NCBI GenBank assembly: GCA_913042085.1
Contig: CAJWKH010000002.1
Coordinates: 1 to 57,590, forward strand
Origin: an uncultured Gammaproteobacteria bacterium
Lineage (GTDB): Bacteria > Pseudomonadota > Gammaproteobacteria > Magnimaribacterales > Magnimaribacteraceae
DNA: 57,590 nucleotides
Reading direction: 5' to 3'
Shown: in pieces, positions 1 through 57,590 of the stretch
How positions within the stretch are numbered: the stretch's first letter is position 1
How the letters are laid out: each line of letters begins with the position of its first letter
Program-made: the position numbers and the translations under genes
The notes under the pieces: model-generated
What the model saw: only the letters and a program-made list of their open reading frames with translations
The model's database searches: none
What the model was told of the DNA's origin: nothing

Positions 1-586
1 TTGGATCTTTTTTCTTACAAACTAGCGCACCTAAATCCATTATGGCTTGTGTATGAATATTGAAATTGGATTTTGGTAATACCTTTTCAGCTAATAGCCA
101 AAGTTCTTTTTGAGTTGATGATTTAGATAAGTCCTCTTCAATTTTGAAATATCTAGATAAAACTCTCTTAACATTTCCATCTAAAATGGGAGCCTTTAGC
201 CCATAACCTATTGATCGGATTGCTCCAGCTGTAGACCTACCTATCCCGGGTAAAGAGACTAATTCCTCTATTGATTTAGGAAGGTTAGATTTAAATTCAG
301 CTTTAATTAATTTTGCTGATTTAAGAATATTCCTGGCTCTTGAGTAGTAGCCTAGTCCTGACCAGTAACTCAAAACTTCATCTTCTGTAGAGTTTGCTAA
401 CGAATCTAAGTTAGGGAATCTCTTAATAAATTTTAAGAAATAGGGTGTTGCAGTAGAGACTTGCGTTTGCTGTAACATAATTTCTGAAATCCAGGCCTTG
501 TAAGGAGTAATATTTTGCTGCCAAGGTAAGTCTTTTCTTCCTTCGTTTTTGTGCCAATCAAGGAGCCTTTTGCTGAATGCAGACAT
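1..586 (-). CDS. mutY: A/G-specific adenine glycosylase MutY, 3' part truncated by window edge
   Basis: Hand translation from ATG complement at 584-586: [58 protein letters not shown]...[12 protein letters not shown]; HhH-GPD/MutY signature. Absent from ORF track because it runs off the edge. Confidence 0.93.
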
Positions 587-637
587 AGAAATTATTATGC
601 TTCTTCTAGCTTAGATGAACAAGTTAACTATATTGGA

Positions 638-650
638 TATAATGCGCGCC
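638..650 (+). promoter_or_regulatory. Candidate promoter -10 (TATAAT) with GC-rich discriminator (GCGCGCC) for hisB
   Basis: Perfect TATAAT at 638-643 followed by GCGCGCC, in the mutY/hisB divergent gap; weak -35-like TGAACA at 616-621. Confidence 0.5.
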
Positions 651-667
651 CTAAATTGATATATGTA

Positions 668-1255
668 ATGAGAGAAGCAAAAGTAAAAAGAGGAACTTCA
701 GAAACTGAAGTGAATGTAGAATTAAATCTAGATGGAACTGGAAAGACCGATCTTTCTACAGGTTTACCTTTTTTAGAGCACATGCTTGACCAGATTGGTC
801 GACATGGCATGGTCGACCTAAAAGTTACTGCAAAAGGCGACTTACATATAGATGATCACCACACTATCGAAGATATAGGTATAACTTTAGGCGAAGCTTT
901 AAATAAGGCCGTAGGAGATAAAAAGGGGATTAAAAGATATGGCCATTCTTATGTGCCACTTGATGAGGCTCTTTCTAGAGTAGTTTTAGATTTCTCTGGA
1001 AGACCCGGATTACACATGAATGTAGATTTTGTTAAGGATACTGTTGGAGGCATAGACGTGAATATGTTTGAGCATTTCTTTCAGTCTTTATGTAATCATG
1101 CTTTTTTAACTCTACATATAGAAAACTTTACAGGAGACAATACTCATCATCAGATTGAAACAATTTTTAAAGCATTTGGAAGGGCCTTGCGCATGGCTTT
1201 AGAAATTGATTCAAGACAAGGCGATGAAATTCCTTCTACCAAAGGTTCTTTATAA
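668..1255 (+). CDS. hisB: Imidazoleglycerol-phosphate dehydratase
   Basis: [26 protein letters not shown]...[20 protein letters not shown]...[16 protein letters not shown]; start moved to the internal Met because the ORF-track extension runs into the mutY start. Confidence 0.95.
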
Positions 1256-1273
1256 CAACTTCCTATAGAAGAT

Positions 1274-1885
1274 ATGACCAAGATAGCTGTAATTGATTAT
1301 GGCATGGGAAATTTGCACTCAGTTAGCAAAGCCTTAGAAGAAGTTGCCACTACTGAAGAAATTATAGTTACCTCTGATCCTGAGACTATTAAGAGAGCAG
1401 ATAAAATAGTCCTACCTGGAGTTGGCGCTATTAAAGATTGCCTAGAGGCCTTTTCTGATGATTTAAGAAGTGTGACTTTAGAGCTAATTAGAGATAAACC
1501 CACTTTGGCCATATGTGTCGGAATGCAAATGTTGCTAGAGAGTAGCGAAGAGAACGGCGGAGTAAAGTGTTTGAATGTTCTTGATGGGAGAATAGTCAAA
1601 ATACCTGTTTCAAAAGATATAAAGATTCCTCATATGGGGTGGAATAAAATTAATTTCTTATCAGATCATTTTTTATGGAGCAATATCCCTAACAATAGCT
1701 TTTTTTATTTCGTTCATAGTTATTGTTGTTTATCTTCTTCTGATGCCATTTCCGAAACTACTCACGGCGCTAATCTCATTTCTGCGTTGGGCAAAGACAA
1801 TATCTTTGCTGTTCAATTTCACCCCGAGAAAAGCCAGAATCTTGGATTACAACTATACAAAAACTTTCTAGATTGGAGCGTTTAA
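1274..1885 (+). CDS. hisH: Imidazole glycerol phosphate synthase glutaminase subunit
   Basis: Class I amidotransferase: VIDYGMGNLHSV, AICVGMQMLLE, FAVQFHPEKSQ. Confidence 0.95.
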   Translation: MTKIAVIDYGMGNLHSVSKALEEVATTEEIIVTSDPETIKRADKIVLPGVGAIKDCLEAFSDDLRSVTLELIRDKPTLAICVGMQMLLESSEENGGVKCLNVLDGRIVKIPVSKDIKIPHMGWNKINFLSDHFLWSNIPNNSFFYFVHSYCCLSSSDAISETTHGANLISALGKDNIFAVQFHPEKSQNLGLQLYKNFLDWSV

Positions 1886-1889
1886 GGTC

Positions 1890-2618
1890 ATGATTGTTAT
1901 ACCTGCAATTGATTTAAAAGATGGGAAATGTGTTCGTCTTAAAGAAGGGAAAATGGACGAAGTAACTATTTTTTCTGATGATCCTCTTCAAACTTCCTCA
2001 GCCTGGTTCTCACAAGGAGCGGAACTTCTTCATATAGTTGATCTGGACGGTGCCGTACTAGGGAAACCAATAAATGATGAAATAATCTTGTCTATTGCCA
2101 AAGAATTCTCTGATAAGAAAATACAGGTAGGAGGAGGGATTAGAGATTATTCTTCGGCAGCCCACTACATAGAAAATGGAATTTCAAAAGTCATAATGGG
2201 TACCGCTGCAGTGAAAGATCCAGAAATGTTAAAAGAATTCTGTAATGAATACCCGGGAAAATTAATCTTAGGCGTGGATAGTCTCGACGGTTACGTGAAG
2301 ACAGACGGATGGATTCAATCCAGCAAGTTAAGACCTGAAGAATTAGTTAAAAAATTTGGAGATATTAAACTTGCAGGGCTCATTTACACAGATATCTCAA
2401 GAGACGGGATGATGTCAGGACCTAATATTGAGGCGACTTTATCTCTATCTAATAAAACTGATTTACCTGTTATAGCTTCAGGAGGAGTATCCAGTTTAGA
2501 TCACATTAAAGAATTATCATCTTCTTCCAGAATTAATGGAGTTATTTGTGGAAGGGCCTTGTATGAAGAAGAATTCACTTTAAAAGAAGCCATGAATGTG
2601 GCTAACCAACCCTCATGA
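1890..2618 (+). CDS. hisA: ProFAR isomerase
   Basis: [22 protein letters not shown]...QVGGGIRDY...[14 protein letters not shown]. Confidence 0.96.
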
Positions 2619-3382
2619 CTGTAGCTAAAAGAATAATTCCCTGTCTCGACGTAGATAAAGGAAGGGTTGTTAAGGGAGTAAATTTTGTGAATATACAGGA
2701 TGCAGGTGATCCTGTTGAGATAGCTAAGAGATACGACGATCAAGGGGCCGACGAATTAACTATGCTTGATATAACAGCAAGCAACGAGACCAGGGAAACT
2801 ACTTATAAAACTGTTGAAAGCATAGCTGGACAGGTTTTTATTCCTCTGACGGTTGGAGGAGGTGTTAGAACCACAAAAGATATTAAAAGGTTATTAAGAT
2901 CAGGTGCAGATAAAGTAAGCATAAATACCGCAGCTGTAAACAATCCGGATTTTATAAAAGAAGCTGCGGATAAGTTTGGATCTCAATGCATAGTAGTTGC
3001 AGTTGATGCAAAGGCTGCAGATGAAACATTTAGCTCGTGGGAAGTAGTAACTTATGGAGGCAGAGAAAGAACAGGAATAGATGTTATCGAGTGGGTGAAT
3101 ACCGTCAAAGAGCATGGAGCGGGAGAGATACTATTAACCAGCATGGACAGAGACGGGACTAAAGAAGGGTTTGACAATAAGCTTACAAAAGCAGTTTCTT
3201 CATCTGTTTCTATACCTATTATTGCTTCAGGTGGAGTGGGCACCCTGCAACATTTAGTTGACGGAATTAAGGAAGGCGGAGCAGAAGCTGTTTTAGCAGC
3301 AAGCATTTTCCATTTCTCTGAATTCACTGTTCAAGAAGCTAAACAAGCTATGTTGGAATCGGGATTAGAAGTTAGGAATTAG
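2615..3382 (+). CDS. hisF: Imidazole glycerol phosphate synthase cyclase subunit
   Basis: [20 protein letters not shown]...TVGGGVRT...[14 protein letters not shown]. Confidence 0.96.
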
Positions 3383-3987
3383 TCCAATCTTTCTATCTTA
3401 TTTTCTTTAAATTTATAAACTAGAGGAACCCCGGTAGATATCTCTAATTTAACAATTTCTTCAGAGCTAATTTCTTCTAGTTCCATTACAAGGGCCCTGA
3501 GAGAGTTGCCGTGAGCTGCCACTAGAATATTTAAACCTTCTATTAATTCAGGGATTATATTTTCTTTAAAATAAGGAAGGACCCTTTCTGCTGTATCTTT
3601 CAAACTTTCACCGCCAGGAGGAGGAACATCAAATGACCTTCTCCATATATGAACTTGATCCTCTCCCCATTTTTTTCTAGCTTCGTCTTTGTTTAATCCT
3701 GCTAAATCACCATAATTCCTTTCATTTAAACTCACGTCTTTTATAACTTCAATTGAGGGAATATCCATTTGTTCTAGGATAATCCTTCCCGTATCTTGAG
3801 CTCTAAATAGGTCAGAGGTAAACATCTTGTCAAAACTATAACCAGCTTCCTTTAATTCCTTTCCTGCTTTTATAGCTTCATCCACTCCTCTTGGGGTCAA
3901 CTTAGGGTCTTTCCATCCAGTAAATAAATTTTTTTCATTCCATTCACTTTGACCATGCCTGACTAATACTAAATAAGAGGATTTCAT
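3379..3987 (-). CDS. gpmA: 2,3-bisphosphoglycerate-dependent phosphoglycerate mutase
   Basis: [29 protein letters not shown]...[19 protein letters not shown]...[12 protein letters not shown]; histidine phosphatase superfamily. Confidence 0.92.
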
Positions 3988-4047
3988 TATGTTTATCAAT
4001 TTTAAATACTTATTTTAACTTAGGAATCTATATAATCTCGTTTCAAG

Positions 4048-4470
4048 ATGGAAAAATTTCTAATATTTATAGGTGAGAACTTTATGGCAGTTCTCCTCTT
4101 AATCTCTTTAATCGCAATCTTGGTTTTTTATGAAAGGAAGAAGGGCGGAACTAAGATCGATGCTTCTGAGTTAACTAGATTGATTAACAAAGAAGAACCT
4201 TATGTTTTTGATTTAAGAAGCTCTTCAGAATTTGATTCAGGCACTGTTTCTGGAGCGGTAAATATTCAATCAACTGATTTAGTAAAAGGTAATGCTCAGT
4301 TCAAAGCAAAAGAAGAAGATAAGATTGTTCTTATCTGTAAAACAGGAAGTAATTCTAGTACTGCTGCCGGAACCCTTAAGAAAGAGGGATATACAAACGT
4401 TAGTGTTTTAGCAGGCGGGATGACGGGATGGGTTCAAGGTGGAATGCCTCTTGCTAAGAAGCAAAGTTAA
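4048..4470 (+). CDS. Membrane-anchored rhodanese-like domain protein (YibN-like)
   Basis: N-terminal TM then rhodanese fold with active-site loop CKTGSNSS. Confidence 0.85.
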   Translation: MEKFLIFIGENFMAVLLLISLIAILVFYERKKGGTKIDASELTRLINKEEPYVFDLRSSSEFDSGTVSGAVNIQSTDLVKGNAQFKAKEEDKIVLICKTGSNSSTAAGTLKKEGYTNVSVLAGGMTGWVQGGMPLAKKQS

Positions 4471-4473
4471 ACC

Positions 4474-5856
4474 TTAGTTTTCTATACCTAGCTCCTTAAT
4501 TTTTCTAGAGAGAGTATTTCGTCCCCATCCAAGTAACTCAGCAGCTTCTTTCTTTTTTCCCTTAGTTTTGTTCAAAGCAACTTTTATTAAAGTTCTTTCA
4601 AATTCTGGCCCAACCTCTTCCAATAGATTCTTATTGCCATTTTCTAAATAATTTTCTGACCATGATCTAAGGACTACTTTCCAGTTATTTTCTTCCTCAG
4701 TATTCTCCAATTTTAATTCATCAGGCAAATCCTCTAATTTAACTTCTTTGGTAGGTGACATTACGGTTAACCACCTGCATGTATTCTCAAGTTGCCTAAC
4801 GTTCCCAGGCCAAGAAAGTGTTTTAAAATAATTTTCTACTTCTTCAGACAAATATTTTTTTTCCTCTTTTAACTCTTCAGAAGATTTTTTAAAGAAATGT
4901 TTAGCTAATTCAGGTATGTCTTCTTTCCTTTCATTAAGTTTTGGAAGTGAGAGCTTAATGACGTTCAATCTATGGAATAAATCTTCTCTAAAGTCTCCAC
5001 TCTTCACCAATTCCTCAAGATTCTGATGTGTTGCAGTAATTATCCTTACATCTACTTTAATTGGTTCTCTACCACCAACGCGATAAAATTCTCCATTTGA
5101 TAAAACTCTTAAAAGTCGAGTTTGGGTTTCGAGTGGCATGTCTCCAATTTCATCAAGAAATAAAGTCCCACTATTAGCTTGCTCAAACCTTCCTATTCTC
5201 TTCTCATCTGCTCCAGTAAATGCACCTTTTTCGTGACCAAATAACTCTGCTTCTAATAGATCTTTAGGAATATCAGCCATATTTAATGCAATAAATGCAT
5301 TGTCTTTTCTAGGGCTATGTTGAAATAAAGCTTTAGCTACTAGCTCTTTACCTGTTCCTGATTGTCCCATTAGCAGAACAGTAGAGGTTGAGTTAGAAAG
5401 CTTGCCTATTGCTCTAAATACTTCTTGCATCGCTGGGGCTTCGCCAATTATTTCTGCTCGTGACTCAGAGTCCTCTTCTATTTCTGAGGTATCTTTCGAG
5501 GTTGCTCTTTGGACCATAGAGACCGCTTCTTCAATATCAAAAGGTTTGGGAAGATATTCCCACGCTCCATGTTCATAGGACTCCACGGCACTCTGTAGAT
5601 CAGAATGGGCAGTCATAATAATAATAGGAATTTCAGGTCTAAGTTCTCTAACCTCATCAAGTAGGTCAATTCCACTTTTACCAGGCATTTTTATGTCAGT
5701 GAGGATTAGACTAGGGTTTTCAGTTTCTAATTTTTTTATAACTTTGCTGGCAGAATCAAAGGTTTTAACTTCTATTCCATTTTCAGATAGACCTCTTTCT
5801 AGAACCCACCTAATAGACTCGTCGTCATCAACTACCCAGATACCGCCTTTATCCAT
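4474..5856 (-). CDS. ntrC: Nitrogen regulation response regulator NtrC (sigma-54 activator)
   Basis: Receiver domain, AAA+ with GAFTGA ([34 protein letters not shown]), C-terminal Fis-type HTH; paired with ntrB. Confidence 0.93.
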
Positions 5857-6943
5857 TTGCTATTTTTATAACCTCTTCTTCTGAAGTCATTATAGGTATA
5901 TTTATAAAGAATTCTGTCTTATTTGGCTTGCTGTTGTAGTGAATATTTCCTTTATGTTGAGAGATTATTCCTTGTGTTATAGAGAGACCCAATCCAGTAC
6001 CTTTGTCTTTTCCTGTGATCATAGGAAAGAAGATAGAATCTCTGATTTCTTCTGAAATCCCTGGTCCATTATCGATAACAGATATTTTGCAAACAGTGGC
6101 TTTTCTGTCTTTCTGAATTATCTCGCCATGAGAAATACGGGTTATTATTTCAATCTTAGGAGATGCAGTATTAGATTCCATTAGTGCATCTCTGGCATTT
6201 TTAACTAAATTAAGAATACTGTTTTCTATTAGGTAACTATCTATAAAGAGTTCAGGAATACTAGGATCAAAATCTTTAAGAACTTTAATATTTTTGTACG
6301 TCGATTCTTTTTCAATCAAATTAATTACATTTTCAATTGGGTAATGAATATTTTGCCATTTGAAGTCTGGCTTCTGATTAGGTCCTAAAATGCTGTCAAC
6401 CAATGCAGTCAGTCTATCCGTTTGCTTGATAATAATATCGGTGTATTCCATTTGTTGGATGTCTTTAAGTTTATTGCTCAAAAGCTGAGCAGATCCTCTT
6501 ATTCCGCTTAAGGGATTTTTTATTTCGTGGGCCATTCCTCTAACAAAATCTTGAGAGATTTGTTGGTTAGATTGCATCCTGTATCTTTCAATTAGCTCCG
6601 AAGAGGCTTCTTTATTAATTATTTCAATTAACAGGCCATCTCGTGAGTCTTCCAAGATTGGGTGAATGCTGTAGTCGCATAAAACCTTTTTCCCTTTCTT
6701 TAAATGAAGAAGAGCGTCTATCTTAGTAAAACCTCTATGTTCTTTTAATGAGTTCTTGAAGTCTTTAAAGCTATCAGGTTCTTCATAAAAAACTTGATCA
6801 ATCTTACTCCCTATAGCTGACATTTCGCTGGTATCAAGAAAAGATAAGGCTGAAGAGTTAATAGATAAAATCTCCAAAGAACGATCAAGAATGATTATTC
6901 CTGTATTGAGATCAGATAAATATGTTTTATTGAATGAATCCAC
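5849..6943 (-). CDS. ntrB: Nitrogen regulation sensor histidine kinase NtrB
   Basis: N-terminal PAS-like, H-box GMAHEIKNPLSGIRGSAQLL, HATPase GTGLGLSITQGIISQHKG; overlaps ntrC by 8 nt. Confidence 0.9.
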   Translation of the reverse strand: MDSFNKTYLSDLNTGIIILDRSLEILSINSSALSFLDTSEMSAIGSKIDQVFYEEPDSFKDFKNSLKEHRGFTKIDALLHLKKGKKVLCDYSIHPILEDSRDGLLIEIINKEASSELIERYRMQSNQQISQDFVRGMAHEIKNPLSGIRGSAQLLSNKLKDIQQMEYTDIIIKQTDRLTALVDSILGPNQKPDFKWQNIHYPIENVINLIEKESTYKNIKVLKDFDPSIPELFIDSYLIENSILNLVKNARDALMESNTASPKIEIITRISHGEIIQKDRKATVCKISVIDNGPGISEEIRDSIFFPMITGKDKGTGLGLSITQGIISQHKGNIHYNSKPNKTEFFINIPIMTSEEEVIKIANG

Positions 6944-6949
6944 GGAGTA

Positions 6950-6980
6950 AATATCTGGAGGGCTATAACCTCCAGATATT
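6950..6980. repeat. Perfect 12-bp inverted repeat (AATATCTGGAGG/CCTCCAGATATT), hairpin in glnII-ntrB intergenic region
   Basis: Left arm 6950-6961, right arm 6969-6980, 7-nt loop; lies between GS stop and ntrB start on the minus strand. Confidence 0.8.
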
Positions 6981-7000
6981 AAACAAAGAATAATACAAAA

Positions 7001-7969
7001 TTACGCCGTCAGGGTTCCAACTATATGGGTAATTATCTTGTAAGGGTCTGCGTTTGATGCCGGTCTTCTATCTTCAAGATAACCATTCCAATTATGCTCA
7101 ACAGTATAAATAGGAATCCTAATACTAGCTCCTCTATCGCTAACTCCATAAGAAAATTGGTTTATGCTTTGAGTCTCATGCTTTCCAGTTAATCTCATAT
7201 CATTGTCTGATCCATAGGAGGCAATGCCTTCATCATGAACTGCACCAAGCTTTTCACACATAGAGTTAAAGAGTTCTTCTGATCCAGACGAACGCATTTC
7301 TTCGTTTGAAAAATTTGTATGCATTCCAGATCCGTTCCAGTCACCAGTTTTAGGTTTAGGATGAATATTCACACAAACACCAAATTCTTCAGCTACTTTG
7401 TGTAGTAAATAACGGCTAACCCAAAGGTCATCGCCGGCTTTTATTCCTTTACCCAGGCATTGATATTCCCATTGCCCAAGAGCTACCTCTGCGTTTGTTC
7501 CTGTTAATTCAATACCAGCATCTAAACAAGCATCTAAATGTGCATCAGATATTTCTCTTCCAACCACATTATTGCTCCCTACACCACAGTAGTAGTCTCC
7601 TTGAGGTCTAGGAGTTCCTTCTTCCCATCCTAAAGGATTTCCTTTATTGTCCGTAAAGAAATACTCTTGCTCAAAACCAAACCACCATTCATCAGTTACT
7701 ACTGCCTCAGCGGCAGCTCTAGTATTAGAAGGGTGAACTTCATGTTCTCCGGTGTGAACTTGACACATTACTAGAGACCCATCATTAGTTGGGTTCTCAT
7801 ATTGTTCTACGGGCAACAATAGGCAGTCAGAACTCCCTCCTTCTGCTTGTTGTGTAGACGATCCATCAAAAGACCATTCTGGCGGCTCTCCGTCAGTTAC
7901 TTTGACCTTACTTCTTAAAGAGGGCTCAGGCTGAAATCCATCAAGCCATATATATTCATATTTATTCAT
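7001..7969 (-). CDS. glnII: Glutamine synthetase, type II (eukaryotic-like GSII)
   Basis: YIWLDGFQPEPSLRSKVKV...PEWSFDGSSTQQAEGGSSDCLL...WWFGFEQEYFF...YYCGVGSNNVVGREISDAHLDACL...NGSGMHTNFS...GVSDRGASIRIP; about 322 aa, typical GSII size rather than about 470 aa GSI. Confidence 0.93.
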   Translation of the reverse strand: MNKYEYIWLDGFQPEPSLRSKVKVTDGEPPEWSFDGSSTQQAEGGSSDCLLLPVEQYENPTNDGSLVMCQVHTGEHEVHPSNTRAAAEAVVTDEWWFGFEQEYFFTDNKGNPLGWEEGTPRPQGDYYCGVGSNNVVGREISDAHLDACLDAGIELTGTNAEVALGQWEYQCLGKGIKAGDDLWVSRYLLHKVAEEFGVCVNIHPKPKTGDWNGSGMHTNFSNEEMRSSGSEELFNSMCEKLGAVHDEGIASYGSDNDMRLTGKHETQSINQFSYGVSDRGASIRIPIYTVEHNWNGYLEDRRPASNADPYKIITHIVGTLTA

Positions 7970-8088
7970 TTATATTCTCCATTCTTATTAAATAAAAAAA
8001 TATATTACCACGCAAAAGTGGTTTTTTGGACATTAATTGTGCAAAAAAATAGGTATTTTATATTAAAATGAATCTAATAAGTGCAGAA

Positions 8089-8103
8089 GCACTATTTTAG
8101 TGC
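8089..8103. promoter_or_regulatory. Candidate NtrC-binding box GCAC-N7-GTGC upstream of the glutamine synthetase gene
   Basis: GCACTATTTTAGTGC, dyad symmetric, same architecture as the enterobacterial glnA NtrC sites (TGCACTATATTGGTGCAA); about 120 bp upstream of the GS start. Confidence 0.6.
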
Positions 8104-8552
8104 ATATTTTCTAGGGCACTTAGCCCATGTACCTCAGAGTGGCTTAGAAATTCAGAAAAGAATATATTCCATTGAAATTTTTCGTCTTTAGTAAGCATAT
8201 TCTTATTAGGATATTTATTCCTTAACCAGAATTGCCTTTTGCCATTAAACCTTCTCACCTCTGCCATCCTAGCGTCATGGTAGACAAAGATTTCCATTTT
8301 AGTATCTTCCATATACCTTAATAAATTAGACTTATGTAAAGTCAATTCTGAGGTGTGGAGAGATTTTCTATTTATAGAAATTCTTATTTCAGAATTATTT
8401 ACACCTTCAGGTATAAAAAAATTAAATTCATCATTGATTTTATCAATAGGCAAAAGTTTAATTAATTTTAAATAGTTAATTTCATATAAACGAATTAAGT
8501 CGTTAAGACTTTTCCTAGATCTTTTTCGAGTTTGATATCTATTCTTTATCAT
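8097..8552 (-). CDS. DUF1249 family protein (YqiB-like)
   Basis: LIRLYEINYLKLIKLLP...EIFVYHDARMAEV...YPNKNMLTKDEKFQWNIFFSEFL resembles the E. coli YqiB pattern YHDA-MAEV / YPNK---DEK-Q-N. Confidence 0.75.
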   Translation of the reverse strand: MIKNRYQTRKRSRKSLNDLIRLYEINYLKLIKLLPIDKINDEFNFFIPEGVNNSEIRISINRKSLHTSELTLHKSNLLRYMEDTKMEIFVYHDARMAEVRRFNGKRQFWLRNKYPNKNMLTKDEKFQWNIFFSEFLSHSEVHGLSALENMH

Positions 8553-9165
8553 GCGTAGACCATAATAATAACGCAGCAACTGAACGATAGGGTGACCAAG
8601 GTTCCGCTATTTCTTCTATTGTCAACTGTTTTGGTCTTTCCTCCATAGCCATTAATTTTTGTATTGCTATCATTAAACCTAAATCTGCCGCCGGCCAGAC
8701 ATCAATTCTTTTTAGGCAGGCAAGTAAATAGCATTTAGCTGTCCACTCCCCCACACCTTTTATTTTGACCAACTCTTCAATTACTTCAGAATCTTTCTTT
8801 TTTTCAAGACTCTTTAAATTTAAGTCTCCAACAATTATTTGATTTGCAATACCTTTACAGTAGTTAATTTTTTGCGAACTTAGACCCGCCCCCTTAAGTT
8901 TAGTTTCACTTACTTTAATAAACTTTTCAGCTGTAAAGGGCTTCACTAATTCTTTCATCCTATTAAAGATTGCCTTTGCAGATGCCACAGAGAGTTGCTG
9001 ATCTACTATCAAACTAACAAGGCCTTCAAACCCTTTTCTTTTGTTAAAAAGCTTTATCTCATAATTTTTCTCTTCAAGTACAGCCTTAAACAGCGGTTCC
9101 TTTTCGATCAAATAGCTAAAAGCTTTCTTCAGGTTCCCTTCGTTTAATATATTTTTATCTTCCAT
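8539..9165 (-). CDS. DNA-3-methyladenine glycosylase II-like (AlkA/HhH-GPD superfamily)
   Basis: GLVSLIVDQQLSVASAKAIFNRM...KIKGVGEWTAKCYLLACLKRIDVWPAADLGL; HhH-GPD with catalytic Asp. Confidence 0.88.
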   Translation of the reverse strand: MEDKNILNEGNLKKAFSYLIEKEPLFKAVLEEKNYEIKLFNKRKGFEGLVSLIVDQQLSVASAKAIFNRMKELVKPFTAEKFIKVSETKLKGAGLSSQKINYCKGIANQIIVGDLNLKSLEKKKDSEVIEELVKIKGVGEWTAKCYLLACLKRIDVWPAADLGLMIAIQKLMAMEERPKQLTIEEIAEPWSPYRSVAALLLWSTHDKE

Positions 9166-10315
9166 ATAGCTTTGCTGTAATTTCTTTTTTGAAGGGTAAT
9201 AAAGCTTTTCGGTCATTGTTATAATTTTTTACATGCGCTTGCTCCCTGACTAGAAAATCATCTATAGCTTCTCTGAACCTTTCATCTTTTATCCAGTGAG
9301 CTGAATATGTCTCAATAGGACAAAAACCTCTTTTTATTTTATGCTCTCCCTGAACCCCGGGATCAAAGCAAGTTAATTTATTATCTATACAGAACTCTAC
9401 GCCTTGGTAATAACAAGTTTCAAAATGAAGAGAATCAAAATCTTCAAAACAGCCCCAATATCTACCATAAAGTTTTTTTGAATCGTAAAAATTAAGTGCA
9501 CCTGCTACATAACCTCCCTCTTGATCTTGAGCCATAACTAATAAAATATTTTCTGGAATTAATTTAGTTATCTCTTTAAAGAAATCATAATTTAAATACC
9601 CTTGCATGCCTCTTTTCATGTAAGTGAGTTGGTAGAATTGATAAAAAACTACCAGCATCTCTTCGGTGATGTCTTTTCCTTGTATTTTCTTCATAGAGAT
9701 GCCTTGTTGAGATATCTTATCTCTTTCTTTCTTAATATTTTTTCTTTGCCTTGAAGTCATATCTTGTAAGAAATGATCAAAATCTTTGTATTCGTTATTA
9801 AACCAATGGAAAGAATAGCTACTACGAACGCTAAAACCTGAATTAGAGAAAGATTTTATTTCTTCTTCCTCAGCTAACAAAATATGAACACTAGAAAAAT
9901 CTAATTCTTCTGAGATCTCCTTTAAAGCAGAATATAAATTCTCAATGATTTCTTGAGTTCTACCTTTTTCAGCAACCGATAATCTTGGGCCGCTAGCGGG
10001 AGTGTATGGAATAGAGCATACTAATTTTGGGTAGTAATTAACTCCATTTCGGTAAAAGGCATCAGCCCAGGACCAATCAAAAACAAATTCTCCTTGAGAG
10101 TCAGTCTTAATATACATAGGCATAATGGCAAGTTTTTTATTGTCTTCTGAGACTGTGGCATGAAATGGACTCCATCCTCTTTCTTCAGAAACACATTTAT
10201 GTCTTTCAAGAGATTCAAGAAATTCAAATTTTAAAAAAGGATAGTCTGAATCGACAATCGAATTCCATTCTTCTTTCTTAATTTCATTAATAGAATTGAT
10301 AAACTCTATTTTCAT
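9155..10315 (-). CDS. GNAT/FemAB-like protein (COG3146, 'peptidogalycan biosynthesis' family)
   Basis: YTPASGPRL, MTSRQRKNIKKERDKI, YGRYWGCFEDFDSLHFETCYYQGVEFCI, FDPGVQGEHKIKRGFCPIETYSAHW motifs typical of the DUF482 family. Confidence 0.85.
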   Translation of the reverse strand: MKIEFINSINEIKKEEWNSIVDSDYPFLKFEFLESLERHKCVSEERGWSPFHATVSEDNKKLAIMPMYIKTDSQGEFVFDWSWADAFYRNGVNYYPKLVCSIPYTPASGPRLSVAEKGRTQEIIENLYSALKEISEELDFSSVHILLAEEEEIKSFSNSGFSVRSSYSFHWFNNEYKDFDHFLQDMTSRQRKNIKKERDKISQQGISMKKIQGKDITEEMLVVFYQFYQLTYMKRGMQGYLNYDFFKEITKLIPENILLVMAQDQEGGYVAGALNFYDSKKLYGRYWGCFEDFDSLHFETCYYQGVEFCIDNKLTCFDPGVQGEHKIKRGFCPIETYSAHWIKDERFREAIDDFLVREQAHVKNYNNDRKALLPFKKEITAKLYGR

Positions 10316-11172
10316 AAGTTTGTACCTAACAAAGAACCAATAAATAATGAAAAACCTACCCAATTATTACTTTTAAAAGCTAAAAAACATTTATGTCTAT
10401 CGTAGTTTCTGACTAGTCCATATTGATAAATGATTAAAGCCAGCCAAGCTAAGCTGGATAAATAGAATAAAGGGTGCATATTTAATTCATACCCAAGCAA
10501 AGACCAAATGCCTAGTGAAATAAGATGAAAAGATATAAAAAAATGTACTACTTTATTTCCAAAAGTTAGAGCTGAAGAACGTAAACCAACTTTAATGTCA
10601 TCCTCTTTATCGCTCATTGCATAAGCAGTGTCGTATGCAAGTATCCAGAAGAAACAGGAAGCAAATAATACCAATGAAACGGTATTTATTTTGTTTAGCT
10701 CAACTGCAGAAACCATGATGATTCCCCAAGAGAATGCCAGCCCTAAGAAAAATTGAGGTATAGCAAAGAAGCGTTTAGTTAAGGGGTAGAAAATTGCTAA
10801 TCCCAGCCCAAGCAGAGCCACTTTAACGGCTAACCAATTCATCCAGACCAAAAGGCTGCAAGAAAATAATAATAGTAAAAAGAACAATGTTAATGCTTCT
10901 GGGGGCTTTATAACTCCAGTAACTAAAGGTCTTTCTTTTGTTCTATCCACACTGCCATCAAATTCCATATCAAAATAATCATTTATAACGCACCCAGCAG
11001 AACGCATTAAGAATGTTCCTAAAACGAAGAGTGACATTAAGAATAAATCAGGGCTACCTTTAGTTAGAACAATAAAAGCTGAGAGAGTAGGCCAAAGCAG
11101 TAACAATGTACCAACTGGCTTGTCTGCTCGTATTAATTTATAGAATCCTAAGATTTTTTCTTTATATTCCAT
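10312..11172 (-). CDS. ubiA: 4-hydroxybenzoate polyprenyltransferase
   Basis: RADKPVGTLLLLWPTLSA...GCVINDYFDMEFDGSVDRTKERPLVTG; UbiA NDxxDxxxD motif, multi-TM. Confidence 0.94.
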   Translation of the reverse strand: MEYKEKILGFYKLIRADKPVGTLLLLWPTLSAFIVLTKGSPDLFLMSLFVLGTFLMRSAGCVINDYFDMEFDGSVDRTKERPLVTGVIKPPEALTLFFLLLLFSCSLLVWMNWLAVKVALLGLGLAIFYPLTKRFFAIPQFFLGLAFSWGIIMVSAVELNKINTVSLVLFASCFFWILAYDTAYAMSDKEDDIKVGLRSSALTFGNKVVHFFISFHLISLGIWSLLGYELNMHPLFYLSSLAWLALIIYQYGLVRNYDRHKCFLAFKSNNWVGFSLFIGSLLGTNL

Positions 11173-11270
11173 TCACCATTACATAGTTTTAAAAAGGTCA
11201 TTACTTTAGTCTAGGTAAGCACTAAAGTTGGGTTAGAATAACGTTTTTTTAATCGCTTAAGGAGTAGAAA

Positions 11271-11435
11271 TTGAAAAAATGGGAATGTATTGTCTGTGGA
11301 TTGGTCTATGATGAAGAAGAAGGCTGGCCTGATGACGGTATAGAGCCTGGGACTAAATGGGAAGACGTACCTGAAGACTGGGTGTGTCCTGACTGCGGTG
11401 TAGGCAAGGAAGACTTTGAAATGGTAGAAATATGA
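11271..11435 (+). CDS. Rubredoxin
   Basis: TTG start; hand translation [54 protein letters not shown]; two CxxC knuckles. Missing from ORF track (short, TTG start). Confidence 0.95.
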
Positions 11436-12694
11436 ACACTTTATCTGCTCCAGAAAACTTAACTAGAAATGTTTTGATAGGCATGGGACTTGGGGTCTTA
11501 GTTGCTTCGATTTTCTATTATTCTCCAAATCTTTTTCCTCAAACACTATCTCTAGGAGTTGAAAAGTATGTATTTAACTTAGGGGGCCAAATCTTCAAGA
11601 ACCTCTTAATGTTGGTTGTTGTTCCGCTTGTCTTCTTTTCTTTAGTTTCTGGAATTTCCTCTTTGTCTAACATGGTTAAATTGGGGTCGATTGCCACGAA
11701 AACCATTGGACTTTATTTATTAACGACGGCGATTGCAGTCAGCTTAGCTTTATTCTTTGGGTGGGCTCTAGATCTTTCTGGTAGCTCAGGTGAAGTAGTG
11801 CCTTATACGCCACCTCCAGGTGATTCAAGTCTCTATGGAACCGTTCTAAGAATATTCCCTAACAATATGTTCGGAGCTTTTATAGAAAATAACATGCTAG
11901 GAATAGTTTTTATAAGCATCTTGTTTGGCATTGCCCTTAATCTTACGGACGATTTAACTGATGGACTCTCTAAGAGCTTTGAAAGATTTAATATAGTTTT
12001 TCTAAAAATTGTTCTGTTAATAATGAGTTTTGCCCCGATCGGTGTCTTTTGCCTAATGGGAAGCTACGTAATGGATAAAGGGGTAGATATATTTGGCGAT
12101 CTAGCGGAATACGTTCTTATATTAATATTTGTTCTGTTTTTTCATCTTATATTCACTTACTCACTAATACTTAAGTTTTTCGCTAATCTTAATCCGATAA
12201 CTTTCTTTAAGAAGATGAGGAATGTGGCTTTATTTGCTTTCTCAACTTCTTCTAGTGCAGCAACTATCCCTGTAACCCTAAAAACTGTAACTGATGATTT
12301 GGGGGTCAAAAAGGATGTCTCTTCTTTTGTTGTACCTGTAGGAGCGACAATCAATATGGATGGAACTGCTATCATGCAAGGTCTTGCAACTATGTTCATT
12401 GCAAGCACTGTTGGGGTAGATTTAACTCTAGTTCAGTATGGACAAATAGTTTTGTTAGCAATAGTTACATCAATAGGCACGGCTGCCGTTCCTTCTGCAG
12501 GAACAGTTACATTGGCCTTAATTCTTGGTTCCATAGGACTGCCTTTGGATGCAATCGGCCTGATTCTTGCTGTTGATAGGATCTTAGACATGATTCGTAC
12601 TGCCGTGAATGTATGTGGAGATGCTGCTGTTTCGTGCATTGTTGGAAAATCCGAGAATGAATTTGATCAAGAAGTTTTTGATTCTAAAAATTAG
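11432..12694 (+). CDS. Dicarboxylate/amino acid:cation symporter (DAACS family)
   Basis: [69 protein letters not shown] motifs; ATGA overlap with rubredoxin. Confidence 0.93.
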
Positions 12695-12766
12695 TATTTT
12701 CATTAATTTATTATTCTTGTAGACTCACGCGCTATTAACAATTAATTCCAGTATTTTTAAGGAGAA

Positions 12767-14794
12767 ATGATGATTGAAAGTTATCTTGCTATACCACCAT
12801 TATTAGGAGTCTTAGGTCTATTAGTAGCCTTAGGAATATTCTTGGTTATGAACAGTTTCCCTGAAGGGGATGAAAAAGTTAAGAAAATAGGAGATCAAAT
12901 CCATTTAGGTGCAATGACTTTTATGAAAACGGAGTACACCTATTTAAGTTTATTTGCTTTGGTTGTCATTATTTTAGTTTATTTATCATTAGGTCAAGAC
13001 ACAGCATTGGCTGTATTGGCGGGAGCCTTATCATCATCTATAGCGGGTTGGATTGGTATGTACTCTGCAACCAAAGCTAATGTTAGGACTGCTACTGCTG
13101 CTTCTCAATCTGGAGCGGAGTCTGCTCTTTCTGTAGCTTTTTATGGCGGATCTATTATGGGTCTTTGCGTGGCTTCTCTGGGCTTAATTGGGCTTGGCTC
13201 CTTGTACTATATTCTTAGTGGTGATGCACACTCAATAGAAGGTTTTGCAATGGGTGCTTCCATTGTGGCTTTGTTTTCAAGAGTTGGAGGTGGCATTTAT
13301 ACCAAGAGTGCCGATGTTGGAGCTGATTTAGTTGGAAAAATCGAAGCAGGAATACCTGAAGATGATCCACGTAATCCTGGAGTGATAGCAGATAACGTTG
13401 GAGACAATGTAGGAGACATAGCTGGAATGGGCTCAGATATTTTTGAATCTTACTGTGGCTCTATGGTTGCTTGTATTGCTATAGCATCTACTTACGCAAT
13501 AACTTCTGATTTTGCGCAAGCAGACAAAGAAGGAATGATGTTTTTACCTTTGGCGCTAGCTTCAATAGGTTTAATAGCTTCTATTATAGGAATAGTAATC
13601 GTTAGATTGTTTTCAAAGTCCTCACCTGCAAATGCTATGAGATGGGGCACCATGGGAGCGCCACTAATTTTTATAATAGCAGCATACTACTTAACTAACT
13701 TTCTAGTTGAAAGTAATCCTTTACCTGGAAGCGATGGTTTAGATGTTTGGCTGGCTGTTGTTTGTGGTTCTGTAGGAGGTATAGCTATTGGTTTAATTAC
13801 TGAATACTACACTGGCTCAAGTCCAGTAATAAAGATCGCGGAAGCTGGACAAACTGGTCCTGCTACAGTGATGATCACAGGACTTTCAGTAGGTATGCAA
13901 TCTGTTGTGCTCCCTATAGCTTGTATTATTCTTATTATTTTTATCTCAACTCAGTTAACCGGTCTTTATGGTGTAGGTATTGCTGCAGTAGGTATGTTAT
14001 CTACAGTTGGTATTACGATGGCAATAGATGCTTATGGACCCGTTGCCGATAACGCAGGAGGAATCGCCGAAATGGCTGGCATGCCATCTGAAACTAGAGT
14101 AATTACAGATGAGTTAGATGAACAAGGCAATACTACCGCTGCTATTGGTAAAGGCTTTGCTATAGGAGCTGCAGCTTTAGCAGCATTAGCAATTATCTCC
14201 GCGTTTGTAGAAACAGTCTCTGCAAACAGAGCAGAACCGCTTGAGCTCATATTATCTAATCCAACTGTTCTCATAGGTATTTTTATTGGTGGTGCTATAC
14301 CCTTCTTAATAGCTTCAATAACGATGACTGCTGTTGGCGATGCTGCTTTCGAAATGATAAATGAAATTAGAAGACAGTTTAAAGAGATTCCAGGACTTCT
14401 GGAGGGCAATGCTGAGCCTGATACCGAAAAATGCGTTGATATAGCTACATCAGCAGCTTTAAAGAAAATGTTACTACCAGGAATTATTGCAGTATCTGCA
14501 CCTCCTTTAGTTGGATTAGGTATTGGCGCAGAGGCTTTAGGTGGACTCCTTGCTGGAGGTCTTTTAGTTTGTGTTTTGATGGCTCTCTTTATGGCTAATG
14601 CTGGAGGAGCATGGGATAACGCCAAGAAATATATTGAAAAAGGGAATTTAGGTGGAAAGGGAACCGACACTCATTCAGCAGCCGTTGTTGGCGACACTGT
14701 GGGAGATCCATTTAAAGATACTTCAGGACCTTCCATGAATATTCTTATTAATGTTATGGCAATTGTGAGCTTAGTAATTGCCCCATTACTTTAA
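12767..14794 (+). CDS. hppA: Membrane-bound ion-pumping pyrophosphatase, K+-dependent type motif
   Basis: [65 protein letters not shown] motif; C-terminal [22 protein letters not shown]. Confidence 0.96.
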
Positions 14795-14798
14795 GAAT

Positions 14799-15239
14799 CT
14801 AGTTTAGGCCTTTTTCCATTTTACTATGAGGAATGCCTGTATCAGATTGATACGGGCCTTTCTCTTTATAACCTAAAGACAAGTAAAAGCTCAAAGCATT
14901 TTCTCTTGCATTAAGGACAACCCTTTTGGCTCCTTTAGAAGATGCAAATTCTTCAAGTTTCTCAACAATCTCTGACCCTATGCCTTTTCTCTTTAGGTTT
15001 TCATTAACCGCCATGTAACGAATCTGGGCTTCCTCGGGGCTATTGAAATGGACTCTTCCTGATGCAATAACTTTTTTTTCCTCATCTATACCCATTAAAT
15101 GGTAGCTTGAAGATTCTAAATCATCCTCAAGAGAATCCTGTGACATCCCTAAAGGTTTTCTTAAGACTTCCCAGCGAAAGAACAAATAATCCTTCCATTC
15201 TTTTTCAGATTTAGGTGGCCTTATAAAGTAATTAGACAT
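14799..15239 (-). CDS. GNAT family N-acetyltransferase
   Basis: RYMAVNENLKRKGIGSEIVEKLEEFASSKGAKRVVLNARENALSFYLSLGY. Confidence 0.88.
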   Translation of the reverse strand: MSNYFIRPPKSEKEWKDYLFFRWEVLRKPLGMSQDSLEDDLESSSYHLMGIDEEKKVIASGRVHFNSPEEAQIRYMAVNENLKRKGIGSEIVEKLEEFASSKGAKRVVLNARENALSFYLSLGYKEKGPYQSDTGIPHSKMEKGLN

Positions 15240-15269
15240 TTCTTTTAATTAAATTTTACAATTAACCCC

Positions 15270-15995
15270 GTGGGAAAGCAGGACAAAATTTTTGAAAAGG
15301 GTAATGTAAGTGGTTTGCCCTTTTCTTTCAATCAAGAAGTAACAGAAGTTTTTGAAGATATGATTGATCGGTCTGTGCCTGGATACAACACAACTCTTAG
15401 AATTATCCAGCAACAAGCCAAGAATCATTATATAGATGGGTCTAATGTTTATGATTTAGGTTGTTCTCTTGGTGCCTCTACTTCTTCTTTATTAAATGCC
15501 TTAAATGGAAGGCCTAGAGTAATCGCAATTGATAATTCAGACTCAATGGTAAGGTTTTGCACAGAAAGGTTTAGTAGATCTATTAAAGCGGAACAGGTTA
15601 AATTTTTAAAAGAAGACATATCTCAATCTGAAATTGTAAATGCTTCCGTAGTTGTAATAAATTTCGTACTACAGTTTTTAAGTATTAAGGAAAGAGTAGG
15701 GTTGATGCAAAAAATCTACCAAGGACTAGTTCCTGGAGGAGTCCTAATTTTATCTGAAAAGGTTCATTTTGATTCAAAAAAAAGAACAGCAGAAATATCT
15801 AACATTCATCATTTTTTTAAAGCTACAAACGGTTATTCCAAATTAGAAATTTCTTCGAAAAGAGATTCTTTAGAGGGGGTTTTGGTTACTGAGACAGAGT
15901 CTCAGCATATTTATAGGGCAAAAGAGTTAGGTTTTAAAGACCCAACTAAATTAATGTCAAACTTAAATTTTTTAACGTACAAGTTTCAAAAATAA
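15270..15995 (+). CDS. cmoA: Carboxy-S-adenosyl-L-methionine synthase
   Basis: GTG start; VYDLGCSLGASTSSLL...RSVPGYNTTLRIIQQ; followed by cmoB. Confidence 0.93.
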   Translation: MGKQDKIFEKGNVSGLPFSFNQEVTEVFEDMIDRSVPGYNTTLRIIQQQAKNHYIDGSNVYDLGCSLGASTSSLLNALNGRPRVIAIDNSDSMVRFCTERFSRSIKAEQVKFLKEDISQSEIVNASVVVINFVLQFLSIKERVGLMQKIYQGLVPGGVLILSEKVHFDSKKRTAEISNIHHFFKATNGYSKLEISSKRDSLEGVLVTETESQHIYRAKELGFKDPTKLMSNLNFLTYKFQK

Positions 15996-16936
15996 TGACT
16001 TTTATCTCACCAGAGTGCGAGGAACTTTTTATAGACTATATCGATTCAAATAATCCGTTTGGTCAAAAAAAAGATAAAAGAATAGGAAATTGGATAAGTC
16101 TTCTATCTAAGATCCCAAGTCTTGAGGATGCTAAGAGTGATTTGTTGTCAGGTGTAATTATAAAAGGAAAATGCAATGGCTCTGATGAGGAAGTAATAGA
16201 GAATCTTTTATCTGAGTTGTTACCTTGGAGAAAGGGTCCTTTTAAGGTAAATAATACTTTCATAGATAGTGAGTGGAGATCAAATCTGAAATGGGATAGA
16301 TTTCTTGAATTAGATCTAGACCTAAAAGATAAGACTATTCTAGATGTGGGCTCAGGCAATGGGTATTACGCATTTAGAATGTTAGGGCTAGAAGCTGAAG
16401 CTATATTATGTTTAGAACCTAATTTAACTCACTTTTCTCAATTCCTAGCAATTAATCATTTTATAAAGACCAATAAAATAAAGATGCTCCCTGAGAGACT
16501 TGAAGCGTTAGAAATGAAAGAAACTCATTTTGATGTAGTTTTTAGCATGGGTCTTTTATATCATCAAAGAGATCCATCTAAGCACCTCAATTCCTTAAGC
16601 AATAGAATGAAAGAAGGGGGGCAATTGGTTATAGAAACCATAGTGGCATCTAATGAATATGGAGATTATTTAGAGCCAAAAGGACCTTATGCATCAATGC
16701 CAAATGTTCATTTCGTTCATACAAATAAGGGGTTTATGGATTTGGCAGAAAAAGAAGGTCTAAAGGTTATTAGTAACTCAGCGGAGGTACAAACAACCCT
16801 AAATGAACAGAGACGAACTAAGTGGATGCCATTTAAATCCTATGAGTCTGCAGTTTTGGAAACCCATCAAGATATAACCGTTGAAAATTTTCCTGCCCCT
16901 AAGAGAAAGTTTTATGTGTTAGAAAAGTTTAGCTAA
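15995..16936 (+). CDS. cmoB: tRNA U34 carboxymethyltransferase
   Basis: LLPWRKGPFKVNNTFIDSEWRSNLKWDRF...LDVGSGNGYYAFRMLG...FSMGLLYHQRDPSKHLNSL. Confidence 0.94.
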   Translation: MTFISPECEELFIDYIDSNNPFGQKKDKRIGNWISLLSKIPSLEDAKSDLLSGVIIKGKCNGSDEEVIENLLSELLPWRKGPFKVNNTFIDSEWRSNLKWDRFLELDLDLKDKTILDVGSGNGYYAFRMLGLEAEAILCLEPNLTHFSQFLAINHFIKTNKIKMLPERLEALEMKETHFDVVFSMGLLYHQRDPSKHLNSLSNRMKEGGQLVIETIVASNEYGDYLEPKGPYASMPNVHFVHTNKGFMDLAEKEGLKVISNSAEVQTTLNEQRRTKWMPFKSYESAVLETHQDITVENFPAPKRKFYVLEKFS

Positions 16937-19017
16937 GACTCAGAATAATCAACTCTATTTCCAATCCATCTCAAAACTAAGGTTTTTGCATAATTGTCAT
17001 CATTCTTAGCTATAGCAATTGCATCTTCTTGTGCTTCTTCTAAAAGATCAGAGTCTCTAATTGGATTTGCTATCTTCAGATCCATTAAGCCAGATTGCCT
17101 AACACCATAAATATCTCCAGCTCCCCTTAACTCAAGGTCTTTTTCAGCAATTTCAAAACCATCGTTAGTTTCTTGCATAGTTTTTATTCTCTCTTCAGCT
17201 AAGGAACTTAGAGGTTCTTTATAAAGTAAAAGGCAGTGCGAATCAGAATTGGCTTTCCTTCCTACCCTTCCTCTGAGCTGATGTAATTGTGAAAGCCCTA
17301 ATCGTTCAGGATTTTCTATGATCATTAAAGTTGCTTCAGGTACATCAACTCCAACTTCTATCACTGTAGTACATACTAATAATTGTATTTTCCCCTCTCT
17401 GAACTTTTTAATAACTTGATCTTTAGATTTCTTTTTTAATTTTCCATGAACTAGCCCTACATTAATTTTGGTTAATTGCTCTGATATCTCTTTAAAAAGC
17501 TCTTCAGCTGATTGTGCTTCAAGTTCTTCAGATTCTTCAATTAAAGTGCAAACCCAGTAAACCCTTTGACCAGATAAGCACACTTCTTCAATTCTTTTAA
17601 TAACCTTTTGTCGAAGTGAGTTAGGTCTAGCTGATGTCTCTACAGGCCTCCTACCAGGAGGCATTTCATCAATGATGGAAGTTTCTAACGAGCCATATAC
17701 AGTCATCGCCAAGGTTCTAGGAATGGGTGTTGCAGTCATAATTAATTGATGAGGACTTTGGTTTTTTGTGCCACCTTTTTCAAGCATTGAAAATCTTTGA
17801 TGCACTCCAAATCTATGCTGCTCATCTATAACCGTTAAGCCCAAGCAATTAAAAATAACATCTTCTTGGAAGAGGGCATGAGTCCCTACCAAAATGTTTA
17901 TTTCTCCACTTTTTAATTTAGAAATAATTTCTTTTCTATCTGAAGCGTTTGTTGAGCCTGTTAATAATTCAACCCTCAAACCAAGAGAGGAAAACCATTC
18001 AGATAATGACAAATGGTGCTGCTCAGCTAATATTTCTGTTGGACACATAAAGGCTGTTTGCCAACCATTTTCATGTGCATGCAATGCACTTAAAGCTCCA
18101 ACTAATGTTTTTCCAGAACCCACATCCCCTTGAAGCAGTCTTCTCATTGGCAAGTTTCCAGTTAGATCTGATCTAATTTCATCCCATGTTCTTTTTTGTG
18201 CTCCAGTTAAGTTAAATTCTAAAGTCGAAGTAAACTTTTCTTCTGCATTAGAGATCTTATCCATGACAGGGCCTGACCTTCCTTCTAACTCATTTTTTAA
18301 TATCCCTGCACATAACATGTGAGCGACTAACTCTTCTTTAATTAAAGCTCTTTGAGCTGGATGTTTCCCTTCAATAAGAGTTTGAATGTCTATATCTGAA
18401 GGAGGATTATGAATAAATTTCAAGTTTTCCCATAAATCAGGAAAACCTGATTCAGCATTAAGTGAAGAGCTTTCTTTTAGTAAATCATGTTTATCACAAT
18501 AGATAATTGAGTCATGTATGACTTTCCTTATTCTGCCTTGTTGTAAACCAGAAGTTGTTGGGTATACAGGAGTGAGATTATTATCTATATCTAAATTTTC
18601 TGACTTATCAAATATTTGATATTGAGGGTGAATCATTTGTTTCCCATTTGGCCCTGGCGTAACTGGTCCATAACACCTAATCATTAGACCTTCCTTTAAA
18701 GCTTTGTGTTGGGCCATAGCAAAATTAAACATTCGCATAGTTAAACGACCCGTTCCATCGTAGATCTCTGTGAAAAGCATTCTTCTTCCCCTAAAAACAA
18801 CCGTGGACTTGACTATCTCTCCTTCTACTAAAACCGATTTATCATAAGAAGCATCTCCAATAGGAGTTAAGACTGTTCTGTCTTCATATCTAAAAGGCAA
18901 ATGAAACATTGCATCTTGAACTGATTGTATGCCCAAAGACTTTAAAGATTCTGAAATCTTGGGACCCACTCCCTTTAAGTTGGTTACTGAATGAAGATCT
19001 TTGCTGTCTTCAGTCAT
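16933..19017 (-). CDS. recG: ATP-dependent DNA helicase RecG
   Basis: LKGVGPKISESLKSLGI...MRRLLQGDVGSGKTLVGALSAL...VIDEQHRFGVHQR...TATPIPRTLAMT...LRGRVGR. Confidence 0.96.
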   Translation of the reverse strand: MTEDSKDLHSVTNLKGVGPKISESLKSLGIQSVQDAMFHLPFRYEDRTVLTPIGDASYDKSVLVEGEIVKSTVVFRGRRMLFTEIYDGTGRLTMRMFNFAMAQHKALKEGLMIRCYGPVTPGPNGKQMIHPQYQIFDKSENLDIDNNLTPVYPTTSGLQQGRIRKVIHDSIIYCDKHDLLKESSSLNAESGFPDLWENLKFIHNPPSDIDIQTLIEGKHPAQRALIKEELVAHMLCAGILKNELEGRSGPVMDKISNAEEKFTSTLEFNLTGAQKRTWDEIRSDLTGNLPMRRLLQGDVGSGKTLVGALSALHAHENGWQTAFMCPTEILAEQHHLSLSEWFSSLGLRVELLTGSTNASDRKEIISKLKSGEINILVGTHALFQEDVIFNCLGLTVIDEQHRFGVHQRFSMLEKGGTKNQSPHQLIMTATPIPRTLAMTVYGSLETSIIDEMPPGRRPVETSARPNSLRQKVIKRIEEVCLSGQRVYWVCTLIEESEELEAQSAEELFKEISEQLTKINVGLVHGKLKKKSKDQVIKKFREGKIQLLVCTTVIEVGVDVPEATLMIIENPERLGLSQLHQLRGRVGRKANSDSHCLLLYKEPLSSLAEERIKTMQETNDGFEIAEKDLELRGAGDIYGVRQSGLMDLKIANPIRDSDLLEEAQEDAIAIAKNDDNYAKTLVLRWIGNRVDYSES

Positions 19018-19023
19018 AATAGA

Positions 19024-19404
19024 TTAGTTGTTCTTTACTATTATTGCTTCTACTTCAATTAAAGAATCTAAAGGCAATCTGGCCACCTGCAGAGCTGCTC
19101 TAGCAGGGTAGGGCTCAGTAAAAAGCTCAGACATCACTTCATTGACTAAAGAGAATATAGATAGGTCTTGTAGAGAGACATTTAATTTAACTATGTCATT
19201 TATGGAACAATTAGCTTCTTCACATATAGCAGAAATATTAGTGAATACTTGTCTGATTTGGTTTTCTTCTCCTTCTACTAACTCCATAGTTCCAGGTTCT
19301 AAAGGTATTTGACCCGAAATATAAATCATATTTCCTGCCTCAATGGCTTGGGAATAAGGACCTATAGCACCAGGTGCTTTTTCTGTTTGAATCTTTTTTT
19401 TCAT
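19024..19404 (-). CDS. ridA: RidA family reactive intermediate/imine deaminase
   Basis: APGAIGPYSQAIEAGNMIYISGQIPLEPGT...PARAALQVARLPLDSLIEVEAI. Confidence 0.94.
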   Translation of the reverse strand: MKKKIQTEKAPGAIGPYSQAIEAGNMIYISGQIPLEPGTMELVEGEENQIRQVFTNISAICEEANCSINDIVKLNVSLQDLSIFSLVNEVMSELFTEPYPARAALQVARLPLDSLIEVEAIIVKNN

Positions 19405-19406
19405 AA

Positions 19407-21551
19407 TTAATGTAAAACCTTCGCTTGTCTTTCTTCTTGATCGTGGATCCTAGATACAGAAGCTATTGATTTTAAAGTTTTTATTTTCTTTATTATTTTT
19501 GAAAGATGTAATCTATCAGAAACCTCAAGATCAAGCACGAAATCATGTATACCAGAATTAAGGTCCGTTGTTTGTATTGAACTAATGTTTGTTCCTGTTT
19601 CAGTTATAGCTGAGGCTATGTTTGCCAAGAGCCCCGGTTCGTCATTTGCCATAATCTTGATTTGAGAAGTAAAAACTTTTCCAGAAGACTCCCCCCAATT
19701 AACAGGGAAACATTGTTGAGGATCTTTTCTAAAAGAGAGTATGTTTTTGCATCTTTCTTGGTGAACTACTAACCCTTTATCTGCGGTAAAGTGACCCATA
19801 ACTGAATCTCCAGGAATAGGCTTACAACAAGGAGCATAATTAACCACAAGCCCTTCAGAACCTGTAATTTCAAGAGGAATTACGGAATCCGATTCAATCT
19901 CACTATCTTTATTTACGAATCCTGCTATTTGTCGGGCAACAACATTCGCTACCCTTATACCTAATCCTATTTCTTTAAGGATCCTGTTCAAACTTCTTCC
20001 TCCAATAGTGTCTAATGCACCTCTTAATTTATCTTTATCAATATTTTTTAATTTAATATTTAAATTCTCAAGAGATTGTTCTAGTAATTTTTTTCCAAAT
20101 TTTCTTGCCTCTGAAGATTTTAGGCTTCCTAGGTAGCTTCTAATACTGTGTCTTGCTTTGGTTGTTGTTGCAAAATTTAGCCAAGCTGGAGAAGTTTGAG
20201 GAACAGTATCCCTAAGTATTTCTATAGTTTGACCACTTTCTAGAGGAACGCTCAAAGGAGCAAGCTTTTTGTTTATTCTGCAAGCCCTGCAATGATGACC
20301 TATATCAGTATGAACTGCATAAGCAAAATCTATTGCAGTAGATCCACCATGCATTTCAATAACTTCTCCTTGTGGTGTAAATACATAAATTTCGTCTGGG
20401 AAAATATCAGTCTTAACCGAGTTAATGAACTCTTCTGTGGTTTCATAGTTTTCTCGCATTTCTAATAAACCCGCAATCCAGCGTCTAGCTTTAATTTGAG
20501 GGCTTGAATCAGAATTATTTCCTGATTTGTAGAGCCAGTGAGAAGCTATACCATTTTCTGCCATATCATTCATTTCTTGTGTTTTTATCTGTATCTCTAT
20601 AGGAACTCCTTTTAGCGCAATTACTCCAGTGTGAATAGATTGATAACCGTTAGATTTAGGGATTGCTATATAGTCTTTAAATCTCCCTCTAACTGGCTTG
20701 TACATGTTATGAATATGTCCAAGTGTTCGATAGCAATTTTCAGGAGTATCTACGATAATTTTTATAGCATATACGTCCATAATTTCTTCAAAAGACCTTC
20801 TCCTTTCCTTCATTTTCCTATAGATGCTATAAATATGTTTTTCTCTTCCTTCAACTATAGAAGCTATGCCTTCGTTTAATAATTTATCACTCATTTCTTT
20901 CTGGATTTTATTCAAAAGCCTTTTTCGGCCGCCCCTATTTTTCTTTACAGCTGCTATTAGCCTTTCGTACCTAGTTGGGTAGATTGTTTTAAAGGCTAGA
21001 TCTTCTAGTTCTCGATATAAATTGTTCATGCCAATTCTGTGAGCAATGGGAGCATAAATTTCTAAAGTTTCTTTGGCTATTCTTAGTTGTTTTTCTCGAT
21101 CTAAATACATAAGTGTTCGCATGTTATGTAATCTATCAGCAAGCTTCACGACAATAACTCTAATATCTTTAGACATAGCTAGAACCATCTTTTGAAGGTT
21201 CTCAGCTTGAGACTCAGTTTTACTTGAGATCGTTAAAGTATTTAACTTGCTTACTCCATCAACTAGATCGGCAACTTCTTTGTTGAATTTTTTTTCGATA
21301 ACACTTTTAGCTATTCCTGAATCTTCCATGACATCGTGAAGCATTGCAGCTGTAAGGCTATTTTCATCCATTCTGAAGCTACCTAATATGCTCGCAACTG
21401 CTATGGGATGTGTCACGTACGGATCACCGCTAGACCTATATTGCCCAGAGTGAGCCTCGCAAGCAAAATCATAAGCTTTATTGACTTGTTTTACTTTCTT
21501 GGGATCCAAGTAATCCGAAAGTTTTTTTGAAAGTGCGCCTATAGATTCCAT
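19407..21551 (-). CDS. spoT: Bifunctional (p)ppGpp synthetase/hydrolase (SpoT/RSH)
   Basis: HD domain AAMLHDVMEDSGI; synthetase with RFKD and DYIAIPKSNGYQSIHT; TGS and ACT domains; gmk-rpoZ-spoT order. Confidence 0.95.
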   Translation of the reverse strand: MESIGALSKKLSDYLDPKKVKQVNKAYDFACEAHSGQYRSSGDPYVTHPIAVASILGSFRMDENSLTAAMLHDVMEDSGIAKSVIEKKFNKEVADLVDGVSKLNTLTISSKTESQAENLQKMVLAMSKDIRVIVVKLADRLHNMRTLMYLDREKQLRIAKETLEIYAPIAHRIGMNNLYRELEDLAFKTIYPTRYERLIAAVKKNRGGRKRLLNKIQKEMSDKLLNEGIASIVEGREKHIYSIYRKMKERRRSFEEIMDVYAIKIIVDTPENCYRTLGHIHNMYKPVRGRFKDYIAIPKSNGYQSIHTGVIALKGVPIEIQIKTQEMNDMAENGIASHWLYKSGNNSDSSPQIKARRWIAGLLEMRENYETTEEFINSVKTDIFPDEIYVFTPQGEVIEMHGGSTAIDFAYAVHTDIGHHCRACRINKKLAPLSVPLESGQTIEILRDTVPQTSPAWLNFATTTKARHSIRSYLGSLKSSEARKFGKKLLEQSLENLNIKLKNIDKDKLRGALDTIGGRSLNRILKEIGLGIRVANVVARQIAGFVNKDSEIESDSVIPLEITGSEGLVVNYAPCCKPIPGDSVMGHFTADKGLVVHQERCKNILSFRKDPQQCFPVNWGESSGKVFTSQIKIMANDEPGLLANIASAITETGTNISSIQTTDLNSGIHDFVLDLEVSDRLHLSKIIKKIKTLKSIASVSRIHDQEERQAKVLH

Positions 21552-21617
21552 AAAATTATTAAAACAAAGATTAAGTATCTCTATTTTTGAGCCCTAAGGC
21601 TAATGATATTGGAATAT

Positions 21618-21890
21618 TTAAGTTTGTGGCAAGTCTTCAGCAGAAAGACCTTCAGAGAATTCTTGCTCCAAATCAGCAATATCAACCTTAAGATCATTAA
21701 TATTCTCAGTTGATACTGTCCCGGCTTCAATTTCTCTAAGTGCCATAACTGTAGGCTTATCATCTTCCCATTCAAGTGTAGGGCGTCTTCCACCAGTTGC
21801 AAGTTGGCGTGCTCTTTTTGCAGCCAATATGATTAATTCGTATCTAGTACTAACCTTTTCTAAACAATCTTCTACAGTGATTCTAGCCAT
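21618..21890 (-). CDS. rpoZ: RNA polymerase omega subunit
   Basis: [34 protein letters not shown]; between gmk and spoT. Confidence 0.95.
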
Positions 21891-21911
21891 AATTAATATA
21901 CTCTTAAGTAA

Positions 21912-21926
21912 GGGGTGGGCATTCTA
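21912..21926 (-). promoter_or_regulatory. Candidate -10 TAGAAT plus GC-rich discriminator upstream of rpoZ
   Basis: Minus strand TAGAAT-GCCCACCCC at 21926..21912; no convincing -35. Confidence 0.35.
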
Positions 21927-21938
21927 ATGCAAAGTGCT

Positions 21939-22556
21939 CTATTGATCCAGCAAATGAGATAAACATTTTCTTGTAAATGCTTCTCTTTCCTTGTTAATGT
22001 CTGAGTTAGAGTACATCGCATATTTCAGGTCCATAAAAGCAAGATCAAAATCATCATTAGTTAACAAATAGTCAAAATCCTTGCCGGAAAGAACTTCTTC
22101 TTTTGCCTCTGAAAGCCTTTTTTCTATAGTTTTTTCACTATCCTGGCCTCTATTATCTAGTCTATTTCTTAAGTCTTCGTAAGAAGGAGGGATAATGAAG
22201 ATAGTTTTAGCATCCGGATAAGTATTCTTTACTTGTATAGCGCCTTGGACATCGAGTTCTAATATAACATCAAATCCTTGAGAGATTGTCGACTCAACCC
22301 AATCTCTAGGTGTTCCATAAAGGTTTCCAAAAACTTTCGCGTATTCAAGGAAATTTCCTTCATCAATCTTTTTATTGAACTCTGCTTCATTTACAAAGAA
22401 ATAGGCGACACCCTCTTCTTCGTTTTTCCTTTTCTCCCTAGTCGTGCAAGAAACACCCAATTTAGCTTTAGAGGCCAGTCCTTCATCTAAAACCTTTTGG
22501 ATTAAAGAAGTTTTACCAGTGCCCGAGGGTGCAGAAATAACAAATAATTGAGCCAT
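21939..22556 (-). CDS. gmk: Guanylate kinase
   Basis: FVISAPSGTGKTSLIQKVL...SCTTREKRKNEEEGVAYFFV...VILELDVQGAIQVK. Confidence 0.96.
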   Translation of the reverse strand: MAQLFVISAPSGTGKTSLIQKVLDEGLASKAKLGVSCTTREKRKNEEEGVAYFFVNEAEFNKKIDEGNFLEYAKVFGNLYGTPRDWVESTISQGFDVILELDVQGAIQVKNTYPDAKTIFIIPPSYEDLRNRLDNRGQDSEKTIEKRLSEAKEEVLSGKDFDYLLTNDDFDLAFMDLKYAMYSNSDINKEREAFTRKCLSHLLDQ

Positions 22557-22621
22557 AAATTAAAAAGAAGTTTATTGTAGGTTAAATGCATTAAAATGAT
22601 GAAGTTTTTAACAAACTTTTT

Positions 22622-23251
22622 ATGAAAGATAGAGAAAACAATTTTTTTGAGCTTGCGATAAAGGCTGAGGCTCTTCTTTTAGGTGATTTTACCTTGAAGT
22701 CTGGAAGAAAGAGTCCTTATTTTTTTAATATCAGTTCTTTCTTTGAGTTAGGCTTTATTAATGAATTGTCTAATTTATATGCAAATTTAATTGAGGAAGA
22801 AGAAATTCAATTTGATGTAATTTTTGGTCCTGCTTATAAAGGTATACCGCTTGCAGCAGCAGTTGCAACAATTATTAGTGGAAGAACATCAAACTTAATC
22901 TCAATTAGTTTCGATAGGAAAGAAGAAAAAACTCATGGAGAAGGTGGAAAAATAGTGGGTAGTGTTGCAGGAAAGAAAGTTCTAATTTTAGACGACGTCT
23001 TAACTGCTGGGACTGCATTAAATCAATCCATAGAATTAGTTAGAGGAATGGGAGGCGAGGTTGTTTCTTCTTTAGTTGCGCTTGATAGAGAAGAGCTTGT
23101 AGGGGGAGTTCTAGCTAGAGACTTAATAGGAGAGAAAACAAACTCAAAATTATTATCGATAGCAACTATTTCTCAACTAGTAGATTTCTTCAACCAAACA
23201 AATAAAACAAAAGAAGCCCAACTAATAGAAGAATACTTATCTAAGCAATAA
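22622..23251 (+). CDS. pyrE: Orotate phosphoribosyltransferase
   Basis: DFTLKSGRKSPYFFNISSF...FGPAYKGIPLAAA...KVLILDDVLTAGTA. Confidence 0.95.
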   Translation: MKDRENNFFELAIKAEALLLGDFTLKSGRKSPYFFNISSFFELGFINELSNLYANLIEEEEIQFDVIFGPAYKGIPLAAAVATIISGRTSNLISISFDRKEEKTHGEGGKIVGSVAGKKVLILDDVLTAGTALNQSIELVRGMGGEVVSSLVALDREELVGGVLARDLIGEKTNSKLLSIATISQLVDFFNQTNKTKEAQLIEEYLSKQ

Positions 23252-23838
23252 TGTTTACAGGGATTGTTCAAGAAATAGGTGAAATTAAGGAATGCAATAA
23301 GACCCCCTCTGGAAAAACTATAGAGGTCTTAGCAACTAATTCTTTTACAGAAAATCTTAAGAAAGGTGCAAGCGTTTCGGTAAATGGCGTTTGTTTAACG
23401 GCAGTAAGTTCAAGTAATGGCAATATGATCTTTGATGTAATTCAGGAGACTTTAAGAATCACTAATTTAGACGATATTCAAGTTGGCAGTATGGTTAACC
23501 TAGAAAGGTCTCTCAAATATGGAGACGAAGTAGGCGGTCATATACTTTCTGGTCATGTTTCATATAAAGCTCAATCTAGATTGATCCGAAACGATGGAGA
23601 AATAGAATTAAGAATTGAATGCCTTAAAGAATGGTTAGACTTTGTATTTCTCAAAGGGTATGTGGCAATTAACGGAGCTAGTTTAACTGTAGCTAAGAAA
23701 GAGAAGGGTAGCTTTTCAGTATTTTTAATTCCAGAGACATTAAATGCTACCAATTTATCGGAGTCCTTTGAAAACTCTTTTTTAAATATAGAGCTAGATC
23801 AATCTACTTATTCATCCGCAAAAGCACAAAGAGATTAA
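23251..23838 (+). CDS. ribE: Riboflavin synthase alpha subunit
   Basis: MFTGIVQEIGEI...VSVNGVCLTAV...QETLRITNL...GDEVGGHILSGHV...INGASLTVA; tandem lumazine-binding domains. Confidence 0.92.
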   Translation: MFTGIVQEIGEIKECNKTPSGKTIEVLATNSFTENLKKGASVSVNGVCLTAVSSSNGNMIFDVIQETLRITNLDDIQVGSMVNLERSLKYGDEVGGHILSGHVSYKAQSRLIRNDGEIELRIECLKEWLDFVFLKGYVAINGASLTVAKKEKGSFSVFLIPETLNATNLSESFENSFLNIELDQSTYSSAKAQRD

Positions 23839-24290
23839 TCTGAAAGGTTTTCTTTCACTATCTTACTAACCAAACCCATATCAGCATTACCTTGTATTCT
23901 TTGTTTTAAAGACCCCATTACTTTTCCCATATCTTGAGGTCCAGAAGCAGAAATTTCTTTAATAACTTCTGTTACTATTAAAGAGAGCTCTTCTTCACTT
24001 AATTGTTCCGGTAAGTAATCAGAAAGAATATTAATTTCATTCTGTTCTTTTTCCGCCAATTCACTTCTACCCGCTTCGGAGAATTGAGAATAAGAATCCT
24101 TTCTTTGTTTTATCATTTTTTGTAGGATTTGAATTACTTGCTCATCTTCAAGATCTATCCTTTTATCTATTTCTTCTTTCTTTAATTCAGAAATGGCCAT
24201 TCTAAGAGTGGATGTGGTTTCTTTATCCCTATTCTTCATAGAAACCTTAACAGCTTCTTCTATAAGAGGTCTGATAGTTTGGTTTGCCAT
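23835..24290 (-). CDS. yqeY: GatB/YqeY domain protein
   Basis: DKETTSTLRMAISELKKEEIDKR...QILQKMIKQRKDSYSQFSEAGRSELAEKEQ...DMGKVMGSLK. Confidence 0.92.
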   Translation of the reverse strand: MANQTIRPLIEEAVKVSMKNRDKETTSTLRMAISELKKEEIDKRIDLEDEQVIQILQKMIKQRKDSYSQFSEAGRSELAEKEQNEINILSDYLPEQLSEEELSLIVTEVIKEISASGPQDMGKVMGSLKQRIQGNADMGLVSKIVKENLSD

Positions 24291-24305
24291 ATTGGCTCCT
24301 TAGTT

Positions 24306-24521
24306 TTAGAAACGGGGCGGTCTGCCTAATCTGTTCTTTCTTTGATTTTTTTGTTCTCTTTTAACTGCAGCTGCTTTTTTTCTTTTTAAAACAGAAGTTG
24401 GTTTTTCGTAGAACTCACGTTTTCTGACTTCAGGAATTATTCCAGCTTTCTCACATGCACGTTTGAACTTTCGCAGTCCTACATCGAATGATTCATTTGG
24501 TCGTATTTTTACTGAAGGCAT
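24306..24521 (-). CDS. rpsU: 30S ribosomal protein bS21
   Basis: [28 protein letters not shown]...[21 protein letters not shown]. Confidence 0.97.
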
Positions 24522-24540
24522 ATAAATTCCCTTATGGGAT

Positions 24541-24551
24541 GCGCAATTCTA
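24541..24551 (-). promoter_or_regulatory. Candidate -10 TAGAAT with TGCGCATCCC discriminator upstream of rpsU
   Basis: Minus strand TAGAAT (24551..24546) then TGCGCA; -35-like TTTCCA at 24574..24569. Confidence 0.4.
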
Positions 24552-24623
24552 TAGAACCAATTTTATTTTGGAAAGTCTTTCTTTTTTTTAATTTTTGACG
24601 AGAATAGCTTAAACCAAACAAAA

Positions 24624-25625
24624 ATGAATATTTTAGGAATCGAAACATCTTGTGATGAAACAGGCATTGCTATTTATAACACTGAGAAGCAATCTATTAT
24701 TTCAGAGCAGTTATTTAGCCAAGCCTCTAAGCATGCAGAGTACGGAGGTGTAGTTCCAGAACTGGCTTCTAGAGATCACTTAATCAAAATAATACCTCTA
24801 ATTAAGCTTACCTTAGAAGAAGTCGAGCTTGAATTTAGTGATTTAGATGGCATAGCTTATACAGCAGGACCTGGTTTAAGAGGTCCTCTTTTAATAGGAG
24901 CGTCTATGGCTAAATCACTTGCTTTTAGCCTGAAGATACCTTCAATAGGAATTCATCATATGGAAGCGCATTTGTTAATAAATCTTTTAGAAGATCCTGC
25001 ACCTAAATTCCCTTTTCTTACCTTACTTATATCGGGCGGGCATTGTCTTTTAATAAATGCGAAAGAGATGGGTTCATATGAAATAGTAGGACAAACTATT
25101 GATGATGCTGTTGGAGAAGCTTTTGATAAAGTATCTAAACTCCTAGAACTAGGATATCCAGGAGGGCCTTTAATAGAAAAGCTTGCTGAATCAGGAGATT
25201 CATCTGCTTTTAGTTTTCCAAGACCTATGACTAATAAAGACAATCTAGATTTTAGCTTCAGCGGTTTAAAAACAGCGGTCTTTTATACTCTCAAGGACAC
25301 TAAATTTATAAATAAACAGATTAAGGCTAATATTGCAGCTTCTTTTCAAGACGCTGTTGCTGATACTCTTTTGATCAAATCAAGGAAAGCATTAGAAGAA
25401 ACTAAACAAAATGAGTTAGTTATTGGAGGTGGAGTGGCTTCTAATAAATATATAAGAAAGAAGTTAGTTGAAGGCCTTAAGGATAATAAAATATATTTTC
25501 CGCCGCTTGAACGTTGCACTGACAATGGAGCGATGGTTGCCTTTGCTGGAAGTTTTTATTTAAGCAATAATAATCATGCTAAAAATGATCTAGTCCGACC
25601 CAAGTGGCCTTTATCAGAGTTATGA
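24624..25625 (+). CDS. tsaD: tRNA N6-adenosine threonylcarbamoyltransferase
   Basis: ILGIETSCDETGIAIY...GIHHMEAHLL...LLISGGHC...VIGGGVASNKYIR. Confidence 0.97.
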   Translation: MNILGIETSCDETGIAIYNTEKQSIISEQLFSQASKHAEYGGVVPELASRDHLIKIIPLIKLTLEEVELEFSDLDGIAYTAGPGLRGPLLIGASMAKSLAFSLKIPSIGIHHMEAHLLINLLEDPAPKFPFLTLLISGGHCLLINAKEMGSYEIVGQTIDDAVGEAFDKVSKLLELGYPGGPLIEKLAESGDSSAFSFPRPMTNKDNLDFSFSGLKTAVFYTLKDTKFINKQIKANIAASFQDAVADTLLIKSRKALEETKQNELVIGGGVASNKYIRKKLVEGLKDNKIYFPPLERCTDNGAMVAFAGSFYLSNNNHAKNDLVRPKWPLSEL

Positions 25626-25626
25626 T

Positions 25627-25974
25627 ATGGATAAAGTATTTATAAATAACCTTCAAGTAGAAACAATCATTGGCATCTTTGATTGGGAGAGAGAGGTTAG
25701 GCAGGTTGTTTCAATTGATCTTGAAATGGAATTTGATAACAAAAAGGCTGCTAAGTCTGATGACATTAAAGATGCACTTGATTATAAGAAGATAGGAAAG
25801 AGAATAACCGCTTTCGTTGAAAAATCTAAATATAAACTGATTGAAAGGCTTGCCGAACAAATAGCTAAACTAGTTTTAAAAGAGTTTCCTGTTTCCAGTT
25901 TAATAGTTTCTGTAAACAAACCTGGTGCCATGAGAGGTTCAGAATCAGTTGGTATAAGAATTACCAGACCCTAA
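25627..25974 (+). CDS. folB: Dihydroneopterin aldolase
   Basis: VETIIGIFDWEREVRQVVSIDLEM...DYKKIGKRI...KYKLIERLAEQIA. Confidence 0.93.
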   Translation: MDKVFINNLQVETIIGIFDWEREVRQVVSIDLEMEFDNKKAAKSDDIKDALDYKKIGKRITAFVEKSKYKLIERLAEQIAKLVLKEFPVSSLIVSVNKPGAMRGSESVGIRITRP

Positions 25975-26426
25975 TGCATCAAGTTTTTGTCAGTATTGGC
26001 AGCAATATAAATCCTAAGGAAAATATAAAAATAGCTAAGGGTTGTTTAAATAAGCTTTTTGATTGTAAGTACTCAAGTTTATATAACACTAACGCTGAAG
26101 GCTTTGAAGGAAATAAATTTATTAACTGCGTAGTAGGGTTTGAGACAAATCTATTAGTTTCCGAATTACAAAAGCATCTAAAAAAAATAGAGCTTAAGAT
26201 GGGCAGAACTGAAGATCAGAAGGGCATGTCAAATAGAGTTATTGATTTAGATATAATTCTTTATGGGGATCATATTCTTGAAGAGGATAATTTCGATATA
26301 CCCAGTAAAGATATAGAAGATTATCTTTTTGTTCTTGAACCTTTAGCGGAAATAGCTGGAGAATTGCGTCACCCTGTTTCTAAAATATCTTTTTCTGAAC
26401 TATTGAAGCAATTGAAATCTAATTAA
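25974..26426 (+). CDS. folK: 2-amino-4-hydroxy-6-hydroxymethyldihydropteridine pyrophosphokinase
   Basis: VFVSIGSNINPKENI...KMGRTEDQKGMSNRVIDLDIILYGD. Confidence 0.93.
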   Translation: MHQVFVSIGSNINPKENIKIAKGCLNKLFDCKYSSLYNTNAEGFEGNKFINCVVGFETNLLVSELQKHLKKIELKMGRTEDQKGMSNRVIDLDIILYGDHILEEDNFDIPSKDIEDYLFVLEPLAEIAGELRHPVSKISFSELLKQLKSN

Positions 26427-28006
26427 ATATTTTCGCCTATCGCTCTAGCTCTTTCAGTAACTGACTCTTCATCCTCCTTAAGGTGTTTGACAGCCATGAA
26501 AAGAGTTATACAAGGTATTAATAAGATTAATAAGATTATTGCCATGGAAGTTTGCATAGCATCCCCTGGAGCATAACTTTGAGAATCTATAAAGAAGTCA
26601 GCAATTCTGCCCAGAGTATAAGGTCCTAATGCAAGTCCAATCATGCTAAGGGTCAGAATGAAGAACGCGCCTGACATTGCTCTCATTCTTGGTAGTACAA
26701 GATTAGTAACTGTAGTTGCAGCACAACCTACGTACACAGAACTTCCAATGTGGTAAATAAAGTTAAATACTATAGATACATTTTTAGATTCTGTATAAAT
26801 CATCCCTAAACAGCCAAGAGTAGTTACTACTATCCCTCCAACAAAGATTACATATAATCTACCACCTACATACTTTTCTTTAAGTTTATCCCCAAAGTAT
26901 CCTCCTCCTATTACTCCAATGAATGACCCAACGGCAGTTACCAAACCAATAAAAGTTCCAATTTCTAAAGCAGTCATTCCATGATAGTTAATATAGAAGG
27001 GTGGGGTAAATGCTGAATAAGCATAGCCAACAAAAGGAATGCACGGGAAAGATATAAAGGAATAGACTATAGCTTTACTTCTAAACATTAAATTAAAAGC
27101 TACGGGGTCTCGTTCTCTTAAGCTTTGTATCCAAGTGCAAACCAAATATGCGCCAATTCCCCAAGCCACCCATTGCAAAAAGTCCTCAGTTAATTGGTAC
27201 AGTAAAAAACAAACAAGAAAAATAGTTGAAGCAATTAAAAGATTGATTAGTAGAGTTCTTGCCAGGTCCTTTCTACCTATAAAAGATAAAGGTGTTAGCC
27301 CAATAAATTCTTTAAAGGTGTCCTTGAAAGGTTCTTTGCTAGGCTCGGTGACTATACCTTCACTCATACCTCTTATTGGCTCTCTAATGAATGTGAATGT
27401 TATTAGAGAAAGTAAAAGACCCGGTAAACCAACTCCCATGAAGGCTGCTTGCCATCCTTTTAAACCAAAAGGGGCATCGGAAGGATTGGGATAGGCAGTA
27501 TTCCAAGTGTCTAAAATCCAACCGCCTAAGAATAATCCTATTGCTGCTCCTATATATAGACCACTAGAGTATATAGATAAAACCGTTGCTCTTACTTTAG
27601 GAGAGAAATAATCAGATAGAAGAGAATAGGCAGAAGGGGTGGCAGTGGATTCTCCTATACCTACTCCAAATCTGTAGATAGAGAGACTTAAAAAGGATTT
27701 GGCAGTACCAGAAAGTGCAGTCATTAGACTCCAAAAAGCCAACCCGATACTGATAAGGTTTTTCCTATTCCAAGAGTCAGCTAATTTTCCCATTGGTATA
27801 CCTACCACGGAATAGAACACACCAAATGCTGTACCAAATAAGAATCCTATATCGCTATTAGATATTCCCAAATCTGCCTTAATGTCTTCAGCAAGGATTG
27901 AAATAATCTGCCTATCTACAAAATTAAAGATATAAACTACAACCAATAGGCTTAACGCAATTTTTGCGTGTAGGCCACCTACAGCAGAATTTTCATTATC
28001 TGACAT
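26423..28006 (-). CDS. MFS transporter, spinster-like
   Basis: 12-TM-like pattern; NFVDRQIISILAEDIKADLGISNSDIGFLFGTAFGVFYSVVGIPMGKLADSWNRKNLI; GVGIGESTATPSAYSLLSDYFSPKVRATVLSIYSSG. Confidence 0.88.
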   Translation of the reverse strand: MSDNENSAVGGLHAKIALSLLVVVYIFNFVDRQIISILAEDIKADLGISNSDIGFLFGTAFGVFYSVVGIPMGKLADSWNRKNLISIGLAFWSLMTALSGTAKSFLSLSIYRFGVGIGESTATPSAYSLLSDYFSPKVRATVLSIYSSGLYIGAAIGLFLGGWILDTWNTAYPNPSDAPFGLKGWQAAFMGVGLPGLLLSLITFTFIREPIRGMSEGIVTEPSKEPFKDTFKEFIGLTPLSFIGRKDLARTLLINLLIASTIFLVCFLLYQLTEDFLQWVAWGIGAYLVCTWIQSLRERDPVAFNLMFRSKAIVYSFISFPCIPFVGYAYSAFTPPFYINYHGMTALEIGTFIGLVTAVGSFIGVIGGGYFGDKLKEKYVGGRLYVIFVGGIVVTTLGCLGMIYTESKNVSIVFNFIYHIGSSVYVGCAATTVTNLVLPRMRAMSGAFFILTLSMIGLALGPYTLGRIADFFIDSQSYAPGDAMQTSMAIILLILLIPCITLFMAVKHLKEDEESVTERARAIGENI

Positions 28007-28036
28007 TACTTCCCTTTATTTAGGTCTTTTGAAGAA

Positions 28037-28456
28037 TTAAGATTCTATTTTTGCAGTAGCATTTCCAGTGATCACGGCAACATCATTTTGATTGGTTGTT
28101 TCAATTTGAAGATCTACAACCCTTTCACCATCTTGCTCTCTTATATCTATAATCGTTGCGGTGCTGGTCAGGGTATCTCCAGGCCATACCTGATTTGTGA
28201 ACCTAACCCCATACTTTTTAAGCGTTCCATCACCGACATAATCCGTAAGCATTGTTCCTGTTAGGCCCATTGAGAGCATTCCATGTGCAAATACGCTTGG
28301 ATAGCCTGCTACCTGAGTTGTGAATATCTCATCTGTATGGAGAGGGTTGTAATCTCCTGAAGCACCTGCATATTGAACTATTTGTGTTCTCTTCAGGTCC
28401 TCTACCAAAATAGCAGTATGAATATCGCCAATTTTAATTTCGCTTTCTTTTAACAT
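28037..28456 (-). CDS. MaoC-like hot-dog dehydratase
   Basis: YAGASGDYNPLHTDEIFTTQVAGYPSVFAHGMLSMGL: R-hydratase D-x-N-P-x-H motif. Confidence 0.88.
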   Translation of the reverse strand: MLKESEIKIGDIHTAILVEDLKRTQIVQYAGASGDYNPLHTDEIFTTQVAGYPSVFAHGMLSMGLTGTMLTDYVGDGTLKKYGVRFTNQVWPGDTLTSTATIIDIREQDGERVVDLQIETTNQNDVAVITGNATAKIES

Positions 28457-28466
28457 ATTATTTTCC

Positions 28467-28973
28467 TTAACTGTCGACAGCTCTTTCCGTTTGCACACCT
28501 ACGCCCGTCGCTGTGATTACTAAATCACCATTTTGATTTCTATATTCAGTAACACTCTCGCTGAATTTAAGTTTCCCTGCTCTTTTGCTTTCTTTCTCCC
28601 AAGAATTACCTGGTTTTGTAGTAGCACTTAATACGTCACCAGCTTTTACGGGAAGGTGATATTCAAAATGCTGTTCTGCGTGAAGACCCATTGCTGCTCC
28701 GCCGCCCCCACTTTCTCCAGAACCTGAAGAAGGTTTAGCCCCAGACGCTTCCTTGCCCGAACCGAACCAACCCTCTCCACCGACCTTAGGTCTTAAGAAG
28801 TAGTTAGGATCAAATTGAGCACTAGATTGAGCAAAAGTAGGGGGAGCTATTATTCCTCCTACATCAGATTTTTTTGCGTATTCTTCATCGTGATAAACAG
28901 GATTGGCATCCCCAACTGATCTAGCAAACATCATTATGTGACTTGCTTCTACTAAAAATTTATCTATAGCCAT
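28467..28973 (-). CDS. FAS1-like/MaoC N-terminal-type dehydratase domain protein
   Basis: MMFARSVGDANPVYHDEEYAKKSDVGGIIAPPTFAQSSAQFD; Gly/Ser-rich insertion; paired with MaoC gene. Confidence 0.8.
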   Translation of the reverse strand: MAIDKFLVEASHIMMFARSVGDANPVYHDEEYAKKSDVGGIIAPPTFAQSSAQFDPNYFLRPKVGGEGWFGSGKEASGAKPSSGSGESGGGGAAMGLHAEQHFEYHLPVKAGDVLSATTKPGNSWEKESKRAGKLKFSESVTEYRNQNGDLVITATGVGVQTERAVDS

Positions 28974-28991
28974 GTTTTCTCCTATATCTAT

Positions 28992-30044
28992 CTAAAAATT
29001 ATCTTCAATTAATTTCCAAGCCCCTTCAGCTAAAGGCCTAACCCTAGCTCTCATAACCTCAGCATTCTCATTTGCTGCAGTGCCATCTCTTACTCTTCCA
29101 AGTATACCTTGAAGTATTCCAGCAGATTTAAATAAATTGTAGGCCATGTAAAGTTCCCACTCTTTTTCAAGATCAAATCCACTTTTTTCTATATACATCG
29201 AAACATATTCTTTTTCAGTAGGTATTCCTTTTTCTTTGCAGTAATTTTCATCTGCCAATAATGGGTTGAGTCTATATTGCATGCAATGGTAACTAAAATC
29301 AGCACAAGGATCTCCTAAAGTAGACAACTCCCAATCCAAAATAGCTATTACATCTGGTTTTTCTTTATGAATCATAAGGTTAGTAAGGCTGAAATCTCCA
29401 TGAACAATTCTAAGAGGTTTGTCTGATGGCAAATTATCAGGTAACCATTCAATCAATTTATTCATATCTTCAATTTCTTCTGTTTCGGAATCTTGATATT
29501 GCTTTGTCCATATGGAAACTTGTCTTCCTACATAATTACCGGGTTTTCCAAAAGTTTCTAATCCTATTTCATATGGATCTACAGAATGAAGAGAAGCCAT
29601 AGTAGAGTTCATTGAAGAATAGACGCCATAAGATTCTTCTTTGGAATGGTCATTCATTGATGGATCCCATAAGACCCTTCCATCCATGTATTCCATTAAA
29701 TAAAAAGCTGTCCCAATGATACTTTCATCTTCACAGAGCGCATAACTGGTCGGGACAGGCACATCTGTCTGGTTTAAAGCAGTAATTACTCTATATTCTC
29801 TATCAACTGCATGAGCAGACTTTAAGAGCTTGCCCGGAGGCTTTCTTCTTAAGACATAAGATTTAGAAGGTGTAACAACTTTATAAGTAGGGTTAGATTG
29901 CCCTCCTTTAAACTCTTCAATTGAAATTTTTCCATCAAATCCAATTACGTTTGCTTGCATGTATTCTTGGAGTGCTGCTGAGTCTATGGCGTGCTTTTCC
30001 AGCACTTGCATAGTTCCTGTGTTCTCATTTTCTTTGAATTCCAT
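28992..30044 (-). CDS. Phosphotransferase family protein (APH fold, ACAD10/11 kinase-like)
   Basis: FKGGQSNPTYKV...YVLRRKPPGKLLKSAHAVDREYRV...IVHGDFSLTNLMIHKEKPDVIAILDWELSTLGDPCADFSYH. Confidence 0.88.
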   Translation of the reverse strand: MEFKENENTGTMQVLEKHAIDSAALQEYMQANVIGFDGKISIEEFKGGQSNPTYKVVTPSKSYVLRRKPPGKLLKSAHAVDREYRVITALNQTDVPVPTSYALCEDESIIGTAFYLMEYMDGRVLWDPSMNDHSKEESYGVYSSMNSTMASLHSVDPYEIGLETFGKPGNYVGRQVSIWTKQYQDSETEEIEDMNKLIEWLPDNLPSDKPLRIVHGDFSLTNLMIHKEKPDVIAILDWELSTLGDPCADFSYHCMQYRLNPLLADENYCKEKGIPTEKEYVSMYIEKSGFDLEKEWELYMAYNLFKSAGILQGILGRVRDGTAANENAEVMRARVRPLAEGAWKLIEDNF

Positions 30045-30097
30045 ATATAGATAAGTTAAACCAGTTAAAGGTTAATTTAAAGAGTTAAATGAATATT

Positions 30098-30829
30098 TTA
30101 AAAAGAAAATCTACCGCCATCTACATTAATTATCTGACCAGTTATGTATTTAGATTGCGTTAGGAAAAAAATTGACGAGGCTATGTCTTCTGGTTTACCC
30201 GTCCTTCCTATGGCTACCTTTCTTAAGATGGATTCCTTTTCTTGATCTGATAAATCTTTGTCATCTGGCCAAAGGATAGCACCGGGAGCAATTCCATTCA
30301 CTCTAACTTCAGGAGCTAGTTCTTTTGCCAATGATTTTGTTATTCCCTCTAATGCCGACTTAGCTGCTGTATATAAGCTGTAATCTTTAATACCATTCTT
30401 TACTAAACTATCAGAGATGTTGACTACACATCCTTTTGCTTTTTTTAGATGATGAGATAAAGCTTGGGTTAAGAATAGGGGCGTAGTTACATTAGTATCC
30501 GTTAAGTCCCTCCATTCGACTAAAGAAGCTTTTTCTAAAGGAGTTGGATAAAAACTCGAAGCATTATTGACTAAAACATCTAAGGTTTCGGTTATTTCAT
30601 TAACTTTGTCTATAAGTTCATTAATAGAAGTATCAGAGTTAAAATTTGCTTTTATTACCGAACAAGAATTCTTTCGAATCTTGTTTAGTCCTTCTTTCAT
30701 AGTTTTAGCTTCTGCTTCTGAAGTATTGTAATGAAGAATTATGTTGAAACCTTTTTCATGTAGGTACCTTGCTGTTGTGGCTCCAATTCTTTTCGCACCA
30801 CCCGTTATCAGAACAAATTTTTCCGTCAT
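30098..30829 (-). CDS. SDR family oxidoreductase, pteridine reductase-like
   Basis: LITGGAKRIGATTARYLHEKGFNIILHYN...LVNNASSFYPTPL...YTAAKSALEGITKSLAKELAPEVRVNGIAPGAILWP. Confidence 0.87.
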   Translation of the reverse strand: MTEKFVLITGGAKRIGATTARYLHEKGFNIILHYNTSEAEAKTMKEGLNKIRKNSCSVIKANFNSDTSINELIDKVNEITETLDVLVNNASSFYPTPLEKASLVEWRDLTDTNVTTPLFLTQALSHHLKKAKGCVVNISDSLVKNGIKDYSLYTAAKSALEGITKSLAKELAPEVRVNGIAPGAILWPDDKDLSDQEKESILRKVAIGRTGKPEDIASSIFFLTQSKYITGQIINVDGGRFSF

Positions 30830-31896
30830 AACTTAGATAAGTAAAGCTGGATTGCTTCAAGCCGATCTTCCTTTAATTTTTCAGCAATTAATTTACCCTC
30901 TTTAAGATCATTGGAGGCTTTTATATTATTTATACATTTAACCAGATTCTTCCAATTTAATTCTTTCTTAGAATTATTTTGAGTACAAAAAGTTGAGGCT
31001 TCTGCTGCTTTTAGAAATCTTTCCTCTTTTCTGTATATATCTGTTTTGTCTGCGAGTTCTATAATATCTTCCGCACTTATAGAGTCTAATCCTTTAAAGG
31101 TAATTATTTGATTACATATGACCGAGATTTCTTTAAATTCTTTTGGCGCATTAAAAGAATTATTTATTTCTTCAACTAATGAACTAGGAGACACTAAACA
31201 AGCCCATCTAAAAGAAGTATCTGTTTCTTCTTTACCAGCCTTTGAAAGATAATTTGTATCAATACTATTTAAAGGACATATCTGATTCAAAGCACCGCAT
31301 TCATTTATTACATCAAAGTAAGTTTCCGGGTTATCCGTCTCTAAAGCCTTGCGTGTTTCCATCCAGATTCTTTCTTTACTTAAGGTTTTTAATTCACCAG
31401 AATTTACAATATCTCTAATTTCTTTCTTTGTACCTTCTTCTATTGTAAATCCGAGCTTCTTTAATTTTGCTGAAAATCTAGCAACTCTTAAGACACGTAA
31501 AGGATCTTCTTTAAACGCTTTAGAAACTTTCCTGATTATTTTGTCTTCTATATCTTTACAACCATTATAAGGATCAATGAAATTTCCTTCATCGTCTTGT
31601 GCTATTGCGTTTATGGTTATATCCCTTCTTTCAAGATCTTCTTCTAAGCTTACATTTTTATCAAATTCAAAGCTAAACGCTTTATGTCCAGCTCCAGTTT
31701 TTCTTTCTTTTCTAGCTAAGGCGTATTCTTCTTTAGTTTCGGGATGAAGAAATACAGGAAAATCTTTTCCGATTTGTTTGTACCCCTTATCAGTTAGTTC
31801 CTCTTTTGTTGCACCAACAACTAGCCAATCCCTCTCATGAAAAGGTAAACCTAACAAAGAGTCTCTTACAGCTCCTCCAACTAAATAGACTTTCAT
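30826..31896 (-). CDS. cca: CCA-adding tRNA nucleotidyltransferase
   Basis: VYLVGGAVRDSLLGLPFHERDWLVVG...ERRDITINAIAQDDEGNFIDPYNGCKDIEDKIIRKVS. Confidence 0.95.
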   Translation of the reverse strand: MKVYLVGGAVRDSLLGLPFHERDWLVVGATKEELTDKGYKQIGKDFPVFLHPETKEEYALARKERKTGAGHKAFSFEFDKNVSLEEDLERRDITINAIAQDDEGNFIDPYNGCKDIEDKIIRKVSKAFKEDPLRVLRVARFSAKLKKLGFTIEEGTKKEIRDIVNSGELKTLSKERIWMETRKALETDNPETYFDVINECGALNQICPLNSIDTNYLSKAGKEETDTSFRWACLVSPSSLVEEINNSFNAPKEFKEISVICNQIITFKGLDSISAEDIIELADKTDIYRKEERFLKAAEASTFCTQNNSKKELNWKNLVKCINNIKASNDLKEGKLIAEKLKEDRLEAIQLYLSKL

Positions 31897-31900
31897 ACTG

Positions 31901-32734
31901 CTAATTTATCTTATTACAAGAAAAGATTCGATTATCTTCTAACCTTAAAGCACTTAATTTTTTACCCCATACACACCCTGTATCCAGTGCGGTAATATTT
32001 TTTTTCCCTGTAACGCCTTCCAGGGCAGCCCAATGGCCAAAAAGTAAATGTACAGGGTCTTTCAAGATCTTTAAATTCCAATCAAACCAAGGCTTCATTC
32101 CTGAAGGTGCATCAAATGCCTTTCCTTTGTTTTTTAGATCTAAGGACCCATTGCTTGAACAGAATCTCATGCGAGTAAGATAATTTATATGCAAACGCAA
32201 TCTATCCATTTCCGTAACACACCTTGATGGATGATTTGGCTCATTGCCGTACATATTTTTTAGAAGATTTAATGATTCCGGGCCTTGTAAGGTTTTATTT
32301 AATTCTAGAGAGTATTTTTTCAGGTTCTCTTTTGTCCAATGAGGGGGAATGCCGGCATGAGTCATTACGTATGATCTGGTTTTACCATTATTTTTTATCT
32401 CACCTATATGATGGAAGGGTAATTCTTTGATCCAATTAAGGTAAATATTAAGATTCTCGTTTTTAAGGATTTCTTGAAACGTATCTGAGTCGGATATTTC
32501 TATTACTTCTTCAGCTACGGCTAAGAAATGAAGGTCGTGGTTTCCAAGAGTTATGTAACAATTTTTCCGAATAGAATACAAAAATTCTAAACTCTCAAGC
32601 GACTTGGGACCTCTATTTATTAAGTCTCCGCATATCCATAATTGATCTTTGTCTGTTTCAAACTTAATTTTATCCAACAGAATTATCAATTCATCGAAAC
32701 ATCCCTGAATATCACCAATTGCGTAATTTGCCAT
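31901..32734 (-). CDS. apaH: Symmetrical bis(5'-nucleosyl)-tetraphosphatase
   Basis: YAIGDIQGCFDELIILLDKI...WICGDLINRGPKSLE...LGNHDLHFLAVA...TALDTGCVWG. Confidence 0.95.
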   Translation of the reverse strand: MANYAIGDIQGCFDELIILLDKIKFETDKDQLWICGDLINRGPKSLESLEFLYSIRKNCYITLGNHDLHFLAVAEEVIEISDSDTFQEILKNENLNIYLNWIKELPFHHIGEIKNNGKTRSYVMTHAGIPPHWTKENLKKYSLELNKTLQGPESLNLLKNMYGNEPNHPSRCVTEMDRLRLHINYLTRMRFCSSNGSLDLKNKGKAFDAPSGMKPWFDWNLKILKDPVHLLFGHWAALEGVTGKKNITALDTGCVWGKKLSALRLEDNRIFSCNKIN

Positions 32735-33499
32735 TTAGGTTAAAGCTTCAGCAATTCTAACGTAGTCATTTACAGATATATTCTCTGGCCTTAGAGATAA
32801 ATCTATATCCAATTGGTCCAATTGTTTAGAAGTTAGAATCTTCTTTAGAGATTTTCCAATCATCTTCCTTCTGTGCATAAAAGTTTCATTGGTGACTTCT
32901 TGTAATTTTATTGAAATAGGGGATAGGATGTGTCTACCTTTTATGGGTATAAATCTAATAAATACACTTTCTACACTAGGTTTAGGCTTAAAACTTTCTG
33001 GTTCAAGGTAAAGAACAGTATCTAATTCCGTTAAATATTGAGTAAGTACGGATATTCTTCCATAGCTCTTATTGTTAGGTTCAGCAGAAAGTCTTTCGCC
33101 AAATTCTTTTTGGAACATAAAATGCATATCTTTCAATTGATTTAGGTTACTAAGACTCCACAGCAAAATGTCTGTAGAAATATTGTAAGGAAGGTTTCCT
33201 GTTAGTCTTAACTTTTTACTCTCCATTACGTTCTCAATATTAAAATTTAAGATACTTTCATTATGTATATAAAGTTTCTTGTTGTTTATAAGTTTTAAAC
33301 TTAACAATAAGTCTTTGTCTAGTTCCACTGCATCTAGTCTCCCTACGTTATTGGCTAGAATTTTAGTCAAAGCTCCTTTACCAGGACCTATTTCCAAGAA
33401 ATGATCCGTAGCTTTAGGGTTTATCAGCTCGAATATCTTATTTAAGGCAACTTCATCAATTAAAAAGTTTTGGCCCAAATCTTTCTTGGCCTTTATCAT
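32735..33499 (-). CDS. rsmA: 16S rRNA (adenine1518/1519-N6)-dimethyltransferase
   Basis: KKDLGQNFLID...FLEIGPGKGALTKILA...RLTGNLPYNISTDILL. Confidence 0.96.
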   Translation of the reverse strand: MIKAKKDLGQNFLIDEVALNKIFELINPKATDHFLEIGPGKGALTKILANNVGRLDAVELDKDLLLSLKLINNKKLYIHNESILNFNIENVMESKKLRLTGNLPYNISTDILLWSLSNLNQLKDMHFMFQKEFGERLSAEPNNKSYGRISVLTQYLTELDTVLYLEPESFKPKPSVESVFIRFIPIKGRHILSPISIKLQEVTNETFMHRRKMIGKSLKKILTSKQLDQLDIDLSLRPENISVNDYVRIAEALT

Positions 33500-34479
33500 T
33501 TTTGACTTATAGCTATTGACGCTGCTATTTTAGTAGCCTCTATTAAACTTGATTCATCGGCTTCAATTGAACCGGCCACATCATAGGCAGTTCCATGGTC
33601 TACCGAAGTTCTTATGAACGGGAGTCCCAGAGTGACATTGGTTATGTTTCCAAATCCTATGGTTTTTATTACAGGCAAGCCTTGGTCATGATACATGGCC
33701 AATATGATGTCAGGTTTAGCTTGATTATTGTTATCGATAAAAGCCGTATCTGCAGAATGAGGTCCAGAGATATTCAAGCCCGTGTTGTTAAGTTTTTTTA
33801 TAACTGGTATCAAGATTTCTTGATCTTCAGAACCAAGAAAACCTCCATCCCCTGCATGTGGGTTTAGTCCTAAAACTTTAATAAGAGGAGTTTTTATTTT
33901 CCACTTTTCTTGAAGATCATTATTAATAATTAAGATAGTTTCTTCGATATGATCTTGAGTTATATATTCAGGAACATCTCTTAACGGAAGATGGGTAGTG
34001 GCAAGAGCCACTTTTAATTCTTTTGTGGCAAGCATCATAACCACTCTTTCTTTTTTTGAAAGTCTCGCTAATTCTTCAGTGTGTCCAGTGAATTCTATCC
34101 CTCCTTTATTGATAATTTCTTTATTAATAGGGCAAGTAACAACTGCATCAAATTCTTCAGAGATAGTTCTCTCTACTGCCTGCCGAAAATTAGAAATTAT
34201 GAAATTGGCGCAATCAGGATTTGGTTTCCCTGGAAGTATATTTAAGTCACAATCTTGGTTGGCTACCCAAAGGATATCATTAGATAATTCTTCGTTTTGT
34301 CCTTTATAGGCTTGAATATTTGCATCGATGCCTAGAGTTTTAGCTCTAGAATTAAATATATCTCTATCTCCAAAAATAACTGGAGAGAAGTTATATATTT
34401 TTTTTTGACCAAAAGCCTTGATGCAAATATCAGGACCTATTCCTGCTGGGTCTCCAGAAGAGACAGCTATTTTGATCAT
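33496..34479 (-). CDS. pdxA: 4-hydroxythreonine-4-phosphate dehydrogenase
   Basis: AVSSGDPAGIGPDICIKA...TGHTEELARLS...GLNPHAGDGGFLG...AMYHDQGLPVIKTIGF. Confidence 0.96.
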   Translation of the reverse strand: MIKIAVSSGDPAGIGPDICIKAFGQKKIYNFSPVIFGDRDIFNSRAKTLGIDANIQAYKGQNEELSNDILWVANQDCDLNILPGKPNPDCANFIISNFRQAVERTISEEFDAVVTCPINKEIINKGGIEFTGHTEELARLSKKERVVMMLATKELKVALATTHLPLRDVPEYITQDHIEETILIINNDLQEKWKIKTPLIKVLGLNPHAGDGGFLGSEDQEILIPVIKKLNNTGLNISGPHSADTAFIDNNNQAKPDIILAMYHDQGLPVIKTIGFGNITNVTLGLPFIRTSVDHGTAYDVAGSIEADESSLIEATKIAASIAISQK

Positions 34480-35795
34480 GAGTTGAGCTTAATATCTACG
34501 TATGCCTCTGCTCTAAGTTCAATTAACGTGCTTTGAAGTTCTTGTTCAAATTTTCTTTCGTAAATTATTTGGTAAGCTCTGTTTTTCTGCTCCTCTTGGC
34601 TGACGTCTTCATTTCTTCTATCCAATACTTCTATGATGTGCCATCCAAATGATGATAGAACAGGGTTTGCAATTTCTCCAATCTTAGTTGCATTAAGAGT
34701 TTTTTCAAAGGCAGGATCATATTCTCCTGGGTTTGCCCATCCTAGATTACCACCATCCATTTTAGAACCAGGGTCTTCCGAATATTGCCTAGCTAGTTGT
34801 TTAAAGTCTTCTCCTTCAAGAAGTCTCTTATGTATGTCTTTAATTAATAATTCTGCTTGTTTCTCAGTTCTAATTTCAGAAGGTTGAACAAGTATGTGTC
34901 TTGATAAAGTTTGATCCATGAACTTTACTGTATTACCTCTTTTGTCATTAAGTCTTAATATATGAAAACCTGCACCACTTCTAATTAAATCTGAAGTTTG
35001 TCCAACTTTTAAAGAAGAAACAGTTTCTGAGAATAGAGTGGGTAATTCTGCTGATGTTCTCCATCCAAGAAAACCGCCTTCCAGAGCCTCCTGTCCAGAT
35101 GAATAAGTTGCAGCTAGCTTCTCAAAACTTTCACCTTCTTCGAGCCTTTTTAGTATGCCTTGAGCTTTTTCTTCTATAGTTATTGTTTCGGCTTCTGTTA
35201 GTCCTCCTTTTACAGATACTAGAATGTGTTGTACATCATATTGCTCAGCTAGCTCAGTTCTCCCTTGTTCAGAATTTATAAAATTTTCTATTTCTTGCTC
35301 AGATATATCTACTCTAGATCCAACTTTCCCTCGTTGGACCCTTTGTATAATTAGCTCTTTCTTTATAGTTTGTCTGAAAACCTTATAAGAATCACCTTCT
35401 TGCTCAAGCGCAGCTCTAAATTCTTCTAGGCTAAGGTTGTTTTGTGAAGCAATCCTGGATAAGGTTTGATTTAACTCTGAATCACTTATCTTTATGCCTG
35501 CCCTGTCGGCAATTTGCATTTGGATTTCTTCTATAATTAGCCTATCTAAGACTTGTTCTTCAAGCAAGTTTAGAGGGGGCAGTTCGGCTTTGGTGCTCTG
35601 TAGTCGTTTTAATACTTCTTCAACTCTAGCATTTAATTGAGTCTCCATTATTACACCTGAATCAACAACGGCTATAACTCTATCTAACAGTTCTATCTTG
35701 GCATTTATATTAAAAGATAAAGCACCTAACAAAACAAAAGAAACTAAATTTCTAACAAGGAAGCTTGTACTTTTGTAAGGCCAAAAACTATTCAT
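34476..35795 (-). CDS. surA: Periplasmic peptidyl-prolyl isomerase/chaperone SurA
   Basis: Signal-like N-terminus; two parvulin domains (GGFLGWRTSAELP, DGGNLGWANPGEYDPAF); next to lptD. Confidence 0.95.
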   Translation of the reverse strand: MNSFWPYKSTSFLVRNLVSFVLLGALSFNINAKIELLDRVIAVVDSGVIMETQLNARVEEVLKRLQSTKAELPPLNLLEEQVLDRLIIEEIQMQIADRAGIKISDSELNQTLSRIASQNNLSLEEFRAALEQEGDSYKVFRQTIKKELIIQRVQRGKVGSRVDISEQEIENFINSEQGRTELAEQYDVQHILVSVKGGLTEAETITIEEKAQGILKRLEEGESFEKLAATYSSGQEALEGGFLGWRTSAELPTLFSETVSSLKVGQTSDLIRSGAGFHILRLNDKRGNTVKFMDQTLSRHILVQPSEIRTEKQAELLIKDIHKRLLEGEDFKQLARQYSEDPGSKMDGGNLGWANPGEYDPAFEKTLNATKIGEIANPVLSSFGWHIIEVLDRRNEDVSQEEQKNRAYQIIYERKFEQELQSTLIELRAEAYVDIKLNS

Positions 35796-35830
35796 AGGTG
35801 CTATTGTCTTCTTTTTTAAGATTCTTGCAA

Positions 35831-38035
35831 TTATTCAAGTACCGTAGATGAGATTACTTCTGATATTTCTTTTCCTATTCTGCCAATGTCTTTAAGCTCA
35901 AAGAAGAAATAAACATTATCTCTTTGTAGTTCTGGATTGATACCACCTGCCAATGCTTTAAAAGCTTCTGTAGGGCTTGCATGCCAAGTGTAATAATCTT
36001 GATCTTTCCATTTTCTTTTCATTAATCCTGCCTTCAAACAGCAGTTGGAATACTGAAACCCAAAAGAGAGGTCTTTGGATTTATGAATTTCGTTATCCTT
36101 TTGTAATTTTCCAAAGATCATAAATTGATCTGATATAGACCATTGAGCTAATAGTTCCAATTGGGAGATAGGTAGATCATTATCAAACCAGGGCATATTG
36201 CTTATAGAAGGATTGAGCCTTTTGTAAACAGATCTTAATTCAATTCTTTTACTTTCATCTCTCTCATACATTAAACCAAATGAGCTGGAATGAACTTTAT
36301 CAAAATCTGAATCTATCTCTAACGTGCCATTTGTGAATAAATAGCTATTTAATTTCTGTTTAAATTCCATTACTAAAGGAGAGGTCCTTTTATTTTTAAT
36401 ACCAACGGCGTATTCATCTTTTAAAAAGAATGCTTTACCAATAGAGAAACTCAAATTTGTATTATTCTTTAAGTCTATATTTTGGTGTTCTATACCTAAA
36501 ATAACTCTATCTTGATTCAAAAATCTATCTGGGCCTGAGTACCAGTTTCTTAAGAAGATATTATTATAATTAAGCCCCATAAGTCTTGAATCTATTGACT
36601 CAGTAGGAAGTGATTCTTCATTAAGCAAAATAAACTTAAAAGTCGGGTTTAAGGATTTAAATGATTGGTTGGACCTATTCTCAAAGAATATTTTATATTC
36701 CGTTTCAAACCAGTCTGAAGATCTATCAAAGGAGCTTGAATTTATATCGTATTTTAAATCTTTGACACCAATAGCGATAGAAAAACTGGAACTAGCAAAA
36801 TATTTACTATAACTTAAAGAAGGCTCTATAGATTTCCTTGTGATTTCTTTTTGTTTATTAAAAGGATTGAAAGACCCATCAAAGGTAAATTTAGTGTAGT
36901 TAGATAATAGCCTAAAGTTAATCCCTTTATATCTATTTTGGAAAATCAGCGAGAAATTAGGTCTAGTTTCGTATTGTTCAGAAGTAAACGGGTTCAAATC
37001 TTCGTATTCTTTAATTTCTCCTTCAAGCTTTAGCGACTCTCCAATCCATTTAGCACTTACCCTTTTTGTTAAATAATTCTTTTGTTTAGTTCCTAAGATA
37101 TCTTCATTTAAATTTTCAAAAAAGAAATTATCACTCACACCTTCAGTATGTATATCTATGAATAGATTAGAGCCAATTTGGGATTTATGAAACCACTGGG
37201 CCATCCACCTATTGCCTTGATAGTTAGTTTCGTTAGAAAATCTTCTGTCATTAAATATATTTGAGGCAGTAATATTTCCTTTAGAAGCTTCAGTGAGATA
37301 TCTGTATTCTGCAGCTATACCTGAACCCCTTTCTTCAATGAATCTGGGAGAAATGGTGAGGTCATAGTTAGATGAAAGGTTAAAAAAATATGGCATGGAG
37401 ATATCGATTCCATCTCTTCCTTGTTTTAAAGAAGGAGGCAGGAATCCTGAAAACTTATCTTTTCCAACAGCAGTTCTTACATAAGGGATATAAAGAACCG
37501 GAATTTCTTTAATTTTGAGACTGACCCCCTTAATAATTGCATTTCTGCCAGTTTCAAGAAGGGTGAGACTTTCTGCTTTCAATTGCCAAGCAGGATCTTC
37601 AATTGAACAACTATTTAAAGAAGTATTTAATAGTTCAATTTTTTCATTGGTATAGACCCTGATCGAATCAGCACTACCAAAGTTCTTTTTCATAAAAGAA
37701 AAGGATGTTTCGGTAATATAGAAAGTCCTATCTAATAAATTAGCTTCCATTTCTTTAGCACTTATATCAAGGTGTTTAGAGAGCACCCTTATAGAGCCTT
37801 CAAGTTTTATGGTTTTTTTACTCTTATCATAAATAGCTTTTTCACTCCAAAATTCTATTAGTTCTGTTTTTATAACTACATTACCTTCTAAAGAAAGGGT
37901 GTTGGGGTCTATGGTGGTTATTATTTGGGCATCTATAGAATCAATTTTTATTTCTTCCGCTGACCATAGTGGCGCTGTGATTGATAGCACAAAGCAAAGA
38001 CTTAAGGATTTAAGAAATGTATATTGTTTAGGCAT
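35831..38035 (-). CDS. lptD: LPS-assembly protein LptD
   Basis: Signal peptide, OstA-like N-terminal domain, GVSLKIKEIPVLYIPYVRTAVG.KFSGFLPPS, long beta-barrel; next to surA. Confidence 0.92.
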   Translation of the reverse strand: MPKQYTFLKSLSLCFVLSITAPLWSAEEIKIDSIDAQIITTIDPNTLSLEGNVVIKTELIEFWSEKAIYDKSKKTIKLEGSIRVLSKHLDISAKEMEANLLDRTFYITETSFSFMKKNFGSADSIRVYTNEKIELLNTSLNSCSIEDPAWQLKAESLTLLETGRNAIIKGVSLKIKEIPVLYIPYVRTAVGKDKFSGFLPPSLKQGRDGIDISMPYFFNLSSNYDLTISPRFIEERGSGIAAEYRYLTEASKGNITASNIFNDRRFSNETNYQGNRWMAQWFHKSQIGSNLFIDIHTEGVSDNFFFENLNEDILGTKQKNYLTKRVSAKWIGESLKLEGEIKEYEDLNPFTSEQYETRPNFSLIFQNRYKGINFRLLSNYTKFTFDGSFNPFNKQKEITRKSIEPSLSYSKYFASSSFSIAIGVKDLKYDINSSSFDRSSDWFETEYKIFFENRSNQSFKSLNPTFKFILLNEESLPTESIDSRLMGLNYNNIFLRNWYSGPDRFLNQDRVILGIEHQNIDLKNNTNLSFSIGKAFFLKDEYAVGIKNKRTSPLVMEFKQKLNSYLFTNGTLEIDSDFDKVHSSSFGLMYERDESKRIELRSVYKRLNPSISNMPWFDNDLPISQLELLAQWSISDQFMIFGKLQKDNEIHKSKDLSFGFQYSNCCLKAGLMKRKWKDQDYYTWHASPTEAFKALAGGINPELQRDNVYFFFELKDIGRIGKEISEVISSTVLE

Positions 38036-38145
38036 ACAGATCATTAGAGTATATTTAACTTGGATTGTTCCATAAATTTATTTATAGATCATAAAGCAAG
38101 CTGCTGTCAGTTAGAATAAAGAAATGATCTTGTAAGGTTAATGTA

Positions 38146-39150
38146 ATGCTAAAACTCGAAGATAATTTATATACATGGGCAAAGTCTCAGATTGCAGATC
38201 TTGGACCTATGGAGCCTCTTAGAGAACAGGCAAGCTCTAGAAAATATTACAGAGTAAACTCGAAAGGGAAAAGCTTTATCCTTGCTTTTTCAGATCCACA
38301 AAAAGAATTAAACGATGAATTCATCAAATATTCAGAATTCCTGATTAAAAACAATTTTTCTGTTCCTAGGATTGAAGCCTTCGATGCTGAAAATGGATTT
38401 ATGTTGATAGAAGACTTTGGAGACAAGGTGTTTTTGGATGAAGTAAATAGTAGTAATCGAAAGAATCTCTATTTATTGGCCATTGACCAGATAATTAAAT
38501 TGCAATCTGTTGAAACTAATGATGATATCAATGAATTAAATGAAATTTCAATAAAAGAACAAATGAGACTGTTTGAAAAATGGTTTTTATTGGATTACTT
38601 AAAGTTAGAAGTTCATTCCCTAGAGAAGGATATTATTAATGATGCTTATATCTCTATATCAAATAAATTTTTAGATCAAAAAAGGACTTTATGTCACTTT
38701 GACTTTGAATTAAGGAATCTTATGTTAAGAGAAGATGGGACAATAGGAGTGCTAGATTTCCAAGACCTTACTTATGGCCCCTCCACCTTAGACCTTGTCT
38801 CCTTAATTAAGGATATAGATAACCCTATCTCCGACGAAGAAATAGAGTATTACTTAGAAGCATATGTATCCTTATCTAACGAAGCAGGTACAACCGTCAA
38901 GGAAGATTTAATTTCTTTAAATGAGGATCTAGATTTTGTTGGATTACAAAGACAATTAAGAATTTTAGGTACTTTAGCAAGACTACATATTAGAGACGGC
39001 AAGTCTTTTAGACTGCCTGATTTAAAACAAACCTTGATCTATGTCATCGAAACAAGCAATAAATACGATGAACTCAAAGAGTTTTCACAATTATTAAAAT
39101 CAAAAGTTCAACCCGCTTTAGAAGAACATTTAGGGTGTGTAAATGACTAA
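38146..39150 (+). CDS. amgK: N-acetylmuramate/N-acetylglucosamine kinase (APH family)
   Basis: SSRKYYRV...CHFDFELRNLMLREDGTIGVLDFQDLTYGPSTLDLVSLI; divergent from lptD, followed by murU. Confidence 0.88.
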   Translation: MLKLEDNLYTWAKSQIADLGPMEPLREQASSRKYYRVNSKGKSFILAFSDPQKELNDEFIKYSEFLIKNNFSVPRIEAFDAENGFMLIEDFGDKVFLDEVNSSNRKNLYLLAIDQIIKLQSVETNDDINELNEISIKEQMRLFEKWFLLDYLKLEVHSLEKDIINDAYISISNKFLDQKRTLCHFDFELRNLMLREDGTIGVLDFQDLTYGPSTLDLVSLIKDIDNPISDEEIEYYLEAYVSLSNEAGTTVKEDLISLNEDLDFVGLQRQLRILGTLARLHIRDGKSFRLPDLKQTLIYVIETSNKYDELKEFSQLLKSKVQPALEEHLGCVND

Positions 39151-39805
39151 AGCGTTTGTGTTGGCTGCAGGTCAAGGGAAAAGATTTTTACCTTTTTCTG
39201 AAATAAAACCTAAACCACTTTTTAAGATAGGTGAAATTTCTCTTATAGAAAGAAATTTAAATAATTTAAAGAATTGTGGCGTAGATGAGGTGGTTATTAA
39301 TATATATCATTTAGGAGAAAAGATTATTGATGTTCTTGGTGATGGTTCTGACTATGGATTAAAGATTTCTTATTCAATTGAAACTGAACTTCTAGGGACG
39401 GGTGGAGGAATCGCTAATGCTATTCATCTCTTCAAAGAACCTTTTATAGTATTAAGCGGTGATGTATGGACAGACTTTGATTTCTCAAATTTAAAACTAG
39501 AAGATAAAAAATTGGCACATATGGTTCTGATTAAGAATCCGATTTCTAATCAAAAGGGAGATGTTTACCTTACTGAGGGTTTAGTTAAACCAAATGGGGA
39601 AGGTTCAACTTATACTTATTCAGGCATTTCTGTTCTGTCTCCTGAATTATTTCAGAATATAGATAAACCAAAATTTGGTCTTTGGGAGGAGGTTCTTTTG
39701 CCTGCATCATTGAACAATCTTGTTTCTGGAGAACTTTTTGACGGTTTATTGGATAATCTAAACACTCTTGAAGAAGCTGAAAAATTAGACGCCTTATTAT
39801 CCTGA
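39143..39805 (+). CDS. murU: N-acetylmuramate-1-phosphate uridylyltransferase
   Basis: [27 protein letters not shown]...[12 protein letters not shown]...[12 protein letters not shown]. Confidence 0.88.
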
Positions 39806-39824
39806 GAGTAAACTTGCCGCTTAT

Positions 39825-40499
39825 ATGGCAACAAAAGATTACATAATTGCCCCATCTATACTTTCTGCTGACTTTTCTCGTTTAGGAGAAGAAGTTGATT
39901 CAGTTCTAAGGGCGGGCGCAGATTGGGTTCATTTTGATGTAATGGATAATCACTACGTTCCCAATCTAACAATAGGGCCTATGGTTTGTCAGTCTTTAAG
40001 AGATTACGGAATTACTGCACCTATTGATGTCCATTTAATGGTAAAACCTGTGGACCAATTAATTAAAAGCTTTTCGAAGGCTGGAGCAACTTACATAACT
40101 TTCCATCCCGAAGCTTCAGACGATGTGGATAGATCTTTAGATTTAATAAAAGATAACGGCTGTAAAGCTGGACTTGTTCTTAATCCTGATATCTCAATAG
40201 AAGTATTAGATGGTTTTTTAGATAAATTGGATATGATTCTATTGATGTCTGTTTTCCCTGGTTTTGGAGGACAGGAATTTATTGATTCAGTTCTAGATAA
40301 AGTTACAAAAATGAGATCAATCATTAATGAAAATAACCTTAAAACAAGATTAGAAATCGATGGAGGCATTAAGTTAGAAAATATAAGAGAAGTTGCTGAT
40401 GCAGGAGCTGATACTTTTGTTTCTGGCTCCGCTATTTTTGGTGAGCCCGATTATTCTGAAATCATACAAAAGATGCGAGACTCTCTTAAGGTTGAGTGA
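39825..40499 (+). CDS. rpe: Ribulose-phosphate 3-epimerase
   Basis: [18 protein letters not shown]...[22 protein letters not shown]...[10 protein letters not shown]. Confidence 0.97.
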
Positions 40500-40502
40500 T
40501 TA

Positions 40503-41945
40503 GTGGAAATTAAAACAAAGATACCTATTTCTAGAGAGATTCTAGTTGATATGGAAACTCCATTGAGTGTTTATAGAAAACTTGCAGATGGTCCTTACAC
40601 TTATCTTTTTGAATCAGTTGAAGGGGGAGAAAACTGGGCCAGATACTCCTTGATAGGTTTAGAGTCCTCTAAAATTATTTTTGTCAAAAAGAACCAGATA
40701 GAAGTTGAGCTTAATGGAGAGATTATTGAAAGCTTTCACTGCGATGATCCTTTGGATTATATAGACAAACTTCACAAGAGCTTTGAGATAAAGCAGATTG
40801 ATGATTTGCCTTTATTTAATGGCGGCTTGGTTGGTTACTTTGGATATGATTGTGCTAGATATATTGAAAGCAGATTAGTTGATTCCGAGCCGCCAGACCT
40901 TATTGGCACTCCTGATGCTCTATTTATGATTTCGGATGAAGTGGCTGTCTTTGACAATCTTAAGAATAAATTACATTTAATTGTATTAGTTGAATCAGAA
41001 GATGATCAAGAGAAAGCTAATATTCGCTTGGACGAACTAGTAGATACATTAAAAGAGAGTTTGCCATTTGAAGATTTTAATAAACCAGTTAAGAGTATTG
41101 AAGAAACAGATTTTGTTTCTGGTTTTGGAGAGGAAGAATTTAAGAATTCTGTAGATAAGGCTAAAAAATATATAGAAAGCGGTGACATTATGCAGGTTGT
41201 TTGTTCTCAAAGGATGTCTATACCATTTAATGCTGACCCTGTAGCTTTATATAGGTCTATAAGACAATTAAATCCTTCCCCTTATATGTATTATTTAAAT
41301 TTGAAAGAATTTCATATTGTAGGTTCTTCTCCTGAGATACTTGCAAGACTTGAAGATGGCAAGATTACTGTAAGACCAATAGCCGGGACTCGCAGAAGGG
41401 GAAAAGATGAAACCGATGATGTTGCTATGGAAGAAGATTTGGTTAATGACCCAAAAGAGATTGCCGAACATCTGATGTTAATAGACTTAGGAAGAAATGA
41501 TGTAGGAAGGGTAGCTAAACCAGGAACAGTTAAGGTCACAGAACAGTTTGGTATCGAAAAGTACAGTCACGTTATGCATATGGTATCTAATGTGGAAGCT
41601 GATTTAGATGAAGGCTTAAGTGCTATAGATCTATTTAAAGCTACTTTCCCGGCTGGTACAGTTTCTGGAGCACCTAAAGTTAGAGCCATGGAGATTATCG
41701 ACGAATTTGAACCTGTAAAAAGAGGAATTTACGGAGGGGCGGTAGGTTATCTTTCTTGGCAAGGTAATATGGATATGGCTATTGCTATAAGAACAGCTGT
41801 CATCAAGGATGAAGTTTTATATATACAAGCTGGAGGAGGTTGGGTGGCTGATTCTCAACCCAACCTTGAGTGGAAAGAATCTTTAAACAAAGGCAGAGCA
41901 ATTTTTAAGGCAGCTGAAATGGTTCAAGAGAAGTTGGAAGGTTAA
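40503..41945 (+). CDS. trpE: Anthranilate synthase component I
   Basis: GTG start; [16 protein letters not shown]...[25 protein letters not shown]...[20 protein letters not shown]. Confidence 0.96.
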
Positions 41946-41946
41946 T

Positions 41947-42513
41947 ATGTTGTTGATGATAGATAATTATGATTCTTTTACTTATAACCTAGTGCAGTAC
42001 TTTTTTGAATTAGGGCAAGAAGTTGAAGTTTTTAGAAATGATCAGATAAATCTTCAAGAGATTGAAAAAAAATCACCTGATTTCCTAGTTATTTCTCCTG
42101 GACCTTGTACCCCGAAAGAGGCTGGCATCTCCGTTAGTGCCATTTCTCATTTTGCAGGGAAAATTCCAATTCTAGGAGTTTGTTTAGGTCATCAGTCAAT
42201 TGGTGCTGCTTATGGCGCAGATATAATTAAAGCAAAGAAAATAATGCACGGAAAACTGTCAAAGATTAATCACAATCAGTCTGGTATTTTTTCTTCGGTA
42301 GAAAATAATTTTGTTGCAACAAGATACCACTCATTGGTGATTGATGAGGATAGTTTAAGCAAGGACTTTGAGATGAGCGCAAGATCAGATGACGGTACTT
42401 TAATGGCTATACAACACAATACTCTTCCTGTTACGGGAATACAGTTTCACCCTGAATCCATCGCCACAGAAAATGGGAAAACTCTATTAAAAAATTTCTT
42501 GGAAGGCAAATGA
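41947..42513 (+). CDS. trpG: Anthranilate synthase component II
   Basis: [16 protein letters not shown]...[11 protein letters not shown]...[10 protein letters not shown]...[11 protein letters not shown]. Confidence 0.96.
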
Positions 42514-43526
42514 ATATAACCTCAGCGATTTCGAAGATAACTTCAGGATCAAACCTTAAAGAAAGTGAAATGTCTGAGGTAATGTTGGATTTACTAGAAG
42601 GGAGGGCTACAGATGCACAGATAGGCGCATTTTTGATAGCTTTAGATATGAAAGGTGAAACCGTAGAAGAGGTTTTAGGTGCTGCTAAGATCATGAGGAA
42701 ACTTTCAGCTAAGGTTGAAGTCAATAAAGATAAATTAGTAGATACTTGTGGAACAGGTGGTTCAGGTATAGGAATATTCAATGTCTCAACAACTGCTGCA
42801 TTTGTTGCTTGTGCATGTGGAGCTCGAGTTGCAAAACATGGAAATAGATCTGCAACAAGAAAAAGTGGAAGTGCAGATTTATTAGAGGCAGCAGGAGTCT
42901 CTCTGGAACTAAATCCTTCCCAAGTATCTGACTGTATTGAGAACGTTGGTCTAGGCTTTATGTTTGCGCCAGGCCATCATAGCGCCATGAAACATGTAAT
43001 AGGACCAAGAAAAGAAATAGCACATAAGAGTATTTTTAATATATTAGGACCTTTAACGAATCCAGCGTCTACTCCCAATCAGGTTATGGGAGTTTATCAT
43101 GAGAAATGGATGAAGCCAGTTGCGGAAGTTCATCAATCCCTTGGAAGTAAGAACGTTATGGTGGTTCATTCTGAAGATAATTTAGATGAAATTAGTATTG
43201 CTTCCAAAACTAAAGTTGTTGAATTAAGGGAAGGTGAAATATCTGAATACGTTATCTCGCCAGAAGAATTTGGTCTTGAACTTCAGCCCTTAGACGAACT
43301 GAAAGTAAATTCCCCAGAAGAAAGCTTATCTATGGCTAAGAAAGCTTTAAATGGAGATCATTCAGCAGCTAGCTCCATGGTAGCCTTGAATGCAGGGGCA
43401 GCTTTGTATGTCTCTGGAGTAGAGAAATCATTAGCTGAAGGCGTCGAAAAAGCCATGGAAGGAATAAAAAAGAAAAAAGGTCTAGATAAACTTCAAGAAC
43501 TATCAGAATATTCACAATCCTTTTAA
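42510..43526 (+). CDS. trpD: Anthranilate phosphoribosyltransferase
   Basis: [26 protein letters not shown]...[20 protein letters not shown]. Confidence 0.96.
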
Positions 43527-44317
43527 TGAATTCTTATTTAGACAAAATCATTGAACAAACTGCATCTGCTGTTGAAATAGATAAGCAGAAGATTCCTTTG
43601 CAAGAATTAAAATCTTATCTTTCAGATTTAAATGAAACAAAAGGATTCTTTAAATCTATAAAGGCTAGACATGATGACGGGCTTATTTCAGTTATTGCCG
43701 AAATTAAAAGAGCTTCTCCCAGCCAAGGGTTAATAAGAGAAAATTTTAATCCCAAAGATATTGCTCAAAGCTACCAAGCTTCTCAAGCTACTTGCTTAAG
43801 TGTCTTAACAGATGATCTTTATTTCAAAGGATCTTTAGAAGACTTAGCTGCTGTTAGGGAAGTTGTTGACCTTCCTTTATTGAGGAAAGATTTCATTGTT
43901 GATGAATACCAGATCTACCAAAGTAGATTTTATGGAGCTGATTGTATTTTACTAATCGCTTCTGTTTTGTCCGATATTCAATTAAAGGAGTTTAAAGAGA
44001 TTGCTCAAGAATTAAATCTTGATGTATTAATTGAGGTGCATGACAAGCCTGAGATGGATAGAGCGAAAGATTTAGGATTTTCATTAATTGGAATTAACAA
44101 CAGAGATCTTAAAACTTTTAAAGTAAACCTAGAGACCACTATTAATCTGTCTGAAGATCTAAAAGATAAAATAATAGTTTCTGAGAGTGGAATAAAAACG
44201 AAAGAAGATGTTAATAAAATATTATCTTCTGGAACAAAAACTTTCTTAGTGGGTGAGTCTTTCATGAGAGCTTCTAACCCTGGTGAAGAATTAAAGAAAC
44301 TTTTCTTTTCCTGTTAA
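43526..44317 (+). CDS. trpC: Indole-3-glycerol phosphate synthase
   Basis: VIAEIKRASPSQGLIRENFNP...LLRKDFIVDEYQIYQSRFYGADCILLI...GINNRDLKTF. Confidence 0.96.
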   Translation: MNSYLDKIIEQTASAVEIDKQKIPLQELKSYLSDLNETKGFFKSIKARHDDGLISVIAEIKRASPSQGLIRENFNPKDIAQSYQASQATCLSVLTDDLYFKGSLEDLAAVREVVDLPLLRKDFIVDEYQIYQSRFYGADCILLIASVLSDIQLKEFKEIAQELNLDVLIEVHDKPEMDRAKDLGFSLIGINNRDLKTFKVNLETTINLSEDLKDKIIVSESGIKTKEDVNKILSSGTKTFLVGESFMRASNPGEELKKLFFSC

Positions 44318-44327
44318 TATAAAAGTT

Positions 44328-44453
44328 ATGGAAGAAGGGGAAGTTTTATTTACAATTTTTATTGGAGTATTGTTCTCTCTTCTCTTTCTCTTCGTTCTTA
44401 CACAAAGGATTAGAGAGTATAAGAATGATAAATACAAAGATGTGGAGAAATAG
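44328..44453 (+). CDS. Small single-TM protein, 41 aa, unknown function
   Basis: ATG...TAG translating to MEEGEVLFTIFIGVLFSLLFLFVLTQRIREYKNDKYKDVEK; stop 2 nt before the next ATG (YbjQ-like gene), suggesting co-translation. Not in ORF track (too short). Confidence 0.6.
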   Translation: MEEGEVLFTIFIGVLFSLLFLFVLTQRIREYKNDKYKDVEK

Positions 44454-44455
44454 TT

Positions 44456-44776
44456 ATGCTGATCACAAGTACATTTGATATAGCTGATAAGACAATAGTA
44501 AAAACCCTTGGCCTGGTGAAGGGCAATACTATCAGGGCAAGGCATATTGGAAGAGACATAATGGCTGGTTTAAGAGGAATTGTTGGGGGCGAGCTACATG
44601 AATACACAAAGTTACTTGCTGAAAGCAGAGAACAAGCTCTTGATAGAATGATTGAAGATGCTGAGAAGTTAGGAGCAGATGCAGTTGTTGGGGTGTCTTT
44701 TTCTACTTCAGTAATGTCTCAAGGTGCTGCAGAATTAATGGCCTTCGGAACAGCAGTTCTTATTGAAGACTATTAA
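44456..44776 (+). CDS. YbjQ/UPF0145 family protein
   Basis: TLGLVKGNTIRARHIGRDIMAGLRGIVGGELHEYTKLLAESREQALDRMIEDAEKLGADAVVGVSFSTS. Confidence 0.9.
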   Translation: MLITSTFDIADKTIVKTLGLVKGNTIRARHIGRDIMAGLRGIVGGELHEYTKLLAESREQALDRMIEDAEKLGADAVVGVSFSTSVMSQGAAELMAFGTAVLIEDY

Positions 44777-44818
44777 TTTAAGTTGGAGAATAGGCAGTCT
44801 AATGAATGCCTGACGAGT

Positions 44819-45064
44819 CTAAGTTCTTTCTTTTGCTTGGTTAACTCTTAAATCTCTGCCGCCAAAGTCATTTCCATTTAAAGCTTCTATGGCAGCGTTA
44901 GCAGAATCTGCTGTTGCCATTTCAACAAAACCAAATCCTTTAGATCTACCAGATTCTCTATCTGTAATAATTCTCGCAGAATTTACTTCTCCGTATTGAG
45001 CAAATAAAGCTTCTAATTCATCTTCAGAAACACCCCAGGCAATATTGCCGACGTATATATTCAT
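44819..45064 (-). CDS. RRM-domain RNA-binding protein (copy 2)
   Basis: MNIYVGNIAWGVSEDELEALFAQYGEVNSARIITDRESGRSKGFGFVEM: RNP2 IYVGNI, RNP1 KGFGFVEM. Confidence 0.94.
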   Translation of the reverse strand: MNIYVGNIAWGVSEDELEALFAQYGEVNSARIITDRESGRSKGFGFVEMATADSANAAIEALNGNDFGGRDLRVNQAKERT

Positions 45065-45086
45065 ATTAATTATAAAGTTTGACTGA

Positions 45087-45332
45087 TTAGTCTCTAGGCT
45101 TAGCTTCGTTGACTCTTAAGTCCCTGCCGCCAAAGTCAGTTCCATCTAAAGCTTCTATTGCAGCTTTTCCGGCTTCTTCTGATTCCATTTCAACAAATCC
45201 AAAACCCTTGGATCTACCTGAATGGCCTTCTGTGATTATTCTTACTGCACTTACGTTTCCGTACTGAGCAAAATGAGATTCTAGATCTTCCTCAGATGTA
45301 CTCCAAGCAATATTTCCTACGTATAAATTCAT
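45087..45332 (-). CDS. RRM-domain RNA-binding protein (copy 1)
   Basis: MNLYVGNIAWSTSEEDLESHFAQYGNVSAVRIITEGHSGRSKGFGFVEM; tandem paralog of 44819..45064. Confidence 0.94.
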   Translation of the reverse strand: MNLYVGNIAWSTSEEDLESHFAQYGNVSAVRIITEGHSGRSKGFGFVEMESEEAGKAAIEALDGTDFGGRDLRVNEAKPRD

Positions 45333-45360
45333 TCAATTATTCCTTATTCTATTTTCTTAT

Positions 45361-45379
45361 GTAACTAACTAGTAGTTAC
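45361..45379. repeat. Inverted repeat GTAACTA-ACTAG-TAGTTAC in the RRM operon leader
   Basis: Perfect 7-bp stem with 5-nt loop immediately downstream of the predicted transcription start region. Confidence 0.7.
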
Positions 45380-45386
45380 GCGCGCC

Positions 45387-45414
45387 ACTATACTTATGTT
45401 GTCTCAATTATCAA
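45387..45414 (-). promoter_or_regulatory. Candidate sigma-70 promoter for the RRM operon
   Basis: Minus strand TTGATA (45414..45409)-N16-TATAGT (45392..45387) followed by GGCGCGCG discriminator. Confidence 0.6.
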
Positions 45415-45442
45415 CCCATAATTCATAAAACTTTCTTTACAA

Positions 45443-46072
45443 TTAAATATGATAGCTAGAGTTTGTCATTAGCTTAGCAACCTTAGACATTAAGTCTTTA
45501 ATCTCATCAGGCAATATTTCTGCCCCAGCTTCTAAAGCATCATGACTATGCTGCTCTTCATCAATTCTCATCTTTTCAATTACAGCTTTTGTTTTGAGAT
45601 CTTTTTTTGATAACTTATCTAAATGGCCATCTAGGTGCTTTACAACTTGCTCTTCAGTCTCGTGAACGAAACCAAGACTCCAATTATCTCCAATTAGTCC
45701 TGCTATTGCTCCTATACTAAATGACATGCCATACCAAATTGGATTTAAGATGCTTGGTTGATTATTAAGCTCTTCTAATCTCTTATTGCACCAAGATAAA
45801 TGATCGAGTTCTTCAGAAGCAGCCTGTTCCATTTTAGTTCTGGTATCACCAAGTTTAGCTGTAAGCGCTTGACCTCTGTAAAGGGCTTGAGCACATACCT
45901 CGCCAGAATGATTAACCCGCATAAGCCCAGCAGAATGATTTTTTTCAAACTCATTTAAAGAGTCTTGTTTAATTTTATAAGCCGGGTAAGGCCTGGATTC
46001 AGTTTGATAATTCTGGGTTGAGTATTTCAATCCCTTATCAACTTCATTTATCACTAAATCTATTAAGTTCAA
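45443..46072 (-). CDS. coq7: 2-polyprenyl-3-methyl-6-methoxy-1,4-benzoquinone monooxygenase (Coq7 type)
   Basis: MRVNHSGEVCAQALYRGQALTAK...ASEELDHLSWCNKRLEEL...DEEQHSHDALEAGA: di-iron E/ExxH motifs. Confidence 0.94.
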   Translation of the reverse strand: MNLIDLVINEVDKGLKYSTQNYQTESRPYPAYKIKQDSLNEFEKNHSAGLMRVNHSGEVCAQALYRGQALTAKLGDTRTKMEQAASEELDHLSWCNKRLEELNNQPSILNPIWYGMSFSIGAIAGLIGDNWSLGFVHETEEQVVKHLDGHLDKLSKKDLKTKAVIEKMRIDEEQHSHDALEAGAEILPDEIKDLMSKVAKLMTNSSYHI

Positions 46073-47352
46073 TTTCTCTCTCTTTCAATGGCTCTGTAAC
46101 CAATATCATTTCTGTAAAAACAGTCTTTCCATACAATGCTTGAGATCGCATCATAAGCCTTTTTTTGTGCCAACGAAACAGAATCACCTAAAGCCGTTAC
46201 ACAAAGAACCCGACCTCCACTAGATTTAATGCTCCCTTCTTCATAAGTAGTTCCTGCATGAAATACTTTAAGATCTTCAGACTCTTCAGTTATTCCCTTA
46301 ATAACATTTCCTTTCTCATAGGCGAAAGGGTACCCTCCAGAAGCCATAACTACCCCTAAAGACTTCCTTTCATCCCAATCTAACTTCTCATCTGATAATT
46401 CTTTCTTACAAGCCTTAAAGCATAATTGAGCTAAGTCAGTTTTTAGACGCATCATGATGGGTTGAGTTTCAGGATCTCCAAACCGACAATTAAATTCTAG
46501 GACTTTGATTTGATCATTAGCATCAACCATAATTCCTGCGTAAAGAAATCCGCAATAATTAGTGCCTTCGGATTTAAGGCCTTCAATAGTTGGGTGTATT
46601 ACTTCTTGTAGAATTTTTTCATGTATAGGTCTCGTGACTACTGGAGCAGGAGAATAAGCTCCCATGCCTCCAGTATTAGGCCCTAGATCTCCTTCATCTC
46701 TAGCTTTATGGTCTTGCGAAGAAGCAAAAGGAATTACTGTATTACCATCTGTTAAGACTATAAAGCTGGCTTCTTCACCTTCTAGGTATTCTTCAACTAC
46801 AATTTTAGAACCAGCTTCACCAAAGGTTTTAGACTCTAATGATTGATTGACAGCTTCTATTGCTTGATCGACATTAAAAGCTACAGTTACACCCTTACCA
46901 GCAGCTAGCCCGTCAGCCTTTATTACTATTGGGCAGCTCTGTTCTTTAATATAACTAATGGCTTTTTTCGAATCAGTGAAAGTTTCATAACTAGCTGTAG
47001 GAATGTTGTGTCTTATCAGGAAGTCTTTCATGAATTCTTTAGAACCTTCTAACCTCGCTGCATCTTTTGAAGGTCCAAAACACAAAAGACCTTCTTCTTG
47101 AAATTTATCAGTTATTCCTTCCACTAAAGGGTCTTCAGGCCCCACTATGGTTAGATCAACACCTTCTCTTTTTACAAAAGCAGATAACTTCTCTATATCA
47201 TTTGCTTCTATATCTATATTTTGAATCAATTCTTCAATCTCAGTTCCTCCATTTCCAGGAGCAACAAAAACTTTAGTAACCATATTACTTTTAGATAATT
47301 TCCAGGCTAGAGCGTGTTCTCTTCCCCCACCTCCTATAACAAGAACCTTCAT
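46069..47352 (-). CDS. purD: Phosphoribosylamine-glycine ligase
   Basis: MKVLVIGGGGREHALAWKLS...VIKADGLAAGKGVTVA...QDHKARDEGDLGPNTGGMGAYSPAPVV. Confidence 0.97.
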   Translation of the reverse strand: MKVLVIGGGGREHALAWKLSKSNMVTKVFVAPGNGGTEIEELIQNIDIEANDIEKLSAFVKREGVDLTIVGPEDPLVEGITDKFQEEGLLCFGPSKDAARLEGSKEFMKDFLIRHNIPTASYETFTDSKKAISYIKEQSCPIVIKADGLAAGKGVTVAFNVDQAIEAVNQSLESKTFGEAGSKIVVEEYLEGEEASFIVLTDGNTVIPFASSQDHKARDEGDLGPNTGGMGAYSPAPVVTRPIHEKILQEVIHPTIEGLKSEGTNYCGFLYAGIMVDANDQIKVLEFNCRFGDPETQPIMMRLKTDLAQLCFKACKKELSDEKLDWDERKSLGVVMASGGYPFAYEKGNVIKGITEESEDLKVFHAGTTYEEGSIKSSGGRVLCVTALGDSVSLAQKKAYDAISSIVWKDCFYRNDIGYRAIERERN

Positions 47353-47360
47353 AGTTTGAT

Positions 47361-48929
47361 TTAATGCCTAAAGTGCCTAATGCCGGTAAAGATCATAGCC
47401 ATATCTGTTTCATCTGCTGCTTGAATAACTTCATCATCTTTCACTGAACCTCCAGGCTGGATTACAGAAGTTATCCCGATTTCTGCCGCAGCATCAATAC
47501 CATCCCTAAAAGGGAAAAATGCATCTGAAGCCATGGTGCATCCTTCAGTTTTAAATCCTCTTTCTTTAGCCTTAGAGGCAGCTATCTTGGCACTATCAAT
47601 TCTGCTCATTTGCCCAGCACCAATACCTATTGTTTGATTCTCTTTTGTATACACAATTGCGTTTGATTTAACAAATTTACAAACTTTCCAGGCAAATAAA
47701 CAGTTTTGGATTTCTATCTCCGAAGGTACTCTTTTTGAAACAATCTTAAGATCATCTTTGGTAACAATTCCATTATCTGTTTCTTGAACCAACATTCCGT
47801 CAGTAACACTGAGGAATTTATATCCTTTTTCTTGGGTGCTCAGTTCTTCAGAATTTAAAACCCTTACATTCTCTTTAACCTTGGTTATATTAAGAGCTTC
47901 ATCTGTTACTCCAGGAGAAATTATTACTTCTACAAATTGATTATTAATAATTCTTTCGGCAAGTTCTTTATCTAGTTCTCTGTTGAGAGCAATAATGCCA
48001 CCAAAGGCAGACGTAGGATCAGATGCAAAGGCTTTTTCATAAGCTACGAGAATATCTTTATCTGTTGCTATGCCACAAGGGTTTGCGTGTTTTACAATTA
48101 CACAAGCTGGTTCTTTAAAAGCTTTAACGCATTCGAGTGCTGCGTCGGTATCAGCTATATTATTATAAGAAAGCTGTTTGCCTTGAAGTTGAGCTGCATT
48201 TCCTATTCCATTACCTTTCTTGGTGTCGTCAATATAGAAAGCGGCTTTTTGATGCGGATTTTCTCCATATCTCATTACTTCTTTTTTAATAAATTTAGCA
48301 AAGATACGATCAGGAAATTCATTCTCAGTAAGAGACGATAAATAGCCAGAAATGACTGTATCGTAATTAGCTGTGTGACTGAACGCTTTGGCGGCTAGTA
48401 AGCTTCTATTCTCTTGAGAAATAGAACCTTTGTTTAACTTCATCTCTTCAAGTATTAGAGGGTAGTCGTTCGGATCTACCACAACTCCAACATGTTTATT
48501 ATTCTTTGCAGCTGATCTGAGCATGCTAGGGCCACCAATATCAATATTCTCAATAGCAATTTCTAGGGTAGTTTCAGGTTTCGAAATGGTTTCTGCGAAT
48601 GGATATAGATTAACGATGACAAGATCTATTTCCTTTATATTGTTTTCTTTCATAACCTCCTGGTCTAAATCTCTTCTTGCTAAGATACCTCCATGGACTT
48701 TAGGGTGGAGGGTCTTAACCCTTCCGTCCATCATTTCAGGGAAGCCCGTAAAATCACTTATATCTATTGCTTTTACATCTGCATCAAGAAGAGACTTTAG
48801 AGTTCCTCCTGTGGATATAATTTCTACCTGATATTCGTTAGAAAGAACTGAGCATAATTCCACAACGCCTTCCTTGTTGGAAACGCTGACTAGTGCTCGT
48901 TTAATTTTAGGGTTGGCAGTTTGACCCAT
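47361..48929 (-). CDS. purH: Bifunctional AICAR formyltransferase/IMP cyclohydrolase
   Basis: [19 protein letters not shown]...[24 protein letters not shown]...KHANPCGIA...[13 protein letters not shown]. Confidence 0.97.
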
Positions 48930-48936
48930 TTATTTC

Positions 48937-49200
48937 CTAAAGTAATTTATGTGCTTTAAGTTTTGTTCGGAGGGTACCTCTATTGATTCCAAGCATTTCA
49001 CTAGCTCTTGTTTGGTTGTCATCGCATTGTTGCATAACAATTTCTAACAAAGATGATTCAACTTCCTTAAGGACCATGTTGTAAACATCATTGGGAGATT
49101 CTCCGTCTAACTGCTGAAAGTACTTGCGCATACTTTTAGAAACTTGATAACTTAGCTTTTCACCTTCGCCATTAAATTTCTTTTTTTTGTTTGCAGTCAT
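48937..49200 (-). CDS. fis: Fis family nucleoid-associated regulator
   Basis: VLKEVESSLLEIVMQQCDDNQTRASEMLGINRGTLRTKLKAHKLL; adjacent to purH. Confidence 0.9.
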   Translation of the reverse strand: MTANKKKKFNGEGEKLSYQVSKSMRKYFQQLDGESPNDVYNMVLKEVESSLLEIVMQQCDDNQTRASEMLGINRGTLRTKLKAHKLL

Positions 49201-49374
49201 GTGATAAAAAGTTGGACAATATTATTTTTTTAAATAGGAGTGTTGATAATACCCAACATAATTTTTCTTTCAAGGAGTTTAATACTTAAAATTATTAATT
49301 ATTTTATTGAACAATCATATCCATTCATAAGCTGACCCAATTTAATTTAATGTTTTAATATATACCTGTTAAAT

Positions 49375-50100
49375 ATGAAAATGAACTTAACAAGAAGTTT
49401 TACAGATCAGGAATTTTCTTTAAACAAGAAGTTAGATTTAGAAAAGCAATCTTCTCATCATCTTCTAAAAGTCCTTAGAAAAAAAGAAGGTGATGAATTA
49501 GTGCTGTTTGATGGAAAAGGCAATTCATGTTTGGGAGTTATTTCCAAGATCCATAGGTCAAAGATCGAATTAGATGTAATTGATATGTTTAAAAAATCTC
49601 TCAGGTCTGGCGTAGAGATAAACTTAGGCCAATCCCTGATAAAGAATGATCCGTTCAACCTTATTATTCAGAAGGCAACAGAATTGGGAGTAACCTCTCT
49701 TCATCCTTTAATTACTGATCGATCTGTAGTAAAAATAAAAATGACAAAGAATAGAAGTTTAAGATGGAATTTAATTGCAAGAGGGGCTTGTGAGCAGTGC
49801 GGTGAGAATTGGTTACCCACTATTGAGGATCCCATAAAATTAGATAGATGGGCTTCAAATGTAAAATCAAAAATTAAGATAGTTCTTTACCCTAATGCAG
49901 ATAACAAAATTTCTGATTTTGAATATAAAGATTCGGTTTCTCTAGCCATAGGGCCTGAAGGAGATTTCAGTGATTATGAAGTTGATTCTTTAACTGAGAA
50001 AGGTTTTATTCCTGTTAGTATAGGTAAGAGAATTTTGCGGGCAGAAACAGCAGCTATTTCTGCTATAAGCTCAGTGAGATTTAGTGCAAAAGAATTTTAA
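49375..50100 (+). CDS. rsmE: 16S rRNA (uracil1498-N3)-methyltransferase
   Basis: HHLLKVLRKKEGDELVLFDGKGN...ARGACEQCGENWLPTIEDP...LAIGPEGDFSDYEVDSL...GKRILRAETAAISAIS. Confidence 0.94.
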   Translation: MKMNLTRSFTDQEFSLNKKLDLEKQSSHHLLKVLRKKEGDELVLFDGKGNSCLGVISKIHRSKIELDVIDMFKKSLRSGVEINLGQSLIKNDPFNLIIQKATELGVTSLHPLITDRSVVKIKMTKNRSLRWNLIARGACEQCGENWLPTIEDPIKLDRWASNVKSKIKIVLYPNADNKISDFEYKDSVSLAIGPEGDFSDYEVDSLTEKGFIPVSIGKRILRAETAAISAISSVRFSAKEF

Positions 50101-50121
50101 TTAGATTTATATTTTTATTTT

Positions 50122-51063
50122 ATGAAGTTAGGCATAGTAATGGATCCGATAGAGTCCATTAATTTCAAAAAGGATAGCACTTTAGCCATGATGCTAGAAG
50201 CCCAATCAAGAGAGTATCAGCTCTTTTACATCACACCAGATTCGTTGTATATAAATGAGAGAGGTGCATTTGCTATAGCAAAATTAATAAATGTTAAGAA
50301 TGATCCAACTGGATGGTTTGATTTTAAAGAAGAGATACAAATTAGATTATCTGAATTAGATGTAATATTTATGAGACAAGATCCTCCGTTTAATTCAAAT
50401 TTCATATACAACACATACGTATTAGAGTCTGCCGAAAAAGAAGGTGTGTTGGTTGTAAATAAACCGGAAAGTCTTAGGGATTGCAATGAAAAAGTTTTCG
50501 CTACTGAGTTTCCTGAATGCTGTACTCCATTTCTAGTAACAAGCAATTCAGATTTATTAAAATCTTTTATAGAAGATCATAGAGATACTGTAATAAAACC
50601 TTTAGATGGGATGGGCGGTTCTTCGATATTTAGATTGAGAAATTCAGATCCTAATTTAAATGTGATCCTTGAAACAATAACTGAGTCTTTTACTACAAAA
50701 GTGATGATACAAACATTCATACCAGAAATAGTTGATGGTGATAAAAGAATTCTCTTAATTAATGGAAAACCAATGAATGCAGCCGTTGCCAGAGTTCCTG
50801 CAGAAGGTGAGCTTAGAGGAAATTTAGCAGCAGGAGCTTCAGCAGTTGCAAGATCACTAACTGAAAAAGACTTATGGATATGTGAACAAGTTGGACCCAG
50901 ACTAAAAGACTTAGGCCTAGTACTTGTGGGGTTAGACATCATTGGAGATTATTTAACAGAAATAAATGTCACTAGCCCCACTTGTTTTAGGGAATATGAA
51001 AGTCTATGCGATATTGATGTTGCGTTTAACTTTCTAGAGGCAGTAGAAGGTTTGCTTAAATGA
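50122..51063 (+). CDS. gshB: Glutathione synthetase
   Basis: MKLGIVMDPIESINFKKDSTLAMMLEA...VFMRQDPPFNSNFIYNTYVLE...VIKPLDGMGGSSIFRL...GLDIIGDYLTEINVTSPTC. Confidence 0.96.
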   Translation: MKLGIVMDPIESINFKKDSTLAMMLEAQSREYQLFYITPDSLYINERGAFAIAKLINVKNDPTGWFDFKEEIQIRLSELDVIFMRQDPPFNSNFIYNTYVLESAEKEGVLVVNKPESLRDCNEKVFATEFPECCTPFLVTSNSDLLKSFIEDHRDTVIKPLDGMGGSSIFRLRNSDPNLNVILETITESFTTKVMIQTFIPEIVDGDKRILLINGKPMNAAVARVPAEGELRGNLAAGASAVARSLTEKDLWICEQVGPRLKDLGLVLVGLDIIGDYLTEINVTSPTCFREYESLCDIDVAFNFLEAVEGLLK

Positions 51064-51482
51064 TCGAAGAGTCAGGTGTAGTTATGGCTTTTGATTATGG
51101 ATTAAGAAATATAGGAATAGCTATAGGTCAAAATATAACTAAGAGTGCTTCAACTTTCTATGCCATTAAAGCTAAAGAAGGAGAGCCTGACTGGACGAAA
51201 TTAGATTCCATAGTTGACGAATGGGAACCGACTTTATTTGTTGTTGGAGATCCTTTTAATATGGATGGGACAAAAAGTGAGTTTCAAAAAAGAATCTTTA
51301 AGTTTTCTACAGAATTAAAGAATCGATATGAGATTAGATTGCATATGATGGACGAAAGGCTAACAACTAAAGAAGCCAAAGAAAGGATTAAGGTTGAATC
51401 CAGTGGGCTGAAAGAATCAGCTAATAAACACAGCATTTCTGCTCAAATTATTTTAGAAGACTGGTTTAGGAGTATGAATTAA
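51060..51482 (+). CDS. ruvX: Putative Holliday junction resolvase / pre-16S rRNA nuclease YqgF
   Basis: VMAFDYGLRNIGIAIGQNIT...VVGDPFNMDGTKSEFQKR...MMDERLTTKEAKERI...KHSISAQIILEDWF. Confidence 0.92.
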   Translation: MIEESGVVMAFDYGLRNIGIAIGQNITKSASTFYAIKAKEGEPDWTKLDSIVDEWEPTLFVVGDPFNMDGTKSEFQKRIFKFSTELKNRYEIRLHMMDERLTTKEAKERIKVESSGLKESANKHSISAQIILEDWFRSMN

Positions 51483-53305
51483 TGGCCGGCTCTATTCCTC
51501 AAGATTTTATAAGGGAGATTGTTGACACAACTGACATTGTCTCTTTAATTGATGGATATTTGCCACTTAAAAGAAAAGGTAAGGACCATTGGGGGATATG
51601 TCCTTTTTGTGATGATGGTAAAAATCCTTCCTTTAGCGTTAGCGAACAAAAACAATTCTTCTATTGTTTTAAGTGCAGAGCAACAGGAAATGTAATTGGT
51701 TTTTTACAATCCCATCAAGGTTTTGATTTTGTTGAATCTATTGAAGCTCTAGCTAGTAAAGCTGGTCTAGAAGTTCCTTATGAATCAAGCCAAACACCGA
51801 ATAAAGAAAGAGATCCATTATTAGATTGCATGAAGGCTGCTAGCGAAATTTTTGAAAAGAATTTAAACGAAAATGATTCTGCAGAGAAGACTAGAAAATA
51901 CATAAGGCAAGAAAGAAAAATTTCGCCTGAAATCTGTAAAAAATACTCTATAGGTTATTCACTAAATTCTTGGGATTCTTTAAGCGAACAATTAAAAAAG
52001 AAAGGTTTTTCAGAGGAAATATTAATTAAAGCAGGTTTAGCTAAGAAAAATAAAGAAGCTAAATTGTTTGATGTATTTAGGGACAGATTAATGTTTCCTA
52101 TCAAAGACAGGAAAGGAAGAGTAGTTGGTTTTGGAGGTAGGGTGATGAACCCTGATGACCAACCAAAATATTTAAATACTGGTGACACACCTATCTTTCA
52201 AAAAGGAAAAGAACTCTATGGCTTATTTGAGGCACTAGAGGTTAGAAGAGATCTAAATAAATTATTTGTGGTTGAAGGCTACATGGATACAGTTGCAATG
52301 TCCGAGCATGGTCTAAGAAACTCGGTGGCAACTTTAGGTATAGCAACAAATAGATTTCACGTTCAAAAATTATTACAACTCGTTAACGAGATAATTTTTT
52401 GTTTTGATGGAGATGATGCGGGTAGAGGCGCAGCTTGGGGGGCATTAAAAAATGTTCTACCAGCTGTTATAGACGGCACAGAAATAAAATTTTTATTTTT
52501 ACCAGAAGGAGAAGACCCAGCCAGTTTGCTTGAAAAAGAAAGCGTTGAAGACTTTAAGAAAAGGATAAATGAAGCAAAATTATTGTCTGAATATTTTATA
52601 GAGAAATTAACACAAACGTTTGATGTAACTTCGCTAGAAAAGAAGGCTTCTTTAGCCTCTAAAGCTATGGGGCATTTATCTTCAATGCAAGAGAGTTCGA
52701 TAAAGAAACTTTTAGAGAGTGAAGTCTCAAGTATTACTGGGCTAGATAAAGATGACATAAAGACACACAGTCAATCTTCAAGTTATAAAAGAAAATCCTC
52801 TAGAATTAAGAAAGACGCAACCGAAACTAAGGAAGAAAGAGTTTTTCAGCAAACAGGTTTAGGTTCTAAGATCCTTAATGTAATTCTTGCCTATCCTTTT
52901 TTAGCTTCAGAAATAAAAAACTTAGAAAGATTCGAAGGATTTAGAGAGCCTGAAGTTGGATTGATGATAGAGGTTGCTAAGTACTTTTTATCTGATCCAA
53001 AATTAGGAATATCTGATTTATTAAGTAATATTGATCCAGATTCTGCTTCATTTATAGGAACTTTAATCTCTACAAGCCCGACCATAGAAGAAAAGAATGC
53101 TTTGGCGTATTTAGAAGACTGTTTATCTTTGTTAAAAAAATCAGATTCGATCTCTAGAATTATCGAGCTAAAAGAAGTCTATAAGAACAACGGCCTATCT
53201 GAAGATGAAACTTTTGAACTTCAACAACATTTACTGTCTAATATAGATAAGCTAGAAGAACCTGAAAGAAAACTTTTAAGAGACTTAAGTCAAAAAACAA
53301 ATTAA
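51482..53305 (+). CDS. dnaG: DNA primase
   Basis: FIREIVDTTDIVSLIDGYLPLKRKGKDHWGICPFC...FVVEGYMDTVAMSEHGLRNSVATLGIA...FCFDGDDAGRGAAWGAL. Confidence 0.96.
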   Translation: MAGSIPQDFIREIVDTTDIVSLIDGYLPLKRKGKDHWGICPFCDDGKNPSFSVSEQKQFFYCFKCRATGNVIGFLQSHQGFDFVESIEALASKAGLEVPYESSQTPNKERDPLLDCMKAASEIFEKNLNENDSAEKTRKYIRQERKISPEICKKYSIGYSLNSWDSLSEQLKKKGFSEEILIKAGLAKKNKEAKLFDVFRDRLMFPIKDRKGRVVGFGGRVMNPDDQPKYLNTGDTPIFQKGKELYGLFEALEVRRDLNKLFVVEGYMDTVAMSEHGLRNSVATLGIATNRFHVQKLLQLVNEIIFCFDGDDAGRGAAWGALKNVLPAVIDGTEIKFLFLPEGEDPASLLEKESVEDFKKRINEAKLLSEYFIEKLTQTFDVTSLEKKASLASKAMGHLSSMQESSIKKLLESEVSSITGLDKDDIKTHSQSSSYKRKSSRIKKDATETKEERVFQQTGLGSKILNVILAYPFLASEIKNLERFEGFREPEVGLMIEVAKYFLSDPKLGISDLLSNIDPDSASFIGTLISTSPTIEEKNALAYLEDCLSLLKKSDSISRIIELKEVYKNNGLSEDETFELQQHLLSNIDKLEEPERKLLRDLSQKTN

Positions 53306-53347
53306 AGGGTTTTTATATTAAATAAGGCATTTATTAAAAAAAGATAA

Positions 53348-53363
53348 TATAATTGCGCACCGC
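53348..53363 (+). promoter_or_regulatory. Candidate -10 TATAAT with TGCGCACCGC discriminator upstream of rpoD
   Basis: TATAAT at 53348-53353 followed by TGCGCACCGC; no clear -35. Confidence 0.4.
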
Positions 53364-53375
53364 TAAGATTTAGAT

Positions 53376-55247
53376 ATGGCAAAAAAAGCAAAAACCCCAG
53401 TAGTTGAAGTTAAAGAAAAGGAAGTAGAAACTCCAGAAGAAGCCGAAGAGGTATTATTTGGAGAAGAAGACCTAGAAAACTCCGGTCTAAGAGAACTGCT
53501 TGATAAAGGTAAGGATCAAGGGTTCCTAACTTACCAAGAAATAAACTCAATGTTACCTGAGGATATTTCAGACCCAGATCAAGTGGAAGAGACAATACAA
53601 ATGCTTATGGATATAGGCATAGAAGTTCTAGAGTCAACAAATACTTCGGGTGGAGATAATGCTGAGGCAGCTCCAGAAACTATAGCAGATACAAGAACAA
53701 CTTTGACAACTGTTGAATCAGAGGTCGGTAGAACCACTGACCCTGTTAGGTTGTATATGAGAGAAATGGGAACAGTTGATCTCTTGACAAGAGAAGGAGA
53801 GATAGCCATTGCTAAAAGAATAGAAGAGGGTGCGAGAGAGTTGCTGTTCGCTTGTTGCTTCTATCCTGGAATTGTTGATCGAATATTAGATGAATATCAA
53901 GAAGTTGTTTCAGAAGACAAAAGGCTATCTGAAGTGCTTGTAGGATTTATGGACATAGAAGAAGGAATTCCACCTCCTGCGTTAGCCCAGAAGAAAGAAA
54001 AAGAAGAGAAAGGTGAGACAGAAGAAGAAGAGCAAACTGGTCCAGACCCTGCCGAGGTAAAGAAAAGATTTAGCTCTTTAAAGAGACAGTTTAATAAAAC
54101 TGAAAAAGCTTGTGTTAAATCAAGAACAAGTAAAGCAGCAATTAAAGAACAAGAGAAGTTAGGCGAAATTTTTAAATTTCTTAAATTGTCTCCAACTCAG
54201 TTTGAAATAATTGCTAACCCTGCCAGAGATGCATTAGAAATTATCAGAGAATGTGAGAAATTTATTTTCACGGTGATGGTTAAAAGAGGAAAGATGCCAA
54301 GAAAAGATTTTATTAAGGATTTTACTGGAAATGAAGCAAACTCTAGTTGGTCTGAGAAGATAGCAAAATCGAGAAAACCTTATGCTAAAGAAGTTAAAGA
54401 AAATATTGATGAGATAGTAAGACTGCAAAACAAACTCTTAAAGTTAGAAAAGATTATTCAATTACCGATAACTGAAATTAAAGATATTAATAGAAGGATG
54501 TCTATAGGCGAGGCGAAGACCCGAAGAGCAAAAAAAGACATGGTAGAGGCTAATTTAAGGTTAGTGATCTCTATTGCAAAGAAATATACGAATAGAGGTC
54601 TCCAATTCTTAGATCTTATACAAGAAGGCAACATTGGACTCATGAAAGCAGTGGATAAGTTTGAGTACAGAAGAGGGTATAAGTTTTCTACATACGCTAC
54701 TTGGTGGATCAGGCAAGCTATAACTAGATCGATAGCCGACCAAGCTAGAACGATTAGGATACCTGTTCATATGATAGAAACCATAAATAAACTAAACAGA
54801 GTTTCACGTCAGATGGTGCAAGAGATGGGTAGAGATCCTACACCAGAGGAATTAGGCGAAAGAATGGAATTACCGGAAGACAAGGTTAGAAGGGTTTTGA
54901 AGATAGCGAAAGAACCCATATCAACAGAAACACCTATTGGAGATGAAGAAGACACTACCCTTGGAGATTTTATAGAAGATACATCTATCGATTCTCCTGA
55001 CGAAGCAGCTACAGAAGAAAACCTTCAAGATGCGACAGATGATATTTTGGGGAGTCTGACCGCCAGAGAGGCAAAAGTATTAAGAATGAGATTCGGCATA
55101 GGTATGAATACAGATCACACATTAGAAGAAGTTGGAAAACAATTTGATGTTACAAGAGAGAGGATTAGGCAGATTGAAGCTAAAGCTTTAAGAAAGCTCA
55201 GGCACCCTACAAGATCGTCTCATCTGAAAGGTTTTTTAGACGAATAA
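53376..55247 (+). CDS. rpoD: RNA polymerase sigma-70 (RpoD)
   Basis: [77 protein letters not shown]...[34 protein letters not shown]. Confidence 0.98.
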
Positions 55248-55258
55248 GAGTTTCTACA

Positions 55259-55335
55259 GGGCCTGTAGCTCAGTTGGTTAGAGCAGTGGACTCATAATCC
55301 ATTGGTCGGAGGTTCGAGTCCTCCCGGGCCCACCA
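55259..55335 (+). tRNA. ileX: tRNA with CAU anticodon, probably tRNA-Ile2 (lysidine-modified)
   Basis: GGGCCTGTAGCTCAGTTGGTTAGAGCAGTGGACTCATAATCCATTGGTCGGAGGTTCGAGTCCTCCCGGGCCCACCA; 7-bp acceptor (one G-U), anticodon loop CTCATAA, encoded CCA. Ile2 rather than Met inferred from rpoD adjacency (as E. coli ileX near rpoD). Confidence 0.9.
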
Positions 55336-57590
55336 TTAATACGGTCTAACGTTAAATCCAATATTCAATATTGGAGATTTATCTTCAAGATATATTATTG
55401 ATAAGAACAAAGGTCCCTTCACAAGACTGATCTCTCCATCAAGATGTTTTTCCCCATTATTAGAAGTAAAGTTAAAGTTTTCTTCAGATTGAAGATTAAA
55501 GGGAGAAGAAAATTTACGTTTTGAATGCCCAAGATTTAAAGAACCGCTAAAGCCTAAAATCTCAAAAGGGTAACGAATGTCTATGAAGATATTCTGGCTT
55601 AGTGCATTTAAAGAATTAAAATGTAAATTTAAGGAATCTCCTTTTTCTTCAAATGAATCAATAAAGATCTTGTCGTAAGAAATCCCGATATTAAGTTCTA
55701 AATAGTTAAGAACTATTGGTCTTTCAATAAAAGCAGAGGTCGTTTTAAATTTCATAGCCGATGACGAACTTCCAAAAAAATTACTATGACTAAAAGCTTT
55801 CCCATTATTATCTGTATAAATAAAACCTAATCTCATTTCTGATAGCACTTTTGATAAACCTATAAAATTAGCATTTGCTGATCCTTTTGTAGTTCCTGTA
55901 AATAGTTTGAGATGATTGGGTTGGTTTGAGTTAACTCCAAATATAAAAGAATCCTCATAGTTTTTATAAATAAATTCTTTATTTCTAGATGATCTTCTTA
56001 CCTCGTTATATTGGTTAAGGGAGGAAAGTACATATTCAGAATAAACGTTTCCTTTAGATATAAAGTTATTTAATAGATCTTCGTTTTGGGGGTCCAAAAC
56101 CTGAAAATAGGTTGTCAAACTATAGTCTGTTCCATTGCCATCAGTAAAGCTGCCAATGAAGTCATAATCATATTTGTTGTCTATTTCAATAGGCCATAAA
56201 ATCCAGTCTTCATCAAGGTCAACAAAATTATCGTAGAAATCATAGAAATCTCCGTTATTAAGAAGTACATAAGTTCTAGAATTTGAATCCACTATATCTA
56301 TATCACCATCATGGTCGTAATCAATTAAATTAAGTTTTCCTTGACCAATCCACATGGTGGAATGGGGGTTTCCATCTATATATACAGAATAATTAGGATG
56401 CTTCTCCTCAGTTACATCAACAAAATTTTTACCCTCAATATTCTTAAAGAATTGTATGACTCTTGATCGGTAATAAGGTTCATGAATAGTGGAAGCCAAA
56501 ATGATATCTATGTACCCATCATCATCAAAATCAAAAGCCTCCATATCGTTTGCATTGCCGTTATCGCCAAAGAAATTTGCAGGCAGCTCAATAAATCCAC
56601 GTTGAGTCCAATCATTTGAGCCATTATTTAGATAGACGGCTCCTGCACTATTTTCACTAAATCCATATAAAGAAGAAATTCGAGGGTTAAACCACCCAAA
56701 TGCCACATCTCCATAACCATCATTATCAAAATCGCCTATAGTTGCTGTTGTAGGCCATAATATATCTACATTATGACCGTGATTGTCATAATCCACTTCT
56801 TGCCAGTAAAATTGAGGAAAATTATGATTTGCTTCAAAATTTCCTGTGCCATCATTAATTAAAGCTGTAAAAGGTATTATCTCGCTACAAGGCAAACAGG
56901 TATCTGGTTGCGATTCCCCACTAAATAAGTACCCAGGAGTGGTTTGGTCAAAAATAGGTGCAAAAATATCTAAGTCCCCATCACCATCTAAATCACCGTA
57001 AGCTGCATCGTGCACAAATATTTGTCCGTACTCTTCTTTAAAAAAAAGATCCGGTAAATTTGATAAACTTTTATTTTCTAATATTCCCTGATTACTAAGA
57101 TAAAGTATGCTTGTATCATAATAGTCACTTAAACCATCTCCATTAAAGTCAGCTACGATTTTTCCGTTAGTGTAGTCATGTTGATTTCCGCATTCTTTTC
57201 TTGGGTCATTATTTTCATCATTTAACCAGTTTGTACCTCCTTGAACACAAGGAAATCTATTATTTGTAAACATCTCCGGCGCTATTTTAAAGTGGCCATT
57301 TCCATCATTTAAGAACGTGATCATTAGATCCTCAGGTACAAATTCTCTAGTTCCAAATGACTGACCTACATAAATAAGGTCAGAGAAATTATCTCCATTA
57401 AGATTTGCTTCAAACCATTGCCCGATATTGAACCAAGGACCTTCAACGCTTATTTCATCGTCGTTAGAATCATCTCCTGGGTGTTGCCCTTGAGCTCTAA
57501 CTTGCAAAAAACCGTAATCTTCAATCTTATATTTATCGTTAGAGGGCAATTCACCCGAGAACCTATATTCACTCATGCTGTAAGTGAAAG
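55336..57590 (-). CDS. FG-GAP/VCBS repeat protein with putative C-terminal outer-membrane beta-barrel; N-terminus probably beyond window
   Basis: Multiple Ca-binding-type repeats (ADFNGDGLSDYYD, GDLDGDGDLDIFAP, GDFDNDGYGDVAFG, FDFDDDGYIDIILAS, IDYDHDGDIDIVDS) with LNDGNGHF/INDGTGNF; last ~270 aa are alternating-hydrophobicity strands ending in ...NIGFNVRPY. Frame upstream of the ORF-track Met (57576) has no stop before the window edge and no signal peptide follows that Met. Confidence 0.85.
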   Translation of the reverse strand, partial: FTYSMSEYRFSGELPSNDKYKIEDYGFLQVRAQGQHPGDDSNDDEISVEGPWFNIGQWFEANLNGDNFSDLIYVGQSFGTREFVPEDLMITFLNDGNGHFKIAPEMFTNNRFPCVQGGTNWLNDENNDPRKECGNQHDYTNGKIVADFNGDGLSDYYDTSILYLSNQGILENKSLSNLPDLFFKEEYGQIFVHDAAYGDLDGDGDLDIFAPIFDQTTPGYLFSGESQPDTCLPCSEIIPFTALINDGTGNFEANHNFPQFYWQEVDYDNHGHNVDILWPTTATIGDFDNDGYGDVAFGWFNPRISSLYGFSENSAGAVYLNNGSNDWTQRGFIELPANFFGDNGNANDMEAFDFDDDGYIDIILASTIHEPYYRSRVIQFFKNIEGKNFVDVTEEKHPNYSVYIDGNPHSTMWIGQGKLNLIDYDHDGDIDIVDSNSRTYVLLNNGDFYDFYDNFVDLDEDWILWPIEIDNKYDYDFIGSFTDGNGTDYSLTTYFQVLDPQNEDLLNNFISKGNVYSEYVLSSLNQYNEVRRSSRNKEFIYKNYEDSFIFGVNSNQPNHLKLFTGTTKGSANANFIGLSKVLSEMRLGFIYTDNNGKAFSHSNFFGSSSSAMKFKTTSAFIERPIVLNYLELNIGISYDKIFIDSFEEKGDSLNLHFNSLNALSQNIFIDIRYPFEILGFSGSLNLGHSKRKFSSPFNLQSEENFNFTSNNGEKHLDGEISLVKGPLFLSIIYLEDKSPILNIGFNVRPY

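What the first reader, a model, noticed from the sequence alone, without database searches (positions are those of the whole stretch)
55336..57590. FG-GAP propeller passenger fused to a putative outer-membrane beta-barrel (possible autotransporter-like surface protein)
Seen: at least five DxDxDG-type FG-GAP/VCBS motifs in the N-terminal two thirds; then about 270 residues of short amphipathic strands (KGSANANFIGLSKVLSEMRLGFIYTD, FKTTSAFIERPIVLNYLELNIGISYDKIFI, LNLHFNSLNALSQNIFIDIRYPFEILGFSGSLNLGHSKRKF, KGPLFLSIIYLEDKSPILNIGFNVRPY) ending in an aromatic C-terminal residue as in many OMPs. FG-GAP propellers are usually soluble or integrin-like; fusion to a barrel would make a one-polypeptide calcium-dependent surface adhesin or receptor. 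Inference: type-V-like secretion of a propeller passenger.
Basis: partly seen in the sequence, partly recalled or inferred. Interest (0 to 1): 0.65.

Follow-up and report, generated by a model that had tools for sequence, protein, structure and literature searches.

The report
Phage-shared surface-display propeller protein of SAR86
A mobile gene of an uncultured ocean bacterium (SAR86) encodes a fat-anchored protein that probably threads a propeller-shaped domain onto the cell surface through its own membrane barrel, and the same gene is carried by large T4-like ocean viruses, so it may act in the contest between these viruses and their hosts.

Summary
Observation confirmed. Frame 55336-57588(-) encodes an FG-GAP propeller followed by about 250 residues of helix plus strands; the contig end (57590) cuts off about 70 N-terminal residues. 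Full-length relatives supply a lipoprotein signal peptide. The C-terminal domain has no usable Pfam, NCBIfam or PDB sequence match, but AlphaFold2 (pLDDT 84) gives a long helix plus an 11-12-strand barrel whose eight PDB matches at E<=0.001 are all autotransporter translocators (EspP, NalP, AaaA, EstA). Secretion, calcium binding and adhesion are untested.

(2) The family occurs in 10 of 199 SAR86 genomes and no other of 274 genomes sampled from the class. Ten SAR86 copies form one clade among phage copies; an eleventh is 74% identical to a phage protein. (3) The stop codon abuts tRNA-Met beside rpoD, an insertion hot spot in relatives; another copy follows a tRNA-Phe tail. Likely a mobile surface-display gene exchanged between SAR86 and T4-like phages. 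Its role is inferred.

The parts
55336..57588 (-). lipid-anchored FG-GAP propeller / autotransporter-like gene; 5' end (about 70 codons with the lipoprotein signal) lies beyond the contig end
   Evidence: ORF; contig limits; full-length orthologs L031/L036, 819 aa
56098..57588 (-). FG-GAP beta-propeller passenger (residues 1-497 of the fragment)
   Evidence: Pfam FG-GAP_3, AlphaFold2 full-length ortholog, conservation
57133..57150 (-). FG-GAP loop DFNGDG
   Evidence: translation; invariant
56977..56994 (-). FG-GAP loop DLDGDG
   Evidence: translation
56716..56733 (-). FG-GAP loop DFDNDG
   Evidence: translation
56515..56532 (-). FG-GAP loop DFDDDG
   Evidence: translation
56305..56322 (-). FG-GAP loop DYDHDG
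   Evidence: translation
55990..56085 (-). predicted long alpha-helix preceding the barrel (autotransporter linker position)
   Evidence: AlphaFold2 helix 42-73 of the domain model
55339..55974 (-). predicted 11-12-stranded outer-membrane beta-barrel (autotransporter translocator fold)
   Evidence: AlphaFold2 pLDDT 84; Foldseek to EspP/NalP/AaaA/EstA
55259..55335 (+). tRNA-Met (CAT) whose 3' CCA abuts the gene's stop codon; insertion hot spot
   Evidence: ARAGORN; empty site and tRNA-tail repeats in relatives
53376..55247 (+). rpoD (sigma-70), conserved chromosomal neighbour marking the insertion site
   Evidence: ORF (identification from the sequence); synteny

Best explanation
The gene encodes a lipid-anchored, type Va-like (classical) autotransporter. 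The chain is exported by Sec and acylated at the lipobox cysteine. Its C-terminal ~210 residues fold into an outer-membrane barrel, and the FG-GAP propeller is threaded out through it, leaving the linker helix in the pore and the propeller displayed on the surface, tethered at both ends. Seen in sequence or predicted fold: lipobox, propeller, helix plus barrel of autotransporter fold. Inferred: translocation and surface exposure. It is a mobile gene shared between SAR86 bacteria and uncultured T4-like phages; in several SAR86 genomes it sits at tRNA insertion sites. The most likely use is to change what can bind the cell surface: in infected cells it would mask or occupy surface sites, for example for superinfection exclusion, and in SAR86 it would serve as a captured surface trait (masking or adhesion).
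For: Lipobox signal peptides in full-length SAR86 relatives and in nearly all phage copies, typically ..GCASGGGS. Domain model pLDDT 84, pTM 0.74, helix then barrel; Foldseek: all 8 PDB matches at E<=0.001 are autotransporter translocators. Full-length model shows the same order. Phage copies end in an OMP-type terminal strand such as YELGFRLAF. Phage nature: Gp23 in 11 contigs, T4 baseplate hub in 19 others, late-gene order in L146. SAR86 copy L043 is 74% identical to phage L109 over its full length; one host clade rejected, p-AU 7e-11. Present in 10/199 SAR86 genomes; in a 274-genome sample of the class only the window's own genome matched. tRNA-site insertion, empty site and tRNA-tail repeats.
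Against: No sequence-profile match to Pfam Autotransporter or any PDB chain. Foldseek TM-scores are only about 0.4-0.5. A FG-GAP propeller is an unusual passenger; some phage copies lack the barrel (L116, L117) or have a shortened one (L111/L118), so the barrel is not universal. No experimental secretion or function data exist; no catalogued phage carries the gene.
Confidence: 0.62

Rival explanations
1. The barrel is an ordinary outer-membrane anchor and the propeller stays in the periplasm: both barrel termini face the periplasm and the lipid sits in the inner leaflet, with the helix as a plug. The protein would then be a periplasmic binding or scaffold lipoprotein.
For: N-terminal acylation often leaves a lipoprotein facing the periplasm; barrel-less lipoprotein paralogs exist in SAR86 and barrel-less phage copies, where the propeller needs another route to the surface or none.
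Against: The closest solved folds are specifically autotransporter translocators, several with an N-terminal pore helix, and the helix-barrel order matches; lipidated autotransporters such as NalP are known (established knowledge).
Confidence: 0.2
2. The SAR86 protein is mainly a host adhesin or ligand receptor for algal polysaccharide or particles, and phages merely picked it up as a host-fitness gene or use it as a receptor decoy.
For: FG-GAP/VCBS domains are often adhesive (general knowledge); the SAR86 copy L043 sits in a polysaccharide region (UDP-glucose dehydrogenase-like, glycosyltransferase-like, names from sequence). The propeller is about three times more constrained than the barrel (dN/dS 0.07 vs 0.19).
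Against: The gene is rare in SAR86 while diverse in T4-like phages, with phage diversity enclosing the host copies.
Confidence: 0.25
3. The phage protein is a virion component used in adsorption, since the gene lies next to baseplate hub, tape measure, portal and capsid genes.
For: Gene order in L121/L129/L146.
Against: Lipoprotein signal and membrane barrel send it to the cell envelope; its position differs in L103/L104; bacteria keep it without a phage.
Confidence: 0.05
4. The C-terminus is a soluble beta-sandwich or further propeller blades, not a membrane barrel.
For: No family hit by sequence.
Against: Confident helix+barrel model and autotransporter fold matches; OMP-like terminal strands in relatives.
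Confidence: 0.04

Closest known systems
Lipidated classical autotransporters (NalP of Neisseria, SphB1 of Bordetella)
   Same: Lipobox signal peptide, N-terminal passenger, linker helix, C-terminal ~12-strand translocator; the NalP barrel is a top fold match
   Different: Their passenger is a subtilisin-type protease (general knowledge); here it is a FG-GAP propeller. No PF03797 sequence match here.
EspP / AaaA / EstA autotransporters
   Same: Translocator fold
   Different: Not known to carry FG-GAP propeller passengers; sequence identity 9-14% in the fold alignment
Uncultured Caudovirales proteins in BFVD: A0A6J5L9S5 (annotated VCBS repeat, 831 aa) and A0A6J5KUW0 (autotransporter beta-domain)
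   Same: A0A6J5L9S5 matches the full-length model at E 1.5e-19; the second at E 6e-5 over part
   Different: Known only as database entries; no study of function was found in the searches made
Barrel-less SAR86 FG-GAP lipoproteins (L004-L011, about 600 aa)
   Same: Lipobox plus homologous propeller
   Different: No helix or barrel; separate clade
Phage-encoded surface lipoproteins for superinfection exclusion (e.g. T5 Llp)
   Same: Phage-borne outer-membrane lipoprotein (functional analogy, from general knowledge)
   Different: Small, no barrel, no propeller; no homology claimed
tRNA-site cargo elements: additive genomic islands and tycheposons of aquatic bacteria (PMC10872708)
   Same: Insertion at tRNA genes with repeated tRNA 3' ends; a tRNA-Met is used there too
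   Different: No recombinase gene recognised near these SAR86 copies; inserts of one to a few genes

Membership tests
Type Va (classical) autotransporter | Sec-type N-terminal signal peptide | tested here: met
   Met in full-length orthologs as a lipoprotein signal; lost from the window by the contig end
Type Va (classical) autotransporter | C-terminal ~12-strand outer-membrane barrel of translocator fold | tested here: met
   AlphaFold2 11-12 strands, pLDDT 84; best PDB matches all translocators. Predicted, not solved.
Type Va (classical) autotransporter | Alpha-helical linker directly before the barrel | tested here: met
   Helix 42-73 of the domain model
Type Va (classical) autotransporter | Match to PF03797 above the curated cut-off (the family's usual sequence signature) | tested here: not met
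   PF03797 itself was found above cut-off in three other SAR86-order genomes, so the search works in this clade. Therefore filed as autotransporter-like by fold, not as a PF03797 member.
Type Va (classical) autotransporter | C-terminal beta-signal ending in an aromatic residue | tested here: inconclusive
   Y in window; F, L or W in most relatives, but R, N or K in a few
Type Va (classical) autotransporter | Passenger translocated to the surface | not testable with these tools
   Needs protease shaving or labelling
FG-GAP / VCBS beta-propeller proteins | Repeated DxDxDG-type loops matching FG-GAP models | tested here: met
   FG-GAP_3 E 1.5e-9 in the window, up to 6 stretches in relatives
Bacterial outer-membrane lipoprotein | Lipobox with cysteine after a short hydrophobic signal | tested here: met
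   Orthologs and phage copies; read by eye and pattern, no signal-peptide predictor available
Tycheposon-type element | tRNA-site insertion with flanking tRNA-tail repeats plus its own tyrosine recombinase | tested here: inconclusive
   tRNA site and tail repeats present; no recombinase recognised by eye in the fetched neighbourhoods, and no recombinase model was run

The most novel reading that the evidence does not exclude
T4-like marine phages carry their own lipidated autotransporter that puts a calcium-type propeller on the infected cell to shut out competing phages, and SAR86 bacteria have repeatedly captured this gene, in part at tRNA insertion sites, as a ready-made surface-exclusion defence.
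Probability: 0.22. Interest if true: 0.85.

Novelty: new variant of a known kind. Interest (0 to 1): 0.66.

Why it matters
SAR86 is among the most abundant uncultured surface-ocean bacteria, and how its phages and surfaces interact is largely unknown. A surface-display protein shared between SAR86 and T4-like phages gives a concrete gene link between an uncultured host and its likely phages, adds a propeller passenger and a T4-like phage setting to the autotransporter picture, and yields a testable idea of surface exclusion or receptor masking. The work also exposes a tRNA-Met/rpoD insertion hot spot that lets small cargo enter streamlined SAR86 genomes.

Tried and rejected
Soluble sandwich or incomplete propeller for the C-terminus: rejected by the predicted fold. 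Misbinned bacterial contigs as the source of the viral hits: rejected for 30 records by T4 virion genes; the terminase model PF03237 rang in only one contig, which says little because the contigs are fragments. Homolog in a catalogued phage: none in INPHARED. The first genome-contig scan with the single sequence found nothing; the alignment query worked. The weak FliC_D2 and DUF hits to the barrel were judged chance. The promoter/terminator scan gave nothing above shuffles. The missing 5' part is not on another contig of this assembly.

Full report
Observation. The frame at 55336-57588 (-) is 750 aa and runs off the contig end; the window is the complete contig G000:C2 of a 1.17 Mb, 74% complete assembly. 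Relatives identify it as SAR86 (AG-343-L05 ortholog, 79% identity). FG-GAP_3 matches at 1.5e-9 and five calcium-type loops are present. The missing 5' end is not elsewhere in the assembly.

Full-length form. The ortholog in G005 (L031/L036, 819 aa) begins ..RTAITSICVSSC|ASGG, a lipobox; eight further SAR86 copies also start with a short hydrophobic stretch and cysteine. All share propeller, then a helix region, then a faster-evolving C-terminal domain. Both parts are under purifying selection, the propeller more strongly (window against L036: dN/dS 0.07 versus 0.19).

C-terminal domain. Sequence searches fail: no usable Pfam, NCBIfam or PDB hit. An alignment of the window with 7 genome and 15 phage relatives (A3) gives an AlphaFold2 model of the window domain with pLDDT 84, pTM 0.74: helix 42-73 and 11-12 strands. 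Foldseek against the PDB: eight matches at E<=0.001, all autotransporter translocators: EspP, AaaA, NalP, EstA; TM-scores are moderate (about 0.4-0.5). The full-length model keeps the order propeller-helix-barrel, and EspP, EstA and AaaA remain among its matches. I therefore accept autotransporter architecture by fold, while the PF03797 sequence test is not met.

Distribution. The barrel profile finds 10 of 199 SAR86 genomes in 6 of 22 genera and, in a 274-genome sample of the class, only the window's own genome. Shorter SAR86 lipoproteins with a related propeller lack the barrel.

Phage homologs. Scans of IMG/VR gave 36 and 43 overlapping hits, about 50 contigs. Eleven contigs also encode the T4 major capsid protein Gp23 at about 1e-80, and 19 further ones the T4 baseplate hub (no hit in control genomes). 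In L146 the gene is followed by hub, tape measure, portal-sized and prohead-core-sized genes and Gp23. The Gp23 is nearest to Pseudomonas phage PA5oct (69%) and GAP32-type large phages, but the lipoprotein has no match in any catalogued phage. Phage copies share the lipobox and an OMP-like terminal strand. Some lack the barrel (L116, L117) or have a short one (L111/L118).

Exchange. In propeller trees, ten SAR86 copies form one clade placed among phage lineages; an eleventh (L043, SAR86 AH-779-I09, in a bacterial neighbourhood) is sister to phage L109, 74% identical from signal peptide to last strand. One host clade is rejected (p-AU 3e-46 and 7e-11 in two data sets). Deep branch order is uncertain because of long branches, so the direction of transfer is inferred, best for L043.

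Insertion site. In the window the stop codon directly follows the CCA of tRNA-Met next to rpoD. In congener G004 the tRNA is followed after 12 bases by a YeiH-like gene (the empty site; gene name from sequence); in G005 that gene lies just past the autotransporter; in G001, G002, G010, G014 and G020 other cargo sits there. G002 and G136 carry exact copies of 45-58 bases of the tRNA-Met 3' part, in G136 right beside the autotransporter; in G115 an exact tRNA-Phe 3' part of at least 47 bases lies just upstream of the autotransporter, about 1.7 kb from the intact tRNA. A tail-only scan found none in 0.9 Mb of other loci. Other SAR86 copies (L025, L026, L027, L028, L030) show no tRNA or tail in the fetched stretches. 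The pattern is that of site-specific insertion at tRNA genes, known from aquatic-bacterial islands and tycheposons (PMC10872708); I recognised no recombinase gene nearby.

Mechanism. Most likely: export, acylation, barrel insertion, threading of the propeller to the surface. Supported by sequence or predicted fold: signal type, propeller, helix, barrel, gene exchange, insertion site. Inferred: translocation, calcium binding, role. For phage copies, changing the infected cell's surface (receptor masking or superinfection exclusion) is the leading idea; adhesion is the main rival. No paper on SAR86 autotransporters, SAR86 FG-GAP proteins or phage-encoded autotransporters was found in the library; most subscription papers are not covered.

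Verdict. A real, well-supported new variant: an autotransporter-fold lipoprotein with a propeller passenger, shared by SAR86 and T4-like phages.

Noticed in passing
window 55259-55335 and relatives L210-L215, L037, L040: rpoD/tRNA-Met is an insertion hot spot in SAR86: empty site in G004, different one-to-few-gene cargo in relatives, tRNA 3'-tail repeats of 45-58 bases.
   Followed up: partly
L211:5964-7844: In G004 another tRNA (tail GTAGGTTCGAATCCTACAGGGGGCACCA) is followed about 1.9 kb later by a tail-only copy with small genes between: a second insertion site of the same type.
   Followed up: no
L121:4490-4816 and equivalents in about 18 phage loci: A ~100-aa SWIM zinc-finger gene (PF04434) lies directly upstream of the phage copies, usually overlapping their start by 10-20 bases; not seen upstream of the SAR86 copies examined.
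   Followed up: partly
L111:4818-6845 and L118: A 675-aa phage version seems to have a much shortened barrel (perhaps 8 strands), which would be unusual for an autotransporter.
   Followed up: no
L116:4764-6398, L117: Phage versions that stop right after the propeller, without helix or barrel.
   Followed up: no
L042 (3.1 kb contig assigned to a Piscirickettsiaceae MAG): Propeller homolog sister to phage copies L112/L113; the short contig may itself be phage.
   Followed up: no
G474 (250,519-base viral contig, locus L104): Very large T4-like contig with Gp23; with PA5oct/GAP32-like capsids this suggests jumbo phages of SAR86 or relatives.
   Followed up: no
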